Shown here piece by piece: positions 1 through 64,000 of a stretch of 64,000 nucleotides of DNA; position 1 is the stretch's first letter; every line of letters starts with the position of its first letter. Under the pieces are notes generated by a model, which searched no databases, was not told the origin of the DNA, and saw nothing but the letters and a program-made list of their open reading frames with translations. The stretch is from Pseudonocardia benzenivorans CB1190. Lineage in GTDB: Bacteria > Actinomycetota > Actinomycetes > Mycobacteriales > Pseudonocardiaceae. The DNA lies in NCBI RefSeq assembly GCF_000196675.2, contig NC_015312.1, forward strand, positions 7,022,501 to 7,086,500, given 5' to 3'. Made by a program: the position numbers and the translations under genes.

Positions 1-1157
1 CCGATCCCGGACCCGACGAGCACGCCCGCCGCGACGAGCAGGCCGCCCGTCGTGCCCGTGCCGAGCAGGACGCACAGCGCGTACCCGGCCCCGGCGGTCG
101 CGAGGCCCGCCGGCACGAGCGTCCTGATGGGGAAGCGGCGGGCGAGCGCGGCCGCGCCCAGGCCGGCGACGACCGTCGCGACGAACCCGGGGAGCAGCAG
201 CAGGCCGCTGCGCATCGGGTCGAGTCCCAGCACCAGTTGCAGGTACTGCGCGGAGAAGAAGAGCAGGCCGGTCAGGGCCGCCATCGTCGTGAGGTTGGCG
301 AGCATCGCGACGCGCAGCACCGGTGAGCGCAGCAGCCGGACGTCCAGCACCGGGTCGCGCCCCGCGGCCGTCAGCCTGCGCGCGCGCCGGACGAAGCCCG
401 CGGCCGCGCCGACACCGACGGCCAGCGCCGCCACGGCGAGCGGCAGCGACCCGCCGGACCCCACGAGCTTGACCGCCAGCACGATCGGCGCGACCGCGAG
501 CAGCGACAGTGCGACGCCCACCAGGTCGAGCCGACCGGCCAGCGGATGCCGCGCCTCGGGCAGCATCACGACGGCGAGCACGGCGATCAGCACCGTCACC
601 GGCACGTTGACCAGGAAGACCGATCCCCACCAGAAGTGCGCGAGCAGCACGCCGCCGACCAGCGGGCCCAGTGCGGCGCCCGCGGCGAAACCGGTCGCCC
701 AGATCGCCAGGGCCAGCCGGCGCTCGTCGCGGTCGGTGAACAGCGAGCGGATCAACGCGAGCGTGCTCGGCATCAGCATGGCGCCGAAGAACCCCAGCAG
801 CGCGCGGGCCGCGACGAGGTGCGCGGCGTCGGTCGCGAAGGACGCGGCGAGCGACACGATCCCGAACCCGCTGACGCCGACGACCAGCAGCCGCCGCACA
901 CCGATGCGGTCGCCGACGGTGCCCATCGTGACCAGCAGCCCGGCCAGCACGAGCGGGTACGCGTCGACCATCCACAGCAAGGTCGTCGCGCTCGGCACGA
1001 GCGCGGTGGTGATCGCGGGCAGCGCGAAGCTCAGCACGGTGTTGTCGACGGCGACGAGCAGCGTCGGCAGGAACAGCACGGCGAGTGCGAGCCACTGCCG
1101 GGCGCCCGCGCGCGCGGGGATCGGACGCGCGTGGGCGCGCGGGAGCGTGACGGTCAT
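1..1157 (-). CDS. MFS drug exporter, DHA2 family (3' end outside window)
   Basis: Inner-membrane proton-driven exporter of the major facilitator superfamily, DHA2 (14-helix) type. About 385 residues are visible. The N-terminus reads MTVTLPRAHARP, followed by a first helix with the motif LLVAVDNTVLSFALPAI and the loop GDRIGVRRLL (MFS motif A) after helix 2. Many hydrophobic helices follow, and the frame stays open to the window edge, so the C-terminus is cut by the window and not by mutation. It is divergent from a tetR gene, with a perfect operator-like palindrome between them, so repression by that TetR with release by a substrate is likely. The substrate cannot be read from sequence. Confidence 0.88.
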   Translation of the reverse strand, partial: MTVTLPRAHARPIPARAGARQWLALAVLFLPTLLVAVDNTVLSFALPAITTALVPSATTLLWMVDAYPLVLAGLLVTMGTVGDRIGVRRLLVVGVSGFGIVSLAASFATDAAHLVAARALLGFFGAMLMPSTLALIRSLFTDRDERRLALAIWATGFAAGAALGPLVGGVLLAHFWWGSVFLVNVPVTVLIAVLAVVMLPEARHPLAGRLDLVGVALSLLAVAPIVLAVKLVGSGGSLPLAVAALAVGVGAAAGFVRRARRLTAAGRDPVLDVRLLRSPVLRVAMLANLTTMAALTGLLFFSAQYLQLVLGLDPMRSGLLLLPGFVATVVAGLGAAALARRFPIRTLVPAGLATAGAGYALCVLLGTGTTGGLLVAAGVLVGSGI

Positions 1158-1197
1158 TCGGGGGTCCTCGTGCGGTGGTGCAAGTTCCGGGTCTCTA

Positions 1198-1213
1198 TAC
1201 CGTCCAGACGGTA
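1198..1213. promoter_or_regulatory. TetR operator-like palindrome
   Basis: TACCGTC-CA-GACGGTA is a perfect 7+2+7 inverted repeat in the gap between the MFS gene and the divergent tetR gene. A TATAGA hexamer follows it on the minus strand, so bound repressor would cover the exporter promoter. Confidence 0.75.
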
Positions 1214-1373
1214 CAGTTTCGCAGGTTGTTCCCGCCATCGGCCAGATGTGCGACGCGCCACCGGTCCCCGACGCAACCGGTACCCGGCCCGGCCGGACCG
1301 CCGCGGCGCCCGGCCCGCCGGACGGCCGACCCGCCCGGCGCCCGGTCGACCGGAGAACCCCGTGGCGCCCCCC

Positions 1374-1385
1374 TAGACTCGCGCG
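1374..1385 (+). promoter_or_regulatory. Leaderless promoter of tetR
   Basis: TAGACT lies exactly six bases before the GTG start at 1386, and no Shine-Dalgarno sequence is present. This fits a leaderless actinobacterial transcript. Confidence 0.6.
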
Positions 1386-1949
1386 GTGGCCGGCGCCCGT
1401 GATCGCGTTCTCGACGCCTACGAGACGCTGCTCATCGAGGCAGGCCCGGGCAGCACGACGCTCGACGCCGTCGCCGCGGCCGCCGACGTCTCCAAGGGTG
1501 GGCTGCTCTACCACTTCGCGTCGAAGGACGCACTCGCCGCCGGGCTGCTCGAACGCCTGCGCGCCCGCAGCGCCGCCGACGCCGACGCGATGCGGGCCGA
1601 CCCCGATGGCGTCGTCGCCTACTACCTGCGCACCTCGGTGCCGGGCCGGGCCTCACCCGTCGGACTGACCCGCACCTACCTCGCCGCACTGCGCATCGCC
1701 GACGCCAGCCCCACCGGCCTCGCCGCGCGCGACGCCATCGCCGCCGTCGACGCCGACGGGCTGGCCGCGCTGCGCTCCGAGGTCCCCGACCCCATGCTCG
1801 CCTGGCTCGTCCAGCTCGTCGGCGACGGCCTCTACCTCAGGACGCTCACCGGGGCGCCGATCACGGGGGTCGGCGACGTCGAGGACCTCGTCGCGGTGCT
1901 GCGCGCGCTCGTCAGTGCCTCGTCGGGCGGGAGCACGGCCGAGAGGTAG
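1386..1949 (+). CDS. TetR family repressor
   Basis: A 187-residue one-component regulator. The N-terminal helix-turn-helix spans about residues 18-50, with TTLDAVAAAADVSKGGLLYHF as the recognition region (written here as its core, A-ADVSKGGLLYHF). The C-terminal half is the variable ligand-binding domain. The GTG start is supported by a TAGACT box six bases upstream. It is divergent from the MFS exporter and probably controls it through the palindrome between them. Its last 118 bases overlap the 3' end of the monooxygenase gene on the other strand, so the two transcripts are antisense to each other at their ends. Confidence 0.88.
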   Translation: MAGARDRVLDAYETLLIEAGPGSTTLDAVAAAADVSKGGLLYHFASKDALAAGLLERLRARSAADADAMRADPDGVVAYYLRTSVPGRASPVGLTRTYLAALRIADASPTGLAARDAIAAVDADGLAALRSEVPDPMLAWLVQLVGDGLYLRTLTGAPITGVGDVEDLVAVLRALVSASSGGSTAER

Positions 1950-3397
1950 GCGCGGACCGCGTCGGGGTCGGTCGTCCGCAGGCCGATGTGACCGTCGGGG
2001 CGCACCAGGACGAGCTCGCCGTCGACGGGCCGGTACGCATCGTGGGCGTGCCCCTGGGTGTCGACGACCCCGGCCGCGCCACCCGGGCCCGCGATCCCGA
2101 CCCGGCGCACGCCGATCCCGACCTCCGGCGGCATCGCGCCGAAGCCCAGCACGGTCCACGTCGAGCCCCTGAGCAGGTCGAACAGCCGGACCGGTCGCGC
2201 CCCGGGCTCACCGCACAGCAGCTCGGTCGCGTCCGGGGCACGGTCGCCGGGCCGTGGGCCGGCCGCCGTCGCGCCCCCGTCGGGTGCCAGCGGGCCGCCG
2301 CGATAGGTGAGTCCCAGCTGGAGGGCGCGTGTGCCGTCCTCGCCGCGGTCGAGCAGCGTCCGCCGGGTGAGGCGCGCCGACAGGCCCAGCACCTCGGCCG
2401 CGACGGGCAGCCGCTCGGCCTCGTAGGTGTCGAGCAGCGCCGGATCGGCGCCCGCGACGACGGCGGCGAGCTTCCACCCGAGGTTCGCCGCGTCCTGAAT
2501 GCCGGTGTTCATGCCCTGGCCACCCGCGGGCGAGTGCACGTGCGCCGCGTCGCCCGCGAGCAGCACCCTCCCCGCGCGGTAACGGTCGACCATCCGCTCG
2601 TTGAGCCGCCAGCGCGACGACCAGCCGACGTCGACGACCTGCACCTGGCCCCCGGTCGCGCGGTCGAGCAGTTCCTGCACCACCTCGCGGGTCGGCTCGC
2701 GGTCGTCGTCGGCAGCCGTCGAGGCCTGGAACTGGAACCGGTCGGTCGAGGCCAGCGGGCACAGCGCGATGAACGCGCCCTCGGCGCCTCCCCACGCGTG
2801 CCAGTGGTCGCGGTCGACGCCCTCGACGCGGACGTCGGCGATCAGCATCCGGATGGTCTCGTCGGTCTGCCCGAGGAAGGTGAACCCACCGAGGTGGCGG
2901 ACCGTGCTGGACCCGCCGTCACAGCCGACGACCCAGCGCGCCGCGATCCGGGCGCCGTCGTCGAACATCGCCGTCGCGGACCCGTCGCCCTGGGCCAGAC
3001 CGGTCAGCCGGCGACCGAACTCCACCTGGACGCCGTGGCCGGCCAGCGCGTCGCGCAGCGTCTCCTCGACCCGGAACTGCGGGATGATCAGCGGCCGTGC
3101 GTACGGGCTCGACGGTGTCGGAGCCGCATCCGGGTGCAGGTCCCTGACCTCGAACCCGCCCGCGCCGTCGGGCACCCGCATGGGCAGCCGGAACCGGCCG
3201 AGGCCCAGCAGCCGCCGCCCGACCCCGAGCAGGTCGAGCACCTCCAGCGTCCGCGGCTGCAACCCCTTGCCGCGTGACCCGGTGAAGGGCCCGGCGGCCG
3301 CGTCGACCACCCGGACCCGCACGCCGCGGCGCGCAAGCTCGCATCCCAGTGTCAGGCCAGTCGGGCCTGCCCCCACCACGAGAGCGTCGATGTCCAT
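1832..3397 (-). CDS. FAD-dependent aromatic monooxygenase
   Basis: A 521-residue class A flavoprotein hydroxylase of the PheA/TfdB/RdmE type, which would use NAD(P)H and O2 to hydroxylate a phenol or polyketide-like ring. Visible features are the FAD-binding GAGPTG at residues 8-13, the DG motif in VVGCDGGSSTVR near 155-166, and the second FAD motif GDAAHVHSPAGGQGMN near 280. A thioredoxin-like C-terminal region is present, as in this subfamily. It starts at an ATG divergent from a tetR gene with two operator-like palindromes between. The 3' end overlaps the upstream TetR gene by 118 bases. The substrate is unknown. Confidence 0.85.
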   Translation of the reverse strand: MDIDALVVGAGPTGLTLGCELARRGVRVRVVDAAAGPFTGSRGKGLQPRTLEVLDLLGVGRRLLGLGRFRLPMRVPDGAGGFEVRDLHPDAAPTPSSPYARPLIIPQFRVEETLRDALAGHGVQVEFGRRLTGLAQGDGSATAMFDDGARIAARWVVGCDGGSSTVRHLGGFTFLGQTDETIRMLIADVRVEGVDRDHWHAWGGAEGAFIALCPLASTDRFQFQASTAADDDREPTREVVQELLDRATGGQVQVVDVGWSSRWRLNERMVDRYRAGRVLLAGDAAHVHSPAGGQGMNTGIQDAANLGWKLAAVVAGADPALLDTYEAERLPVAAEVLGLSARLTRRTLLDRGEDGTRALQLGLTYRGGPLAPDGGATAAGPRPGDRAPDATELLCGEPGARPVRLFDLLRGSTWTVLGFGAMPPEVGIGVRRVGIAGPGGAAGVVDTQGHAHDAYRPVDGELVLVRPDGHIGLRTTDPDAVRAYLSAVLPPDEALTSARSTATRSSTSPTPVIGAPVSVLR

Positions 3398-3416
3398 GCG
3401 CCCGACGCTACCACTA

Positions 3417-3437
3417 TTATGGAACTGAGTCTCATAA
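3417..3437. promoter_or_regulatory. Operator-like inverted repeat 1
   Basis: TTATG-N11-CATAA with inner matches (8 of 10 pairs around a central G) lies in the unusually AT-rich gap between the monooxygenase and the second tetR gene. Confidence 0.5.
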
Positions 3438-3450
3438 AATACTGAGTATT
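3438..3450. promoter_or_regulatory. Operator-like palindrome 2
   Basis: AATACT-G-AGTATT is a perfect 13-base palindrome directly next to the first repeat. Both share the ACTGAGT core, which suggests two TetR dimers side by side. Confidence 0.55.
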
Positions 3451-3489
3451 ATTCAGCCCTGAGTCGCAGGACCGGACATACTGCGGGAC

Positions 3490-4224
3490 GTGAGACCCCC
3501 GAACCCCGGACTGCGCGAACGGAAGAAGGCCCGTACCCGGGCGGAACTGCAGCGGCACGCGCTGCGGCTGTTCCGCGAACAGGGCTTCGCCGAGACGACC
3601 GTCGACGAGATCGCCGCCGCCGCCGACGTCTCGCGCAGCACGTTCTTCCGGTACTTCGCGACCAAGGAGGACGTCGTCCTGTTCGACGACGTCGACCCGC
3701 TCATGGCCGAGGCGTTCGCCGAGCTGCCCCCCGACACCCCGTTGCTGACGGCCCTGCGCACCGGCGTCACCACCGCGTTCCGGCGGCTGCCACCCGAGAA
3801 GCGCGAGCTCGAGGAGGTGCGGATGGCACTGGTGCGCAGCGCCCCCGAGCTGCAGGCCGCCGCACGCGAGCGCAGCGGGCTGACCGTCACCGCCATCGCC
3901 GACCAGGTCGCCGACACCTACGGCCGGCCGCACGACGACCTCGACGTCCTGCTCTTCGCAGGTGTCGTCGCAGGTGCCCGGCTGGCCGCGCAGGCCCTCG
4001 CCGACCGCTCCGGCGAGGCCTACATCGACGTCCTCGACCGCGTCATGATGCGGCTCGAGGACGGCCTCCCGCTGCGGGAGCTCACCATCGGTGAGGGCAG
4101 CGCGCGGCTGGCCGCCGGGATCGCGGATCGGGCCGCCCGATCCGACGACACGTCCGGCGGCGCATCCGGCGGTGCGGCGGACCACCGGCCGGACGCACCG
4201 CGACGGGAACAGCACCGGATGTGA
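3490..4224 (+). CDS. TetR family regulator
   Basis: A 244-residue regulator. The DNA-binding domain is clear at residues 10-60: RKKARTRAELQRHALRLF, then TTVDEIAAAADVSRSTFFRYF with the typical F-R-YF-TKED end. The rest is the ligand-binding half, closest in style to MftR/AcrR-like actinobacterial TetRs. The GTG start at 3490 was chosen because it puts the helix-turn-helix at the usual distance. It is divergent from the FAD monooxygenase, with two operator-like palindromes between them, so it is probably the repressor of that enzyme and of itself. The last 20 residues are low complexity (Gly/Ala/Asp) and probably disordered. Confidence 0.87.
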   Translation: MRPPNPGLRERKKARTRAELQRHALRLFREQGFAETTVDEIAAAADVSRSTFFRYFATKEDVVLFDDVDPLMAEAFAELPPDTPLLTALRTGVTTAFRRLPPEKRELEEVRMALVRSAPELQAAARERSGLTVTAIADQVADTYGRPHDDLDVLLFAGVVAGARLAAQALADRSGEAYIDVLDRVMMRLEDGLPLRELTIGEGSARLAAGIADRAARSDDTSGGASGGAADHRPDAPRREQHRM

Positions 4225-4331
4225 CGAACCGCGTCGGAATGCCCGGCCTCGGCCTGCATGATGAACATGCCGACGGGGTAGGTCTTGTCGAGGCGTGCCG
4301 TCGTGACGACACCGAGTGCAGGAGGCCCATC

Positions 4332-4763
4332 GTGACCACCGCCCAGTATCTGGTGTTCCTCGTGGTCGCGGTGGCGCTCACCGTCGCCGTGGGGCGAGTG
4401 CTGTTCCTGTCCGGGGAGCCCTTCCTCGAAGAGGTCTTCCAGAGCAACGAGACCGCACGTTCGCTGAACGTGCTGCTCACGGTGCTGTTCCATCTGCTCA
4501 CGCTGGGCGTGCTCGCGATCATCTCGACGGTCGACGTCCCCGTGGAGGGCGTCGTGCAGACGATGGTCACGAAGTTCGGCATCGTGCTCGTCGTCGTCGG
4601 CGTCGCCTACGGGGTGTCGATGCTCGTGCTGCTCAAGGTCCGCGAGCGCCGGCGCGCCGCGATCACGTCCGAGAACGTTCAGGTCCGGATCGCCGAGCAG
4701 AAGGCGCGATCCACGACGATGCCCACGACCGGCGGCGGCGAGCCCGTCCCGCCCGCGGGCTGA
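4332..4763 (+). CDS. Small membrane protein, unknown function
   Basis: A 143-residue protein with three predicted membrane segments: near residues 5-27 (LVFLVVAVALTVAVGRVLFL), 46-64 (VLLTVLFHLLTLGVLAII) and 78-100 (VLVVVGVAYGVSMLVLL). A basic, hydrophilic tail rich in Pro and Gly follows. The GTG start at 4332 has AGGAGG at 4320-4325. An ATG at 4221 in the same frame would add 37 residues with no ribosome binding site and overlap tetR, so I rejected it. I do not recognise the family. Similar small membrane proteins are common in actinomycetes. Confidence 0.72.
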   Translation: MTTAQYLVFLVVAVALTVAVGRVLFLSGEPFLEEVFQSNETARSLNVLLTVLFHLLTLGVLAIISTVDVPVEGVVQTMVTKFGIVLVVVGVAYGVSMLVLLKVRERRRAAITSENVQVRIAEQKARSTTMPTTGGGEPVPPAG

Positions 4764-4770
4764 GCGCTCT

Positions 4771-5076
4771 TCAACGGGCGCGCGCGGCCACCGCCCCGGC
4801 CTCGCGCGCGATGACCGGCAGCAGGATGGGCAGCCGGTGGGCCGTGACGTTCCAGAACCGGGTGTCCGGATCGGCCGCCCGCCATGCCGACGCCAGCCGC
4901 GTCGCGGACTCCTCGTCGACCACCCGGCGCGGGCGCGGGCGCATCCGGGAACGCCTGCGGACCTCCCGGTCGAGCTCCCGCCAGGCCTCGGCCGCCGATC
5001 CGTGGACGCTCACCGCCGGTTCGCCGGAGTCGTCACCGATCACCAGCGTGTAGGCGCTGACCACGTCGTACGACAC
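4771..5076 (-). CDS. Hypothetical protein, 101 residues
   Basis: A soluble, mostly helical protein starting VSYDVVSAYTLVIGDD. The central part is strongly basic (VRRRSRMRPRPRRVV) and the C-terminus is alanine-rich. The GTG start at 5076 has GAGGGAG nine bases upstream; an ATG at 5115 would add 13 residues but has no ribosome binding site. It is convergent with the small membrane protein gene, only seven bases away. I do not recognise a family. The stretch between its start and the pmbA stop (5077-5327) has no gene that I can support. Confidence 0.6.
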   Translation of the reverse strand: MSYDVVSAYTLVIGDDSGEPAVSVHGSAAEAWRELDREVRRRSRMRPRPRRVVDEESATRLASAWRAADPDTRFWNVTAHRLPILLPVIAREAGAVAARAR

Positions 5077-5327
5077 AGGCGGAAACTCCCTCGGCTCACG
5101 GGACCGCGGCGGCATCGGCGGGGTACCAGGACGGCGTGCATCGTGCGGGTCCAGGGTGAGGCATGACGCCGGACAGCGGACACAGGCGCGCCGGACGGTG
5201 GCCGCACTGCGCCGACCCGTGACGGCCGCCGCGGGCGCCGGGCGGCCCGCGACCGCTCGGCGCCGACACCTGTCGTCGTGGCTCCCCGTCGGCCCGTGAG
5301 CGGGGACAGCGCCGTCACGCCTGCACG

Positions 5328-6739
5328 TCAACGGCCCAGCGACACCGACGACATGTTGAAGTCCGGCACGCGCAGCGGGGGCATCGCCGAGCGGGTGAAC
5401 CAGTCCTTCCACTCCCGGCCGATCGTCGGCACCGTGGCCCCGACCTCCGTGGTGCCGCGCAGCACGTCGAGCGGGGAGTGGTTGAACCGGAAGTTGTGGT
5501 CGACCTCCGCGACCACCTCGCCGTTCTCCACGAGGTACACGCCGTCGCGGGTGAGGCCGGTGAGCAGCAGCGTCGTCGGGTCGACGGCGCGGATGTACCA
5601 GAGGCAGGTGAGCAACAGGGCCCGCTCGGTGCCGGCGACCATCTCGTCGATCGACGAGGCCGTGCCCGACGGGCCACCCCGCAGGAGCAGGTTGTCGCCC
5701 GCGGGGGTGAACGCCGTGCCGAACTCGGCGGCCTCGGCACGGGAGTACACCAGCTCGTTGACGACCCCGTCGCGCACCCAGTCGACCGCCCGGGTCGGTG
5801 CGCCGTTGTCGAAGACGCTCGTGCCGCCGCCCGAGCTCGTCGCCACCACGAACGGCTCGTACTCCAGGCCGCGGGCGGCGGGATCGCTGGTCAGCGTGAG
5901 CGGGAGGTCGGTGAGCCGCTCGCCCACGCGCACCCCGTCGGGACCCGAGAGCGCGCTGTGCCCCTCCTGCGCCGCCCGGCCCTCCATCGACCAGAAGAGG
6001 TAGATCATCAGGTCGGCGACGGCCGACGGCGGCAGCAGCGTCTCGTAGCGGCCCGGTGGCAGCGTCACCTTCCGGTCGCCCCACTCCAGCCGTCGCGCCG
6101 CGTCGGCCGCGAGCGCGACGACGTCGACGTCGGTGAAGTCCTGCGACCCCGTCGCCGTCCACGCCGAGCGCTCCAGGTCGGGTGTCTTGACGTTGAGCTC
6201 CACCGATCCCGTCGGCTGCACCCAGCGTCGCCGCACACCCGTCGACGTGCCGAGCCAGACCGTGGTGAGCGAGTGGCTGGCGAAGCCGTACTGCCGCAGG
6301 TCCCCGCCCAGCACCTCGGCCAGGCCGGTCGCGAGGTTGCCGAAGACGCCGATCGACGTCGCCGCCGCGGCGTCGGACCAGGCCGGGTCGTCGACGATCT
6401 CGGCGGGCAGCTCCGCGGCGTCGTCCGCCGGGCCGGCCTCGCGCGCGGCCTGCTCACTCGCCGCGACCAGGTCGGCCAGTTGCGCCGGGTCGGTGATCGA
6501 CACCGCGGAGCTGACGACGCCCGCCGCCGTGCCGCCGTCGACCCGCAGGAGCGAGATCACCGTCGTCCGCCGGGAGGTACCGAGACCGTTCGTGGTCATC
6601 GTCGAGTTCGCCCAGCGCACGGCGGCCTCGCTCGTCTCCGACACCACGACGACACGGCCCGCGAGGTCGGCGCCGCCGTGGCCTGCCCCGAGCACCCGCT
6701 CGACGATCTCCTGCGGCGCGAGCGCGGTCGACAGCGTGG

Positions 6740-6743
<4 letters not shown>
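5328..6743 (-). CDS. pmbA: TldD/PmbA family protein, PmbA (TldE)-like subunit
   Basis: A 471-residue partner subunit of the TldD/TldE metalloprotease, which degrades or trims unfolded and ribosomally made peptides in the cytoplasm. This subunit lacks the HExxxH zinc motif, as TldE does. It keeps the family layout, with an N-terminal alpha/beta domain (about 1-200) and a C-terminal beta-rich domain that includes FDNGAPTRAVDWVRDG, AGDNLLLRGG and a C-terminal RVPDFNMSSVSLGR. The ATG start overlaps the tldD stop in ATGA, so the two are translationally coupled and made in equal amounts. No peptide substrate gene such as a RiPP precursor is visible next door. Confidence 0.87.
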
Positions 6744-8254
<1,511 letters not shown>

Positions 8255-8266
8255 CCCCGCAACCTA
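8255..8266 (-). promoter_or_regulatory. Leaderless promoter of tldD
   Basis: On the minus strand TAGGTT stands six bases before the GTG start at 8254. No Shine-Dalgarno sequence is present. Confidence 0.6.
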
Positions 8267-8292
8267 CCGACGGGCACCGACGGCGAGATCGA

Positions 8293-8646
8293 CTACCGGA
8301 ACGAGCCGTCCCCACCCGAGAACCAGGGCAGCCAGGACCACCAGCCGTCGCCGTCCCCGCCGCCGCCGTACCCGCCCTCGTCGGGCGCGTCCGCGAGACC
8401 GGGCAGGACCCCGGCGCCCAGCCGCAGGACCTCGTCGACGAGCCCGTCGCCGTCGAGGTCGGTGTGCAGCAGCAGGTCGGGTCCGTCGAGCACCGCCACG
8501 GTGTCGGCGCGGCCGTCGGCGTCGGTGTCGGCACCACCGGCGACGGGCAGGCCCGGGAGGGTGTGCGCATCCGGTGCGTCGAGATCGTCGACGGCAGCGG
8601 GATCCCGCACGGCAGCAGGGTCGGGAACGGCAGCAGGGTCGGTCAC
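8293..8646 (-). CDS. Small acidic EF-hand-like protein (DUF6802-like)
   Basis: A 117-residue acidic protein. It opens with a short repeat of DPAAV (three or four times in residues 3-17). It then has two calcium-loop-like stretches, DTDADGRADTVAV and HTDLDGDGLVDEVL, which resemble EF-hand or dockerin loops (D-x-D-x-D-G). It ends in a Gly/Asp/Trp-rich tail (GGGGDGDGWWSWLPWF). I see no signal peptide. The GTG start overlaps the preceding stop (GTGA), with GAGAGGAG upstream, so it is coupled to the membrane gene before it. The resemblance to DUF6802 repeat proteins is from memory of the D-D-G pattern, not from a search. Confidence 0.65.
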   Translation of the reverse strand: MTDPAAVPDPAAVRDPAAVDDLDAPDAHTLPGLPVAGGADTDADGRADTVAVLDGPDLLLHTDLDGDGLVDEVLRLGAGVLPGLADAPDEGGYGGGGDGDGWWSWLPWFSGGDGSFR

Positions 8647-9446
8647 GTGTGCTGCTCCTCTCTCGCGGGGGCCGCCCGTTCCCCCGGCGGGCCCGTCAAC
8701 CCACGCAGCTGCGCGTCGATCTCCCCGGCCCGGCGGACGACGGCGGGGTCCAGCGCGGCGACGACCTGCCGCTCGGTGTGCAGCAGCGCCGTCAGCAGAG
8801 CCGACTCGAGGGCCGCCCGCAGCGACGCCGTGACGCCCGGGACCCACCGTCGCCAGCGTTCGCGGTCGGCAGCGCCGCGACGCCCCAGGACCGCGGCGAC
8901 CAGCGTCACCACGCCGGCCGCCGCACCCGCCCAGACCGCGGGAGATCCCGCGCCCCCGGCCACCGCCGGGAGCCCCACCACGGGCAGCCCGGCGAGCGGC
9001 AGCAGCGCGGTGCGCCACAGGGCGCCGCCCGTCGCCGCCGTCTGCCAGAGGCCCGGCGGCGGCGGGGCGGGCGGGATCAGGATGTGCACCGGACCGGGCA
9101 CCCAGCCCTCGCCGGCCGAGGTCGGCAGCCCCCGCGCCGAGGCGATCCGCCGCAGCTCGGGCACCAGCCCCTGGCCGGCCCGGTCGAGCACGTCGGCGAC
9201 GATCCGTTCGGCGGCCGCCGCCGCGTGCCGCGGCAGCAGCGCACGGTCGGCCCGGCCCGCGCGGTCGAGGTAGCCGAACAGCTCGGCCGACAGGGCCGCC
9301 ACCGCCGTGGCCGAGCGGGCCGCCGCCGCGACCCGCGCCAGGCTGCACGCCGCGCGGACCTCCGCGGCGTGACCGGGCAGGGCCAGGCGACGGGCGCGCA
9401 GTTCCGCGCGCGCCATGCGCACCGCGTCGGCATACCGGTCGGGCAT
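8643..9446 (-). CDS. Membrane protein, unknown function
   Basis: A 267-residue protein. The first 115 residues are alanine- and arginine-rich and helical (VRMARAELRARRLALPGHAAEVRAA is the start of this part, shown here only as MARAELRARRLALPG). Two or three hydrophobic segments follow near 137-190, then a second soluble helical region. It is placed between the DUF2339 gene (71 bases upstream) and the small EF-hand-like gene (4-base overlap), all on one strand. The arrangement of a helical soluble domain around paired membrane hairpins is seen in dynamin-associated and stress membrane proteins, but I see no GTPase motif. Function unknown. Confidence 0.65.
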   Translation of the reverse strand: MPDRYADAVRMARAELRARRLALPGHAAEVRAACSLARVAAAARSATAVAALSAELFGYLDRAGRADRALLPRHAAAAAERIVADVLDRAGQGLVPELRRIASARGLPTSAGEGWVPGPVHILIPPAPPPPGLWQTAATGGALWRTALLPLAGLPVVGLPAVAGGAGSPAVWAGAAAGVVTLVAAVLGRRGAADRERWRRWVPGVTASLRAALESALLTALLHTERQVVAALDPAVVRRAGEIDAQLRGLTGPPGERAAPAREEQHT

Positions 9447-9517
9447 GTGCCCACCGTGGCATCCGGCCCCGTGCGCCCGGACCCCGTCGCGTACCGGGTT
9501 CGCGCCTGCGAATCCGA

Positions 9518-11653
9518 TCAGGTCCGGGCGTCGGGCGGTCCCCAGGTGCCACGCCCGTCGTCGCCCGCCGCCTGCTCCGGGCCCCCGGCCGGAGCGGCCA
9601 CCCCCGTGGGCGGCGTCGCCGGACCGGTCGCCGTCTCGGCCTCGGAGACGAGCCGCGCGTACCGCACCCCGGCGAACAGCAGCACCAGCCCGGCACCGAG
9701 GAACGCCCCGACGCGGGCGAGGCCGTCGAGGGAGACGAGGTCGAAGAGGATCAGCTTCGCGACCGCGGCGGCCACCAGGACGAGGCCCGCGACGCGCAGC
9801 GGGGTGTTCCGGATGCCCCGCGCCAGCAGCACCAGCGCGAGCACCGTCCACAGCACCGTCACGACGGCGTGCCCGGCGACGAACCCGCCCCGGTCGGGCG
9901 AGACGAGGAGCGCGAGGCCGACGACGAACCCGGTCAGCCCGTACAGCCCGACCAGCCCGGTGACGACCCACATGGCCGCCCGGCCGTCGCCCGACCCGAG
10001 CAGGCCCGTGCGCGCCAGCGCGACCAGCATCGCAACAGCCAGGCCGACGGTCAGCACCGCGACGATCAGGCCCGTGACCAGCGGGCCGGTCTGCAGCAGA
10101 CCGCCACGGGTGAAGGGCCACGCGGGGTACCCGGCGAGGACACCCGGCGGCAGCGGCAGGGCCAGCGCGCCGAGGACGCCCATGACGCCGAAGCCGGCCG
10201 CGAACAGCAGGGTGGGCCGGCTGCGCAGCAGCGCCGCGGCCACCGCGAACCCGATGCCCTCCCCGACGATGACGGCGACGGCGACATCCCCGGAGAACAG
10301 CAGTCCGGTGGCCTCGAGCAGCGCCACCGCACCGACCGTCAGCGCGACGATCCGCACCGGGCGGTCGAGACGGGGGACGAGCGCGACACCGAGCATCACG
10401 ACCGCGGCGCCACCGGCGACGGCGGCACCGCGCCAGCCGTCGAGCCGGCCGCCCATGATCAGCACCGGCACCGCGGCGGAGGCGAGCACGCCGTACGCCG
10501 GAGCGTTCGTCGAACTCGTGACCAGCGCGTACAGGGCGAGAGCGCACCCGACGACGAGCACCGCCCCCGCCGCGCCACCGGCCGGCCACAGCTCGGCGGA
10601 CCCGGCCACGCCTGCGGCCAGCGACGCGTACAGGACGGCCCACGCGGCACCGACGACGAGCAGCCACGGCCATCCCCGGCGCAGCGCGACGATCCCGGCG
10701 ACGATCTCCAGCACGACGGTGAGCGCGGCCAGCAGCGGCCCCCAGCCCTCGGTGACGACGGGCATCAGCAGCCCCGCGCCGACCACCGCGCCGATCGCGA
10801 GCGCCGCGCTGCGCCAGTGGTCGGCGAGCCCGAGCCCGCCCGCGGCGACGACCAGCCCCAGCACGAGGCCGACGGCGGCCGGCAGGTAGTGGTACTGCGC
10901 GGTCCCCGAGGCGACGACCAGGTACAGCGCCGCCACCCCGGTCCCGGCGACGGCGACCGCTCCGGCCCGGGCGGACTCCTTGCGGTGCAGCCACACCGCG
11001 AGCCCGAGCAGCGCGAGTCCCAGAACGGCGCCGGCGACGAGCCTGGCGACGGGGGAGAACCAGCCCCGCGAGGCGGCGAGCACCAGGAGCATGACGAGAC
11101 CGAGCAGCGTGACCCCGCCGCCGGTCCACGCGAGCAACCGCGCTCCCGAGAGCGACGCCCACCAACCGGGCCGCTGCGGCGCGGGTGGGCCGGTGGGCAC
11201 CGCCGGTCCCGGCCGGGTCCAGGGCGCACCGGTCCCCGCGAACACCGCGGGCGACGCAGCCGCCCGCGGCGGACGGCCCGGCCACGGCCCCTGGGGCGCG
11301 ACGGGTCCGCGGGCCACCCAGGGCGGCGCCGCAGCGGCCCCCGGCGTCCCCGCGACCCCCGGCGTCCCCGCGGTGGCCGGCGTCCCCGCGACCCCCGGCG
11401 GGCCGGGGCGGGTCGGGGGCGCGGGCCACGCGGGCGGGCCGGACCGGTCGGGCGCCGGTGCGGCACCGACGCCGGACGGGCCCGTGAGAACGTCGCCGGG
11501 TCCTGCTCCGGACCCCCCGCCCGGTGCGGGACCCGGCGACGAGCTACGCAGCGCCAGCAGTTCGACGCCGAGATCGTCGAGTCGCCGGCCGAGCCTTCCG
11601 AGCTCGGCGGCGACGGCGGTCAGCCTGTCGTCTGACACCTGCGAATCGGACAC
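9518..11653 (-). CDS. DUF2339 polytopic membrane protein
   Basis: About 711 residues. The N-terminal 120 or so form a soluble region with a helix (LTAVAAELGRLGRRLDDLGVELLALR) and a Pro/Gly/Ala linker containing repeats of GVAGTPG. The rest is about twenty closely packed hydrophobic segments, the DUF2339 signature. The gene probably works in the envelope, but the family has no firm function. The start is uncertain: GTG at 11653 is used here, and ATG at 11674 and GTG at 11638 are in frame. None has a clear ribosome binding site. It is the first gene of a three-gene minus-strand group. Confidence 0.78.
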   Translation of the reverse strand: MSDSQVSDDRLTAVAAELGRLGRRLDDLGVELLALRSSSPGPAPGGGSGAGPGDVLTGPSGVGAAPAPDRSGPPAWPAPPTRPGPPGVAGTPATAGTPGVAGTPGAAAAPPWVARGPVAPQGPWPGRPPRAAASPAVFAGTGAPWTRPGPAVPTGPPAPQRPGWWASLSGARLLAWTGGGVTLLGLVMLLVLAASRGWFSPVARLVAGAVLGLALLGLAVWLHRKESARAGAVAVAGTGVAALYLVVASGTAQYHYLPAAVGLVLGLVVAAGGLGLADHWRSAALAIGAVVGAGLLMPVVTEGWGPLLAALTVVLEIVAGIVALRRGWPWLLVVGAAWAVLYASLAAGVAGSAELWPAGGAAGAVLVVGCALALYALVTSSTNAPAYGVLASAAVPVLIMGGRLDGWRGAAVAGGAAVVMLGVALVPRLDRPVRIVALTVGAVALLEATGLLFSGDVAVAVIVGEGIGFAVAAALLRSRPTLLFAAGFGVMGVLGALALPLPPGVLAGYPAWPFTRGGLLQTGPLVTGLIVAVLTVGLAVAMLVALARTGLLGSGDGRAAMWVVTGLVGLYGLTGFVVGLALLVSPDRGGFVAGHAVVTVLWTVLALVLLARGIRNTPLRVAGLVLVAAAVAKLILFDLVSLDGLARVGAFLGAGLVLLFAGVRYARLVSEAETATGPATPPTGVAAPAGGPEQAAGDDGRGTWGPPDART

Positions 11654-11825
11654 ACCGCAGAGAATGGCGATCATCGGGGCGCCGCGGATGCGTAGTACCA
11701 CGCTTCGAAGGTCACGGCTCGGTCACGGTCGTGGCGCCGCCACGGCGACGGGGCCCGTCGGCGGCGACGGCGGCGTCGGGGACAATCGGCCGGTCACGAT
11801 GACCAGCAGGGGGAGCAAGGAGACG

Positions 11826-12554
11826 ATGACCGTGGGAGCCGAGACGGCGCCGGCGCCGCGGACGGACCGGATCCCGAGCTTCGTCCACCAGCGCAACCGG
11901 CTCACCGAGGGCCAGCAGTCGGCGTGGGACCGGTTGTGGCACCGGCACGGCCGCGACGTCGCCGATCTCGTCGAGGGTCGCGAGCCCTACGACCCGCCCG
12001 CCTGGTTCGGCCGCACGGCACCGCTGGTGCTCGAGATCGGGTCGGGGATGGGCGAGTCGACGGCGGCGCTCGCCGCCGCGGCGCCGGACGTCGACCACAT
12101 GGCCGTCGAGGTCTTCGAGCCCGGCCTGGCACAGCTCCTGCTGCGCGTCGAGTCGTCCGACCTGACGAACCTGCTCCTGCTGCGGGGTGACGCCGTCGCC
12201 CTGCTGGACGCCTGCATCCCGGTGGATTCGCTGGACGGCATCCGCATCTTCTTCCCCGACCCGTGGCCGAAGCGCCGGCACCGGAAGCGTCGCCTGGTAC
12301 AGCCCGGTTTCGTCGGTTTGGCCGCGTCCCGCCTGCGGCCTGGGGCGATCCTGCACATGGCGACCGACTGGGCGGACTACGCCGTCCAGATGCGCGATGT
12401 CGCCGACGCCGAACGGCGTCTGCAGCGCGCACCCGAGGCCGGTCCGAACGGCTTCGTGCCGCGGCCCGATTGGCGGCCGGTCTCGAAGTTCGAGCAGCGA
12501 GCGATCACGGAAGGTCGCGAAGTATCGGACCTGATGTACGAAAAGCATCACTGA
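11826..12554 (+). CDS. trmB: tRNA (guanine-N7-)-methyltransferase
   Basis: TrmB methylates N7 of G46 in the variable loop of tRNAs using S-adenosylmethionine. The SAM-binding motif EIGSGMGEST is near residue 72. The family-defining FFPDPWPKRRHRKRRL is near 145, and a DWADYA helix and the substrate-binding T-FE-R region (SKFEQRAITEGREV) close the protein. Starts are ambiguous: ATG 11826 has AAGGAG only three bases away and GGGGGAG ten bases away. GTG 11832 has AAGGAG at nine bases, and ATG 11799 is also in frame. All leave the catalytic domain intact. Confidence 0.93.
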   Translation: MTVGAETAPAPRTDRIPSFVHQRNRLTEGQQSAWDRLWHRHGRDVADLVEGREPYDPPAWFGRTAPLVLEIGSGMGESTAALAAAAPDVDHMAVEVFEPGLAQLLLRVESSDLTNLLLLRGDAVALLDACIPVDSLDGIRIFFPDPWPKRRHRKRRLVQPGFVGLAASRLRPGAILHMATDWADYAVQMRDVADAERRLQRAPEAGPNGFVPRPDWRPVSKFEQRAITEGREVSDLMYEKHH

Positions 12555-12642
12555 TGGGCGAAGGCTGACATACCGAGAGTCACATAGTAGAAAGACTCAG
12601 GTAGCAGCCTGTACCCATCGAGTGACTCCCCGGAGGCGATCC

Positions 12643-13896
12643 TTGACCGCAGCGGTCGGTGGTCAGCGATCGTCGGACGGCCCCCCGGAGACCGACGCCG
12701 TCCTCGTCCCGCAGCAGCACTGCCCGATGACCGGTCGGGGCCGCCCCGACGCGGGCACGCCCGATACCGGCCCCAGGCCCGTCGACCCGGACGAGGCGCT
12801 CGAGTTCCTGGAGCAGTTCCACACCGAGCAGCCCGACGCCGCGGGCGAGCGGTACGAGCGCAGGCGCGAGGCCGTCCTCGAGGAGATCGCGAGCACCGGG
12901 ACCTACCGGCACACCAGCCGGGAGCTGGCGTTCGGCGCGCAGGTCGCGTGGCGGAACTCGGCCCGGTGCATCGGGCGGCTGTACTGGAAGACGTTGCACG
13001 TCCGCGACCGCAGGCACCTCACGGCACCGTCGGACGTCGCGGCCGAGTGCATCGAGCACCTGCGCGAGGCCACGCGCGGCGGCCGCATCCGGTCGACGAT
13101 CACGGTGTTCGCCCCTGACGTGCCCGAGCGCCCCGGGCCCCGCATCCACAACGAGCAGCTCATCCGCTATGCCGGGCACCGGCTCCCCGACGGCATCGTG
13201 CGCGGCGACCCCCGGCTGGCCGACTTCACCGACCTCGTCGAACGTCTCGGCTGGCGGCGTCCCGAGCCCCGCGGCCGGTTCGACGTGCTGCCCCTGCTCG
13301 TGTCGGGTCCCGACGGTCGCCCGCAGCTGTTCGACCTGCCGGAGGACGCCGTCCTCGAGGTCCCGCTGACCCACCCAGACCTCGCGTGGTTCGCCGACCT
13401 GCGGCTGCGCTGGCACGCGGTACCGGCGATCAGCAACATGCCCCTCGTCGTCGGCGGCGTTCGCTACCCGGCCGCACCGTTCAACGGCTGGTACCTCAAC
13501 ACGGAGATCGGTGCCCGCAACCTCGCCGACGACGACCGCTACGACCTGCTCCCGGCGGTCGCGCGGCGGATGGGCCTGGACACGAGCTCGGTGCGGACGC
13601 TGTGGCGCGACCGCGCCCTCGTCGAGCTGACCCGGGCGGTGCAGCACTCGTTCGACGCGGCCGGGGTCACGATGGCCGACCACCACACGGAGTCCGAGCG
13701 CTTCCTCACCCACGTCGAGAAGGAGGAGAAGGCCGGCCGGTCCTGCCCGGCCGACTGGACGTGGATCGTGCCGCCGCTCTCGGGCGGGCAGACCAAGGTG
13801 TTCCACCGCTACTACGACGACCCGCGCCCCGACGAGCGCCCGGCGTTCCTGCCGCCCGGCGCCGACCCGTTGCTCGACCCGCCGACCGCGGGCTGA
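12643..13896 (+). CDS. nos: Nitric oxide synthase oxygenase, bacterial type
   Basis: Heme enzyme that oxidises L-arginine to citrulline and NO, without the reductase domain of animal NOS. About 417 residues from the TTG start, which has GGAGG six bases upstream; a GTG at 12622 is weaker. The heme thiolate is C109 in AWRNSARCIG. The substrate pocket is FNGWYLNTEIG, with W283 and the arginine-binding E288. The tetrahydrobiopterin/dimer region SCPADWTWIVPPLSG is at 367-381. It stands alone between trmB and a convergent thioesterase, with no dedicated reductase beside it, so it would borrow cellular flavodoxin or ferredoxin reductases. Roles known for bacterial NOS are oxidative stress defence and nitration of natural products; no biosynthetic partner is nearby. 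Confidence 0.93.
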   Translation: MTAAVGGQRSSDGPPETDAVLVPQQHCPMTGRGRPDAGTPDTGPRPVDPDEALEFLEQFHTEQPDAAGERYERRREAVLEEIASTGTYRHTSRELAFGAQVAWRNSARCIGRLYWKTLHVRDRRHLTAPSDVAAECIEHLREATRGGRIRSTITVFAPDVPERPGPRIHNEQLIRYAGHRLPDGIVRGDPRLADFTDLVERLGWRRPEPRGRFDVLPLLVSGPDGRPQLFDLPEDAVLEVPLTHPDLAWFADLRLRWHAVPAISNMPLVVGGVRYPAAPFNGWYLNTEIGARNLADDDRYDLLPAVARRMGLDTSSVRTLWRDRALVELTRAVQHSFDAAGVTMADHHTESERFLTHVEKEEKAGRSCPADWTWIVPPLSGGQTKVFHRYYDDPRPDERPAFLPPGADPLLDPPTAG

Positions 13897-13902
13897 CGGA
13901 GG

Positions 13903-14361
13903 TCAGGCCGGCGCGGGGGGCGGCGCGGCCAGGCCGGGAACCGTCCGGCTCCGGCCACGGAACTCGGCGATCACAGTGTCGCCGACGCGGACGGTGACGT
14001 CGTAGATGCCCGACCGTCCCGACCCGGCGCGGTGCCACGCCTCGGCGACCATCTCGTCGCCGCTCGCGGCCGGCCGCAGGAAGGCGACGTCGGCGCCCGC
14101 GGCGACCGTGGACACCCCGAAGCTGTTGCACGCGTACGCGAACGCCGCGTCGGCCAGCAGGAACACGTATCCGCCGTGGCAGATGCCGTGCCCGTTGAGG
14201 TGCTTCTCGGTCACGGTCAACGCCGTGACGGCCCGGCCCGGGCCGACGTCGACCAGCCGGACCCCGGCCTCCCGGGCTGCGACGTCGGCGTGCTCCATCG
14301 CGGCCGCCGCGTCCCGGGCGACCCGGAGCGCATCGGCGGCGGAGTTCTCGGGGGCAGGCAC
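13903..14361 (-). CDS. Hotdog-fold acyl-CoA thioesterase, PaaI-like
   Basis: A 152-residue single hotdog domain. The motif NGHGICHGGYVFLLADAAFAYACN near residues 56-78 carries the HGG and the acidic residue of the PaaI helix (only H-G-G-Y-V-F-L-L-A-D is needed to see it). PaaI enzymes hydrolyse hydroxyphenylacetyl-CoA and related aromatic acyl-CoAs that stall phenylacetate degradation. No other paa gene is in the window, so the substrate is open. It is convergent with nos, six bases apart, and starts at a GTG. Confidence 0.82.
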   Translation of the reverse strand: MPAPENSAADALRVARDAAAAMEHADVAAREAGVRLVDVGPGRAVTALTVTEKHLNGHGICHGGYVFLLADAAFAYACNSFGVSTVAAGADVAFLRPAASGDEMVAEAWHRAGSGRSGIYDVTVRVGDTVIAEFRGRSRTVPGLAAPPPAPA

Positions 14362-14379
14362 GGACGACAGTCTGCCCGG

Positions 14380-15717
14380 TCAGCGCTCCGGGGATCCGAG
14401 GGGTGACGGGAGCAGCTCCGGCAGCCGGGCGGGCAGCGTCACCTCGACGACCGTCCCGTCGCCGGGCGCGCTGCGCACGTCGAGGGTCCCGCCGCGCTCC
14501 TCGACGGCCAGCGCCACCAGTCGCAGGCCGACGTGCCCGTCCCCCGGGGGCGCGGTCGGGTCGAACCCGCGCCCGTCGTCGGTGACGGTCATCCGCACCC
14601 GCCCCGGCCCGGGCGTGTCGACGGCGACCCGCACGACGCCGGGCGCGCCGTGGCGGACGGCGTTGCGCAGCAGCTCCCGGCCGATCCGGTGCAGGAGGGC
14701 GACGACCTGCGCGTCGGGCTCGTCGGCGACGTCGACGGTCGTCTCCAGCGGCGTTCCGGCCGCGCCGCGCTCGTGCTCGGCGGCGAGCTCCTGCAGCGAC
14801 GTCCGGATGTCGGGGATGCCCAGTCCTCCGGGCGCGAGCTCGGTGAGCAGGCCGCGCAGCAGTCCGACGTCGCGTTCCACGAGCCCGTGGGCGCGGCCGA
14901 GCAGCTCGCGGCGCCCGCCGTCGGTCTCGTCGAGCAGCAGCGCGTCGAGCAGCAGCCCGGTGCCGGCGAGGTCCTGGACGACACCGTCGTGCAGGACCTG
15001 GGCGAGCTCGCGGCGCTCGCGTTCGGAGGCGGCGAGGCCGTAGTGCAGCACGGCCTGCCGATCCCGCTGGTCGCGTTCCACGCGGCGGGCCAGCGACAGC
15101 GTGATCGGGACGGTCGCGGCGGCGAGGACGAGCAGGCTCCCGATCACGAGCGGCAACAGGTGCGCCATCGCGCTGCGGACGGTCGCGGCGGTGTCGACCG
15201 GCACGTAGACCTCGAGTCGCATGGGCACGCCCCACGCGTCGCGGAAGCCGACGAACGCCTCCAGCAGGGCGCGGTCCTCGGCCCGCTCGTAGCGGTGCTC
15301 GGGATCGTCGGGGACCCGCAGCACGACGATCTCGCCCGCGTCGAGCCGGCGGGCGAGATCGGCGTCGAAGCGGCGGCGTTCGCCCTCGATGCGTGGCTCG
15401 TCGGACACCACGACCTGCACCTGGTCGCCGACGACCCGCCAGATCTTGACCCGCGCGAGCATTCCCGAGTCCACGAACGGGGCGAGGCCGCGGAGGATCT
15501 CGTCGCGGGAGGTCGGGTGGACGGGGTCGTAGTGGTGCGCGGAGAGGGCGACCCCGACGGCGGTCGCGACGCGGCCGGCGACGTCCCGGGCGGTGCGGTG
15601 GGCCTCGCCGTTGGCGAACAGCCAGAGCCCGCCGACGGTGATCGCCGACAGGACGGCCGCGACGACCGCGGTGAGGACGGCGTGCCGGACGAGTGCCCGG
15701 CGGACGACCGGCCGCAC
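14380..15717 (-). CDS. Sensor histidine kinase, NarL-partner (HisKA_3) type
   Basis: A 445-residue membrane kinase. It has helix 1 at about 13-35, an extracytoplasmic sensor domain of about 150 residues (36-185), and helix 2 at 187-208. A HisKA_3 dimerisation domain follows with the phospho-acceptor H243 in ERRELAQVLHDGVVQDLAG. The HATPase has an N-box in RELLRNAVRHG and G-boxes in DDGRGFD and GDGHVGL. The GTG start lies one base after the response regulator stop, so the pair is co-transcribed. The sensor domain matches no family I know. An iron-box promoter serves the pair and the divergent iron transporter, so an iron-related signal is plausible but not proven. Confidence 0.9.
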   Translation of the reverse strand: MRPVVRRALVRHAVLTAVVAAVLSAITVGGLWLFANGEAHRTARDVAGRVATAVGVALSAHHYDPVHPTSRDEILRGLAPFVDSGMLARVKIWRVVGDQVQVVVSDEPRIEGERRRFDADLARRLDAGEIVVLRVPDDPEHRYERAEDRALLEAFVGFRDAWGVPMRLEVYVPVDTAATVRSAMAHLLPLVIGSLLVLAAATVPITLSLARRVERDQRDRQAVLHYGLAASERERRELAQVLHDGVVQDLAGTGLLLDALLLDETDGGRRELLGRAHGLVERDVGLLRGLLTELAPGGLGIPDIRTSLQELAAEHERGAAGTPLETTVDVADEPDAQVVALLHRIGRELLRNAVRHGAPGVVRVAVDTPGPGRVRMTVTDDGRGFDPTAPPGDGHVGLRLVALAVEERGGTLDVRSAPGDGTVVEVTLPARLPELLPSPLGSPER

Positions 15718-15718
15718 G

Positions 15719-16384
15719 TCAGCGGGGACCGTCGAGCTCGACGACGCCGAGCCGGTGCGCGGTGACGACGGCCTCGAGCTGGGTGTGCGCCCCCAGCTTG
15801 GCCAGCAGCATCTTGATGTGGTCGCGGGTGGTGTAGAGGGAGATGCCGAGGTCGCCCGCGATGCGGTGGGCGTCGAGGCCGCGGGCGAGTGCGCGCAGCA
15901 CGTCGTGTTCGCGGCCGGTGAGGTTGGGCGCGGGAGCCGGGTCGTCGGTGACCTCGCGGGCGCCGCCCCGGACGGCGCCGAGGATCTCGCTCAGCGCGCC
16001 GTCCTTGGGCAGGAAGGCCACGGCGCCCTCGGCGAACGCCCGCGCGGCGGCGTCGGGCCGGGGGTGCGCGGTCAGGACGACGGTGCGCACGTGCGGTCGC
16101 AGTGTGCGCAGCCGGGGCAGCAGGCAGAGGCCGTCGCCGTCGGGCAGCTGCAGGTCGACGATGGCGACGTCGAACTCGGTGGTCTCCGTGACGCGGGCCG
16201 CGTCGGCGAGCGAGTGGGCGACCGCGACGCAGCGCAGGTCGGGCTGCATGCCGAGGGTCAACGACAGCATGTCGGTGAAGACCCGATGGTCGTCGAGCAC
16301 GAAGACCGACCGGCGGCGCGCGGTGCCGCGAGCGTGGCCGTTGGGCGTGTGCACCCCCGAATTTTGGGGGGACGACTCGGACAT
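15719..16384 (-). CDS. LuxR/NarL family response regulator
   Basis: A 221-residue two-domain regulator. The receiver domain has acidic pocket residues D31/D32 in VFVLDDHRVF, phospho-acceptor D77 in VAIVDLQLPDGDG, and lysine in AFLPKDG. The C-terminal GerE helix-turn-helix reads LTGREHDVLRALARGLDAHRIAGDLGIS (core LTxRExxVL). The ATG start has no ribosome binding site but a TAAACT box six bases upstream, so it is probably leaderless. That box lies inside the IdeR-type site at 16389-16407. It pairs with the kinase gene that follows and is divergent from the ferric-iron importer. Confidence 0.9.
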   Translation of the reverse strand: MSESSPQNSGVHTPNGHARGTARRRSVFVLDDHRVFTDMLSLTLGMQPDLRCVAVAHSLADAARVTETTEFDVAIVDLQLPDGDGLCLLPRLRTLRPHVRTVVLTAHPRPDAAARAFAEGAVAFLPKDGALSEILGAVRGGAREVTDDPAPAPNLTGREHDVLRALARGLDAHRIAGDLGISLYTTRDHIKMLLAKLGAHTQLEAVVTAHRLGVVELDGPR

Positions 16385-16388
16385 ACCG

Positions 16389-16407
16389 GAAGTTTAGCCT
16401 CACCTAA
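16389..16407. promoter_or_regulatory. IdeR/DtxR iron box over divergent promoters
   Basis: The 19 bases match the classic IdeR/DtxR consensus (TTAGGTTAGCCTAACCTAA) at 15 of 19 positions, with the whole TTAGCCT core and the CCTAA end intact. Two -10 boxes fall inside: TAAACT on the minus strand (16391-16396, six bases before the response regulator ATG) and TAGCCT on the plus strand (16395-16400) for the importer. Iron-loaded IdeR would therefore block both directions. Confidence 0.8.
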
Positions 16408-16448
16408 TTCCTCCCCACCCCTCGTCCGAAGAAACAGGTGCACCTGCG

Positions 16449-17495
16449 ATGTCCACACCACGGCGACGGCTGGCCCTCCTGGCCGGCGCGCTCACCGCGG
16501 CTCTGGCCCTCTCGGCCTGCGGCGGCGGCTCGACACCCGCCGCCCCCGCGACCACCGCGGCCTCCGGCGACCGGACGCTCGTCGTCTACTCGGGTCGTGA
16601 GGAGGCACTCGTCGGAGAGCTGATCAAGCAGTTCGAACAGACGTCGGGGATCAAGGTCGAGACCCGGTACGGGTCGACCACCGAGCTCGCGGCCCAGCTG
16701 CTCGAGGAGGGTGACCGCACGCCGGCGCAGGTGTTCCTCTCCCAGGAGTCGGGTGCCCTCGGAGCGGTCGCCGCCGCCGGCCACCTCACCACGCTCCCGG
16801 CCGACGTGACCTCGGCCGTCCCCGCCAACTACACGTCGAAGGACGGGTCGTGGGTCGGTCTCACCGGCCGGGCCCGCGTCATCGCCTACGACAGCCGGAC
16901 GTACGCGGCCGACCAGGTGCCCGGCGACATCACCGAGCTGGTCCAGCCGCAGTGGAAGGGCAAGATCGCGATCGCACCGACCAACGCCTCGTTCCAGGCC
17001 CACGTCACCGCACTGCGCGTGACCGCGGGCGAGGAGGCCGCCCGGGCCTGGGTGCAGGGGCTGAAGGCCAACGAGCCGCAGATCCACCGCAACAACACCG
17101 CGATCCTCGAGGCCGTCAACGCGGGCACCGCGGGTCTCGGCCTGATCAACCACTACTACTGGGCCCGGTCGGAGACCGACCCGACGACGCTGCGCGCACA
17201 GCTGAAGTTCGGCGACCCCGGCTCGGTGAGCGCGCTGGTCAACGTGACCGGGGCGGGCATCCTGAAGGGTGCGGCGCAATCCCCGGAGGCGGCCGAGTTC
17301 GTGAAGTTCCTGGTGTCGCCGCAGGCCCAGAAGTACTTCGCGGAGAAGACTGCGGAGTACCCGCTCGTCGCGGGCGCCGGCGCGCCGAAGGCCGTGCCGC
17401 CGCTGGACCGCCTCGGTGGCCCGGACATCGACCTGGCCCAGCTGTCGTCGGTCCGGACGACGGTCGAGATGCTCACGCAGGAGGGTCTCGTCTGA
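16449..17495 (+). CDS. Ferric iron ABC transporter, substrate-binding lipoprotein
   Basis: A 348-residue periplasmic-type binding protein of the FbpA/FutA1 family, anchored as a lipoprotein. The signal peptide ends in lipobox LSAC with C24 as the lipidated cysteine. Mature features are LVVYSGREEALVGELIKQFE at the start, the GSTTELAAQLLEEG loop, and the paired tyrosines of NHYYWAR near 237-238 that bind ferric iron in this family. The next gene overlaps by four bases. An IdeR-type box covers its promoter, so expression should rise when iron is scarce. The perfect palindrome CAGGTG-CACCTG at 16435-16446 sits where the ribosome binding site should be. Confidence 0.92.
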   Translation: MSTPRRRLALLAGALTAALALSACGGGSTPAAPATTAASGDRTLVVYSGREEALVGELIKQFEQTSGIKVETRYGSTTELAAQLLEEGDRTPAQVFLSQESGALGAVAAAGHLTTLPADVTSAVPANYTSKDGSWVGLTGRARVIAYDSRTYAADQVPGDITELVQPQWKGKIAIAPTNASFQAHVTALRVTAGEEAARAWVQGLKANEPQIHRNNTAILEAVNAGTAGLGLINHYYWARSETDPTTLRAQLKFGDPGSVSALVNVTGAGILKGAAQSPEAAEFVKFLVSPQAQKYFAEKTAEYPLVAGAGAPKAVPPLDRLGGPDIDLAQLSSVRTTVEMLTQEGLV

Positions 17496-19036
17496 CCGCG
17501 CGGCCGAACCCGCGGTCCGGGTGGACGGGGCACCGTCCACCCGGACCGTTGCTCGCGGCGGGGGCGGCGGTCGCCGTCCTCGCCGCCCTTCCGCTGGTCT
17601 ACCTCGTCGTGCGCGCGGGCCAGGCAGGTGGTGACCGCGTCGTCGCCGTGCTCACCCGGCCGCGGACCTGGGAGCTCGCCGCGAACACGGTGTTGCTCGT
17701 CGCGGCGGTGTGTCTGGGCTGCCTCGTCCTGGGCGTCACAACGGCCGTGCTCGTCGTGCGCATCCGACTGCCCGCGCCGGGCCTCTGGTGGGTGCTGGCC
17801 TCGTTGCCGCTGGCGATCCCGTCGTACATCACGGCGTTCGCCTGGCTCGCCGCGTGGCCGGGCCTCAACGGGTTCTGGCCGGTCGTCGGGGTGATGGTGC
17901 TGGCGTGCACGCCGTACGTCACGATCCCGGTGCTGGCGGCACTGCGGCTGGCCGACGCCGGGCCCGAGGACGTGGCGCGGACGCTGGGCCGCGGCCCGGT
18001 CGCGGCCTTCGCGACGGTGACGCTCCCGCAGGTGCTGCCCGCGGCGCTGGCCGGATCGCTGCTCGTCGCGCTCTACACGCTCTCCGACTTCGGCGCGATC
18101 GCGCTGCTGCGCTACCAGGCCCTCACCTGGGCGGTGCACGCCTCCTACACGGGCACCCTGGACCGCGTCACCGCCGCCGTCCTCGCGCTGGTCCTGACGG
18201 CGTTCGCGCTGGCGATGGTGCTGGCCGAACGCCGGGTGCGGCGGCGGGCCACGGCCGGCCGTGCGGTCGTCGCGACCCGGCGGGCCGACCCCGTGTCCCT
18301 GGGCCCGTGGGCGACGGCCGCGACCGCGACGGGGCTCGCCGCCGTCGCCGCGCTGTCGCTGCTGCTGCCGCCTGCCGTCCTGGCGAGCCGGATCCTGCGG
18401 GCGGGGACGGCGCCCGACTGGGTGGACCTGGCCCGCAGCGCCGTCACGACGCTGGCCCTGGGGGCCGTGGCCGCGGCCCTCGTCGTGGTGCTCGCCGTCC
18501 CGGTGGGCGTGCTGGCGGCCCGGTACCGGGGGCGATCGGTCGGCGTCGTCGAGTCGCTCGCATACCTCGGCCACGGGCTGCCGGGCATCGTTGTCGGGCT
18601 GGCGCTGGTGTTCCTGTCCCTCGGCCTGCTCCCCGCGCTCTACCAGACGGCGCCGGTGCTGGTCTTCGCCTACGCGGTCCTGTTCCTGCCCAAGGCGGTC
18701 GGCGCGACCCGGGCCGCCGTCGAACGGGTGCCGACGTCGGTCGAGGAGGTCTCCCGCACGCTCGGCCGGTCCGCGCTGGGGACGTGGTTCGCGGTGACCG
18801 GCCGTCAGGCCTGGCCCGGGATCGCCGCGGGCGGCCTGCTCGTGGCGGTCACGACGATGAAGGAGCTCCCGGCGACGCTCATGTTGCGGCCCATCGGACT
18901 CGACACCCTGGCGACGGACCTGTGGCAGCACACTTCGATGGGGGCCTACGGCGCCGCCGCACCCGCGGCGCTGCTGCTGGTCCTCGTGGCGAGCGTGCCC
19001 GCGTGGTTCCTGTCCGAGCGGGGGCGGCGCCGGTGA
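17492..19036 (+). CDS. Ferric iron ABC transporter permease (fused double unit)
   Basis: A 514-residue inner-membrane permease of the FbpB/SfuB type, with two fused permease halves of about six helices each. Each half carries an EAA loop: ADAGPEDVARTLGRGPVAAF near 155 and VPTSVEEVSRTLGRSALGTW near 420. No ATG, GTG or TTG lies at the proper place. The best start is CTG at 17492, with AGGAGG at 17479-17484 (seven bases upstream) and a CTGA overlap with the upstream stop. The nearest conventional alternative is TTG at 17549, which has no ribosome binding site and would cut into the region before helix 1. Confidence 0.9.
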   Translation: MTARPNPRSGWTGHRPPGPLLAAGAAVAVLAALPLVYLVVRAGQAGGDRVVAVLTRPRTWELAANTVLLVAAVCLGCLVLGVTTAVLVVRIRLPAPGLWWVLASLPLAIPSYITAFAWLAAWPGLNGFWPVVGVMVLACTPYVTIPVLAALRLADAGPEDVARTLGRGPVAAFATVTLPQVLPAALAGSLLVALYTLSDFGAIALLRYQALTWAVHASYTGTLDRVTAAVLALVLTAFALAMVLAERRVRRRATAGRAVVATRRADPVSLGPWATAATATGLAAVAALSLLLPPAVLASRILRAGTAPDWVDLARSAVTTLALGAVAAALVVVLAVPVGVLAARYRGRSVGVVESLAYLGHGLPGIVVGLALVFLSLGLLPALYQTAPVLVFAYAVLFLPKAVGATRAAVERVPTSVEEVSRTLGRSALGTWFAVTGRQAWPGIAAGGLLVAVTTMKELPATLMLRPIGLDTLATDLWQHTSMGAYGAAAPAALLLVLVASVPAWFLSERGRRR

Positions 19037-20103
19037 CCGGCGACGGGATCGTCCTGCGGGTGCGCGGGGTGTCCGCCGGGTACGGCGGACGGCGCGGCCC
19101 GCTCGTCCTGCGCGACGTCGACCTCGACGTGCACGCCGGTGAGTTCGTCAGCGTCCTGGGCGTGAGCGGCAGCGGGAAGACGACGCTGCTGCGCACCGTG
19201 GCCGGACTGCACCCGGTGGCGACCGGCACCGTCGAGATGCGGGGCCGCGACCTCGCCCGGGTTGCGCCACAGCACCGCGGCATCGGGCTGGTTCCGCAGG
19301 AGGGTGCGCTGTTCGGCCATCTCACGGTGGCGCGCAACGTCGGCTACGGGCTGCGCCGGCTGCGCGGCCCGGAACGGGCGAGGCGGGTGGCGGAGCTGCT
19401 CGCCCGCCTGGAGCTCGACGGGCTCGCCGGCCGCATGCCGCACGAGCTCTCCGGCGGGCAGCGCCAACGGGTGGCGCTGGCCCGGGCGCTGGCGCCCGAA
19501 CCGGCCGTCGTCCTGCTCGACGAGCCCTTCGCCAACCTCGACGCGGGGCTGCGGGCCGCGGTGCGCGCCGACGTCGTCGCCACGCTGCGCGCCGCGGGCA
19601 CCGCGGCCATCCTCATCACCCACGACCAGGACGAGGCGTTCTCCGTCTCCGACCGCGTCGCCGTCCTGCACGAGGGCCGGATCGTGCAGGACGACGAGCC
19701 CGAGATCCTCTACTCCGCACCGGCGACGGAGTGGCTGGCCCGGTTCGTCGGCGCCGCGACCCTGCTGCGGGGCGAGAGCGACGGCGCCGTCGTCGACACC
19801 CCCCTCGGACCGGTCCGGCACCGTCCCGGACGGCCGGGCGTCGTGACGGCGGTGGTCCGGCCGGAGCAGGTCAGGCTCGGGGAACCCGGCGTGTCCGCGC
19901 TGGTGGTGGCAGTCGAGTTCCACGGCCACGCCCGGCTGGTGCGGCTCGCCGTGGCCGACGGGACCACCGCGACGGCCCGTGTCCCCGCCGACGCCGGCGC
20001 GCCCCGCCCGGGCGAGGCGACGACCGTCTCGGTGACCGGCACCGTGCACGTGCTGCGCACGGGCGCGGGTTCCTCGGACCGGACGACGGTGGGGCACGGA
20101 TAG
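19033..20103 (+). CDS. Ferric iron ABC transporter ATP-binding protein
   Basis: A 356-residue ATPase of the FbpC/PotA type that drives the importer. Walker A is GVSGSGKTT (near 43-51), the signature is LSGGQRQRV, Walker B is VVLLDEP and the switch histidine is in ITHDQDEAF. A TOBE-type regulatory domain occupies the last 110 residues (VRPEQVRLGE onward). The GTG start overlaps the permease stop (GTGA), completing a three-gene binding protein-permease-ATPase operon under one iron-box promoter. Confidence 0.92.
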   Translation: MTGDGIVLRVRGVSAGYGGRRGPLVLRDVDLDVHAGEFVSVLGVSGSGKTTLLRTVAGLHPVATGTVEMRGRDLARVAPQHRGIGLVPQEGALFGHLTVARNVGYGLRRLRGPERARRVAELLARLELDGLAGRMPHELSGGQRQRVALARALAPEPAVVLLDEPFANLDAGLRAAVRADVVATLRAAGTAAILITHDQDEAFSVSDRVAVLHEGRIVQDDEPEILYSAPATEWLARFVGAATLLRGESDGAVVDTPLGPVRHRPGRPGVVTAVVRPEQVRLGEPGVSALVVAVEFHGHARLVRLAVADGTTATARVPADAGAPRPGEATTVSVTGTVHVLRTGAGSSDRTTVGHG

Positions 20104-20113
20104 GGTCGCGTGC
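20101..20113 (+). promoter_or_regulatory. Possible leaderless promoter of NYN gene
   Basis: TAGGGT (its first three bases are the stop codon of the ATPase gene) lies seven bases before the ATG at 20114, so the NYN gene may be transcribed independently of the iron operon. Confidence 0.45.
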
Positions 20114-20737
20114 ATGAGTGAGTCCGGCGGAACCCCGCCACCCCGGGTACTGCTGGTCTGGGACGCACCGAACATGGACATGAGCCTCGGCTCCCTGCTC
20201 GGCGCGCGCCCCACGTCGACGTTCCGGCCACGGTTCGACGCCGTCGGCCGCTGGCTGCTCGACCTCGCCGGCCCGGAGGCGACCGCCGAGGCCACCGTGT
20301 TCACCAACGTCGTCCCCGGCAGCACCGAGGTCGTGCGGCCGTGGGTCGAGGCGCTGCGCAACGTCGGTTTCGCCGTCTTCGCCAAGCCGAAGACCACCGA
20401 GGACTCCGACGTCGACGAGGACATGCTGCGGCACATCCAGCTGCGTGCCGACGAGGGCGTGCTGCGGCACGTCGTCGTCGCCTCGGGCGACGGGCGGGCC
20501 TTCCGCGAGCCGCTGGAGGAGCTGGTCGCCAAGGGCGCCGGCGTCACCGTCATCGGCTTCCGCGAGTACGCGACCTTCGCGCTCAACTCGGAGGTCCTCG
20601 AGTTCGTCGACCTCGAGGACATCGACGGCGTCTTCCGCGAGCCGTTGCCGCGCATGACCCTCGACACGCTGCCCGACGGCGGCGCGTGGCTCCCGCCGTT
20701 CCGCTCGCTGCGGTCGTTGCTCGACCCCCGGCGGTGA
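20114..20737 (+). CDS. NYN domain protein (predicted PIN-like RNase)
   Basis: A 207-residue protein of the NYN/LabA-DUF88 group, which has a PIN-like fold and is predicted to cut RNA with metal ions. The acidic residues expected for the site are visible: D and N in LLVWDAPNMDMSLG near 16-24, D in TTEDSDVDEDMLRHI near 97-103, and D in VVVASGDGRAF near 122. RNA substrates are unknown. It follows the iron importer by ten bases and overlaps the next gene by four (GTGA). Confidence 0.82.
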   Translation: MSESGGTPPPRVLLVWDAPNMDMSLGSLLGARPTSTFRPRFDAVGRWLLDLAGPEATAEATVFTNVVPGSTEVVRPWVEALRNVGFAVFAKPKTTEDSDVDEDMLRHIQLRADEGVLRHVVVASGDGRAFREPLEELVAKGAGVTVIGFREYATFALNSEVLEFVDLEDIDGVFREPLPRMTLDTLPDGGAWLPPFRSLRSLLDPRR

Positions 20738-22056
20738 CGGCGGCCCGGCTCACCGCGCCCGTCGCGCTGACCTGTGGCGCGGGCTGTCCCGTCGTGCGTG
20801 ACGCGGTCGTCGACGTGCGCGCCGACGGCCGGATCGGCTGGGTCGGCCCGCGCGCGCAGGCGCCGGCGTCCACCGCGCCGGTCCGTGCACTCCCCGGGCT
20901 GCTGATCCCCGGTCTGGTCAACACCCACTGCCACACGCCGATGACGGTGCTGCGGGGGATGGGCGGGGACCTGCCGCTCATGCAGTGGCTGACCGGGGTG
21001 ATGTGGCCGGCGGAGGCCCGCCTGACCGGCGACGACGTCCGCGCGGGCATGACGTCGGGCTGCATCGAGCTGCTGCGGACCGGGTGCACGACCAGCACCG
21101 AGATGTACTTCTTCACGGACGCCGTGATCGAGGCGGTCCTCGCCGTCGGAACGCGGGCCGTCGTCACGCCGGGGATCATCGACGCGCCCGGCTGGGACCG
21201 CCTGGGAACGTGGGAACAGATGCGCGACGACGTCTCCGCGCGCATCGACGCCGACGGCCTGCGTCATGGCCCGGGCGAGCGGATCGAGCTGGGCTACGGC
21301 CCGCATGCCGCCTACACGCTGCCCGCCCCCGCGCTCGCCTCCGTCGCGGAGCACGCCGCGCACCGCGGCGCGCTGGTCCACATCCACGTCGCCGAGTCGG
21401 CGCAGGAGGACGCGCAGATCCGCGCCGAGCACGGGTCGGTCCCGGCGCTGCTCGACGCGTCCGGCCTGCTCGGGGGCCGGCTGCTCGCGGCGCACGGCGT
21501 CCACCTCTCCGACGACGACGTCACCCTGCTCGCCCGGCGCGGCGCCGCGGTCGCGCACTGCCCGGGTTCCAACGGCAAGCTCGCCGCGGGGATCGCGCGG
21601 GTGTCGGCGCTGCGGGCCGCGGGTGTGCGGGTCGGGCTGGGCACCGACGGCCCGGCATCGGGTGACGATCTCGACCTCTGGCACCAGGCCCGGCTCGCCG
21701 GCCTGCTGGCCCGGCTCGGCACCGACGACGCGGCGGCCCTCACCGCCGCCGACCTGCTCCTCCTCGCCACCCGCGACGGAGCCGAGGCACTGGGGCGCGA
21801 CGACATCGGCGCGCTCGAAACCGGTCGCTGGGCCGATCTCGTGCACATCGACCTCGACGATCCCGCCTTCCTCGATCCCGACGACGACGCGCAGCTGCTG
21901 TCGAACCTGGTGTGGGCGGGCGGCGCGCGGGCCGTGCGCGACGTCTGGGTCGCGGGCGAGCAGGTGCTCGACGCGGGCCTGCCCACCCGGGTCGACGCGC
22001 CCGCGGCGTTCGCGGCGACACGGGCCGTCGCGAGGCGGCTGCACGCGCAGGCCTGA
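20734..22056 (+). CDS. Amidohydrolase, MtaD/SsnA-like deaminase
   Basis: A 440-residue metal-dependent deaminase of the 5-methylthioadenosine/S-adenosylhomocysteine deaminase group. Metal ligands are visible in order: HxH in NTHCHTPMTVLRG near 62-64, H in GYGPHAAYT near 191, H in HIHVAES, H in LAAHGVHLS and D in LGTDGPASGDD near 308. The DLPLMQWL stretch after the first motif is typical of MtaD. Aminodeoxyfutalosine deaminase of the alternative menaquinone route belongs to the same group and cannot be excluded. It is coupled to the NYN gene by a GTGA overlap. Confidence 0.8.
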   Translation: MTAARLTAPVALTCGAGCPVVRDAVVDVRADGRIGWVGPRAQAPASTAPVRALPGLLIPGLVNTHCHTPMTVLRGMGGDLPLMQWLTGVMWPAEARLTGDDVRAGMTSGCIELLRTGCTTSTEMYFFTDAVIEAVLAVGTRAVVTPGIIDAPGWDRLGTWEQMRDDVSARIDADGLRHGPGERIELGYGPHAAYTLPAPALASVAEHAAHRGALVHIHVAESAQEDAQIRAEHGSVPALLDASGLLGGRLLAAHGVHLSDDDVTLLARRGAAVAHCPGSNGKLAAGIARVSALRAAGVRVGLGTDGPASGDDLDLWHQARLAGLLARLGTDDAAALTAADLLLLATRDGAEALGRDDIGALETGRWADLVHIDLDDPAFLDPDDDAQLLSNLVWAGGARAVRDVWVAGEQVLDAGLPTRVDAPAAFAATRAVARRLHAQA

Positions 22057-22059
22057 CTC

Positions 22060-22094
22060 CCACGCTCCGGTGGTTCCAGTGCATGGGAGCGTGG
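22060..22094 (+). terminator. Stem-loop after the deaminase gene
   Basis: CCACGCTCC and GGAGCGTGG form a perfect nine-pair stem with a 17-base loop, four bases after the stop. No U-tract follows, as is usual in this phylum. Confidence 0.6.
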
Positions 22095-22346
22095 CCCGGC
22101 GCGGTGTCCGGGAAGCGCGGTCGACACGCCGTTCGCGCGGCGCGGTCCGGGGAGCGCGGCCCAGGTAGCGCGGTGTCCCGGGTAGCGCGCGAAGGCCGGG
22201 GCCGTGACGACCGGGTCTCCCCTCCGGTCGTCACGGGCACCCGGCCCGCGTCGTGCAGGTGACCCGCTCCCCAGCAGATCACCGATCCCCTCCGGCCCGT
22301 CGTCCCGGCCCTGCCCGGTTCGACCGGACGGAGGGGCACAGCTCGG
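22095..22346. other. Intergenic GC-rich stretch with degenerate repeats
   Basis: About 250 bases without a supportable gene. Between 22097 and 22190 a motif like GCGCGGT-CCGGG-AGCGCG recurs three times with changes. Confidence 0.4.
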
Positions 22347-22781
22347 CTACCAGCCCATTGCCGCTCCGGACCGCATCGCCGCCTCGTAGCGGCTGTGCCG
22401 GCCACCCTCGCGGCGGGCCTCGCGGCGCGACTCGCGCGCGCCGGCCTCGGGCAGCCCGTGCCGACCGGTCCGCAGCGCCGCCTGCGCGGCGGCGGCCGTG
22501 TAGGCCTGCGCGGGGACCGGCGCCGTGAGCGGATCGCGGCGGAACTCGGTCAGCGGGTCGCTCTCGCGCGAGGTGCGTGCGCGGCGCCGCGGCTGCTCGG
22601 CCGCAGGCTCGTGCTGCCGGCTACGCCATCCGCCGACCGTCAGCGAATGGAAGATCGGCGTCTCCGCCGCGATCTCGGTCCGGCTGGCGTGCCGCCCCGG
22701 GAAGGGACCGCTGTCCTCGACCCCGAGCATCACGCGGCGTCGTGCGACGACCGCCCCGACACCCCTCATCTGATCCGTCAC
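22347..22781 (-). CDS. Small protein resembling a histidine-kinase C-terminal tail
   Basis: A 144-residue, Arg/Ala-rich, probably disordered protein. The GTG start at 22781 has GGAGG five bases upstream. It contains AAETPIFHSL followed by a Trp-Arg-Ser stretch, and later HGLPEAGARE then SRYEAAMRSG. In order and spacing these recall the low-complexity C-terminal tails of actinobacterial nitrate/nitrite-sensing-type histidine kinases (TPIF, W-R-S, GLP-R, then a final helix). No kinase domain is upstream. It could be a stand-alone tail homologue, a remnant, or coincidence of composition. Confidence 0.5.
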   Translation of the reverse strand: MTDQMRGVGAVVARRRVMLGVEDSGPFPGRHASRTEIAAETPIFHSLTVGGWRSRQHEPAAEQPRRRARTSRESDPLTEFRRDPLTAPVPAQAYTAAAAQAALRTGRHGLPEAGARESRREARREGGRHSRYEAAMRSGAAMGW

Positions 22782-23067
22782 GCCCACCTCCGTGTCCGTT
22801 CCCCTGCGATGCGCGCCACAGGTCCGGTCCCTCCGAGCAGACGCGAGAGGTGGGGCCGTTCGGCGCACTCTGACACCCACAACGGGGTCACACGCCCGGG
22901 GAAACGGCCTCGGAGCCGTCGTTACAGCGATTCCGGCCGTTTTCGCTCGTTCGAGTGGCGCGTCGAAACGATCACGCTCTGTCGAGTACCCGAGTGTGTC
23001 GGAGGGCGACCGTCGACGACGCACGTGTCATCCTCGCGGCCCGCAACACGCGCTCACGGATCCTTGA

Positions 23068-23082
23068 CAACGACCGTCGTTG
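23068..23082. promoter_or_regulatory. Palindrome next to a TTGACA box
   Basis: CAACGAC-C-GTCGTTG is a perfect 15-base palindrome. TTGACA at 23064-23069 overlaps its left end. I found no convincing -10 box at the right distance. Confidence 0.35.
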
Positions 23083-23408
23083 CCGATCCGAGACCTTCCC
23101 GTCGCCAGGTACTGATCCACGCCACCGGCGTCGAGCAGGCCCTCACCTGCGCCGGGACCGGCTCGGCCGGACAGTGCGGATCGACCGTGGGCGTCGGCCC
23201 GGTGCCCTCGATTGCGCACGTCAGGTCAGAGATCGACCCCTCGCCCCGGCGTGTCGCCGCCCGAAGGTCGGCTCCACGCGACGTACGGTGCGACCCGCAC
23301 GAGCCCTCGCGGCGGTGCCGCTGCAGTCGCCCTGCGATTCGTCCGTTCTCACCTAGCGTTACGTGTGGCTCCTCGTTCGGAGCATCGTGATCTCGAACAG
23401 AGGTCAAC

Positions 23409-23420
23409 TACACGGGTGTA
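23409..23420. promoter_or_regulatory. Short palindrome TACAC-GG-GTGTA
   Basis: A perfect 5+2+5 inverted repeat in the AT-richer part of the gene-free stretch. It may be an operator; no gene start is close. Confidence 0.25.
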
Positions 23421-23598
23421 ATTCGGCTCTACGTCCCAACCGGGTCGCCTGCGCTGCTCCGGTGCGGGGGTGCTGCTGCCCGTCCGGCCCAGTGCGCACG
23501 GTTGACCCGGGCTCCGGCGGGGTACCGGTCCCGATGCCCCGCACCGCCGCCCCCGGCCCGGCTCTCGCCCGGCCACCGCAGGACCCCGACGTCCACGT

Positions 23599-23760
23599 CC
23601 GACGGAGTGCCGCAGCCGCAGACCCGGCCCGCCCGCCCCGAGCCGGCGACCCCCGCGCCACCACCGACACCCGCGCCACCTCCGACACCGGCCTCCACGG
23701 ACCTCCCGGGCACCCCGCCCTCCGCACCCGACGGAGTGCCGCGACCGCAGACCCGGCCCG
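23599..23760. repeat. 33-base direct repeat, two copies
   Basis: Copies at 23599-23631 and 23728-23760 agree at 30 of 33 positions and are 129 bases apart (a multiple of three). Read in the same frame they encode DGVPQPQTRP and DGVPRPQTRP. A third, more diverged copy at about 23819 lies inside the next gene, where it encodes DGVPAAQSRA in a frame shifted by one. Confidence 0.7.
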
Positions 23761-23778
23761 GACGTCGCGCGCTGGCGA

Positions 23779-23790
23779 TACCGTCGCGAC
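23779..23790 (+). promoter_or_regulatory. Leaderless promoter of AI-2E family gene
   Basis: TACCGT is exactly six bases before the ATG at 23791, which supports this start. Confidence 0.55.
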
Positions 23791-25272
23791 ATGAGCGAGG
23801 AGACGGCGCGAACCGGACCAGACGGGGTCCCGGCCGCGCAGAGCCGGGCACGGTCGGACGCCACGCCCGAGCCGTCCGACGCGCCGACAGCCGGTGCACC
23901 CGGAACCGGCGCAGCGGACACCGGCGCGAGGGACAACGCCGGAACGGGTGCCGGTGCGGCCGGTCGCGGGACACCCGAGATCGACGCCACCACTGCGGAC
24001 GCCCCGGAACTCGACGCCACCGAACTCGACGCCACCGAGATCGCCGCCACCGATGCGGCGCCGCCCGCGCCGAACCGGCGCTCCGGTGTCCGCGGCAGCG
24101 ACCTGATCCCCACACCGCTGCGCGTGACGTCCGAGGTCTGCGCCCGCGTGCTGATCATCGCGGCGGCCTTCGGGCTCCTCGTCTTCGTCATCATCGAGCT
24201 GCGCGTGGTCGTCGTGCCCGTCGCGATCGCCGTGCTGCTCTCGGCGCTGCTCGCCCCGGTCGTGCACTGGCTGGTCGCGCGCCGGGTCCCTCGCGGACCC
24301 GCGACGTTCCTCGTCCTCATCGGCGGCATCGCGTTACTGGGCGGGCTGCTGTCGTTCGTCATCAACACCTTCATCGCGGGCTTCCCCGCACTGCAGGCCC
24401 AGCTGACGGCGAGCTTCCAGTCGGTCCAGCAACTACTGGCCGGGCCACCGCTGCGCATCCCGACGTCGCAGCTCGACAACCTGCCCGCCCAGATCGAGCA
24501 GGCGATCCGCGACAACAGGGACGTCCTCACCTCCGGCGCGCTGACGACGGCCGCGACCGTCACCGAGATCGCCGCAGGCCTCGCGTTGACCCTCTTCTCG
24601 CTGATCTTCTTCCTCTACGACGGACCGCGGATCTGGCGATTCCTGCTGCGGGCGGCCCCCCGGGCCCGTCGGGAACGGGTCGACGTCGCGGGCAGGCGCG
24701 CGTTCGCCTCGCTCGTCGGCTACACCCGGGCGACGGTGCTCGTGGCGATCGTCGACGCCGTCGGCATCGGCATCGGGCTGTGGGCGGTGGGCGTGCCGCT
24801 GGTCGTCCCGCTCGCGGCGCTGGTGTTCCTGGGCGCGTTCATCCCGACGGTGGGCGCCGTCGTCACCGGCGCGGTCGCGGTGCTGATCGCGCTGGTGGCC
24901 AACGGGCTCATCCCCGCGTTGATCATCCTGGGCGTCGTCGTCGCGGTGCAGCAGCTCGAGGGACACGTCCTGCAACCCCTGCTGCTCGGTCGAGCCGTGT
25001 CGCTGCATCCGCTCGCGGTGGTCCTGTCGGTGGCGGCCGGCGTCGTCATCAGCGGGATCGCCGGGGCGCTGCTCGCGGTGCCGCTCCTCGCGGTCATCAC
25101 GGCCGCGGTGCGCTCGCTCACCGCGCCGACGGAGCCGTCACCGCTGCTGGTCAACGCCGTCGATCCGCGCCACGGCCATCCCGTCGTCACCTTCGGGACC
25201 GCGGCCCGCGAGCCGGGCTTCTGGTCGCGGCTGGCCGGCCGGATCGCCAAGCTCGCCTCGAGATCGTCCTGA
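23791..25272 (+). CDS. AI-2E (UPF0118) family membrane transporter
   Basis: A 493-residue polytopic protein of the AI-2 exporter/UPF0118 family, related to TqsA and to Na+/H+ antiporters of this fold. The first 105 residues are acidic, Ala/Thr-rich and disordered, with short repeats of LDATE. The family core follows, with paired helices near 115-200 and the conserved FFLYDGPRIWRFLLRAAP after a long soluble segment. The helices GAFIPTVGAVVTGAVAVLIAL and LHPLAVVLSVAAGVVISGIAGALLAVPLLAVI (only the P-TVG and G--LAVP cores are diagnostic) come near the end. The transported substrate is unknown. Confidence 0.87.
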   Translation: MSEETARTGPDGVPAAQSRARSDATPEPSDAPTAGAPGTGAADTGARDNAGTGAGAAGRGTPEIDATTADAPELDATELDATEIAATDAAPPAPNRRSGVRGSDLIPTPLRVTSEVCARVLIIAAAFGLLVFVIIELRVVVVPVAIAVLLSALLAPVVHWLVARRVPRGPATFLVLIGGIALLGGLLSFVINTFIAGFPALQAQLTASFQSVQQLLAGPPLRIPTSQLDNLPAQIEQAIRDNRDVLTSGALTTAATVTEIAAGLALTLFSLIFFLYDGPRIWRFLLRAAPRARRERVDVAGRRAFASLVGYTRATVLVAIVDAVGIGIGLWAVGVPLVVPLAALVFLGAFIPTVGAVVTGAVAVLIALVANGLIPALIILGVVVAVQQLEGHVLQPLLLGRAVSLHPLAVVLSVAAGVVISGIAGALLAVPLLAVITAAVRSLTAPTEPSPLLVNAVDPRHGHPVVTFGTAAREPGFWSRLAGRIAKLASRSS

Positions 25273-25277
25273 TTCAT

Positions 25278-25311
25278 ACGTCCGTCTAATACGTCTGTCC
25301 AGGACGGACGT
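25278..25311. terminator. Inverted repeat after AI-2E family gene
   Basis: ACGTCCGTC at 25278-25286 pairs perfectly with GACGGACGT at 25303-25311, with a 16-base loop. It lies six bases after the stop, so a terminator is likely, though an operator for the next gene is possible. The left arm recurs nearly exactly at 25291 (ACGTCTGTC). Confidence 0.5.
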
Positions 25312-25353
25312 CCACCCGAGGTGCGACGCGTTGCCGGACGCCCCGCGCAGGGT

Positions 25354-25365
25354 TAGCGTGCGCTC
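25354..25365 (+). promoter_or_regulatory. Leaderless promoter of CoA-transferase-like operon
   Basis: TAGCGT is six bases before the GTG at 25366; no Shine-Dalgarno sequence. Confidence 0.6.
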
Positions 25366-26136
25366 GTGCCGGAGATCGTGGAGCTGTCGGCGGTGGTGGG
25401 CGAGCTCGTCCGCGACGGTGCCACGGTGGCGCTGGAGGGCACGGGCGATCTCGCCCCCTACGCGGCGGCGCACGAGATCGTGCGGTACCGACGTCGTGAC
25501 CTTAGGGTCGTCCGCAGCACCGCGGACGCACTGGCCGACCGGCTCGTCGGCGCGGGCTGCGTCGGCTCGCTGGTGTTCGCGCGCGCGGACGGGCCGGGCG
25601 ACCGCCCGCCGCCCCGGTTCCGCGACGCGCTGTCGCGGCAGTGGCCGCGCCCGCTGTGCCTGGAAGAGCACTCCACCCCGGCACTCGCCGCCCGCTACGG
25701 CGCGGCGGCGAGCGGGCTCCCGTTCGGCGTCCTGCGGGACACCGGCTCCGATCTCGCCCACCACACCGACACGATGTCGACGGTCCGCTGTCCCTTCACC
25801 GGGGTGATCGTCGCGGCGGTCGCCGCGCTCGCGCCCGACGTCACGATCGTCCACGCGCGACAGGCGGATCGCGCCGGGAACGTGCAGCTCGCCGTCCCCA
25901 TCGGGCTGCGCCGGGAGGCCGTGTTCGCGGCCCGTAGCGCACTGGTCACCGTCGACGAGATCGTCGACGCCCTCGACCCGGCACCGGGCGCCGTCGTCGT
26001 GCCCGGCGCGTTCCTGACCGCGATCGCCGTCGTCCCGCCGCAGGACGACGAGCCGCGCGACGCCGGCTGGGCCGAGCTCGCTGCCGACCGCGACCGTTTC
26101 ACGGCGTGGCTCGACGGACTCGGAGAGCCCCGATGA
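25366..26136 (+). CDS. CoA-transferase-like alpha subunit
   Basis: A 256-residue subunit of the glutaconate CoA-transferase A family, which also includes the steroid-ring hydrolase subunit IpdA. The family stretch PLCLEEHSTPALAARYGAAASGLPF is at 96-120, with E100/E101 where GctA and IpdA carry their conserved acidic residues (core EEHS-x6-RY). A nucleotide-loop region GATVALEGTGDLAP is near the start, and HARQADRAGNVQL in the second half is another family hallmark. It overlaps the beta-subunit gene by four bases. Whether it transfers CoA or hydrolyses a ring cannot be decided by this subunit alone. Confidence 0.8.
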   Translation: MPEIVELSAVVGELVRDGATVALEGTGDLAPYAAAHEIVRYRRRDLRVVRSTADALADRLVGAGCVGSLVFARADGPGDRPPPRFRDALSRQWPRPLCLEEHSTPALAARYGAAASGLPFGVLRDTGSDLAHHTDTMSTVRCPFTGVIVAAVAALAPDVTIVHARQADRAGNVQLAVPIGLRREAVFAARSALVTVDEIVDALDPAPGAVVVPGAFLTAIAVVPPQDDEPRDAGWAELAADRDRFTAWLDGLGEPR

Positions 26137-26936
26137 CCGCGCCGGACGTCGAGATCGCGCCCTGCACCGCCGAGGAGCTCATGGCCGTCGTCGCCGCCCG
26201 GGCGGTCCGCGACGGGCAGGTCGTGCTCGTCGAGGGCGACGGGCCGGGGGCGGTGGCCGCCCAGCTGGCCCGGCGCACGCACGCCCCGCGGACGACGGTC
26301 CTCGACCGGTCCGGCGCGGTCGACGTCCGGCTCGACGACGGCGCGCTCACCGAGCGGTCGGTGCTGGACGCAGCCCTCACCGTCGTCGCCCCGGCGGAGA
26401 TCGACGGCTGGGTGCAGGCCGGTCGCGTCGACGTCGGCTTCGTGACGGCCGTGCAGATCGACCGCCACGCCAACCTCAACGCGACCGTCCTCGGTGAGTA
26501 CGACGAGCCGACCGAACGGCTGCCCGGCGGCGGCGCGACCGCGGAGGCGGCGGCGTGGTGCGGCGAGGTCGTCGTCCTGCTCCCGCACCGGCTGCGCTCG
26601 TTCGTCGAGCAGGTCGACTTCGTCACCGCCGTCGGCCACGGCACCGGACCGCACGACCGGGCGCTCCTGGGCCTGCGCGGGCGCGGCCCCGTCCGGGTCG
26701 TCACCGACCTCGGTGTCCTCGAGCCGGATCCCGAGACCGTCGAGCTGGTCCTGACCGCACTGCATCCCGGCGTCGACGTCGAGCAGGTACGCGCGGAGAC
26801 GGGCTGGGACCTGCAGGTCGCGCCCGAGGTCGTGACGACGCCCGCGCCCACCGCCGAGGAGCTGGCCGTCGTGCGGTCGCTGCGCCCGCCCGCCCCGGGG
26901 ACGGCCGGCGACGGCGTGGCAGGCTCCGCGGTATGA
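26133..26936 (+). CDS. CoA-transferase-like beta subunit
   Basis: A 267-residue partner of the alpha subunit. The family pattern is present: ELMAVVAARAVRDGQVVLVEG, then VAAQLARRTHAPRTTVLDRSG, and later VDVGFVTAVQIDRHANLNATV and LPGGGATAEAAAW. In class I CoA-transferases the catalytic glutamate sits just after the HAP segment (an E-x-G type motif). Here that place reads VLDRSGAV, with D58 and R59 but no glutamate, which recalls hydrolase-type relatives such as IpdB. The start is ATG 26133, overlapping the alpha stop as ATGA. Confidence 0.78.
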   Translation: MTAPDVEIAPCTAEELMAVVAARAVRDGQVVLVEGDGPGAVAAQLARRTHAPRTTVLDRSGAVDVRLDDGALTERSVLDAALTVVAPAEIDGWVQAGRVDVGFVTAVQIDRHANLNATVLGEYDEPTERLPGGGATAEAAAWCGEVVVLLPHRLRSFVEQVDFVTAVGHGTGPHDRALLGLRGRGPVRVVTDLGVLEPDPETVELVLTALHPGVDVEQVRAETGWDLQVAPEVVTTPAPTAEELAVVRSLRPPAPGTAGDGVAGSAV

Positions 26937-27715
26937 GCGTCACCCTGCACCACGTGATCGACGGCCCCACCGAGATCGACGCGGCCGACGCACCCGTGCT
27001 GGTGCTGATCGGGTCGTTGGGCAGCACGCTCGACATGTGGCGCCCCAACATCCCCGAGCTCGCGCGCCGGATGCGGGTGGTCCGGCTCGACCCCCGCGGC
27101 CACGGCGGTTCGCCCGCACCCGCGGGCGACTACTCGATGGCCGACCTCGCCGACGACGTCGTGACGACCCTCGACACGCTCGGCGTCGACCGGTTCCACT
27201 ACTGCGGGCTCTCGCTGGGCGGGATGATCGGGCAGTACGTGGCCGCCGAACATCCCGAGCGCGTCCGGACGCTGACGCTGTGCTGCACGTCGTCGTGGTA
27301 CCCCGACAGCACGCCGTGGATCGAGCGCCGCGCCGCGGTCCTGGCCGAGGGCACGGCGTCGATCGCGGACGCCGTCGTCGCGCGCTGGTACACCCCGGAC
27401 TGGGCCGCGGCCCATCCGGACGTGGTGGCGGAGTCCGTCGGCTGGATCGCGAGCACCTCCGACGTCGGGTACGCCGGGTGCTGCGCCGCCATCGGTGCGC
27501 TGGACAACCGGGAACGGCTGCGCACCATCGTCGCTCCGACGCTCGTGGTCGGCGGCGCGGACGACCTCGCCACGCCCGTCGACCCGCACGCGACGACGAT
27601 CGCCGCGGCGATCCCGGGTGCCCGGCTCGAGGTACTGCCGGCGGCGGCCCATCTCGCGACCGTTGAACGCGCAGCAGCGGCCACCCGGCTGATCCTCACC
27701 CACGCGGGGGTGTGA
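26933..27715 (+). CDS. Alpha/beta hydrolase, 3-oxoadipate enol-lactonase-like
   Basis: A 260-residue alpha/beta hydrolase close to PcaD, which opens the enol-lactone in the beta-ketoadipate pathway. The oxyanion loop is LIGSLGSTLDMW, the nucleophile elbow GLSLGGMIGQ near residue 90, the acid in VVGGADDLATP and the histidine in PAAAHLATVE. It overlaps the preceding beta subunit by four bases, so all three genes form one operon. PcaD with a PcaIJ-like pair would suit aromatic-acid catabolism, but no other pca gene is in the window. Confidence 0.82.
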   Translation: MSVTLHHVIDGPTEIDAADAPVLVLIGSLGSTLDMWRPNIPELARRMRVVRLDPRGHGGSPAPAGDYSMADLADDVVTTLDTLGVDRFHYCGLSLGGMIGQYVAAEHPERVRTLTLCCTSSWYPDSTPWIERRAAVLAEGTASIADAVVARWYTPDWAAAHPDVVAESVGWIASTSDVGYAGCCAAIGALDNRERLRTIVAPTLVVGGADDLATPVDPHATTIAAAIPGARLEVLPAAAHLATVERAAAATRLILTHAGV

Positions 27716-27908
27716 CGACGCCCATTCAGGCGTACGCCGAGAACGTCAGTCAACGCGCTGTAGGCTCCGATCAGCGACGTTCACCACGGTCGAGTCGTAG
27801 ATAACGATTGGATCACATACTCTGGACGGACTGTGTGATTCCGGGATCAGCGCCGAGCCGGGATCGACCCGAAGCACCGTCCGACCGACCGTGATACCCG
27901 GAGTCCTC

Positions 27909-28238
27909 GTGCTCAACGAACGCGAACGCGGCGTCCTGGCCGACATCGAGCGCAACCTCGTCGGCAGCGATCCCCATCTCGCCCGCCTGTTCCAGAAGCT
28001 GGCCTATGTCCGTCCGCGTGCCCGCGGCGGCGCCGCGCAGACCGGTATCCGCAGGCGCAGCATGCGCGATGCGGGAGTCGCGCCGTGTCTGATGCTCGTC
28101 AGCGGGCTGTTGCTGATCGTCCTCGGCGGGATCAGCGCGGCCGTCCCGGTCGTCGGCACGGGGATCGTGATGGCACTGCTCGCGTTCGTCCTCGCCGCGG
28201 TCGGCACTCCGTCGCCGCGCCCGGGCCCCGCCACCTGA
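27909..28238 (+). CDS. DUF3040 family small membrane protein
   Basis: A 109-residue protein that opens VLNERERGVLADIERNLVGSDPHLARLF, the DUF3040 amphipathic start (core E-x-x-VL-x-IE-x-L-x-x-x-DP). A basic linker and two hydrophobic segments near 64-84 and 86-103 follow. The GTG start has GGAG five bases upstream. Such proteins are common in actinomycetes, and one group is linked to division and cell-wall genes, but the function is not settled. The 193-base gap before it holds a TAGGCT box at about 27762 and an imperfect GGATCACA/TGTGATTCC repeat. Confidence 0.78.
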   Translation: MLNERERGVLADIERNLVGSDPHLARLFQKLAYVRPRARGGAAQTGIRRRSMRDAGVAPCLMLVSGLLLIVLGGISAAVPVVGTGIVMALLAFVLAAVGTPSPRPGPAT

Positions 28239-28287
28239 GGCTCTCTCCGCGTCCTCCCACCCCCCGTACCCGGCGTCGCTCCCCGGA

Positions 28288-28324
28288 CCGGAACGTGGGC
28301 GCTGTCGTGCGCCCATGTTCCCGG
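28288..28324. terminator. Bidirectional terminator between DUF3040 gene and dnaB
   Basis: A long stem built from CCGGAACGTGGGCGC and its partner GCGCCCATGTTCCCGG (one bulge, one G-T), with a six-base loop, lies between two convergent stops. Confidence 0.75.
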
Positions 28325-28343
28325 CCCTGACCGGGATCGCGGA

Positions 28344-29753
28344 TCAGCCGTGCGCGAGGTCGGTGAAGCGGCTGTAGTGCAGCTGGTGCGCGACGGTGAT
28401 CGTGCTGGTCGGGCCGTTACGGTGCTTGGCCAGGATCAGGTCGGCCTCGCCCGCACGCGGATCGTCGCGCTCGAACGCATCGGGCCGGTGCAGCAGGATC
28501 ACCATGTCCGCGTCCTGCTCGATCGAGCCCGACTCACGCAGGTCCGACAACATCGGACGCTTGTCGTTGCGCTGCTCCGGCCCACGGTTGAGCTGGCTCA
28601 TCGCCACCACCGGCACCTCGAGCTCCTTGGCCAGCAACTTGATCTGCCGGGAGAACTCCGAAACCTCCTGCTGCCGTGACTCCACCTTGCGCCCGGACGT
28701 CATCAGCTGCAGATAGTCCAGGATGATCAGCTTGAGGTCGTTGCGCTGCTTGAGCCGGCGCGCCTTGGCCCGGATCTCCATCAACGTCAGGTTCGGCGAG
28801 TCGTCGATGAACAACGGCGCCTCGGAAATCTCCGACATACGCCGCGCCATCCGGGTCCAGTCCTCATCGCTCATCCGACCCGCCCGCATGTCGGCCAGCC
28901 GGATCCGCGCCTCGGCCGACAACAGCCGCATCACGATCTCGGACTTGCTCATCTCCAACGAGAACACCGCGCTGGTCATCCCGTGGCGCACCGAGCACGA
29001 CCTGGCGAAATCCAGTCCCAGCGTCGATTTCCCGAGCCCAGGCCGCGCGGCCACGACCACCATCTGCCCCGGGTGCAACCCGTTGGTCACCGCGTCCAGG
29101 TCGGCGAAGCCCGTCGGCACCCCCAGCGCCACCCCACCACGCGAGGCGATGGCGTCGATCTCGTCCATCGTCGGCTGCAGCAGCTCCTCGAGCGGGGTGT
29201 AGTCCTCGCTCGTGGTCCGCTCGGTCACCTCATAGATCGCCGCCTGCGCCCGGTCGACCACCTCGTCGACGTCACTGCCGTCGGCACCGTGGTAGCCCAG
29301 CTGCACGATCCGGGTACCGGCTTCGACGAGCCGCCGCAGGATCGCCTTCTCCGCGACGATCTCGGCGTAGTAGGCCGCGTTGGCCGCCGTCGGCACCGTC
29401 GCGATCAGCGTGTGCAGATACGGCGCACCACCGAGACGGATCAGCTCACCACGGCGCTGCAACTCCGCCGACACCGTGACCGCATCCGCCGGCTCACCCC
29501 GGCCGTAGAGATCGAGGATGCAGTCGTAGACGGTCTGGTGCGCCGGCCGGTAGAAGTCGTCCGGGCGCAGGATCTCCACGACGTCGGCGATCGCGTCCTT
29601 GCTCAGCAACATCCCACCGAGCACCGACTGCTCGGCGGTGAGGTCCTGCGGCGGCTGACGATCGAACGGTGACGGCGAGTCGCCGCCCGGAGCGCCCTCG
29701 TCGGTGCGGACGGCACGCGGCCGCCCGACCGGCCGATCGTCCGACAGCGCCAT
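28344..29753 (-). CDS. dnaB: Replicative DNA helicase DnaB
   Basis: The hexameric 5'-3' helicase of the replication fork. 469 residues from ATG 29753, with a GGGGGTGA region upstream; a GTG at 29765 is possible. The N-terminal helical domain starts at PQDLTAEQSVLGGMLLS near 34, the linker ends near 175, and the RecA-like core has Walker A AARPGLGKST, Walker B LIILDYLQLM and SQLNRGPEQRNDKRPMLSDLRESGSIEQDAD (the arginine-finger region, core LRESGSIEQDAD). There is no intein, unlike several mycobacterial DnaB genes. It is downstream of the ribosomal protein operon but has its own SOS-box promoter. Confidence 0.96.
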   Translation of the reverse strand: MALSDDRPVGRPRAVRTDEGAPGGDSPSPFDRQPPQDLTAEQSVLGGMLLSKDAIADVVEILRPDDFYRPAHQTVYDCILDLYGRGEPADAVTVSAELQRRGELIRLGGAPYLHTLIATVPTAANAAYYAEIVAEKAILRRLVEAGTRIVQLGYHGADGSDVDEVVDRAQAAIYEVTERTTSEDYTPLEELLQPTMDEIDAIASRGGVALGVPTGFADLDAVTNGLHPGQMVVVAARPGLGKSTLGLDFARSCSVRHGMTSAVFSLEMSKSEIVMRLLSAEARIRLADMRAGRMSDEDWTRMARRMSEISEAPLFIDDSPNLTLMEIRAKARRLKQRNDLKLIILDYLQLMTSGRKVESRQQEVSEFSRQIKLLAKELEVPVVAMSQLNRGPEQRNDKRPMLSDLRESGSIEQDADMVILLHRPDAFERDDPRAGEADLILAKHRNGPTSTITVAHQLHYSRFTDLAHG

Positions 29754-29777
29754 ACGCAGCGTCACCCCCGACTCGAA

Positions 29778-29800
29778 AGCCTATCGAACTAAAGTTCGAT
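29778..29800 (-). promoter_or_regulatory. LexA (SOS) box and -10 box of dnaB
   Basis: TCGAAC-TAAA-GTTCGA at 29784-29799 matches the actinobacterial LexA consensus TCGAAC-N4-GTTCGA at every fixed base, extended by one more pair to 18 bases. A TAGGCT -10 box for dnaB (minus strand, 29783-29778) abuts it, so LexA would sit over the promoter. The start codon is 25 bases after the -10. Confidence 0.8.
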
Positions 29801-30245
29801 CCACACCCCGGACCGGCTCGCCTCGCGACGGCGTGTCGGTGAACGGTCGGCGGCACGGACGACGCCTTCCACCCCGGCGCGCGAAGAGTACGGACGCACC
29901 GGAGGCCGATCAATTCGATGTGTGCGCGCCCCTGGGGACGGCCTGGGGACGGATCTGCTCCGCCCCAGGAGCCGCTCGGGACCGCACTGTGGACAACATG
30001 TGGGCAGATCCCGAATTATCAGCGAAATCGCAGGTCATCCCTGTGGGTGACCCTGTGGACAAAACTGTTGGCGTGTCGCGATCTGGCCTGCTCTTCGGCG
30101 TGTCGCGCCGACCGCGGAAACAGTCACCCGGCGCGCTCGGGCTGTCGCTCGGCGACGCCCGTACCTCTGGACCGCAACCTTACGGCCACCGCTCGTCGGC
30201 GACGAGTGGAGCGTCACCGAGAGTCGCCCGCAGCCCGCGCACACG
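29801..30245. other. Intergenic region between rplI and dnaB
   Basis: About 450 bases with no gene. It holds the DnaA box cluster described separately and is otherwise unremarkable. Frames crossing it have no start with a ribosome binding site. Confidence 0.6.
29988..30062. promoter_or_regulatory. DnaA box cluster
   Basis: Two exact actinobacterial DnaA boxes (TTGTCCACA, both on the minus strand, read as TGTGGACAA) are at 29988-29996 and 30054-30062. Weaker copies are at 29999-30007 (7 of 9) and 30042-30050 (6 of 9). All four have the same orientation, about 210-290 bases upstream of the dnaB promoter. Confidence 0.7.
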
Positions 30246-30291
30246 ACAAGGGCGGGGTCGCGATCCCGAAGAACCGCAACCCCGCCCTTGT
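30246..30291 (-). terminator. Terminator of the rpsF-ssb-rpsR-rplI operon
   Basis: ACAAGGGCGGGGT and ACCCCGCCCTTGT form a perfect 13-pair stem about 45 bases after the rplI stop; GCG/CGC pairs continue it after one mismatch. There is no U-tract. Confidence 0.8.
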
Positions 30292-30335
30292 GACGGAGTG
30301 TGACCACGAACCGGGCGTTCGGACGCCCGCTGTGA

Positions 30336-30785
30336 TCAGCTGGCGACGACCTCGATGTCGAGCGTCGAGGTGACGTCAGGGTGCAGCCGGACCGCGACCG
30401 GGTGCTTTCCCACGGTCTTGATCTGGGCCGGCAGCTCGACGACGCGCCGGTCGAGCGTCGGGCCACCCGCGCTGCGGATGGCGGCGACGACATCCGCCGC
30501 GGTGACCGAGCCGAACAGCCGGCCCGAGTCACCCGCGGCCTTGGCCGTGACGGTGACCGCCAAGCCCTCGAGCTGACCGGCGACCTCCTTGGCGTGGCCG
30601 AGGTCGCGAATCTCGCGGGCCTTCTGGGCGCGGCGGATCGCGGCGACCTGCTTCTCGGCACCACGGGTGGCGACGACCGCCAGCTTGCGCGGCAGCAGCA
30701 GGTTGCGGCCGTAGCCGTCCTTGACCTCGACGATGTCGCCGGGGGCGCCGAGGTTGGGGACGTCGGCGGTGAGGATGAGCTTCAC
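30336..30785 (-). CDS. rplI: 50S ribosomal protein bL9
   Basis: 149 residues. The N-terminal domain [30 protein letters not shown] is the bL9 signature (core [16 protein letters not shown]) that binds 23S rRNA domain V. A long connecting helix at about 45-75 and a C-terminal domain with [14 protein letters not shown] follow. The start is GTG 30785. Last gene of the operon, 14 bases after rpsR, followed by a strong terminator. Confidence 0.96.
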
Positions 30786-30799
30786 GGTGACGTCCTTCC

Positions 30800-31036
30800 T
30801 CAGCGCGCCGTCGAGGTGTACGGCAGGAGCGCCACCTCGCGGGAGTTCTTGACGGCCACGGCCACGTCGCGCTGGTGCTGACGGCAGTTGCCGGTCACCC
30901 GGCGCGCGCGGATCTTGCCGCGGTCGGAGATGAACTTGCGCAGCAGACCGGTGTCCTTGTAGTCGATCTCCTGCGCCTTGTCCTTGCAGAACGCGCAGAC
31001 CTTCTTCTTCGGCTTGCGCAGAACGGGCTTCGCCAT
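30800..31036 (-). CDS. rpsR: 30S ribosomal protein bS18 (zinc form)
   Basis: 78 residues. The N-terminus [20 protein letters not shown] carries a CxxC pair (C14, C17). With C51 in [12 protein letters not shown], this suggests a zinc-binding (C+) bS18; actinobacteria usually also own a Zn-free paralogue elsewhere, under Zur. It binds bS6 in the 30S platform and may regulate the operon leader as a bS6:bS18 complex. It sits between ssb and rplI. Confidence 0.96.
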
Positions 31037-31101
31037 TCCTTGTGCTCCTGGTTGTGCTGGTGTCCCTCACGCCTGGACGGCGCGCCGGGGAGTGGTCTCG
31101 A

Positions 31102-31629
31102 TCAGAAGGGGGGCTCGTCGTCCATGGCCGGGCCGCTGCCGGCGGGCGGGGCCGAACCCCAGGGGTCGTCGGCGTAGCCGCCGCCACCGCCGCCGCCACC
31201 GCCGCCGCCGCCGGAGGCACGGCCGCCGCCGCCACCGCCGCCGAACCCGCCGCTGCCGTCACCACGGCTGACCTTGGCGACCTTCGCCGTGGCGTAGCGC
31301 AGCGAAGGACCGACCTCGTCGACCTCGAGCTCGACGACGGTGCGCTTCTCGCCCTCACGGGTCTCGAACGAGCGCTGCTTGAGGCGGCCCTGCACCATGA
31401 CCCGCATGCCGCGGGTGAGGGTCTCGGCAACGTTCTCCGCCGCCTGCCGCCAGACGTTGCAGCGCAGGAAGAGCGCCTCGCCGTCCTTCCACTCGCCCGA
31501 CTGACGGTCGAACGTGCGGGGGGTGGATGCCACCGTGAAGTTGGCGACCGCGGCACCCGACGGGGTGAACCGCAGCTCGGGGTCCGCGGTCAGGTTGCCG
31601 ACCACGGTGATGACGGTCTCGCCGGCCAA
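31102..31629 (-). CDS. ssb: Single-stranded DNA-binding protein
   Basis: 175 residues. The OB fold is residues 1-118 ([28 protein letters not shown], core GNLTADPE). A flexible linker made almost only of glycine follows at about 125-155, then the acidic C-terminal tip DDEPPF that recruits replication and repair proteins. This is the essential SSB form encoded with rpsF and rpsR. The glycine linker is encoded by a run of GGC/GGT-type codons (31170-31255), a low-complexity stretch prone to length variation. Confidence 0.96.
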
Positions 31630-31639
31630 GACGGCCTCC

Positions 31640-31960
31640 TCAGCTCGCGGCTGCCGCGGGGGTGCGCTGCTTGCGCGGCTCCCGGCGGAGCACCTTGGTG
31701 CGCAGCACGGACTCGTTCAGACCCAGCTGGCGGTCGAGCTCGGCGACGGTGGCCGGCTCGGCCGTGACCTCGAGGATCGCGTAGATCGCCTCGGCGTTCT
31801 TCGCGATCTCGTACGCCAGGCGGCGCTTGCCCCAGACCTCGACCTTCTCCACCGAGCCGCCGTCGGTGCGGACGACGTTGAGGAAGGTCTCCAGGGACGG
31901 CTGCACGGTGCGCTCGTCGAGACTCGGGTCGAGAATGACCATGACCTCGTAATGACGCAT
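31640..31960 (-). CDS. rpsF: 30S ribosomal protein bS6
   Basis: 106 residues, starting [16 protein letters not shown], the usual bS6 start, with [13 protein letters not shown] in the centre. It pairs with bS18 on the 30S platform. The ATG at 31960 is preferred; an in-frame GTG at 31969 would be only three bases from AGGAGG. First gene of the operon; ssb follows ten bases later. The 150-base leader can fold so that the Shine-Dalgarno sequence is paired. Confidence 0.95.
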
Positions 31961-32023
31961 GAGAACCACTCACCTCCTATGGACTCGTAAGCGGCCGCGG
32001 TGCATCCGCGGCAGGAGGTTCTC
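31961..32023 (-). promoter_or_regulatory. rpsF leader with two competing pairings over the Shine-Dalgarno
   Basis: On the transcript, AGGAGGU (31978-31972) can pair with ACCUCCU (32019-32013), which directly follows a 7-bp GCCGCGG hairpin with a five-base loop (32012-31994). Alternatively GGUUCUC next to the AUG (31967-31961) can pair with GAGAACC (32023-32017). The two helices share bases 32017-32019, so they exclude each other. The layout fits an autoregulatory bS6:bS18 leader element. Confidence 0.6.
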
Positions 32024-32110
32024 ACCATCCCCCGACAGAAATCGGGCCCCCGCCTCGGCGAGGGACCGTCGTGCGGCGTCCGGGAGGACACCGGTCGGGG
32101 TGATCCAACG

Positions 32111-32116
32111 AGGCTA
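32111..32116 (-). promoter_or_regulatory. Probable -10 box of the rpsF operon
   Basis: TAGCCT on the minus strand predicts a start near 32104 and a leader of about 145 bases, long enough for the hairpins seen at 31961-32100. Confidence 0.45.
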
Positions 32117-32215
32117 CCAGCGCCGATCCGGCGGCCGACGGCGCCCCCGGACGCGTCCCGCCCGCCCCCGCGCCCGCCCTGTGGACGGTGCCGGGTCGGT
32201 GTCGGCACCCGCGTC

Positions 32216-32227
32216 TAGGCTGACGCC
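32216..32227 (+). promoter_or_regulatory. Leaderless promoter of endonuclease IV-like gene
   Basis: TAGGCT is six bases before the ATG at 32228. Confidence 0.6.
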
Positions 32228-32998
32228 ATGCTCATCGGGGCCCACGTCCGTGACGACGACCCCGTCGGCGCCGCGGCCGAGCGCGGGGCCGACGTCGTCC
32301 AGATCTTCCTGTCCGATCCGCAGGGGTGGAAGAAGCCGCCGGCGCACCCCCAGGCCGAGCAGCTCCGCTCGGGCGACCTCACGGTCGTGGTGCACTCGCC
32401 GTACGTCGTCAACGTCGCCTCGCCGAACAACCGGATCCGCATCCCCTCGCGCAAGCTCGTCGTGCAGCACGCGGCCGAGGCCGCGAACGTCGGCGCGATC
32501 GGGCTGGTCGTGCACGGCGGGCACGTCACGCAGAAGGACGACCCGGCGGTCGGCTTCGAGAACTGGCGCAAGTTCGTCGAGCGCCAGCAGGACGAGGGCG
32601 GCTTCGCGGTCCCGGTGTTCATCGAGAACACCGCGGGCGGGGACAACGCGATGGCCCGCAGCTTCGACGCGCTGGCCCGGCTCTGGGACGCGGTCGGTGA
32701 GTTCGGCGTCGGGTTCTGTCTCGACACGTGCCACGCGTTCGCGGCGGGGGAGGACCTGGTCGACGTCGTCGACCGGGCGAAGGCGATCACCGGCCGGATC
32801 GACCTGGTGCACCTCAACAACTCCCGCGACGAGTTCGGCTCGGCGCGCGACCGGCACGCCAACATCGACTCCGGCACGATCGACGCCGGCCAGCTCGCGG
32901 CGGTGGCCGCGGCGGCGGGGGCCCCGATCGTCGTCGAGACCCCGGCGGAGGGCCAGGCGGCCGACATCACGTTCCTGCGCGAGCGGCTGGGGCGGTGA
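32228..32998 (+). CDS. Endonuclease IV (AP endonuclease) family protein
   Basis: A 256-residue TIM-barrel protein of the Nfo/AP2Ec family, which cuts DNA 5' to abasic sites using a zinc cluster. Metal-site residues appear in order: H in VVVHSPYVVN, H in GLVVHGGHVT, E in VPVFIENTAGG, D and H in GFCLDTCHAFAAG, H in LVHLNN, D and H in DRHANIDSG, and E in IVVETPAEG. The full set argues for an active enzyme. The gene overlaps the next by four bases (GTGA), linking a DNA-repair gene and a membrane glycosyltransferase. Confidence 0.9.
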   Translation: MLIGAHVRDDDPVGAAAERGADVVQIFLSDPQGWKKPPAHPQAEQLRSGDLTVVVHSPYVVNVASPNNRIRIPSRKLVVQHAAEAANVGAIGLVVHGGHVTQKDDPAVGFENWRKFVERQQDEGGFAVPVFIENTAGGDNAMARSFDALARLWDAVGEFGVGFCLDTCHAFAAGEDLVDVVDRAKAITGRIDLVHLNNSRDEFGSARDRHANIDSGTIDAGQLAAVAAAAGAPIVVETPAEGQAADITFLRERLGR

Positions 32999-34416
32999 CC
33001 GGGACGGCCGTCGGGCCCACCCGCATCGCCGGGTCCGAGGCCGCCGCGCCGCCGCGCAGGCGCTCGGCGCTGCTGCTGGCCGTCCTCGTCGTGCTCACCG
33101 CCGCCACCCTCGTCCTCGGCTACGCCAACAAGGCCCGCTGCACGGGTCCGGAGTTCGACGCGCAGGGTCGCAGCGCGCCGGACTACGAGAACCGCAAGGA
33201 CCGCGACGTCTGCTACTCCGACATCCAGCACCTGTGGCTGGGTCGCGACATCAACGAGCACGTCTTCCCCTACGTCGACGGCGGGATCGACGCGAACGGG
33301 ATGCTCACCGGCGGGACCGTGGAGTACCCGGTGCTCACCGGCATGATCATGTGGCTGGCAGCGCTCGGCGCGCACACCGACGCGGGCTTCCTGCTCGCGT
33401 CGGCCCTGATCATGGCCCCTTTCGGGCTCGCGACGGGCTGGCTGCTCGGCCGGCTCTCCCGCTGGCGGGCGCTGCTGTGGGCGCTCGGCCCACCCCTCGT
33501 CCTCTACGCCTTCCACAACTGGGACCTGCCCGTCGTGGCCTGCGCGGTCGGCGCGGTGTGGGTGGTGCACGGGCTGCGCGGGAGCCGCTCGCTCGTCTGG
33601 CGCGGCAACGTCGCCGCGCTGCTGCTCGGGCTCGGGTTCGCGCTCAAGCTCTATCCGGGCGCGTTCGTGCTGCCGCTCGCGCTCTACGTCCTCACCCGCG
33701 GCGAGGACCGCGTCCCCGGCAGCCGCCTCGACTGGTGGGGGGCGGTCCGGGTCGCCGGCACGGCGGTGCTGACGGCGGTCGTCGTCAACCTGCCGTTCGC
33801 GATCGCGGGGTTCCCCGGCTGGAAGGCGTCGTTCACCTTCCAGGAGCTGCGCAAGGTCGACTTCACGACGAACTCGTTCTGGTTCTGGGGCTTCCGGCCC
33901 GACTCCGACCCGTCCAACATCGGCTTCCAGGACCTCGTGTCGTGGCTGTCGCCGGTGCTCGTCCTCGCGTCGTTCCTCGTGGCGGCGGCCCTCGGGCTGT
34001 GGCGGATGCGGCGCGTCGGCTCGTACCCGTGGGTCGCGGTGAGCGCCGCGATGCTGTGCGGGTTCCTGCTGCTGCACAAGGTGCACTCGCCCCAGTACAC
34101 CCTCTGGCTGCTGCCGTTCTTCGTGCTGCTGCGGGTGCCGTGGGGTGTGGTGGCGGGGTACCTCGCCGCCGACGCGGTGATGGGGATCGGCATCTTCCGC
34201 TGGCTCTACGACGTCCGGGCGGGCGCGAATCTGGAGATCACCCAGGGGCTCGCGGCGCAGGCCGTGGCGGTCGGGGTGTGGGGCCGGGCGGCGCTGCTCG
34301 TCGCATTGTTCGTCCTGTTCCTGCGGGTGCCGCCGACCTTCGAGCTGCGCCCGGAGGACCGGGAGGGGCCGGTCCCCGAGGGCCCACCGACGGTCGCCGC
34401 GGCCCCCGCCGCCTGA
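32995..34416 (+). CDS. GT87-like membrane glycosyltransferase (copy 1)
   Basis: A 473-residue polytopic protein with about ten helices, of the polyprenyl-phosphate-dependent mannosyltransferase type (GT87/DUF2029). After helix 1 comes a large outside loop with CYSDIQHLWLGRDINEHVFPY and VEYPVLTGMIMW, the acceptor/donor loop in this group. LKLYPGAFVLPLALY is the conserved LKxYP motif, and HKVHSPQYTLWLLPF is the conserved SPQY motif near 360. It probably adds a sugar to an envelope lipid or protein outside the membrane. A paralogue is encoded convergently at 35465-37066. Confidence 0.85.
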   Translation: MTGTAVGPTRIAGSEAAAPPRRRSALLLAVLVVLTAATLVLGYANKARCTGPEFDAQGRSAPDYENRKDRDVCYSDIQHLWLGRDINEHVFPYVDGGIDANGMLTGGTVEYPVLTGMIMWLAALGAHTDAGFLLASALIMAPFGLATGWLLGRLSRWRALLWALGPPLVLYAFHNWDLPVVACAVGAVWVVHGLRGSRSLVWRGNVAALLLGLGFALKLYPGAFVLPLALYVLTRGEDRVPGSRLDWWGAVRVAGTAVLTAVVVNLPFAIAGFPGWKASFTFQELRKVDFTTNSFWFWGFRPDSDPSNIGFQDLVSWLSPVLVLASFLVAAALGLWRMRRVGSYPWVAVSAAMLCGFLLLHKVHSPQYTLWLLPFFVLLRVPWGVVAGYLAADAVMGIGIFRWLYDVRAGANLEITQGLAAQAVAVGVWGRAALLVALFVLFLRVPPTFELRPEDREGPVPEGPPTVAAAPAA

Positions 34417-34426
34417 CCGGACCCGC

Positions 34427-35056
34427 TCAGCGCCAGGCGAACACCGGCTGCTCGAGATGGGCGACACGCGTCGACCTGCCCTGCAGCGCGACCTCGCGGA
34501 ACTGGTGCAGCACGGCGGCCGTCGGCGCGTGCACGAACCGGCCGAGCAACGGCAGCTGGATCACCGGGGCGTCGGACTCCGGGATCGTCAGGAACCGGGG
34601 CTCGACGTCGATCATGCGCAGCGGCACCCGATGGATCGAGCCGACCTCTGCCGGGTTGGGAGTCAGGTCCGGCGCCGCGCCACCCCACACGACGACGGGG
34701 GTGATCAGGTAGCCCGACCGCGTCGGGTAGTCGTCGAGCACGCCGAGCACGGCGTCGTCGTCCACGTACAGCCCGACCTCCTCGGCCAGCTCGCGGCGAG
34801 CGGCGACGGCCTCGGTCTCGTCCGCATCGAGGCGGCCGCCTGGCAGCGCCCACTGCCCGGCGTGGCGGCGCAGGGTCGGGGCGCGGCGGGTGAGCAGGAA
34901 GGCGAGCCCGTCGAGGACGGGGTCGGCTCCGGCGTCCGGGTCGTCGGCCGTGACCAGCGTGATCGCGACGGCCGCCCGCTTGAGGCCGGGGCCGTCGGTG
35001 CGCACGGGGTCGAACGCGGCCAGCCGTGCGGCGACCGCCTCCCTGCTGCTGCTCAC
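34427..35056 (-). CDS. Nudix hydrolase, CoA pyrophosphatase-like
   Basis: 209 residues. The Nudix box GRLDADETEAVAARRELAEEVG (G-x5-E-x7-REL-x-EE-x-G) is near 80-102. It is preceded by LLTRRAPTLRRHAGQWALPGG, which resembles the UPF0035 motif of NudL/YeaB CoA pyrophosphatases. The GTG start at 35056 has GGAGGGG six bases upstream. It would hydrolyse CoA or its oxidised forms. It lies between two convergent GT87-like genes and points against copy 1. Confidence 0.85.
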   Translation of the reverse strand: MSSSREAVAARLAAFDPVRTDGPGLKRAAVAITLVTADDPDAGADPVLDGLAFLLTRRAPTLRRHAGQWALPGGRLDADETEAVAARRELAEEVGLYVDDDAVLGVLDDYPTRSGYLITPVVVWGGAAPDLTPNPAEVGSIHRVPLRMIDVEPRFLTIPESDAPVIQLPLLGRFVHAPTAAVLHQFREVALQGRSTRVAHLEQPVFAWR

Positions 35057-35130
35057 GCGACGCCCCTCCGATCGACGGCCCGCAGCCGACACTGCCGCAC
35101 CGGCCACCGAGCGGCCTACGCTCTGCGGGT

Positions 35131-35529
35131 GTGACGCCTGCCGCACCCGAGGGCTACTCCGGCACGCCGCTCCCGCGGAAACTGGGCATCCGGGACGGGT
35201 CGCGGACGTTGCTCGTCGGTGCGCCCGCCGGCTTCGAGCTCGGCGTACCGCACCATCGGCGCGCGTCCGGCGGCGGCTACGACGTGCAGCTCGTCTTCTG
35301 CCCGGACGTCGCGACGCTGCGGCGGCGCTGGGACCGCGCGACCGTGCTCAGCACCGAGCGGGGTGCGGTGTGGATCGCCTGGCCGAAGAAGGCCTCGGGT
35401 GTCGCGACGGACCTCGACGAGAACGGAGTGCGCGCGCACGCACTCCCGCTGGGCTGGGTCGACGTCAAGGTGTGCGCGGTCGACGCGACGTGGTCCGGCC
35501 TGAAGCTCGTGCGCCGACTCGCGCGCTGA
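35131..35529 (+). CDS. DUF3052 domain protein
   Basis: 132 residues. The motif [29 protein letters not shown] near the start is the DUF3052 hallmark (core [12 protein letters not shown]); later [13 protein letters not shown] and [16 protein letters not shown] close the domain. The function of the family is not known. TACGCT lies eight bases before the GTG. Its last 65 bases overlap the 3' end of the convergent glycosyltransferase gene. Confidence 0.82.
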
Positions 35530-37066
35530 CCGGTGCCCGCACGGCCCCGCGCAGCGCGCCGACCGGGCCGGCGCCGGGCCAGTCCGGGTCGTCGGAGCCG
35601 TGCAGCCGGACGGCGTCGGTGTCCGGCCGCAGCACGCTGCGCACCACCAGCACGATCAGCACGACGACGAGCGCGTCGCGGATCAACACCGCTCCCAGGA
35701 ACCAGTCGGGCGGCAGCCCCTTCTTCTCCGGGGTCAGGTAGTAGAACATCCGCGGCACCCAGACGGCCGCGTCGAACGCCATCCACGCCAGCAGCAGCCG
35801 CCAGCGCGGGAGGGCGAGCACCGCCAGCGGGACGAGCCACAGCGAGTACTGAGGGCTCCACACCTTGTTGACCAGCAGGAACGACGCGACGACGAGGAAC
35901 GCCAGCGACGCGAGCCGTGGCGGCCGGGGCGCCTGCAGCGCGAGCACGACGACACCCACGCACGCCGCGACGAACAACCCCAGCGTGACGGTGTTGAGGA
36001 TCGACGGCGTCTGCCCGGGGGCGAGGCTCCCGTCGAACCCGGGCCAGCCGGTGAAGTAGCTGATCGCGAAGTAGATCGAGTCGGGATCGGCGGGTCGGGA
36101 CTGGTTCAGCCGGAAGAACTCCCACCAGCCGGGCGTCCAGAGCAGGGCGACCGGGAGGTTCACCGCCGCCCAGGCGACGAGCGCGGCGACGATCGTCCGG
36201 ACCGCCGGTCTCAGCCCGCCGGCGTCCCGTCGCCGGATGCCGACGAGCAGCACCGGCAGCAGCAGCATCAGCGGGTAGAGCTTCGCGGCGCCACCGATCC
36301 CGATCAGGATCCCGGCGAGCACCGGTCTGCGGCGGGCGAGCGCCAGCATCCCGGCCGTCGCGCAGGCGGCGGCGAGCGCGTCGAAGTTGGTGAACAGGTG
36401 CACGAGCACCAGCGGCGACACGGCGACGAGCGTCGCGTCCCACGGGCGGGACGGCCGCAGCCGGCACACCGCCCACGCCACGACCAGCCATGCGAGCGCG
36501 AGCCAGGCCGCGGAGATGTCGAAGTACACGACGACCGGCAGCCCCACCGGGAGCGGCAACGTGTCGGCGAGGGCGAGCCAGCCGTCGGTGAGCCGGGCGT
36601 TGAACCACTGGAAGAAGCCCGTGACGACGGGGTACTCCATGTAGCGCAGCGTCTCCTGCGGCGTGCCCGCTCCCTCGACCCATGCGTCGCGGTAGGGCAC
36701 CGAGCCCCGGTCGAGGCCCTCGAGCCCGTAGAGCGGGACGGTGTCGGAGTAGCACATGGCGACGTACTGACGGTCGTTGCGCCAGTCGAGCGCCAGCGAC
36801 CCGTCCCCGGCGCGGTACTGCTGCAGGCAGGGCGACTTGCCGAGCCAGCTCAGCGCCATCACCACGACGGCGAACAGCAGAACGACGCGCAACGGCGTCC
36901 AGAAGCGGCTGCGCCCCACGATCGCGTGCCGCCCGAGCGGGCCGCCGACGAGCCTGCTCGCGGCGGCCGCCATCGGCTCGGTCCAGCTCGGGACGACGCG
37001 TGCCGGCACCGGCGCCTCCGCGCGGGCAGTGCGGGTGGCGTCGTCGGGTGCGGACGTCCGGGTCAC
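35465..37066 (-). CDS. GT87-like membrane glycosyltransferase (copy 2)
   Basis: A 533-residue paralogue of the 32995 gene and homologous in position to mycobacterial Rv0051, next to the class A PBP. It shares [14 protein letters not shown], a [14 protein letters not shown] loop, [14 protein letters not shown] and [15 protein letters not shown] with copy 1. A soluble tail of about 60 basic residues follows the last helix. The GTG start is 15 bases after the PBP stop, so the two are probably co-transcribed. It may decorate a cell-wall polymer; the donor is probably a polyprenyl-phosphate sugar. The 3' end runs 65 bases into the DUF3052 gene. Confidence 0.85.
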
Positions 37067-37081
37067 GGGGCGGGCCGGGCG

Positions 37082-39484
37082 TCAGTCGCCGCCGTCACCA
37101 CCGCCGCCGCCCCCACCGCCACGGCCGCCGCCACCACCCTGGCCGCCGTTGCCGTTGCCGTTGCCGTTGCCGTTCCCGTTGCCGCGGTTGCTGTTACCGT
37201 CGCCGTTGTCGTACCAGTCGCCGTTGTCGCCCGGCGAGTTGTCGGCGGTCGGCTGCGTGGTCGGCTGATCGGAGACCGGCGGTGTGCCGATCGGGACGAA
37301 CTTGGAGAACTGCTCGACGGGCGTGCCCTTGAGCGCCGCGTTCATGTACTGCTGCCACATGGAGCCGGGCAGCATGCGGCCGTAGACCGGCCGGCCGGCC
37401 GAGTTCTTGATCGGCGAGTTGTCGTCGGTGCCGACCCAGACGGCCGTGACGAGCGACGGCGTGTAGCCGATGGTCCAGGCGTCGTTGTTCTGACCGGCGA
37501 CCGAGCTCTGGACGGTACCGGTCTTGGCCGCGACCGGGCGGCCGCCCGACAGCGCGATCGACGACGACGACGCGACGTCGGTCATCGACTCGGTCACGTT
37601 GCGCGCCACCTGCTGGGGGAACGCGGTCGTGCCCTGGACGGTCCCGACGTCGAACAGGACCCGCCCGTCCGAGGCCGTGACCTTGCTGATCAGGTACGGG
37701 TCGTGGCGGACCCCGTCGTCGGCGAACGTCGCGTACGCGGCCGCCATGTCGATCGGGTGGACCTCCTTGTCGCCCAGGGCGATACCACCCGTGGGGGTCG
37801 GCAGGAGGTCGCTCGGGATGCCTGCCTGGTGCGCCGCGTCGGCGACCCGCTGCGGGCCGATCTCGACGGCCATCTGGTAGAAGACGGTGTTGATCGACTG
37901 CGTCATGGCCGTCTTCACCGAGCAGTTCGCGCAGCTCACGCCCTCGGAGTTGGACACCTTGGTGCCCGCGATCGTCATGGGCGACGAGCCGTTGTAGGTC
38001 GTCCCCAGCCCGATCGGGTCGGGCTGCTGCAGCGCCGCGGCGAGCACGAAGGGCTTGAACGACGACCCCGGCTGCTTGAGCACCTGCGCGTAGTCGAGCC
38101 CGACGCCGTTGTCACCGCCGTAGTAGGCGACGACGGCGCCCGTCTTCGGGTCGATCGACACCAGCGCCGAGCGCAGGTTCCCCGGCTGGCCCTTCATGAC
38201 CTTCTGCGCGGCGTTGATCGCGTCCTGCTGGCGCTTCGGGTCGATCGTCGTCGTGATGGTCAGGCCCTCGGTGTTGATCTCGTCGTCGGAGATCCCGCGT
38301 GCTTCGAGCTCGGAGCGCACCAGGTTGTAGATGTGCCCGCGGCTGTCGCCCGGGATGCCGCCGCCGGTCGGGGTGGGCTGCTTCCAGGCGGGGAACTTCT
38401 CCTGGGCGCGGTCGGCCGGCGAGAGCCAGCCCTGGCTGACCATCCCGTCGAGGACGAAGTTCCATCGCTCGAGCGTCTTGTCCGGCGTCTTGGCCGGGTC
38501 CCAGCGCGACGGCGACTGGATCATGCCGGCGAGCATCGCGCCCTCCGACACCGTGAGGTCCTGGACGTCCTTGCCGAAGTAGGCCTGGCTCGCCGCCTGG
38601 ACGCCGTACGCGCCACGGCCCCAGTAGATGACGTTGAGGTAGTTCTCCAGGATCTGGTCCTTGGACTGCTCCTTGGAGATCTTCGCCGCGAGGACGACCT
38701 CCCGGTACTTGCGCCACAGGGAGAACTGGTCCTGCCCCGTGGACACCTTGATGTACTGCTGGGTGATCGTCGAGCCACCACCGATACCGCCGGTGACCTG
38801 GCTCCATGCCGCCCGGAAGATGCCGGTGATGTCGAAGCCGGGGTTGCTGTAGAAGGAGCGGTCCTCCGCCGCGAGCACGGCCTGGCGGACCTGCAGCGGG
38901 ACCTTGTCCAGCGTGACGTTGGTGCGGTTGACGTTGTCGGGCCGGACCGTCGCCAGCGGGCTGCCGTCGGCGTAGGTGAACGTCGCGACCTGGGTGATCT
39001 TCGCGTCGTCGGCCGTGGGCACCTGGAAGACGAGCCAGCCGATGACGAACGCCAGGATCGGGCCGAGGATGAACACGCCCGCCGCGACGTAGAGGATCCG
39101 GCGGATGCGCCGCCACCTCCGCTTGCGCGCGGCCTCGGGACTCAGCGGTTCGTCACCCTTGCCCCCGCCCCGGCCGCCACCGCCGGGGCCACCCGGGCCG
39201 CGGGGCGGGCCACCGGGACCACCCGGGCCGCTGCGCGCGGGCGGTCGCTGCGGCGTGACGACGGTGTGCGCCTCCTGCGAGGCGCCCCGCATCGTGTCGT
39301 CGTGGGTGAGCAGCGGCATCTCCGGCCGGGCCGGGGGCGCCCCCATGGGCCGACCGGGTGGCGGGGGCGCGCCCCGACCGACCGGCGGCTGCGGGCGCGG
39401 CGGCCGTGGCGGCGGGCCCACCGGCGGCCGGCCGGGACCCGGCCGGCGGGCGGGGTCGAATCGGGGATCAGGCTGGTCACTCAC
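37082..39484 (-). CDS. ponA: Bifunctional class A penicillin-binding protein
   Basis: About 800 residues. A Pro/Gly-rich cytoplasmic head (1-125) is followed by one membrane helix (about 135-160). The GT51 glycosyltransferase has catalytic E in AAEDRSFYSNPGFD plus GGGSTITQQYIK and the KISKEQSKDQILENYLN block. The transpeptidase has SxxK in PGSSFKPF, SxN in QSINTVF and KTGT in VAAKTGTVQ. It polymerises and crosslinks peptidoglycan outside the membrane. It ends in a Gly-Asn repeat and a polyglycine tail. GTG 39484, with GGAG six bases upstream, is preferred to TTG 39502. Confidence 0.94.
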   Translation of the reverse strand: MSDQPDPRFDPARRPGPGRPPVGPPPRPPRPQPPVGRGAPPPPGRPMGAPPARPEMPLLTHDDTMRGASQEAHTVVTPQRPPARSGPGGPGGPPRGPGGPGGGGRGGGKGDEPLSPEAARKRRWRRIRRILYVAAGVFILGPILAFVIGWLVFQVPTADDAKITQVATFTYADGSPLATVRPDNVNRTNVTLDKVPLQVRQAVLAAEDRSFYSNPGFDITGIFRAAWSQVTGGIGGGSTITQQYIKVSTGQDQFSLWRKYREVVLAAKISKEQSKDQILENYLNVIYWGRGAYGVQAASQAYFGKDVQDLTVSEGAMLAGMIQSPSRWDPAKTPDKTLERWNFVLDGMVSQGWLSPADRAQEKFPAWKQPTPTGGGIPGDSRGHIYNLVRSELEARGISDDEINTEGLTITTTIDPKRQQDAINAAQKVMKGQPGNLRSALVSIDPKTGAVVAYYGGDNGVGLDYAQVLKQPGSSFKPFVLAAALQQPDPIGLGTTYNGSSPMTIAGTKVSNSEGVSCANCSVKTAMTQSINTVFYQMAVEIGPQRVADAAHQAGIPSDLLPTPTGGIALGDKEVHPIDMAAAYATFADDGVRHDPYLISKVTASDGRVLFDVGTVQGTTAFPQQVARNVTESMTDVASSSSIALSGGRPVAAKTGTVQSSVAGQNNDAWTIGYTPSLVTAVWVGTDDNSPIKNSAGRPVYGRMLPGSMWQQYMNAALKGTPVEQFSKFVPIGTPPVSDQPTTQPTADNSPGDNGDWYDNGDGNSNRGNGNGNGNGNGNGGQGGGGGRGGGGGGGGDGGD
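37145..37180. repeat. Six-base tandem repeat in ponA
   Basis: GCCGTT occurs five times exactly and a sixth time with one change. It encodes the (Asn-Gly)n tail of the PBP; length changes would keep the frame. Confidence 0.85.
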
Positions 39485-39664
39485 CGCTGACTCCGTGGTC
39501 AATGGTCCGGCCCCGTCCGTACGGGTCCCGCTCGGGGGCGGGCGGTCGTCGGGGACATCCCCGTCGCACGTCGCCCGGGGAGCTGGCGACGCACGGACCG
39601 GTCACTTCGACTCGTTCGCGCGAGCTCACCGCTCGCTGACGCTCGCTCATCGGGGGGCGCGCGC

Positions 39665-40069
39665 TCATTCCCCCGCCGACCGCCGCCGGGCCGGCGGGCC
39701 GCTGCGGCCCCCGGTACCCAGGACGTACGACTGGACGAGATGGTTCCAGCTGCAGGTTCGGCACACCTCGACGACGTACACCGAGAACTCGGCGTACAGA
39801 GTCTCGAGGCGCTCGAGCTCCTCGGGTTTACGGGCGGATCCCGCCGCGTGCTTGAGCTCCTCGCCGAAGATCCACGAGACCAGGGTCAGCCTCTCCTTGC
39901 GGCACACCGGGCAGGTGACATCGCTGGGCTGCCCGTGGAAACGGGCCGCGCGCAGCAGGTAGGGACTCGCGTCGCAGACCTCGGCGACCCCGGTCCGGCC
40001 GGAGTGCACGTCGGCGAGCAGGGCCCGACGCTGCAGCGCGAAGTCGACGACCTGCCGCTGCGTGAGCAC
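39665..40069 (-). CDS. DUF5318 family zinc-ribbon-like protein
   Basis: 134 residues, homologous in position to mycobacterial Rv0049 beside ponA1. After VLTQRQVVDFALQRRALL come two cysteine pairs, CPVC in VTCPVCRKERL and CRTC in VEVCRTCSWNH, which probably bind one zinc. A third, lone cysteine is in AEVCDASPY. The GTG start at 40069 was chosen because TACCCT lies six bases upstream; the longer open frame upstream has no other support. Function unknown, but gene order with ponA is conserved in the phylum. Confidence 0.82.
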   Translation of the reverse strand: MLTQRQVVDFALQRRALLADVHSGRTGVAEVCDASPYLLRAARFHGQPSDVTCPVCRKERLTLVSWIFGEELKHAAGSARKPEELERLETLYAEFSVYVVEVCRTCSWNHLVQSYVLGTGGRSGPPARRRSAGE

Positions 40070-40081
40070 CCGACCAGGGTA
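40070..40081 (-). promoter_or_regulatory. Leaderless promoter of DUF5318 gene
   Basis: TACCCT on the minus strand is six bases before the GTG at 40069. Confidence 0.55.
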
Positions 40082-40221
40082 CGCGCGGACTCCGACGACT
40101 CCCGACCACCCGCGCCGACGCCGGTCCGCGGCGCCGCCTCCCGGACCCGCGACCTCGTACGACGCCGGCCGGACCGGGCCCCGGGACCAGGTGATGCCGC
40201 TCTCCATCACGAGCGCAGATG

Positions 40222-40238
40222 TATCGGACCGATATAGT
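40222..40238 (+). promoter_or_regulatory. PadR operator and -10 box
   Basis: TATCGG-A-CCGATA (40222-40234) is a perfect 13-base palindrome. A TATAGT -10 box (40233-40238) overlaps its end, so the PadR protein encoded 60 bases downstream would repress its own operon here. Confidence 0.65.
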
Positions 40239-40297
40239 GGTGCGGGTCGCCACCCTTCGCCGGTGTGGTGCGCGCGTCGTGGTCGGGGGGTGGTCCG

Positions 40298-40879
40298 GTG
40301 CTCGAACTCGCGATCCTCGGGCTGCTCAACGAGGCGTCGATGCACGGCTACGAGCTGCGCAAGCAGATCGGTCTGCGCCTCGGCGGCTTCCGCGCCTTCT
40401 CCTACGGTTCGCTCTACCCGGCGCTGCGTCGGCTGACGCGGGCCGGGCTGATCGTCGAGGACAGCGACCAGCCGGCGGCCGAGACCGCCGCGGGCGCGTG
40501 GTCACGGCGGAGCCGGAAGGTCTACCGGATCACCGCCGAGGGTAAGGAGCGCTTCGCGGACCTCCTCGCGGACGCAGGCCCGCAGGCGTGGGACGACGAG
40601 ACGTTCGGCGTGCACATGGCGTTCTTCTCGCGCACCCCGGCCGAGACCCGGATGCGCATCCTCGAGGGCCGCAGGCGCGCCGTCGAGGAGCGCCGGGAAG
40701 GCCTGCGCGCCGCACTCGGTCGTGCGGGCGAGCAGATCGACCGGTACACCCGCGACCTGCACCAGCTCGGGCTCGACAGCACCGAGCGGGAGGTCCGGTG
40801 GCTCAACGAGCTGATCAGCCGCGAGCAGGCGGAACAACAGGATCCTCCGGCGACGCAGCCGGATCCACGTGAGGAATGA
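40298..40879 (+). CDS. PadR family transcriptional regulator
   Basis: 193 residues, like mycobacterial Rv0047c, which also stands beside ino1. The winged helix spans 1-90: [22 protein letters not shown], then [18 protein letters not shown] and [15 protein letters not shown]-terminal helical dimerisation region follows ([20 protein letters not shown], 20 residues of it). GTG 40298, preceded by GGGGGG, gives the normal PadR start; the longer frame is not supported. It is 14 bases before the inositol-phosphate synthase gene, so the two are likely co-transcribed. Confidence 0.9.
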
Positions 40880-40893
40880 AGGAGGAGCCGGCC

Positions 40894-41973
40894 ATGAGCC
40901 AGGTGCGTGTCGCCGTCGTCGGCGTCGGCAACTGTGCGGCGTCGCTGGTACAGGGTGTCCAGTACTACGCGGACGCCGACCCGTCCACCCGGGTCCCGGG
41001 CCTGATGCACGTCGACTTCGGCGGCTATCACGTCCGTGACATCACCTTCGTCGCGGCGTTCGACGTCGACGCCAAGAAGGTGGGTCGCGATCTCTCCGAG
41101 GCGATCTTCGCCAGCGAGAACAACACGATCAAGATCGCGGACGTGCCCCCGCTCGACGTCCCCGTCCAGCGTGGCCACACCCTCGACGGGCTGGGCCGCT
41201 TCTACCGCGAGACGATCACCGAGGCCGACGAGGAGCCGGTCGACGTCGCCCAGGTGCTGCGCGACGTCGAGGCCGACGTCCTGGTCTCCTACCTGCCCGT
41301 GGGCAGCGAGGCGGCCGACCGTTTCTACGCGCAGTGCGCCATCGACGCCGGCGTCGCGTTCGTCAACGCGCTGCCCGTCTTCATCGCCTCGGACCCGGTG
41401 TGGGCGGAGAAGTTCCGCGCCGCCGGCGTCCCGATCGTCGGGGACGACATCAAGTCGCAGGTGGGCGCGACGATCACGCACCGCGTCCTCGCGAAGCTCT
41501 TCGAGGACCGCGGCGTCCAGCTCGACCGCACGATGCAGCTCAACGTCGGCGGCAACATGGACTTCCTCAACATGAAGGAGCTCGAGCGTCTGGAGTCCAA
41601 GAAGGTCTCCAAGACACAGTCCGTGACGTCGCAGGTCGACCGGGACATGGGCAAGGACAACGTGCACATCGGCCCGTCGGACTACGTCGCGTGGCTCGAC
41701 GACCGCAAGTGGGCCTACGTGCGGCTCGAGGGCCGCGCGTTCGGCGACGTGCCGCTGAACCTGGAGTACAAGCTCGAGGTCTGGGACTCGCCCAACTCCG
41801 CCGGCATCATCATCGACGCCGTGCGGGCCGCGAAGATCGCCAAGGACCGCGGCATCGGGGGCCCGATCCTGTCCGCGTCGAGCTACTTCATGAAGTCCCC
41901 GCCGGAGCAGTACGGCGACGACATCGCCCGTGACGCGGTCGAGCAGTTCATCCGCGGCGAGCGCCAGGACTGA
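40894..41973 (+). CDS. ino1: Inositol-1-phosphate synthase
   Basis: 359 residues. It converts glucose 6-phosphate to 1L-myo-inositol 1-phosphate with NAD+, the first step towards mycothiol and phosphatidylinositol lipids. The Rossmann motif [12 protein letters not shown] is near 10, the catalytic region reads [11 protein letters not shown] and [17 protein letters not shown], and [20 protein letters not shown] is near the end. ATG 40894 has GGAGGAG six bases upstream. It follows padR and is closed by a strong terminator. Confidence 0.95.
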
Positions 41974-41992
41974 CCCGCACCCCGCTCCACCC

Positions 41993-42030
41993 CGGGAGCC
42001 CCGTTCCGCAGCCGCGGAACGGGGCTCCCG
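41993..42030 (+). terminator. Strong terminator after ino1
   Basis: A perfect 17-pair stem (CGGGAGCCCCGTTCCGC with its complement) and four-base loop AGCC, followed by TCGTTT. Confidence 0.88.
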
Positions 42031-42120
42031 TCGTTTCCGGACCGAAACGGTTGGACTTGCTTCCGGACTGCAATTGTTGTCACCCGTCCGAACCAATAAC
42101 GGGGCTATAACTCAGCCTGA

Positions 42121-42134
42121 TGTGACTGGTCACA
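42121..42134. promoter_or_regulatory. TGTGAC-TG-GTCACA inverted repeat
   Basis: A perfect 6+2+6 repeat. Half-sites are those of CRP-family regulators, but the spacing (TGTGA-N4-TCACA) is two bases short of the normal N6. Confidence 0.4.
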
Positions 42135-42207
42135 CACCGCTCCCCGGTTTACCACTGCGGAAAGCACCGAATTACACGGTCGCCATTCGACTGTTCGGGT
42201 TCCTTTC

Positions 42208-42223
42208 GGTGACAACGATCACC
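42208..42223. promoter_or_regulatory. CRP/GlxR-like site
   Basis: GGTGA-CAACGA-TCACC has the GTGA-N6-TCAC core of CRP-family sites with correct spacing and perfect symmetry of the arms. Confidence 0.5.
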
Positions 42224-42475
42224 CGAATACGCGGTATTGAATGAGACATTGGTCATGACTACTTGTCGAAATCTGTTCGTAATTTGGCGAACGGCCGTGT
42301 GCGACCGACGCTCACCCGGAGCAGAGGGGCACGCGGTCATCGTCCGGACACACGGGCGGGACCCGGAACGGCCTGCAACCCCCAGCAGACCGCAGACCGG
42401 CCCGCCCCACGCTCCCCCCCGCCGTGGAGTGAGGGTCATGCGTGTCCGACGGTGCTACCCCCCGAAGGAACACCC

Positions 42476-43030
42476 GTGCCCACGCACACCGCCCGCTTCC
42501 TCACGATCCGGACGGCCGTCGTCGCGGTCACCGCCGCGGCCGCCGCGTTCGCCGTCGTTCCTGCGGGAACGACCCCCGCCGCCTCCGGAGCCGCGGTCCT
42601 GGACTCTCCGGCCGTCGCGACCGCCGAGGCCCCCGCCGTCGTCACCGGGCCGGCCCAGGTCGTGTCGACGCCCGTCGAGAACGTCGCCAGCAAGGCCTCG
42701 GTGCTGTCCATCGTCATGAGCAAGATCGGCGCCCCGTACCGCTACGGTGCGGCGGGCCCGAGCGCCTTCGACTGCTCCGGCCTCATGTACTGGGCCTTCA
42801 AGCAGGTCGGGATCACCCTGCCGCGCACGAGCCGAGCGCAGTCGACCTTCGGCACGCCGGTCGCCAAGAGCGCTCTGCAGCCCGGTGACCTGGTCTTCTT
42901 CTACAAGCCGGTCAGCCACGTCGCCATGTACATCGGCAATGGCCAGGTGGTCCACGCCAGCACCGCGGGCCAGCCGGTGAAGATCAGCAGCCTGGCGTCG
43001 ATGCCGTTCTCGGGAGCCCGCCGCGTCTGA
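42476..43030 (+). CDS. Secreted NlpC/P60 peptidoglycan endopeptidase
   Basis: 184 residues. A signal peptide occupies 1-31 (RTAVVAVTAAAAAFAVV core), followed by an Ala/Pro/Val-rich linker. The NlpC/P60 domain has catalytic Cys in SAFDCSGLMYWAF near 101, His in SHVAMYIG near 148 and a second polar residue after VVHAST. It would cut the D-Glu-mDAP bond outside the cell, in separation of daughter cells or wall remodelling. GTG 42476 has AAGGAA five bases upstream. It is short, without the N-terminal coiled coil of RipA. Confidence 0.9.
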   Translation: MPTHTARFLTIRTAVVAVTAAAAAFAVVPAGTTPAASGAAVLDSPAVATAEAPAVVTGPAQVVSTPVENVASKASVLSIVMSKIGAPYRYGAAGPSAFDCSGLMYWAFKQVGITLPRTSRAQSTFGTPVAKSALQPGDLVFFYKPVSHVAMYIGNGQVVHASTAGQPVKISSLASMPFSGARRV

Positions 43031-43069
43031 CGCGGGTCGACCGCGGCTCCGGGGCCTCGCTCCCCGCGC

Positions 43070-43099
43070 AGGGTCCGGCCGGTGTCCCCGGCCGGACCT
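43070..43099 (+). terminator. Terminator after NlpC/P60 gene
   Basis: GGTCCGGCCGG and CCGGCCGGACC form a perfect 11-pair stem with loop TGTCC, 40 bases after the stop. Confidence 0.75.
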
Positions 43100-43112
43100 G
43101 CACGCGTCACGG

Positions 43113-43142
43113 GTGGGTGTCGTCTACATTCGCGACACCCAC
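43113..43142. promoter_or_regulatory. Inverted repeat at the -35 of the MNT-HEPN operon
   Basis: GTGGGTGTCG-N10-CGACACCCAC is a perfect 10-pair inverted repeat. Its right arm ends 16 bases before the TAGCAT -10 box, covering the -35 region. This is the expected place for an autoregulatory operator. Confidence 0.6.
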
Positions 43143-43158
43143 GGCGATCCGACGGCGT

Positions 43159-43170
43159 TAGCATCGCGGG
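43159..43170 (+). promoter_or_regulatory. Leaderless promoter of the UPF0158-MNT gene
   Basis: TAGCAT is six bases before the ATG at 43171; no Shine-Dalgarno sequence. Confidence 0.6.
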
Positions 43171-43917
43171 ATGCTCGACCCGGACGACGTGGACCTCGCC
43201 GAGCTCGGCGCTGCCCGCGACGACCGGACGCCCGGCTCGACGTGGTGGATCGATCCGGCGACCGGGCGCATCCGCGCCGTCCCGGCCCACGAGGACGAGC
43301 CGGCCGGCTGGCGGCGCATTCCGCCCATGGAGGCCGGCGAGGGCTACGGCGACATGCGCGACTTCGTCGAGGCGGTGCAGCACCGGCGGGCCGCCGAGCT
43401 GCTCGACCAGGCCATCGACGGGCGTGGCGCGTTCCGCCGGTTCAAGAACGCGCTGTTCGAGTTCCCCGAGGTCCGCGACGAATGGTACCGCTTCCGTGAC
43501 GCCCGCGCGCGCCGCGGGGCCGTCGACTGGCTCCTGGAGGAGGGGCTCATCGACGAGGCGGCGGCGAACCGGGCACGGGCGCGCTACCCCGATCCGTCAC
43601 CCCGCAACGCCGACGTCCCCGCCGCCGTCGCGGCCGATCTCGCCGACCTCTACGGTCCGCGGCTGCACCGCGTCCTGCTCTACGGGTCGTGGGCCAGCGG
43701 TGAGGGCGGTGTGGAGTCCGATCTGGACCTGCTCGTCGTCCTGGACAAGGTGGACTCGACCTGGGCGGAGCTCGACCGGATGGACGCCGTCCTCTGGCAG
43801 CACACCGAACGCACCGGCCTGACGATCACCGCGTTGCCCGTCGCCGAGGCGGCCATGGGCCGGCCCACCGAACCCATGATCATCCGGGCCAAGGTCGGGT
43901 CGGTGCGGATCACGTGA
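43171..43917 (+). CDS. UPF0158 domain fused to minimal nucleotidyltransferase (MNT)
   Basis: 248 residues. The N-terminal half has the UPF0158 pattern near 63-125: DFVEAVQHRRAAELLDQAI, then GRGAFRRFKNALFEFPE and DEWYRFRDARARRGAVDWL. The C-terminal half (about 150-248) is a minimal nucleotidyltransferase with GS at 172-173, exactly ten residues, then D184-L-D186: a perfect GSx10DxD motif, so the metal site is intact. MNT proteins paired with HEPN toxins inactivate them by attaching AMP. The gene overlaps the HEPN gene by four bases (GTGA). The UPF0158 extension on an MNT antitoxin is the unusual point; its role is unknown. Confidence 0.85.
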   Translation: MLDPDDVDLAELGAARDDRTPGSTWWIDPATGRIRAVPAHEDEPAGWRRIPPMEAGEGYGDMRDFVEAVQHRRAAELLDQAIDGRGAFRRFKNALFEFPEVRDEWYRFRDARARRGAVDWLLEEGLIDEAAANRARARYPDPSPRNADVPAAVAADLADLYGPRLHRVLLYGSWASGEGGVESDLDLLVVLDKVDSTWAELDRMDAVLWQHTERTGLTITALPVAEAAMGRPTEPMIIRAKVGSVRIT

Positions 43918-44348
43918 ACTCCGGGATGCAGCGGGCGCACGAGGAGATCGACGCCGCGACCCTGTTGCTGGACAACGGTTTCACCACCCAGGCGCTCTCA
44001 CGCGCGTTCCACGCCGCCTACCACGCGGCCGAGACCGCACTGCTGGTGCTGGGTGAGACGCGCGGCGACTACTCCGACGTCGTGTCGGCATTCGTGCGTC
44101 GTGTCGTGCGCGAGCGGGCGCTCGACCCGGAGGCGGGCCGGCTGCTGCGCGCGCTGTTCAACCAGACGCTGCTGGCCGACCACGGCTACGAGCCCGTCCC
44201 CGCCGACGAGGCGACCCGCGCCGTCGCGAATGCGTGCACTGTGGTCGCCGAGGTCGAGAAGTGGCTCGCCGATCCCGGGCGCAGTGCGGCGCGGCGCGGC
44301 GAGGCGACGCGGCTGCCTGCGAAGCCGCCGCGTCGCCGCCCGCACTGA
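43914..44348 (+). CDS. HEPN domain protein, candidate toxin
   Basis: 144 residues, all-helical. The first helices carry ALSRAFHAAYHAAETALL, the HEPN core, with R30 and H37 in R-x6-H spacing, compatible with the Rx4-6H RNase motif of HEPN toxins. A tyrosine (Y36) lies directly beside H37, a possible modification site, though the exact HxY order of HepT toxins is not present. The tail is basic (PAKPPRRRPH). Translation is coupled to the MNT gene. Whether it is toxic cannot be told from sequence. Confidence 0.8.
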   Translation: MNSGMQRAHEEIDAATLLLDNGFTTQALSRAFHAAYHAAETALLVLGETRGDYSDVVSAFVRRVVRERALDPEAGRLLRALFNQTLLADHGYEPVPADEATRAVANACTVVAEVEKWLADPGRSAARRGEATRLPAKPPRRRPH

Positions 44349-44365
44349 GGCGCCCCTCGCCGGCG

Positions 44366-47236
44366 TCAGCCGACGATGTTGACCAGACGGCCCGGCACGA
44401 CGATGACCTTGCGCGGCTCGCGCCCGTCGAGCAGCGCGGCGATCTTCTCGTCGGCCAGTGCGGCGGCCTGCACGGTCGCGACGTCGGCCGCCGCGGGGAC
44501 CGTGATCCGGGAGCGCACCTTGCCGTTGAACTGGATCGGGTACTCCGCGGTCTCCGCGACCAGGTAGCGCGCGTCGGCCACCGGGAACGGCTCGTAGGCC
44601 AACGAGCCGTCGTGCCCCAGGATCGCCCACAGCTCCTCGGCCACGTGCGGGGCCAGCGGGGCCAGCATCAGCACCAGGGGCTCCGCCACCGCGCGCGGGA
44701 CCCCCGCCCCGCCGTACACCTTGGTCAGGTGGTTGTTGAGCTCGATCAGCTTGGCCGCGGCAGTGTTGTAGTGCAGGGCCGGGAAGTCCTCGTGGACACC
44801 GGCGATCGCCTTGTGCAGGGCACGCAGCGTGTCCTCGTCCAGCGCGTCGTCGGTGACGCGGCACTCACCGGTCTCCTCGTCGACGATGTTGCGCCACACA
44901 CGCTGCAGGAACCGCTGCGGACCGACCACGTCACGCGTCGACCACGGCCGCGACGCCTCCATCGGGCCCGTGTACATCTCGTACAGCCGGAACGTGTCGG
45001 CACCGTAGCGGTCGCACATCTCGTCGGGCGTCACGACGTTCTTCAGCGACTTACCCATCTTCCCGTACTCACGGGTGACCGGCTCGCCGTTCCACGTGAA
45101 ACCACCGTCGTCGCCCTCGACGACCTCCTCGGCCGGGACGTACAGCCCGCGCGCGTCGGTGTAGGCGTAGGCCTGGATGTAGCCCTGGTTGAACAGCGTG
45201 CGGAACGGCTCCTCGCTGCTCACGTGGCCCAGGTCGAACAGCACCTTGTGCCAGAACCGCGAGTAGAGCAGGTGCAGCACGGCGTGCTCGACGCCGCCGA
45301 CGTACAGGTCGACACCGCCCGGGTCGGCCGCGGAGCGCTGCAGGTCCTTGCCGACCCAGTACTTCTCGGCCTCCTCGGACACGAACCGCTCGTGGTTGTC
45401 CGGGTCCAGATAACGCAGGTAGTACCAGCAGGAGCCGGCCCACTGCGGCATGGTGTTGGTCTCGCGACGGTAGGCGCGCGGCCCGTCGCCCAGGTCCAGC
45501 TCCGTCTCGACCCACTCGGTGGCACGCGACAGCGGCGGCTCGGGCTCGGTGTCGGCGTCGTCGGGGTCGTAGGTCTTGGGGGAGTAGTCGTCGACGTCGG
45601 GCAGCTCGACGGGCAGCTCCGAGTCGGGCAGGCCGACCGGACCGTGCTCGTCCCACACGATCGGGAACGGCTCACCCCAGTAGCGCTGCCGGGAGAACAG
45701 CCAGTCGCGCAGCTTGTACTGCACGACGCTCTCGCCGAACCCCTTGCCCGCCAACCAGTCGATGATCGTCCGCTTGGCGTCGGCGACACCGAGGCCGTTC
45801 AGGCTGACCTCGTCGTTGGCCGAGTTGATCGCCGGACCGTCGCCGGTGAACGCCTCGCCGTCCCAGCCCTCCCCGGGATCGACGGTGCGCACGATGGGCA
45901 GTCCGAAGGTCGTCGCGAACTCCCAGTCGCGGGTGTCCTGGGCCGGGACCGCCATGATCGCGCCGGTGCCGTAGCCCATGAGCACGTAGTCGGCGACGAA
46001 GACCGGGATGCGCTCGCCGTTGACCGGATTGGTCGCGTACGCGCCGGTGAAGACGCCGGTCTTCTCCTTGTTCTCCTGACGGTCCAGCTCCGACTTCCGG
46101 GCCGCGGCCTCGCGGTAGCCGGCGACGGCCTCGCCCGGGGTGGCGGCCCCACCGGTCCAGCGGGCGTCGACGTCGCCGGGCCAGCGGGCGGGCACGATCG
46201 CGTCGACCAGCGGGTGCTCGGGCGCCAGGACCATGTACGTGGCGCCGAACAGCGTGTCGGGACGAGTGGTGAAGACCTCGATCGGCTCGTCGGAACCCTC
46301 GACGGCGAACCGGACGCGGGCCCCCTCCGAGCGGCCGATCCAGTTGCGCTGCATGGCCTTCACCGACTCCGGCCAGTCGAGCCGGTCGAGGTCGGCCACC
46401 AGCCGGTCGGAGTAGGCGGTGATCCGCATCATCCACTGCTTGAGGTTGCGCCGGAAGACGGGGAAGTTGCCCCGCTCGCTGCGCCCGTCGGCGGTGACCT
46501 CCTCGTTGGCCAGCACCGTGCCCAGTCCCGGGCACCAGTTGACGGGCGCCTCGGAGATGTAGGCCAACCGGAACCCGTCGACGACCGCGCGGCGCTCGAC
46601 CTCGGAGAGCTCACCCCAGGGCCGGCCGTCGGGGGTGGGACGCGAACCCGACTCGAACTGCGCGACCAGGTCCTCGACGGGGCGGGCGCGGTCGGCGTCG
46701 ACGTCGTACCAGGAGTTGAAGATCTGCAGGAAGATCCACTGCGTCCAGCGGTAGAACTCGACGTCGGTGGTCGCGACCGACCGCCGGTCGTCGTGGGCCA
46801 GGCCCAGCTGGCGCAGCTGCTCGCGGTAGCGCGCGATGTTGGCCTCGGTCGTCGTGCGCGGGTGGGTTCCCGTCTGCACGGCGTACTGCTCCGCGGGCAG
46901 GCCGAACGCGTCGAAACCCATGGCGTGCAGCACGTTGTGCCCGGTCATCCGCAGGTAGCGGCCCAGGACGTCGGTGCCGATGAAGCCCAGCGGGTGGCCG
47001 ACGTGCAGGCCGGCGCCCGAGGGGTAGGGGAACATGTCGAGCAGGTAGACCTTCTTGCGCTCCGACCCGGGCTCGCCGGGGTTGGGCGCGCGGAACGTGC
47101 CCTCGGCCTCCCAGCGGTCCTGCCACTTGCGCTCGATGCGGCCGGCGAGCGCCGCGCCGTACCGGAACGGCGGGGTGCCCGCCTCGGCGTCGGTGCGCTC
47201 GGCCGTGGTGGTCGCGCCGGTGGTCTCCGTGGTCAT
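44366..47236 (-). CDS. leuS: Leucyl-tRNA synthetase
   Basis: 956 residues, full length for the bacterial form. The class I HIGH motif is HVGH in [17 protein letters not shown] near 73-84. The large CP1 editing domain is at about 250-450, with the threonine-rich [20 protein letters not shown] typical of editing (core [12 protein letters not shown]). The signature loop KMSKS is KMGKS in [13 protein letters not shown]. It attaches leucine to tRNA-Leu. I looked for a T-box in the 225 bases upstream and saw none. Confidence 0.96.
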
Positions 47237-47449
47237 GTCCGTCCGCTCAGCTCGATCTCGGTGACGGCCACGGTGAGTCCCCCGCGGACCGGGATCGGTA
47301 GCCGCGGGCGAGACGTCGGAGACCCCGGCCGGTGGGACGGGGGCCCGGCGCGACGGCGCCGGATCGCCTCCGACGCGACCGCGTCGACGCGGGCCATCTG
47401 CGACGTCAAGCGTAACGCCGCTGGCGGGAGGGCCGCGAACGGGTTGGCT
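47237..47449. other. Divergent gap between leuS and the SdpI-like gene
   Basis: About 210 GC-rich bases with no gene and no T-box signature (no GGTGG-type box on the leuS strand). Confidence 0.5.
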
Positions 47450-47461
47450 TAGGCTTGACCG
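47450..47461 (+). promoter_or_regulatory. Leaderless promoter of SdpI-like gene
   Basis: TAGGCT lies six bases before the GTG at 47462. Confidence 0.6.
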
Positions 47462-47917
47462 GTGCCTGCCACCCTGACCGTCGTCCTCGGCGCCCTGCTG
47501 ATCGTGAGCGGGGCGGGCCTCGGTGCGCTCGCCGTCGCGGGTGCCCGCGGGGTCCTGCGTCCCAACCGCTTCGCCGGGGTGCGCACCCTTGCCACGCTCT
47601 CGTCCGAGCGCGCGTTCGTCACGGCGAACCGCGTGGCCGCGCCGCTGGTCGGGGCCGCGGGCGCCGTCGCGGTCGCCGCCGGCGCCGGGCTCGTCGCGCG
47701 GCCGGCGGGTGCGGTCGGGATCGTCCTGCTCGTCGTCGCCGTCGTCGCGGTGCTCGCGCTCGCCGGCATCGGCGGCGCGCTGGGCGACCGGGCGGCGCGG
47801 CTCGTCGAGGAGGAGCCCTCGGCGTGCGCCGGGGCGTGCGCGGGGTGCTCGCTCGTCGAGGGCTGCCGGCCCGCGGGCGTGGCCGGCGCGACCGGCTCCG
47901 CCACCGGCGTCAGTTGA
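47462..47917 (+). CDS. SdpI/YhfL-like membrane protein
   Basis: 151 residues with three hydrophobic segments (about 5-27, 57-77, 80-103). Between the first two is [20 protein letters not shown], close to the SdpI-family loop N-x-x-x-G-x-RT-x-x-T-x-x-S-x-x-A. SdpI of Bacillus gives immunity to the SdpC toxin, but most family members have no known role. A cysteine-rich tail, [14 protein letters not shown], is unusual and could bind metal. The last eight bases overlap the convergent AlgH-like gene. Confidence 0.75.
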
Positions 47918-48515
47918 GGCCGACCTCCGCGGGGAACGTCGCCAGCAGCGCCAGCGGAGTGCCCTGCCGCCGCAGCACCCGGCCCCACAGGTCGGCGTGC
48001 CGTTCGGTGATGACGTCGTCGGGCAGCGCGGGCACGACGATCCAGTCGCCGCGCTCGATCTCCCCCGCGAGCTGGCCGGGGCCCCAGCCGGAGTAGCCCG
48101 CGAACACGCGCAGCCCCCGCAGCTTCGGGGCCAGCGCCGCCGGGTCGCTGTCGAGGTCGACCAGCGCGACCGGCGCCCGTACCGCGACCACGCCGTCGAG
48201 GCCCGATGTCGCGACGCCCGTGCGCAGGGCGGCCAGGCAGAGCGCGGTCCGGGCGTCGACCGGCCCGCCGACGAACACCGACCGTGGCTGTGAGGACAAC
48301 GCCTCCCAGGCCGGCAGCACGTCGCGGACGTCCGCCTCGCTCGGCCGGTTGAGAACGACGCCGAGGCTGCCGTCGTCGCGGTGCTCGACGACGAACACGA
48401 CGGTCCGGCGGAAGTTGGGGTCCGACAGCGCCGGCGACGCCACGAGCAGCGTGCCCGGCGCGACCGGCACGGAGGAGCCAGCGGTCCCGGTGCGGTCGTC
48501 CCTCACGTCACCCAT
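47910..48515 (-). CDS. YqgE/AlgH (UPF0301) family protein
   Basis: 201 residues. Family motifs are [25 protein letters not shown] near 22, [12 protein letters not shown] near 49, VFVGGPVD near 79 and [18 protein letters not shown] near 136. These proteins are widespread; AlgH was linked to alginate regulation in Pseudomonas, but the molecular function is open. ATG 48515 is divergent from the MFS gene, 35 bases away. Confidence 0.88.
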
Positions 48516-48537
48516 CGTCGCACCCGCGCCGGGGCAG

Positions 48538-48550
48538 TAGCCTTCCGGTC
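48538..48550 (+). promoter_or_regulatory. Possible leaderless promoter of MFS gene
   Basis: TAGCCT lies seven bases before the GTG at 48551. Confidence 0.45.
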
Positions 48551-49909
48551 GTGTCCTCCTCGTCCGCCGCCACGACGGGGGAGACGACCACCGTCGGCGC
48601 CCGCGAGAAGGCGGGGCTGTCGCGGCTGTTGCGGTCCCCCGGGTACGGCCGCCTGCTGGCCGTCCGCTTCGCCACCCAGTTCGGCGACGGGTTGTTCCAG
48701 GCCGCGCTCGGCGGGGCCGTCCTGTTCAACCCCGAGCGGCAGGCCGACCCGCTGGCCGTCGCCGCCGGGCTCGCGGTGATCCTGCTGCCGTACTCGGTGA
48801 TCGGCCCGTTCACGGGCGCGCTGCTCGACCGCTGGGACCGCCGCCGGGTGCTCGTCGTCGCCAACCTGGTCCGCGTGCTGCTGATCGTCGCGGTGGCGGT
48901 GCTCGTCGGCACCGGCGCCGGCGGGGTCCCGCTGTACCTCGCCGCGCTCGCCGTGGCCGGGGCCAGCAGGTTCGTCCTCTCGGGGCTGTCGGCGGGGCTG
49001 CCGCACGTCGTCGAGCCCCGGCATCTCGTCGAGGCCAACACGATCGCCGCCACCGCCGGGGCCGCCACCGCCGCGCTGGGCGGGGCCACCGCGATCGGCC
49101 TGCGCGCCGTCATCGGCTCGGGCAACTCGGGGTCCGCACTGGTCACGGCAATCGCGCTGGCCGGTCCGCTGGTCGCCGCGCTCGTCGCCGCCGGGTTCCG
49201 CCGCGGCAGCCTCGGGCCCGACCGCGTCCCGGCCTCCGACGCGAGCGCTCCGGCCACCCCCGCGGCGGAGAGGTCGGCGACCCGCGTCGTGGTCCACGGC
49301 ATGACCGACGGGCTGCGCGCCGTCGCCGCCACCCCGACCGTCGCGGCCTCGTTCGCCGCGCTGATGGCGCACCGGCTGGCGTTCGGCATCGGCACGCTGG
49401 TGTCGTTGCTGCTGTTCCGGTACGCCTTCGCCGACTCCGGCGTCCTGCGGGCGGGGATGACCGGCGTCGGCGAGGCCGTCGTGCTCGCGGCCGCGGGGCT
49501 CGGCGTCGCGGCGCTGCTCACGCCGTGGCTGGTGCACCGCATCGGCCGGGCCATGACGGTCCGGCTCGCCCTGGGCGCGTCCGTGCTCACCCAGATCGGG
49601 CTGGCCGCGTTCCTGGGCATGCCGGCGGTGCTCGCCGCCGCGTTCCTGCTCGGGGCCACCGGTCAGATCGTCAAGCTGTGCACCGACGCGGCCGTGCAGA
49701 GCGAGACCGGCGACGACGTCCGCGGCCGCGTCTTCGCGCTCTACGACGCGCTGTTCAACATCAGCTATGTCGTCGCCGTGGCCGCGGCGGCGCTGCTCAG
49801 CCCGCCCGACGGCTGGGCGCCCGGCCTGCTGGGCGCGGCGGCGGGGATCTACGTCATCGGGCTCGTGGCGCACGAGCTGCAGCTGCGCCGCCGCGCCTCC
49901 GGCAGCTGA
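48551..49909 (+). CDS. MFS transporter
   Basis: 452 residues with about twelve hydrophobic segments. The loop LLDRWDRRRVLVVANLVR after helix 2 is MFS motif A, and GRVFALYDALFNISYVVAVAAAALLS near the end resembles enterobactin-exporter-like (EntS/MFS_3) members. A central basic loop of about 40 residues separates the halves. It is divergent from the AlgH-like gene and convergent with pcnA, seven bases apart. The substrate is unknown. Confidence 0.85.
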   Translation: MSSSSAATTGETTTVGAREKAGLSRLLRSPGYGRLLAVRFATQFGDGLFQAALGGAVLFNPERQADPLAVAAGLAVILLPYSVIGPFTGALLDRWDRRRVLVVANLVRVLLIVAVAVLVGTGAGGVPLYLAALAVAGASRFVLSGLSAGLPHVVEPRHLVEANTIAATAGAATAALGGATAIGLRAVIGSGNSGSALVTAIALAGPLVAALVAAGFRRGSLGPDRVPASDASAPATPAAERSATRVVVHGMTDGLRAVAATPTVAASFAALMAHRLAFGIGTLVSLLLFRYAFADSGVLRAGMTGVGEAVVLAAAGLGVAALLTPWLVHRIGRAMTVRLALGASVLTQIGLAAFLGMPAVLAAAFLLGATGQIVKLCTDAAVQSETGDDVRGRVFALYDALFNISYVVAVAAAALLSPPDGWAPGLLGAAAGIYVIGLVAHELQLRRRASGS

Positions 49910-49915
49910 CCGGTC

Positions 49916-51454
49916 TCAGACGCCGTTCTCGGCCGCCCAGGCCCGCAGCTCGGCCTCGGCCTCCTCGTGCGACAGCGGGCCACGCTCCATCCGCAGCGCC
50001 AGCAGGTGCTTGTACGCCTTGCCGACGAGCGGCCCCGGCCGCAACCCGAGCAGCTGCATGATCGCGTTGCCGTCGAGGTCGGGCCGGATGGAGTCGAGCT
50101 CCTCCTGCTCGCGCAGCGCGGCGATCCGCTCCTCGAGGGAGTCGTAGCTGCGCTGCAGCGCGGCCGCGCGACGCCGGTTGCGCGTCGTGCAGTCGGAGCG
50201 GACGAGCTTGTGCAGCCGGTCGAGCAGCGGGCCCGCGTCGGTGACGTAGCGACGCACGGCCGAGTCGGTCCACTCGCCGTTGCCGTAGCCGTGGAAGCGC
50301 AGGTGCAGGAACACCAGCTGGGCCACCTCGTCGACGACGACCTTCGGGTAGCGCAGCTCCCGCAGCCGGCGGCGCACCATCTTGGCGCCGACCACCTCGT
50401 GGTGGTGGAAGCTCACCCTGCCGTCGGGCTCCTTGCGCCGCGTGTCGGGCTTGCCGACGTCGTGCAGCAGCGCCGCGAGCCGCAGCACCAGGTCGGGCCC
50501 GTCCTGCTCACGCTCGATCGCCTGCTCCAGCACCACGAGCGAGTGCGTGTAGACGTCCTTGTGCTGCATGTGCTCGTCGATCGCGAGGCGCATGGCCGGC
50601 ACCTCCGGCACGACGAGCTCGGCCAACCCGGTGTCGACCATCAGCTCGATCGCCCGCCGCGGGTGCGCGCCCAGGATCAGCTTGGAGAACTCGGCCTGCA
50701 CCCGCTCCTTGGTGATGCGCGCGAGCTCGCCCGCCATCGCCGTCATCGCCTCGACGACGCGCGGCGCCGGCGCGAAGCCGAGCTGCGAGACGAAGCGGGC
50801 TCCGCGCAGCATCCGCAGCGGGTCGTCGGCGAACGACTCCTGCGGGGTCGCGGGGGTGTCGAGGGTCCCGGCGGCCAGCGCGGCGAGACCGCCGTGCGGG
50901 TCGACGAAGCGGCGCTGGCCGTCGGGCGCGTGCACCTCGACCGCCATGGCGTTCACCGTGAAGTCGCGGCGGACCAGGTCGCCCTCGATCGAGTCGCCGA
51001 AGCGGACGATCGGGTTGCGCCCGACGCGGTCGTAGGCGTCGGCGCGGAACGTCGTGATCTCCAGGACGTGGTCGCCGCGGCGCGCGCCGATCGTGCCGAA
51101 GTCGATGCCGGTGTCCCAGACGGTGTCGGCCCAGCCCGCGAGCAGCTCCTGGATCCGCTCGGGGCGCGCGTCCGTCGTGAAGTCCAGGTCCCCGCCGGCA
51201 GCGGCACCGCGGCCGAGCAGCGCGTCACGGACGCTGCCGCCGACCAGGTAGAGCACATGGCCCGCCGCGCGGAAGCGCTCGCCGAGCTCGTCGGCGACCG
51301 CGGGGATGGCGAGCAGGTCCACGAGGACATTCTCCTGGGCGCGACGCAGGTCCGCGTCGTCCGAGGCGTCGCCCGGCCGGGCGGGCGTGCCCGGGGTCGC
51401 CTCGGCGGTCACCGAGGCGGCCGACGAGCCGGGGATCAACAACGGGGAAGACAC
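49916..51454 (-). CDS. pcnA: CCA tRNA nucleotidyltransferase / poly(A) polymerase family
   Basis: 512 residues, like mycobacterial PcnA (Rv3907c). The head domain has LVGGSVRDALLG and then DLDFTTDARPERI, the two metal-binding aspartates of class II nucleotidyltransferases, plus RRDFTVNAMAV and DPLRMLRGARFVSQLGF. A C-terminal HD domain, LAALLHDVGKPDTR...HHHEVVGA, could add phosphohydrolase activity. It adds or repairs the CCA end of tRNAs. GTG 51454 is preferred: TAGACT lies eight bases upstream. The upstream 33-codon extension to 51553 has no support. Confidence 0.92.
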   Translation of the reverse strand: MSSPLLIPGSSAASVTAEATPGTPARPGDASDDADLRRAQENVLVDLLAIPAVADELGERFRAAGHVLYLVGGSVRDALLGRGAAAGGDLDFTTDARPERIQELLAGWADTVWDTGIDFGTIGARRGDHVLEITTFRADAYDRVGRNPIVRFGDSIEGDLVRRDFTVNAMAVEVHAPDGQRRFVDPHGGLAALAAGTLDTPATPQESFADDPLRMLRGARFVSQLGFAPAPRVVEAMTAMAGELARITKERVQAEFSKLILGAHPRRAIELMVDTGLAELVVPEVPAMRLAIDEHMQHKDVYTHSLVVLEQAIEREQDGPDLVLRLAALLHDVGKPDTRRKEPDGRVSFHHHEVVGAKMVRRRLRELRYPKVVVDEVAQLVFLHLRFHGYGNGEWTDSAVRRYVTDAGPLLDRLHKLVRSDCTTRNRRRAAALQRSYDSLEERIAALREQEELDSIRPDLDGNAIMQLLGLRPGPLVGKAYKHLLALRMERGPLSHEEAEAELRAWAAENGV

Positions 51455-51468
51455 GGCGGGCCAGTCTA
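51455..51468 (-). promoter_or_regulatory. Possible promoter of pcnA
   Basis: TAGACT on the minus strand (51468-51463) is eight bases before the GTG start; a nearly leaderless transcript is likely. Confidence 0.45.
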
Positions 51469-51547
51469 GGCAACGCGTTCCGACGCCCGCGTCCGGATTC
51501 CGCTCACGGGCCGCGGCGAGTACCGGGCCGGCCGTGCCCTGGATCGT

Positions 51548-51559
51548 TACCATCGGGCC
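51548..51559 (+). promoter_or_regulatory. Leaderless promoter of Nudix-DUF6049 operon
   Basis: TACCAT is six bases before the ATG at 51560. Confidence 0.6.
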
Positions 51560-52054
51560 ATGTCCACCTCGCGCGGTCGCTCAGGAGGGCGCCGCGCGGG
51601 TCGACCACCCGAGCGCAGGCGCCGGCTGCGCACCGTCGACGAGACGTCCGCGGGTGGGCTCGTCGTCGACCACGAGCGCGGCAGCGCGGCCATCATCGGC
51701 CGGCTCGACCGGCGCGGCCGGCTGCTCTGGTCGCTGCCCAAAGGGCACATCGAGGCTGGTGAGACGGCAGAACAGGCGGCGGTGCGCGAGGTCGAGGAGG
51801 AGACCGGCATCATCGGGCGGGTGGTCGCACCTCTGGGCACCATCGACTTCTGGTTCGTCGCCGAGGACCGCCGTGTGCACAAGACCGTGCACCACTTCCT
51901 CCTGCGCGCGCTCGGTGGTGAGCTGTCGGATCTCGACGTCGAGGTGTCCGAGGTGGCGTGGGTGCCGCTCGAGGAGCTGGAGTCGCGCCTCGCCTACGCG
52001 GACGAACGGCGGCTGATCCGCCGGGCCACCCAGTTGCTGGAGGAGTCGGCGTGA
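51560..52054 (+). CDS. Nudix hydrolase (MutT4-like)
   Basis: 164 residues, homologous in position to mycobacterial MutT4 (Rv3908). A basic N-terminus of about 25 residues is followed by the Nudix domain with the box [22 protein letters not shown] (G-x5-E-x7-REV-x-EE-x-G) near 69-91. It would hydrolyse a nucleoside diphosphate-linked compound or an oxidised nucleotide. It overlaps the DUF6049 gene by four bases (GTGA). Confidence 0.9.
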
Positions 52055-54405
52055 GAGCGGTCGCGACCCTGGTCGCGATCGCGCTGCTGATGCTCGCCGG
52101 CCCGCTCGCCGGCCAGGCACTCGCCGCGCCGGCGGAGCCGGACGCCGGGCCCGCCGTGTCGGTGGATCTGGCGCTCGACCAGCTGACCCCGCGGGTCGCG
52201 ACCCTCGACGGCCCCACATTCGTCACTGTGACGGGAACCATTCGCAACAGCGGTGCCCTGCCGGTGTCCCAGCTGGGTGTGCGACTGCAGCGCGGCGACG
52301 CCCTGCGCACGGCCTCCGACGTCGAGTCCGCACTCGCCGGCCGCGCGGGCACCGACACGGTCACGCCGGCGTTCGTCGACGTGCCGGGGACGCTCGCGCC
52401 CGGGGACACCGTGCACTTCAGCGTCGAGGCACCGCTGCGCGGCACCGGCGGCTCGGGCCTCGCGATCGACCGGCCCGGCACCTATCCGCTGCTGGTCAAC
52501 GTCAACGGCGAGCCCGACGGTCAGCCGCGGGCCCGGCTCGCCGCGACCCGGATGCTGCTGCCGGTCCTCTCCCTGCCGGCCGACGCGGTCGACGGCGCGC
52601 TGGAGCCCGCCGTCCCGGCGACGACCACCGGCCCGGCCCGGCCCTTCACGATGCTCTACCCGATCGTCGACGTGCCGCACCGGCTGCCGGGCGTCCCCGG
52701 CGAGACCACCACGTTGACCGACGACGACCTCGCCCGCTCCTTCGCCCCGGGCGGGCGGCTCGACGGGCTCGTCAGCGCACTCGCCCAGCGCGCCCCGTCC
52801 GGCTCGGCGCTGCGCTCGGGGATCTGCGTCGCCGTCGACCCCGATCTGCTGCAGACGGCCGAGGCCATGGCCGAGGGCTACCAGGTCCGCGGTGCCGGCG
52901 GCGCGCTCACCCCCGGAAGCGGCGCCGACGCCGCCCGGCAGTGGCTCGCCGCGCTGACGTCGACGGTGCGCGGCGGCTGTGTCGTCGCGCTGCCGTTCGC
53001 CGACGCCGATCTCGTCGCCCTCGCCCGCGGCGGCCAGGGCACGACCGCGGCAGAGGCCGTCACCGGCGGGCGCGACGTCGCCGCCGACATCCTCGACACC
53101 CCGCTGCAGACCGGCATCCTCTGGCCCGCCGACGGGGTCGTCGACGACGAGACCGTCGACGCCCTGGCCGGGTCCGCCCGGCTCACCGGCCTCGTGCTCT
53201 CCGCCGACGGCATCGCCGGCTCCGGGCGGTCGGGTGTCGTGCCGCTGCGCGAGGGGCCGAGCGCGTTGCTCACCGACCCCCTGCTCACCGCCGCAGCCAC
53301 CCCCGGCACCGATGTGCCGACCGGCTCGGGTGCGCCCGTCGCCAGCTCCGCGGTGCCCGTCTCGACGCCCCTGTCCACTCAGGACACCATCGGTACGCTC
53401 GCGTTCCGCGCCACCTCCGGCGGCAGCGCCTCGGCCGCAGGGACCTCCGGGACCTCGGGACAGGCGCCCCTGGTCCTCGCCCCGCCGCACCTGTGGGGCG
53501 CCGACGGCGCCGGGGCCGACGCGCTGCTGTCGGCGGCGTCGCTGCTCGTCGACAACGGCCTGCTCGTCCCGCGCCCGCTCTCGGCGACCGGCGCGACGGG
53601 CCGCGACGCGACGCTGCTCTACCCGCTGCAGGCGGGCGGCGACGAGATTCCGGCGACGACCGTCGATCGGGTCGGCGCGTTGATCGCCGACGTCGACTCG
53701 ATGTCGGCGGCCGCGATCGAGGAGCCCGGTGCCGACGTCACCCCCGCGGCCGTGTTCGACCCGCTGCGCCGCTCGATGCTGCGGCCGGTGTCGGCGTCGT
53801 GGCGCGGCCGGCCCGCCCTCGCGGCGACCGCAGCCGACCTCGCCGCCATCAGGCTCGACGAGCTGCGCGGCACGGTGCGCGTCCTGGAGCCGCCCGGGCC
53901 CTACTCGCTGGGCACCTCGGACGCGCCGCTGCTGCTCACGGTGTCCAACGGGCTGCCCGTCGCGCTCGACGTCCGCGTCGTCATCGCGAGTACCGCCGGC
54001 CTGCAGGTCAGCCCGATCCCCGACCAGCGGGTGCCCCCGCTCGGCCGGATCCAGGTCCGCGTCAGCGCCCAGGTCGTGCGCGCGGGCCAGTTCGCCGTCG
54101 ACGCGATCGTCCAGACACCGAAGGGCGACATCCTCGGCCCGCCGACGCGGCTGCAGGTCCGTTCTACGGCCTACGGCACCGTCACCGTGTGGCTGACGGT
54201 GATCGCGGGCGGCCTGCTCGTCCTGCTCGTGGCGCGCCGGATCCTGCGTCGCGTCAAGGGGGGCTCCGGACCGCCGTCGGGCCCGCGGACGGGAGCGCCG
54301 CCGGGACCCGGCGATCTTCCCGGCCCACCGGGACCCGTCGGCCGGACGCCCGTACGACCCGAGCACGCGGCGACCGCACCCACCGTTCCGATCAGGTCGG
54401 ACTGA
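52051..54405 (+). CDS. DUF6049 secreted, membrane-anchored protein
   Basis: 784 residues, homologous in position to mycobacterial Rv3909. It has a signal peptide at 1-25 ([21 protein letters not shown]). A large extracytoplasmic part carries [16 protein letters not shown] and [11 protein letters not shown]-like beta domains, [11 protein letters not shown], and a central domain with [22 protein letters not shown]. One membrane helix (about 708-728, [18 protein letters not shown]) comes near the end, followed by a Pro/Gly-rich cytoplasmic tail. Function unknown. In mycobacteria and Streptomyces the next gene is murJ; here it is not. Confidence 0.85.
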
Positions 54406-54480
54406 CGAGAACCCTCTCACGTGGTCGTTCCCGTCCGACGCGCCCGCATCGTCCTGTCGTCGCGATGCCCGCCGCTGTCG

Positions 54481-54486
54481 TAGGCT
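54481..54486 (+). promoter_or_regulatory. Probable -10 box of the pseudokinase gene
   Basis: TAGGCT in the 139-base gap after DUF6049 would give a leader of about 50 bases. This gap is where murJ would be expected. Confidence 0.45.
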
Positions 54487-54544
54487 TGCCCGGGGGAGTC
54501 GTAACCGGACGTGTGAGCTGCGTCCGCAGGGGGAGGCGGCGCTG

Positions 54545-56251
54545 GTGAGCGGGCAGACGGAGGAGCAGTCCGCGTCCGCGCGCACCGTGATGGCGACCGT
54601 CCCCGCCCAGCCAGGCCGGCCTGCCGCCCCACCGCCCGACGGGCAGCCCGCCACCGACGCGGGGACGACCCTGGCGGGCCGCTACCGCCTCACCGAGAAA
54701 CTCGGCACCGAGCCGGCCGCCGGCGCCGAGTTCTGGCTCGCCGAGGACACCGTCCTGCGCCGCGACGTGGCCGTGACCCTCTTGCGCCGGCTCGCCACCG
54801 ATCCCGAGTCCGACGACCCCGACGGCACCGCCCGCGCCGGCGAGATGATCGTGCGCGCGCTGCGCACCGGCAGCTTCGAGCACCGCGGCGCCGCCCGGCT
54901 GCTCGACGTCCTCGCCCCCGGCGGCGCAGCCCTGCCCGCAGACGTGCTCGGCGCGGCCGTGAGCGAGTGGACGGGCGGCCGCAGCCTCGCCGAGGTCCTC
55001 GCCGACGGGATGCTGCGCCCGATGACCGCCGCCCGGATGGTCGAGCCGCTCGCCGACGCCGCCGCCGCCGCGCACCGGCACGGCCTCGTCCTCGGCTGCG
55101 ACCATCCCCAGCGCATCCGCATCAGCTCCGACGGGCGCGCCCAGCTCACCTTCGTGCTCGCTCGCCCCGACGTCACCCCCGCCGACGACGTGCGCGGTCT
55201 CGGCGCCGTCCTCTACGCACTGCTCACCGGCAGGTGGGCGCTCTCGGGTGCCGACGCGGCGCGCGCGGGCATGGAGGTCGCGGAACGATGCCGGCCGACC
55301 GGCTCCGCGGCCGCCACACAGGGCAAGGACGCCGAGCTCACGGGACCGGTCGTCCCGCCCTCCGACGTGCGGCCCGGTGTGCCGGTCGAGCTCGACGCGG
55401 TCGCGGTCGGCGCACTGGCTCCCGACTCCGACGGCGACACCACGAGCCCCAAACGTGTCCGGACCGCAGCGGCCGTGCACCGGATGCTGTCCGAGGTCGT
55501 CAGCGAGGACGACAAGAACGCCCTCTTCCCGCCGGTGCACGACGGGCTGCCGCCCGCGCCCGGCGACGTCTGGCAGGACTCGTCGCGCGCCCGGCGCCCC
55601 CCGGACCCCGACCGCCGCCGCAAGCTGATGATCGGGCTCGTCGTCCTCGGGGTCGGGGTACTCGTGGTGCTCGGCTACCTCGGGCTGGTGCTCGGGTCTG
55701 TCTTCGGCGACTCGTCCGGGGCCCCGAAGATCGTCGTCAGCGCGCCGACGGCGCCCGGCGGCGGGGTCGTGGCCGGTGCTGCGCCGCAACAGGCGCCACC
55801 CGCCGCGACCAGCGCCGTCGCCCCCGCGGGCGTCGAGGTCTTCGACACGACGTCCGACCCCGACAACGCCGGCCGCATTTCTCGTGTCATCGACGGGAAC
55901 CCCACGACGAGCTGGCGGACCTACGAGTACCGGCAGCAGTTCCCCGCGCTCAAGCCCGGGGTCGGCGTCATGGTGTCCTTCGCGTCGGCCGTGCAGCTGT
56001 CGAGCCTGTCGATCGAGTCGCCGAGCAACGGCACGATCGTGGAGATCCGGTCGGCCACCAGCGCCGACGCGGACCTCGCCGACACCGTGCCGATCGCGCG
56101 GGCGACCCTGCAGTCCGGCGTCACCCAGGTCTCGCTGGCCCAGAGCCAGCCCGTCCAGCACCTGCTGGTCTGGATCACCAAGCTCGGCGGCGACGGCGAC
56201 ACCCACGTCACCGAGATCGACGAGATGACCTTCCAGCGCGCGGGCGTCTGA
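54545..56251 (+). CDS. Membrane pseudokinase with discoidin-like outer domain (Rv3910 C-terminal-half homologue)
   Basis: 568 residues. The kinase-like domain (about 40-320) starts GRYRLTEKLGTEPAAGAEFWLAED. The lysine of the VAxK motif is replaced (DVAVTLLRR), the HRD position reads GLVLGCDHPQRIRI, and no DFG is seen, so it is a pseudokinase. One helix follows at about 360-385, then an outer domain with DTTSDPDNAGRISRVIDGNPTTSWRTYEY, typical of F5/8 discoidin folds (core D-GN-TTSWRT). In mycobacteria this forms the C-terminal half of MurJ (Rv3910) and binds FhaA when phosphorylated by PknB. The flippase half is absent here. GTG 54545 has GGGGGAGG eight bases upstream. Confidence 0.87.
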   Translation: MSGQTEEQSASARTVMATVPAQPGRPAAPPPDGQPATDAGTTLAGRYRLTEKLGTEPAAGAEFWLAEDTVLRRDVAVTLLRRLATDPESDDPDGTARAGEMIVRALRTGSFEHRGAARLLDVLAPGGAALPADVLGAAVSEWTGGRSLAEVLADGMLRPMTAARMVEPLADAAAAAHRHGLVLGCDHPQRIRISSDGRAQLTFVLARPDVTPADDVRGLGAVLYALLTGRWALSGADAARAGMEVAERCRPTGSAAATQGKDAELTGPVVPPSDVRPGVPVELDAVAVGALAPDSDGDTTSPKRVRTAAAVHRMLSEVVSEDDKNALFPPVHDGLPPAPGDVWQDSSRARRPPDPDRRRKLMIGLVVLGVGVLVVLGYLGLVLGSVFGDSSGAPKIVVSAPTAPGGGVVAGAAPQQAPPAATSAVAPAGVEVFDTTSDPDNAGRISRVIDGNPTTSWRTYEYRQQFPALKPGVGVMVSFASAVQLSSLSIESPSNGTIVEIRSATSADADLADTVPIARATLQSGVTQVSLAQSQPVQHLLVWITKLGGDGDTHVTEIDEMTFQRAGV

Positions 56252-56308
56252 CCGCTCGCGCCTGCGAACACCTCGGCCGAACCCGCTCGACGGTGGGCCC
56301 CGCCGACC

Positions 56309-56320
56309 TAGCGTGCCCGC
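56309..56320 (+). promoter_or_regulatory. Leaderless promoter of sigM
   Basis: TAGCGT is six bases before the GTG at 56321; no Shine-Dalgarno sequence. Confidence 0.6.
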
Positions 56321-56869
56321 GTGTCCGCCCCCGCCCTCGACGACGTGGCCCTCGTCGCGGCACACCGCGCGGGGGACCCGCAGGCCTTCGACGAGCTGGT
56401 GCGCCGCCACGGCGACCGGCTGTGGGCGGTCGCGTTGGGGGTGCTGCGGGATCGGGAGGAAGCCCGTGACGCGGTGCAGGAATCCCTGCTCACAGCTTTT
56501 CGTCGGCTTGACGGTTTTCGCGGCGAGGCCGCACTGAGCACCTGGTTGCACCGGATCCTCGTCAACGTCTGCCTCGACCGGCTCCGGCGCGCGCAACGGC
56601 GGCGGACCGTCCCCCTGCCCGAGCACGACGTCCCCGACGGACGCCCCGATCCCGGCCGCGCCGTCGCCACCCGCCTCGACGTGACCCAGGCGCTCGCGAC
56701 GTTGCCCGTCGACCAACGGCTCGCGATCGAGCTCGTCGACGTGCTGGGCCACCCGGTCGCCGAGGCGGCGCGGATCCTCGACGTGCCCACGGGCACCGTG
56801 AAGAGCCGTTGCGCGCGGGGCCGGCTGCGGCTCGCGACCCTGCTCGGCCACCTGCGCGAGGAGTCCTGA
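56321..56869 (+). CDS. sigM: RNA polymerase ECF sigma factor SigM
   Basis: 182 residues. Sigma region 2 spans about 15-85 (FDELVRRHGDRLWAVALGVL, then EEARDAVQESLLTAFRRL and STWLHRILVNVCLDRLRR), and region 4 about 120-172 (LPVDQRLAIELVDVLGHPVAEAARIL, then PTGTVKSRCARGRLRLA). Position between the pseudokinase and trxB matches mycobacterial Rv3911. Its stop overlaps the start of the anti-sigma gene by one base (TGATG), so the two are coupled. Confidence 0.92.
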   Translation: MSAPALDDVALVAAHRAGDPQAFDELVRRHGDRLWAVALGVLRDREEARDAVQESLLTAFRRLDGFRGEAALSTWLHRILVNVCLDRLRRAQRRRTVPLPEHDVPDGRPDPGRAVATRLDVTQALATLPVDQRLAIELVDVLGHPVAEAARILDVPTGTVKSRCARGRLRLATLLGHLREES

Positions 56870-58527
56870 TGACCTGGTCCGCGCACCTGCGCCTCGCCGA
56901 GCTCGACGCCGGATCGTGCTGCGACGGCGACTGCTCCTGCGACCTGCTCGCGGCTGCCGGTACCGACCCGGACGCCGCACGGGTCCTCTCCGCCCTCTCC
57001 GCGGTGCGGTCCGAGCTCGGCGCCGTCGTCCGCGACCCGATGCCGGACGACGTCCGCACCGGCATCCTCGACGCCGTTGCCGCGCTGCGAGCCGAGGGCG
57101 CGGAACCGTACCCGGCGCCGGCCGATGTCCTGCGGCACTCCGGACGTACACCCGCGGCGCTACGGGCCCCCAGCACCCACCCGGTGGTTCCCGGATCGGC
57201 ACAGCCCGCGGTGTACGAGCCTGCGGGGTCCGACCCGACAACGCTCCAGCCCGCGGTGTCCAGCCCCGCAGCGCCCCAACCCGCGGCGTCCACCCCGGCA
57301 ACGCCCCAACCCGCAGCGTCCACCCCGGCAACGCCCCAACCCGCAGCGTCCACCCCGGCAACGCCCCAACCCGACGGTTCGCAGCCCGTCGTGGCCCAGC
57401 CCGCCGCGTCCCAGCTCGCGGTGTCCCAACCCGGTGTGCCCGAGCCCACCGCGTCGCAGCCCACCGCGTCGCAGCCCACCGAGTCGCAGCCCACCGAGTC
57501 GCAGCCCACCGAGTCGCAGCCCACCGAGTCGCAGCCCACCGAGTCGCAGCCCGCGGCCGGGCCCGGACCCGCGGTCCCCAACCCGACACCCGCGGGCCCC
57601 ACGGCCCGCAACCCGGCAGCGGCCCAACCCGCCGGGCCCCAACCCGCCGCGCCCGCGCCTGCCGGGCTCCCGCTTGTCGTGTCGCAACCTGTCGTGTCGC
57701 CAGCCGGGGTGCCCGGGCCCGTCGCGTCCGACTCGGCAGCGCCCCGACCCGGGCTGTCCGACCCGGCGCCAACCCGACCCGCGGTGTCCGACCCAGCAGC
57801 GCCCCCACCCGCTCTCTCCCCGCCGGCGGCCTCCCAGCCCGTGGAGGGGCCTTCCGGACGCCCAGTACGCGCGACGACGCGTCCGGGGACGGTGCGGGAT
57901 CGCGGCGGCCCGGCTCCGTCCGCCCCCGGGAACACACCTCCTGCCGACGGCAGGCCGGACACTCCGGTCCCGCATCGCGACCCGCGGCCGGGACCCGGCT
58001 CGACGATCACGACCGGGGCAGCCGCGCCGCGCATGCCGGGCTCGACACGAGCGGCGCGGTTCCTCGGCGGCCGGGGGCGACGTCGTCGGGAAGCCCCCGA
58101 CCGACCCGGAGGACGCCCGTCGCACCGCGTCCGGGTCGGGACGGGGGTCGCCGCGGTGGTGCTGGCCGTCGTCGGAGGAGTGCTGTGGTGGTCGCCGAGC
58201 GGGACGCCGCGGGATCCGGACACGCTCCGGGCGGCCGCGGCGCCCTCGGCCGTACCCGAGGGACCGTTGTCCGACCCCGCACGGCAGGCTGCATGCCTGG
58301 CCGCGGTGGGCGTCGCGACGCCCCCGGTGCGCGCACCCTCGGCGTCCACCGCGAGCACGCCACCGGCACCCGCGCTCGCGACGCGCCGGGTGCTGGTCGA
58401 CGGGGCTCCCGGGGTCCTGCTGGTCCTGCCGACCGGGGATCTCGGCCGGTTCCGGCTGCTCGTCGTCGATCCGGAGTGCGGTTCCGGCGGCGGGCACGTG
58501 CTGGCCGACCAGGTCGTCGCGCGGTGA
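56869..58527 (+). CDS. Anti-sigma-M-like membrane protein with long repeat linker
   Basis: 552 residues, about twice the usual size for this position (Rv3912, RsmA). The N-terminal cytoplasmic domain (1-85) carries a cysteine cluster C17, C18, C22, C24 in GSCCDGDCSCDLL, which may bind zinc or sense redox. Residues 95-400 are Pro/Ala/Ser/Thr/Gln low complexity, including about four TPATPQPAAS units and seven (A/E)SQPT units. One helix follows near 424-440 (VGTGVAAVVLAVVGGVLWW), then an outer domain of about 110 residues with two cysteines (C in RQAACLAAVG and DPECGSG). It should hold SigM at the membrane. Confidence 0.82.
   Translation: MTWSAHLRLAELDAGSCCDGDCSCDLLAAAGTDPDAARVLSALSAVRSELGAVVRDPMPDDVRTGILDAVAALRAEGAEPYPAPADVLRHSGRTPAALRAPSTHPVVPGSAQPAVYEPAGSDPTTLQPAVSSPAAPQPAASTPATPQPAASTPATPQPAASTPATPQPDGSQPVVAQPAASQLAVSQPGVPEPTASQPTASQPTESQPTESQPTESQPTESQPTESQPAAGPGPAVPNPTPAGPTARNPAAAQPAGPQPAAPAPAGLPLVVSQPVVSPAGVPGPVASDSAAPRPGLSDPAPTRPAVSDPAAPPPALSPPAASQPVEGPSGRPVRATTRPGTVRDRGGPAPSAPGNTPPADGRPDTPVPHRDPRPGPGSTITTGAAAPRMPGSTRAARFLGGRGRRRREAPDRPGGRPSHRVRVGTGVAAVVLAVVGGVLWWSPSGTPRDPDTLRAAAAPSAVPEGPLSDPARQAACLAAVGVATPPVRAPSASTASTPPAPALATRRVLVDGAPGVLLVLPTGDLGRFRLLVVDPECGSGGGHVLADQVVAR
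57241..57374. repeat. 30-base tandem repeat in the anti-sigma gene
   Basis: Units at 57301-57330 and 57331-57360 are identical. The unit before (57271-57300) differs at two bases, the one at 57241 is more diverged, and a partial unit starts at 57361. Each encodes TPATPQPAAS. Confidence 0.9.
57451..57552. repeat. 15-base tandem repeat in the anti-sigma gene
   Basis: Nearly seven copies of GCGTCGCAGCCCACC or GAGTCGCAGCCCACC; the last five share GAG. Each encodes (A/E)SQPT. Near-identity suggests recent expansion. Confidence 0.93.
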
Positions 58528-58556
58528 CCACCCCGACGTGACCGGGGCCTCCACGG

Positions 58557-58582
58557 GGAATGACCACTTCTAGACTCGCGTT
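58557..58582 (+). promoter_or_regulatory. SigR/SigH-type promoter of trxB-trxA
   Basis: GGAAT at 58557-58561, exactly 18 bases, then GTT at 58580-58582 fits the GGAAT-N18/19-GTT consensus of the thiol-stress sigma factor. A TAGACT box at 58571-58576 could give basal expression. Confidence 0.7.
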
Positions 58583-58642
58583 GACTCAACCGGATGGCGG
58601 GCCGACCGGCTCGCCCCGACGTACGGGGAAGGGACTGCTGCG

Positions 58643-59641
58643 GTGAGCACCGACGACGTCCGGGAACTGATCATCATCGGGTCGGGCCCGGCCGGCTACA
58701 CGGCTGCCGTCTACGCCGCGCGCGCCCAGCTCGCGCCGCTCGTGTTCGAGGGGTCCCAGTTCGGCGGCGCCCTCATGACGACGACCGAGGTGGAGAACTA
58801 CCCGGGCTTCACCGACGGGATCATGGGCCCGGAGCTCATGGAGCAGATGCGCAACCAGGCCAAGCGTTTCGGCGCGGAGCTGCGCTCCGAGGACGTCGAC
58901 TCCGTCGACCTCACCGGCCCCGTCAAGAGCGTCACCGCTCACGGCGAGACCTACCGGGCCCGCGCCGTCATCCTCGCGACGGGTGCCGCTGCGCGCTACC
59001 TGGGCGTCCCCGGCGAGCAGGAGCTCCTCGGCCGCGGCGTCTCGGCCTGTGCCACGTGTGACGGGTTCTTCTTCCGCGAGCAGGACATCGCCGTCATCGG
59101 CGGCGGCGACTCCGCGATGGAGGAGGCCACCTTCCTCACCCGATTCGCCCGCTCGGTGACGATCGTGCACCGCCGGGAGGAGTTCCGGGCCTCGCGCATC
59201 ATGCTCGAGCGCGCCCAGAACGACCCGAAGATCAAGTGGCGCACCAACGCCGAGGTCGTCCGCGTCGACGGCGACGGGTCGGTGGCGCACCTGCGCCTGC
59301 GCGACACCGTGACCGGCGAGGAGTCGACGCTCGACGTGACGGGGATGTTCGTCGCGATCGGACACGACCCGCGCAGCGAGCTGGTCCGTGATGTCCTCGA
59401 CGTGGACGACGACGGGTACGTGAGGGTCGACTCCCCGTCGACGCGCACCGCCGTCGAGGGTGTCTTCGCGTGTGGTGACCTCGTCGACCATTCCTACAGG
59501 CAGGCGATCACGGCGGCGGGCTCGGGCTGTTCCGCGGCGATCGACGCCGAGCGCTGGCTCGCCGAGGCGCCGATCCCGGCCGAGCTGGCGGGCGGCGGCT
59601 ACGGCACCGCGGCTCCCGAGGCAGCGGCTGCCGCGCACTGA
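58643..59641 (+). CDS. trxB: Thioredoxin reductase
   Basis: 332 residues. FAD motif [16 protein letters not shown] near 12, redox-active CATC in [13 protein letters not shown] near 136-139, NADPH motif [10 protein letters not shown] near 155, and the second FAD motif [23 protein letters not shown] near 275 (core ACGD). It passes electrons from NADPH to thioredoxin. The GTG start has GGAAGGGA upstream. The alanine-rich tail PEAAAAAH is at the end. The gene heads a trxB-trxA operon under a thiol-stress promoter. Confidence 0.95.
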
Positions 59642-59667
59642 CGCGGCACTGACGCGGCACTGACGCG
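59635..59667. repeat. 11-base tandem repeat across the trxB stop
   Basis: GCACTGACGCG three times in a row, so the stop codon TGA is repeated three times in three frames. Confidence 0.9.
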
Positions 59668-59730
59668 GGCGCCGCTCCCGACCGACAGACCACCACCTCC
59701 GTCGACCATCTCGTGAAGGGCAGAAACACG

Positions 59731-60060
59731 ATGGGCAACAACACCGTGGACGTCACCGACGCCTCGTTCGAGGCGGACGTCCTGAAGAGCGACAAGACGG
59801 TCCTCGTGGACTTCTGGGCCACCTGGTGCGGTCCGTGCAAGATGGTCGCCCCGGTTCTCGACGAGATCGCCGGCGAGCACTCCGACAAGCTGACGGTCGC
59901 GAAGCTCGACATCGACGTCAACTCGAAGACCGCCGCGGCCTATCAGGTCATGTCGATCCCGACCATGATCCTCTTCAAGGACGGCAAGCCGGTGAAGACG
60001 ATCGTCGGCGCCCGACCCAAGGCCGCGCTGCTGTCCGATCTGGCCGATTACATCGGCTGA
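59731..60060 (+). CDS. trxA: Thioredoxin
   Basis: 109 residues with active site WATWCGPCK near 31-39 and the cis-proline in [11 protein letters not shown] near 75. It reduces disulfides in the cytoplasm and pairs with trxB. ATG 59731 has AAGGGCAG upstream; an in-frame GTG at 59713 is less likely. 90 bases after trxB, closed by a strong hairpin. Confidence 0.96.
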
Positions 60061-60079
60061 GGTTCGCGCCACTGTCGAC

Positions 60080-60119
60080 CGAGTCCGGCCGGCCCGCATC
60101 GGTGGGCCGGCCGGACTCG
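60080..60119 (+). terminator. Terminator after trxA
   Basis: CGAGTCCGGCCGGCCC and GGGCCGGCCGGACTCG form a perfect 16-pair stem with an eight-base loop, 20 bases after the stop. Confidence 0.85.
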
Positions 60120-60276
60120 TGCGTTGCGCCAGGTGGACGATGGTTGCCCCCACAGGTCACGAGTGGGACACGCCCGTTCACGCCCCGCTGTCCCTCGGTA
60201 GGGGTACCGCAGGGCACAATGGGCGCCGTCCGCACGCCGCCGGCGGCGGGGTCTGACGACGATCGAGCGAGGGTGC

Positions 60277-61443
60277 ATGCAGCTGCTCCGCCGCGGAGAC
60301 AGTGGTCCGGCGGTCGCCGAGATCCGGGGGATGCTGGCCCGCTACGGGCTTCCCGCCGGGCAGCAGGCGCCCCCCGGCGGTCCCGCGGAGCAGCTGTTCG
60401 ACGAGCACGTCGAGCAGGCGGTACGCGCCTTCCAGCAGCGCCGCGGCCTCATCACCGACGGTGTCGTGGGGCCCGCCACCTACCGCGCGCTGCGCGAGGC
60501 CGGCTGGAAGCTCGGCGACCGCATGCTCGCACTCCTCATCTCCGCCCCGATGAGTGGCGACGATGTCGTCACGTTGCAGGAGCGTCTCCTCGAGCTGGGG
60601 TACGACGTCGGACGTCCCGGCGGTGTCTTCGACGACCAGACCGAGCGCGGCCTCAAGGGCTTCCAGCGCGACTACGGGCTCGTGCCCGACGGCGTGTGCG
60701 GGCCGCAGACGTTGCGCGCCCTGCGCCAGCTGGGCCGCAAGGTCACCGGCGGACGTCCGGGGCTGCTGCGTGAGCAGGAGCTGCTGCGCCGGGCCGGCCC
60801 TCGGATGCGCGGCAAACGCATCGTCGTCGACCCGGGTCACGGCGGGCCGGACACCGGTGTCGTCGTCAGCGGGGTCAACGAGGCCGACCTGATGTGGGAC
60901 CTGGCCCGGCGGCTGGTGGGCCGGATGGCGGCGACGGGCATGGAGGCGATGCTCACGCGTCGCGAGGACACCTGCCCACCCGAGGCGGAGCGGGCCGCGT
61001 TCGCCAACAGCGCCAACGCCGATCTCGTGCTCTCCCTGCACACGGACGCGAACCGCAGCATGCACGCCCAGGGGCTCGCGACCTTCCATTTCGGCAGCGG
61101 GTCCGGGCCGACGTCGACCGTGGGGGAGGCCCTTGCCGGCCTGATCCAGCGCGAGCTGCTGAGCCGGACGTCGATGCTCGACTGCGGCAGCCAGGGACGG
61201 ACGTGGGAGCTGCTGCGCCTCACGCGGATGCCGACGGTGCGCGTCGAGGTCGGCTACCTGTCCAACCTGGGCGACCGGCGCAAGCTCCTGCGGCCCGAGT
61301 TCCGCGATGTCGTCGCCGAGGGCATCCTCGTCGCGGTGAAGCGGCTCTACCTGTTGGGCCAGGACGACCAGCCGACCGGCACGTTCACCTTCTCCGACGT
61401 GCTGGCCCGCGAGATCGGCCGCAACGAGGCCAAGGCGATCTGA
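60277..61443 (+). CDS. cwlM: CwlM, amidase-fold regulator of peptidoglycan precursor synthesis
   Basis: 388 residues, no signal peptide. Two peptidoglycan-binding domains lie at about 1-75 (RRGDSGPAVAEIRGMLARYG) and 85-155. An amidase_3 domain follows with zinc ligands in VVDPGHGGPDTG, E in VNEADLMWDL, and H in LVLSLHTDANRS, then VRVEVGYLSN. The C-terminal tail DDQPTGTFTFSDVLARE contains the Thr-x-Thr cluster that is phosphorylated by PknB in mycobacterial CwlM, which then activates MurA and contacts MurJ. The cytoplasmic location and tail favour that role over wall hydrolysis. Confidence 0.9.
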   Translation: MQLLRRGDSGPAVAEIRGMLARYGLPAGQQAPPGGPAEQLFDEHVEQAVRAFQQRRGLITDGVVGPATYRALREAGWKLGDRMLALLISAPMSGDDVVTLQERLLELGYDVGRPGGVFDDQTERGLKGFQRDYGLVPDGVCGPQTLRALRQLGRKVTGGRPGLLREQELLRRAGPRMRGKRIVVDPGHGGPDTGVVVSGVNEADLMWDLARRLVGRMAATGMEAMLTRREDTCPPEAERAAFANSANADLVLSLHTDANRSMHAQGLATFHFGSGSGPTSTVGEALAGLIQRELLSRTSMLDCGSQGRTWELLRLTRMPTVRVEVGYLSNLGDRRKLLRPEFRDVVAEGILVAVKRLYLLGQDDQPTGTFTFSDVLAREIGRNEAKAI

Positions 61444-61492
61444 GCCGCCCAGGCGGCAGGCCGGCAGCGGGCCCGTCGGCGGTGCCCGGTGT

Positions 61493-62137
61493 CTAGCGCG
61501 CCGGGACGATCTGCTCGACCGGCGGCGCGGACTGCAGCGGGATCGTGACGCTGCCGAGGATCTGCTCGAGGGCGGCCTCGACGTCCTCCTTCCACTCCAT
61601 CGCCGCGCGCAGCTCCATACGCAGCCGCGGCCACCGCGGGTGGGGACGGATCGTCTTGAAGCCGACGCCCCGCAGGAACTCCGCAGGGATGACGCAGCTC
61701 GGCTCAGTGCCGGGCCGGGCGTCGCCGAACACCTCGACGGCCTTGACCCCGCGCCGCGTCAGGTCCTTGACGACGGCCTGCGCCAACATCCGGCCGAGAC
61801 CCTCGCCCGCGAACTCGGGTAGCACCTGCATGGTCGTGAGCAGGACGGCGTCGGCGCTGACCGGGCCCGTGGGCATCTCGGCCGCGCGGGGGACCGCCGA
61901 CGGCGGCGCGTACATCACGTAGCCCGCGGGCGCGCCCTTGACGTGGACGATCTTGCCGCAGCTGCCCCACTCGAGCAGGACGCCGGACACCCAGGCCTCC
62001 TTCTCGAACTCCGTCGAGCCGAAGTCACGGGCCTGCTTGCCCAGGTGATCCGAGAGCTCCCAGAAGACGCACGTACGGCAGCGCTTGGGAAGCTCGTGCA
62101 GATTGTCCAGAGTGATGCTGGCGACGTGCCAGGACAA
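61493..62137 (-). CDS. GNAT family acetyltransferase (Rv3916c-like)
   Basis: 214 residues. After TLDNLHELPKRCRTCVFWEL, with a C-x-x-C pair, comes a GNAT core: GAPAGYVMYAPP, then VLPEFAGEGLGRMLAQAVVKDL (acetyl-CoA loop, core Q-x-E-x-x-G-x-GLG). A beta strand KAVEVFGD and FLRGVGFKTIRPHPRWPRLRME end the domain. TTG 62137 was chosen because GGAGG lies five bases upstream and translation gives the family-typical S-W-x-V-A start. It is convergent with cwlM, as in mycobacteria. The substrate is unknown. Confidence 0.83.
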   Translation of the reverse strand: MSWHVASITLDNLHELPKRCRTCVFWELSDHLGKQARDFGSTEFEKEAWVSGVLLEWGSCGKIVHVKGAPAGYVMYAPPSAVPRAAEMPTGPVSADAVLLTTMQVLPEFAGEGLGRMLAQAVVKDLTRRGVKAVEVFGDARPGTEPSCVIPAEFLRGVGFKTIRPHPRWPRLRMELRAAMEWKEDVEAALEQILGSVTIPLQSAPPVEQIVPAR

Positions 62138-62290
62138 GTCAACCTCCGGCAGCAGGAGACGAGCGCATGGTGTGCGTCCGGACAGGCCGGGCGCTCCCGA
62201 GCTTAGATCGATCCAGTCGGTATCGACAGGGAATGTGCTGCGACCGGACCCCCAGCCTCGCCGAAGGGCAGGGCGTTCCCCCGTCCTGGT

Positions 62291-62296
62291 TACACT
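62291..62296 (+). promoter_or_regulatory. Probable -10 box of the aminotransferase gene
   Basis: TACACT, about 45 bases before the GTG at 62341. Confidence 0.45.
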
Positions 62297-62340
62297 CGGC
62301 CGGTCCGATCGTGTTCCGACCCGCCTCCGGGAGGACCCAG

Positions 62341-63672
62341 GTGCTCGTCCCGTCCGCCGTTCCTGATCCGCGCGACCTCGGGACCGCCGCAGCAGCGGCA
62401 GCACCGACCGGTCGTTTCGCGGCACGGACCGCGGGCATGACGGCATCGGAGATCCGGGCCCTGTTCGCGGTCGCGAGCCGGCCGGAGGTCGTCTCGCTCG
62501 CCGGCGGGATGCCCAACCTCGCCGCGCTCCCGTTGGACGCCTTGGCCTCCGAGGTCGGCGAGCTCGTCGCGGCCGAGGGACAGACCGCGCTGCAGTACGG
62601 CTCGGCGCAGGGCACTCCCGCGCTGCGCGAGCAGATCTGCGAGGTCATGCGCCTCGAGGGCATCAACGCCGACCCGTCCGACGTCGTCGTCACCGTCGGT
62701 TCCCAGATGGCGCTCGACCTGATCACCCGGATCTACTGCGACCCGGGCGACGTGGTGCTGGCCGAGGGCCCGTCGTACGTGGGTGCGCTCGGCTCGTTCG
62801 CGGCCTACCAGGCGCGCGTCGTCCACATCGAGATGGACGCGCACGGACTCGTGCCCTCGCTCCTGCGGAGTGCGCTCGAATCCCTTGCGCGGCAAGGGAT
62901 CACACCCAAGTTCCTGTACACGATCCCGAACTTCCACAACCCTGCGGGCGTCACGCTCGCCGTGGAGCGGCGCCCGGAGATCCTGGAGATCTGCGCCTCG
63001 TACGGGGTCGCCGTCGTCGAGGACAACCCCTACGGGCTGCTCGGTTTCTCCGGGACGATCTACCCGGCGCTGCGGTCGCTGGACCGCGACGTGGTGTACC
63101 TCGGGTCGTTCTCGAAGACCTTCGCCTCGGGTCTGCGGGTCGGCTGGGCGCTCGTGCCGCCGGCGGTGCGGGACCGGCTGGTCCTCGCCGCGGAGTCCGC
63201 CACCCTGTGCCCCCCGACGTTCAACCAGATGATCGTCAGCCGCTACCTGCAGACGCAGGACTGGCAGAGCCAGATCAAGACGTTCACCGAGGCCTACCGG
63301 GAGCGGCGCGACGCCATGCTCTCCGCCCTCGAGACGTACCTGCCCCCGGGCTGCAGTTGGAACGTGCCCGACGGCGGGTTCTACGTCTGGCTCACCGTGC
63401 CCGAGGGGGTGGACACGAAGGCGATGCTCCCGCGCGCCGTCACCGCCCGGGTTGCGTACGCGTCCGGGACCGGCTTCTACGCCGACGGCTACGGCAGCCG
63501 CCAGCTCCGGCTCTCGTTCTGCTACCCGACGCCCGAGCGCATCACCGAGGGTGTCCGGCGGCTGGCGGGCGTGCTGACCGCCGAGCTCGACGTCATGAGA
63601 ACCTTCGGCGTACCGACCCGGGCCGCGAGCCTGAAGCCGGGACCGGGTGCACCGTCGCCCGACACCGCCTGA
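62341..63672 (+). CDS. PLP-dependent class I/II aminotransferase
   Basis: 443 residues, fold type I, close to the LysN/AadAT (2-aminoadipate) group that is related to MocR regulators. Features: LAGGMPNLAALP near 57, QYGSAQGTPALREQI, the PLP-binding NFHNPAGVT and VVEDNPYG near 220, the Schiff-base lysine in YLGSFSKTFASGLRVGW near 258, and the arginine in LRLSFCYPTPE. GTG 62341 has GGGAGG six bases upstream; longer upstream frames lack support. The amino donor and acceptor cannot be fixed from sequence. Confidence 0.88.
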   Translation: MLVPSAVPDPRDLGTAAAAAAPTGRFAARTAGMTASEIRALFAVASRPEVVSLAGGMPNLAALPLDALASEVGELVAAEGQTALQYGSAQGTPALREQICEVMRLEGINADPSDVVVTVGSQMALDLITRIYCDPGDVVLAEGPSYVGALGSFAAYQARVVHIEMDAHGLVPSLLRSALESLARQGITPKFLYTIPNFHNPAGVTLAVERRPEILEICASYGVAVVEDNPYGLLGFSGTIYPALRSLDRDVVYLGSFSKTFASGLRVGWALVPPAVRDRLVLAAESATLCPPTFNQMIVSRYLQTQDWQSQIKTFTEAYRERRDAMLSALETYLPPGCSWNVPDGGFYVWLTVPEGVDTKAMLPRAVTARVAYASGTGFYADGYGSRQLRLSFCYPTPERITEGVRRLAGVLTAELDVMRTFGVPTRAASLKPGPGAPSPDTA

Positions 63673-63675
63673 GGT

Positions 63676-63691
63676 TGTTTCACGTGAAACG
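63676..63691. promoter_or_regulatory. parS site (ParB binding)
   Basis: TGTTTCACGTGAAACG matches the universal parS TGTTTCACGTGAAACA at 15 of 16 positions; the inner 14 bases are a perfect palindrome. It lies three bases after the aminotransferase stop. Confidence 0.93.
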
Positions 63692-63724
63692 TCGGCGCTC
63701 GCGCCCGACGATCGAGGAGCTGTC

Positions 63725-64000
63725 GTGACGGACCGGATCGTTGCCGTACTGGCCGGCGGGCTCTCGCACGAACGAGAAGTCTCGCTGCGGTCCGGCCGTC
63801 GCGTCGCGGGCTCACTGCGTGCCGCGGGGGCGACGGTCTTCGAATGGGACGTCGACTCCTCCCTCGTCGAGCGTCTGCGCGTCGAGCGGCCCGACGCGGT
63901 CGTCATCGCACTGCACGGCGGGGAAGGGGAGAACGGCGCGATCCAGGCGGTCCTCGAACTGCTCGGCGTCCCGTTCGTCGGTTCTCGCGCCCCCGCGTGC
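63725..64000 (+). CDS. ddl: D-alanine--D-alanine ligase (5' part only)
   Basis: 92 residues are visible before the window ends. IVAVLAGGLSHEREVSLRSGRRV at 4-26 is the Ddl N-terminal ATP-grasp entry motif (core GG-S-ERE-SL-SG). VVIALHGGEGENGAIQAVLELLGVPFVGS is the conserved LHG-x-GE-GxxQ region. It joins two D-alanines for the peptidoglycan stem. GTG 63725 has GAGGAG five bases upstream. The gene runs off the right edge intact. Confidence 0.9.
   Translation, partial: MTDRIVAVLAGGLSHEREVSLRSGRRVAGSLRAAGATVFEWDVDSSLVERLRVERPDAVVIALHGGEGENGAIQAVLELLGVPFVGSRAPAC

Follow-up and report, generated by a model that had tools for sequence, protein, structure and literature searches.

A predicted LexA operator at the promoter of the replicative helicase gene dnaB in a Pseudonocardia strain and most of its close relatives

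Introduction

The closest described counterpart of the locus studied here is found in Mycobacterium tuberculosis, in which a putative SOS box lies before dnaB (PMC8151990). According to the available text of that report, the dnaB transcript was raised after mitomycin C even in cells without RecA and with PafBC lowered, and this induction was partly PafBC-dependent, so that a simple RecA-LexA switch fails to account for the M. tuberculosis response. Its authors suggested LexA depletion as the cause of the RecA-independent induction (PMC8151990). A further input has been described by a study of DnaA, the available parts of which report five strongly bound DnaA regions in vitro in M. tuberculosis, one of them upstream of dnaB, and a DnaA mutant with weaker binding at the dnaB site that under-expresses dnaB (PMC7738170). 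DnaA ChIP was also performed in M. smegmatis in that work (PMC7738170).

For Streptomyces venezuelae, an initial search did not find the mycobacterial PafBC motif to be conserved (PMC9380542, 2022), and dnaB is absent from the main text of that study, as far as it is available. The accessible portions of three further papers (PMC2587704, PMC9578287 and PMC12702967) contain nothing further on LexA control of dnaB. Across literature titles and abstract openings, with Pseudonocardia-specific queries and most subscription journals outside the scope, we found neither LexA control of dnaB beyond mycobacteria nor regulator exchange at dnaB.

Here we analysed a 64-kb stretch of Pseudonocardia DNA (the window), which stops 10 kb short of one of the ends of a 7.1-Mb contig. 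An earlier note on this DNA had claimed that a perfect LexA box abuts the -10 element of dnaB, had predicted from it that this gene is induced by DNA damage, and had called for a scan of related genomes.

Results

Predicted operator and promoter of dnaB

The features of the dnaB control region, with the evidence for each in brackets, are as follows.

28344..29753, minus strand: dnaB, replicative DNA helicase, one uninterrupted frame with an ATG start (open reading frame and NCBIfam TIGR00665)
29762..29769, minus strand: GGGGGTGA, ribosome-binding-site-like, 8 bases 5' of the dnaB ATG (GGGGTGA kept in the genus)
29778..29783, minus strand: predicted -10 element TAGGCT (AGCCTA on the plus strand), directly abutting the operator (sequence and genus conservation)
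29784..29799, minus strand: predicted LexA operator (SOS box), TCGAAC-TTTA-GTTCGA as read on the dnaB strand (exact match and genus conservation)
29988..29996, minus strand: DnaA box TTGTCCACA (consensus match)
30054..30062, minus strand: DnaA box TTGTCCACA (consensus match)
30246..30291, minus strand: 21-pair hairpin 3' of rplI, terminator-like, without a T run (folding)

The open reading frame was identified as DnaB by NCBIfam TIGR00665, with 537.2 bits against a cut-off of 385.25. Its ATG occupies 29753-29751, at a distance of 25 bases from the -10 element. Translation might alternatively begin at a GTG (29765), but GGGGGTGA is spaced like a ribosome-binding site for the ATG, 8 bases before it. 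The letters at 29784-29799, TCGAACTAAAGTTCGA, match TCGAAC-N4-GTTCGA at 12 of 12 consensus bases, and the perfection of the box, its contact with TAGGCT and the distance of 25 bases to the dnaB start were thus all as the earlier note had described them. This is the single exact match in the 64-kb window; when two mismatches were allowed, five matches were obtained against 2.74 expected, and the exact one alone stands out.

No -35 consensus was recognised at the dnaB promoter. A sigma-70-like consensus scan of 29700-30400 returned one site, on the strand opposite to dnaB, and did not list the proposed promoter. The same scan listed no second promoter in the dnaB direction within the gap, which says little, since it also missed the proposed one. 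We found no likely candidate for an opposite-strand gene that the box might serve, the next gene upstream, rplI, being on the same strand as dnaB.

The spacer of the box is unusual. TTTA (dnaB strand) is one of eleven spacers that occur once among 51 genus boxes, and it is the sole one of the 51 with an A adjoining GTTCGA. The base in this position is T in 76% of 50 distinct boxed genus contexts, and in the other 15 exact boxes of the genome it is T in 20 of 30 halves and A in 4. An exact box, in the sense of 12 of 12 consensus bases, is therefore not necessarily the best operator, and the affinity of the predicted operator in the window may be below average, as its inner spacer base is the only A among the 51.

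Transcription unit and other dnaB copies

The hairpin lies between rplI, whose stop codon is at 30338-30336, and dnaB. The surrounding 96 bases have a folding energy of -57.2 kcal/mol (z -5.06), and a 60-base window below -35 kcal/mol was present in 47 of 48 rplI-dnaB gaps of the genus, a count made with no shuffled control. We also considered dnaB as the tail of an rpsF-ssb-rplI operon, which is unlikely given a hairpin after rplI, though this hairpin is without a T run. Probably, dnaB depends on a promoter of its own.

Further dnaB copies were observed. The second copy in the genome (G000:C5:13875-15203, L154), on a 67-kb contig, is 95% identical over residues 32-472; it has no LexA box upstream and seemingly lies close behind other coding sequence. 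The third copy (G000:C2:2251-3600, L162), on a 192-kb contig, is in three overlapping pieces, as if frameshifted. Plasmid dnaB copies were rejected as SOS targets, with no box at up to two mismatches in up to 600 bases before the seven copies checked. The presence of the boxless plasmid-borne copy on G000:C5 means that DnaB supply may be partly uncoupled. Plasmid relatives of dnaB also occur in Pseudonocardia, Mycobacterium, Streptomyces and Kitasatospora records, and dnaB-like stretches were noted at G002 C2:98891-99835 and at 98894-99898 of plasmid NZ_CP011869.1 (Pseudonocardia sp. HH130629-09). In a number of related genomes, dnaB is split near residues 245-253 and 412-416 inside long frames, in an intein-like manner; at these two places the dnaB of the window is uninterrupted.

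Conservation within the genus

The scan of relatives located the box (at most two mismatches) before dnaB in 55 of 60 genus genomes, and in 46 of these it is exact. Sixty of 62 genomes were read, G018 and G339 being left out; the tally stood at 51 of 54 boxed (42 exact) before G039, G338, G023 and G034, all exact, and the boxless G010 and G027 were added. Counts based on 54 genus regions (permutation, -10 placement, PafBC motifs and contexts) leave out L113, L137 and L138, the last of which is boxless. Later additions to the genus set were L113, L138, L365 (for L137), G338, G010 and G034. As a control, 20 permuted palindromes were run against the 54 regions and gave no hit at zero or one mismatch and a mean of 1.2 regions at up to two.

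A TANNNT element starts 0-2 bases 3' of the box in 51 of the 51 boxed genus genomes counted (1.0% under random placement) and lies 5' of it in none of them (2.4% under random placement). In the 50 distinct boxed contexts, the T, A and T of the -10 element, which were not selected for, are each conserved at 98%, and the spacer columns range from 34 to 76%. Eleven half-site columns reach 98-100% and the last 82%, an identity that is partly built in, as the contexts were chosen at up to two mismatches. GGGGTGA follows 7-18 bases 3' of the -10 element in 48 of the 51. At dnaB, the predicted operator adjoins the putative promoter.

LexA boxes outside the genus

The box before dnaB is common in the genus and patchy outside it. 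At up to two mismatches in the 500-630 bases read, it was present in 40 of 68 other genomes of the family Pseudonocardiaceae (mean for permuted palindromes, 0.6), in 13 of 43 genomes of the order outside the family (0.65) and in 5 of 27 genomes of the class outside the order (0.15). A few of these boxes are a long way from the start or inside probable coding sequence (e.g., L281, L284 and L293). Within the last 320 bases, again at up to two mismatches, 19 of 33 other family genera have a box. Among named loci, 12 of 79 were boxed: those of Saccharomonospora, both Amycolatopsis, Actinomycetospora, three mycobacteria, Blastococcus, one of two Modestobacter, Frankia, Cellulomonas and Sphaerisporangium, where the box overlaps the aligned coding region. 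None of the 28 named Streptomyces loci has a box at up to two mismatches.

The regions read came from 68 of the 113 matched genomes in other genera of the family, 43 of 75 in the order outside the family and 27 of 72 in the class outside the order. To these were added all but one of 80 named loci, the 5'-truncated L093 being excluded to leave 79. This out-of-genus sample consists of best-scoring matches and a hand-picked spread and is non-random; the named set overlaps the others (L024 = L256), and L253, L258, L267 and L166 were excluded as repeats of genomes already counted.

The arrangement differs between groups. In the 40 boxed family members of other genera, TANNNT lies on the 5' side of the box or overlaps its edge in 21, on the 3' side in none and in neither position in 19; the corresponding figures (5'/3'/neither) are 0/51/0 in the genus, 2/2/9 in the order and 2/0/3 in the class. 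This placement of the operator on different sides of the -10 element in different genera argues that LexA binding itself is kept. The absence of the box from 5 of 60 genus genomes, 28 of 68 other family genomes and all 28 Streptomyces loci indicates that LexA control is dispensable.

SOS boxes and SOS genes elsewhere in the genome

The whole genome (G000, 7.44 Mb, 6 contigs) contains 16 exact boxes, as compared to one for the pattern read backwards, and 69 boxes at the one-mismatch level, as compared to 16 for the reversed control. It is barely credible that the dnaB palindrome arose by chance in a GC-rich genome and has no role: one-mismatch boxes are fairly common there, but the dnaB box is exact in 46 of 60 genus genomes although its spacer varies, it recurs in another arrangement in the 19 of 33 other family genera, and exact boxes far outnumber their reversed control.

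Upstream of recA we found TCGAACAGGTGTTCGT, then A, then TAGCCT, and upstream of a dnaE2-type gene an exact box that reads GTTCGA-G-TAGACT at its junction with the -10 element, where dnaB has GTTCGA-TAGGCT. The layout of the dnaB promoter is that of recA and the dnaE2-type gene in the same genome. The dnaE2-type polymerase, on the minus strand of L010, had 'error-prone DNA polymerase' as its best NCBIfam match, at 545.7 bits, which is below the cut-off of 939 because only 495 residues are inside the locus. Exact boxes also adjoin a gene for an AlkB-like 2OG-Fe(II) oxygenase (L002) and a DUF222-HNH gene (L005), and at L006 one lies by a DUF2786 gene divergent from uvrC. Others are without an obvious SOS gene; one is seemingly inside an open frame (L003), and three stand before genes for a glycosyltransferase (L011), an oxidoreductase (L012) and a gluconokinase (L007). 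The genome encodes RecA and a LexA of 243 amino acids, residues 132-242 of which match a solved LexA at 186.8 bits, and upstream of lexA itself there are three boxes, two with one mismatch and one with two.

These neighbours bear on which regulator reads the palindrome. It has been argued, in the available text of the mycobacterial study, that ArsR regulators can bind a motif near the mycobacterial SOS box (PMC8151990), and a repressor of this type might act at dnaB instead of LexA. However, the same motif precedes the dnaE2-type gene, recA and (with one mismatch, twice) lexA in this genome, and we regard such a different regulator as very unlikely.

A less improbable alternative, which we nevertheless consider unlikely, is that LexA binds a genuine promoter here and represses it too weakly for a damage response, so that the site mainly tunes the basal level of dnaB. 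An essential gene such as dnaB cannot be tightly repressed, and the inner spacer base of the box in the window is unusual. According to the available account of S. venezuelae, damage left the genes that contain an intragenic LexA site unaffected, dnaE2 excepted (PMC9380542), so a gene occupied by LexA is not necessarily regulated by it. Against this alternative, the operator adjoins the -10 element in 51 of 51 genomes counted, as it does at recA and the dnaE2-type gene.

We consider it highly probable that the palindrome functions as a LexA operator, that it is placed within a promoter belonging to dnaB itself, between the -35 region and the -10 element, and that dnaB would be damage-induced with recA and dnaE2. 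The LexA control that the earlier note had proposed is supported at the level of sequence by the conservation of the operator, its adjacency to the -10 element, the layout shared with recA and the dnaE2-type gene, the LexA gene and the hairpin between rplI and dnaB. In undamaged cells, LexA would partly block the dnaB promoter; upon damage, RecA-driven cleavage of LexA would free it, and DnaB would rise along with RecA and DnaE2.

DnaA boxes upstream of dnaB

The motif TTGTCCACA, which we take to be the actinobacterial DnaA box consensus, occurs twice in the 64 kb against 0.06 expected, both times before dnaB and in its orientation, 189-263 bp beyond the operator. At least one such box precedes dnaB in 50 of the 54 genus regions; the figures for the family, order, class and named sets are 50 of 68, 20 of 43, 7 of 27 and 35 of 79, and permuted nine-mers gave a mean of at most 0.07. 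The binding of DnaA and the under-expression in the DnaA mutant of M. tuberculosis indicate that DnaA is likely a positive input at dnaB, and by analogy this is likely here too. The pair of boxes would probably let DnaA activate the same promoter that LexA is predicted to block, tying helicase supply to initiation.

The genome has 29 exact TTGTCCACA motifs. Of the 13 exact SOS boxes on the main contig, 4 have such a motif no more than 300 bp away, namely those at the dnaE2-type gene, L011, L012 and dnaB. For this proximity, the Poisson P was about 2e-4 with both site types confined to 12% of the genome, which is a chosen figure. At L012, the exact SOS box (G000:C1:6574625-6574640) is one base from a DnaA box, and one DnaA box is located before recA. 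The DnaA boxes noted at these places are 29988-29996 and 30054-30062 of the window and those at G000:C1 positions 5682405, 5689926, 6574615 and 4931550. DnaA and LexA may share targets in this genome.

PafBC-type promoters and possible regulator exchange

We also searched for TTGTCRGTG-N8-TA, which we take to be the RecA-NDp (PafBC) promoter consensus. At up to one mismatch, this motif was found before dnaB in 6 of 68 regions from the family, 13 of 43 from the order, 5 of 27 from the class and 31 of 79 from the named set, with a mean of 0.03-0.18 regions per set for permuted nine-mers, and it was found neither before the dnaB of the window nor in any of the 54 genus regions. Streptomyces accounted for many of the named regions, with the motif in 21 of 28. 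In 11 of these the nine-mer is without mismatch (TTGTCAGTG-N8-TA in L041, L042, L044-L047, L049, L052, L057, L063 and L091), about 100-230 bases upstream of the point where the dnaB match begins. In L275, L276, L177 and L307, the -10 element TAGAAC of a PafBC-type motif doubles as the left LexA half-site. By the strict definitions, regions with neither motif numbered 3 of 54 in the genus, 26 of 68 in the family, 22 of 43 in the order, 17 of 27 in the class and 37 of 79 among the named loci.

A looser PafBC pattern was present in LexA-less regions as follows: 3 of 3 in the genus, 6 of 28 in the family, 12 of 30 in the order, 8 of 22 in the class and 32 of 67 among named loci (permuted control, 0.12-0.39); it was devised after viewing the three LexA-less genus regions, so that the genus figure is not independent. 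Four of the five LexA-less genus genomes (G012, G045, G020 and G010) have the looser pattern and G027 has neither motif, and none of the 55 LexA-bearing genus genomes has it. As fresh tests, G010 speaks for the association and G027 against it, and 0 of 4 added LexA-bearing genomes match.

A quick DnaB tree (205 columns, 57 genus genomes and 6 outgroups, with G010, G018, G034, G338 and G339 left out) placed four LexA-less genomes at the base of the genus, with SH-aLRT support of 86-94 there and 28 of 54 inner forks open, and required one change of state. A single event may thus underlie the association, within the genus, of a missing LexA box with a PafBC-type site. In the genome of the window we found a PafC-type gene (143.9 bits) but just one exact PafBC motif, so the role of PafBC may be reduced or changed in this organism.

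The pattern of regulator sites around dnaB is clear in Streptomyces and in the genus and far from universal, and it is a more surprising part of the results than the dnaB box itself. The regulator at dnaB seems to be exchangeable, judging from these sites. Tentatively, and as a possible rather than a probable reading, we suggest that many actinomycetes keep dnaB under damage control while swapping the regulator. PafBC-type control would act in Streptomyces and the deepest branches of the genus, LexA in all other branches of the genus and in many further genera of the family, and both in some lineages, even in fused form. LexA control would have arisen at least twice, with the operator once after and once before the -10 element, atop a widespread DnaA input.

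Discussion

At the level of sequence, SOS control of dnaB has good support, and cells of the window's organism and of most of its close relatives probably make more DnaB when their DNA is damaged. The usual picture of an SOS response is one of repair combined with a brake on division. If true, a conserved damage switch on the replicative helicase would suggest that these bacteria also need extra helicase for the reloading or restarting of forks. At this one essential promoter, LexA sites alternate with PafBC-type sites, which offers a natural series in which to ask whether the regulator or the response is selected. The PafBC-type motif before dnaB in 21 of 28 Streptomyces loci also bears on whether PafBC works in Streptomyces.

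Such control is not wholly new: our analysis adds a gene to a known regulon, one for which the only site that we found on record is putative. The earlier note's description of dnaB as normally treated as a housekeeping gene needs a qualifier, as the available text on M. tuberculosis records both a putative SOS box and mitomycin-linked dnaB transcripts (PMC8151990). The operator is of the same type as that of the mycobacterial LexA regulon, TCGAAC-N4-GTTCGA, and M. tuberculosis dnaB is among the genes with a putative SOS box and a transcript raised by mitomycin C in that account (PMC8151990). The three mycobacterial dnaB boxes compared have one or two mismatches, whereas the genus boxes are mostly exact and placed before the -10 element; an exact dnaB box is present in L302 (family f8, probably the same family as those mycobacteria).

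The RecA-NDp/PafBC promoters of actinobacteria are, according to the available descriptions (PMC6789036, PMC5087735), likewise damage-response promoters, and in our scan promoters of this type are present before dnaB in many relatives. Unlike the LexA operator, they are activator-dependent and non-palindromic, and we did not find one at the dnaB of the window.

As in M. tuberculosis (PMC7738170) and in Caulobacter, where DnaA control of dnaB is described in the available text (PMC8203912), the window has DnaA boxes upstream of the gene. In contrast to both, these boxes are joined here with an exact predicted LexA operator on the promoter. E. coli uvrB, which in the accessible part of its description is under DnaA and LexA (PMC6015884), likewise has both types of site in one control region. 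However, uvrB is a repair gene that DnaA represses (PMC6015884), whereas dnaB encodes an essential helicase and is probably activated by DnaA.
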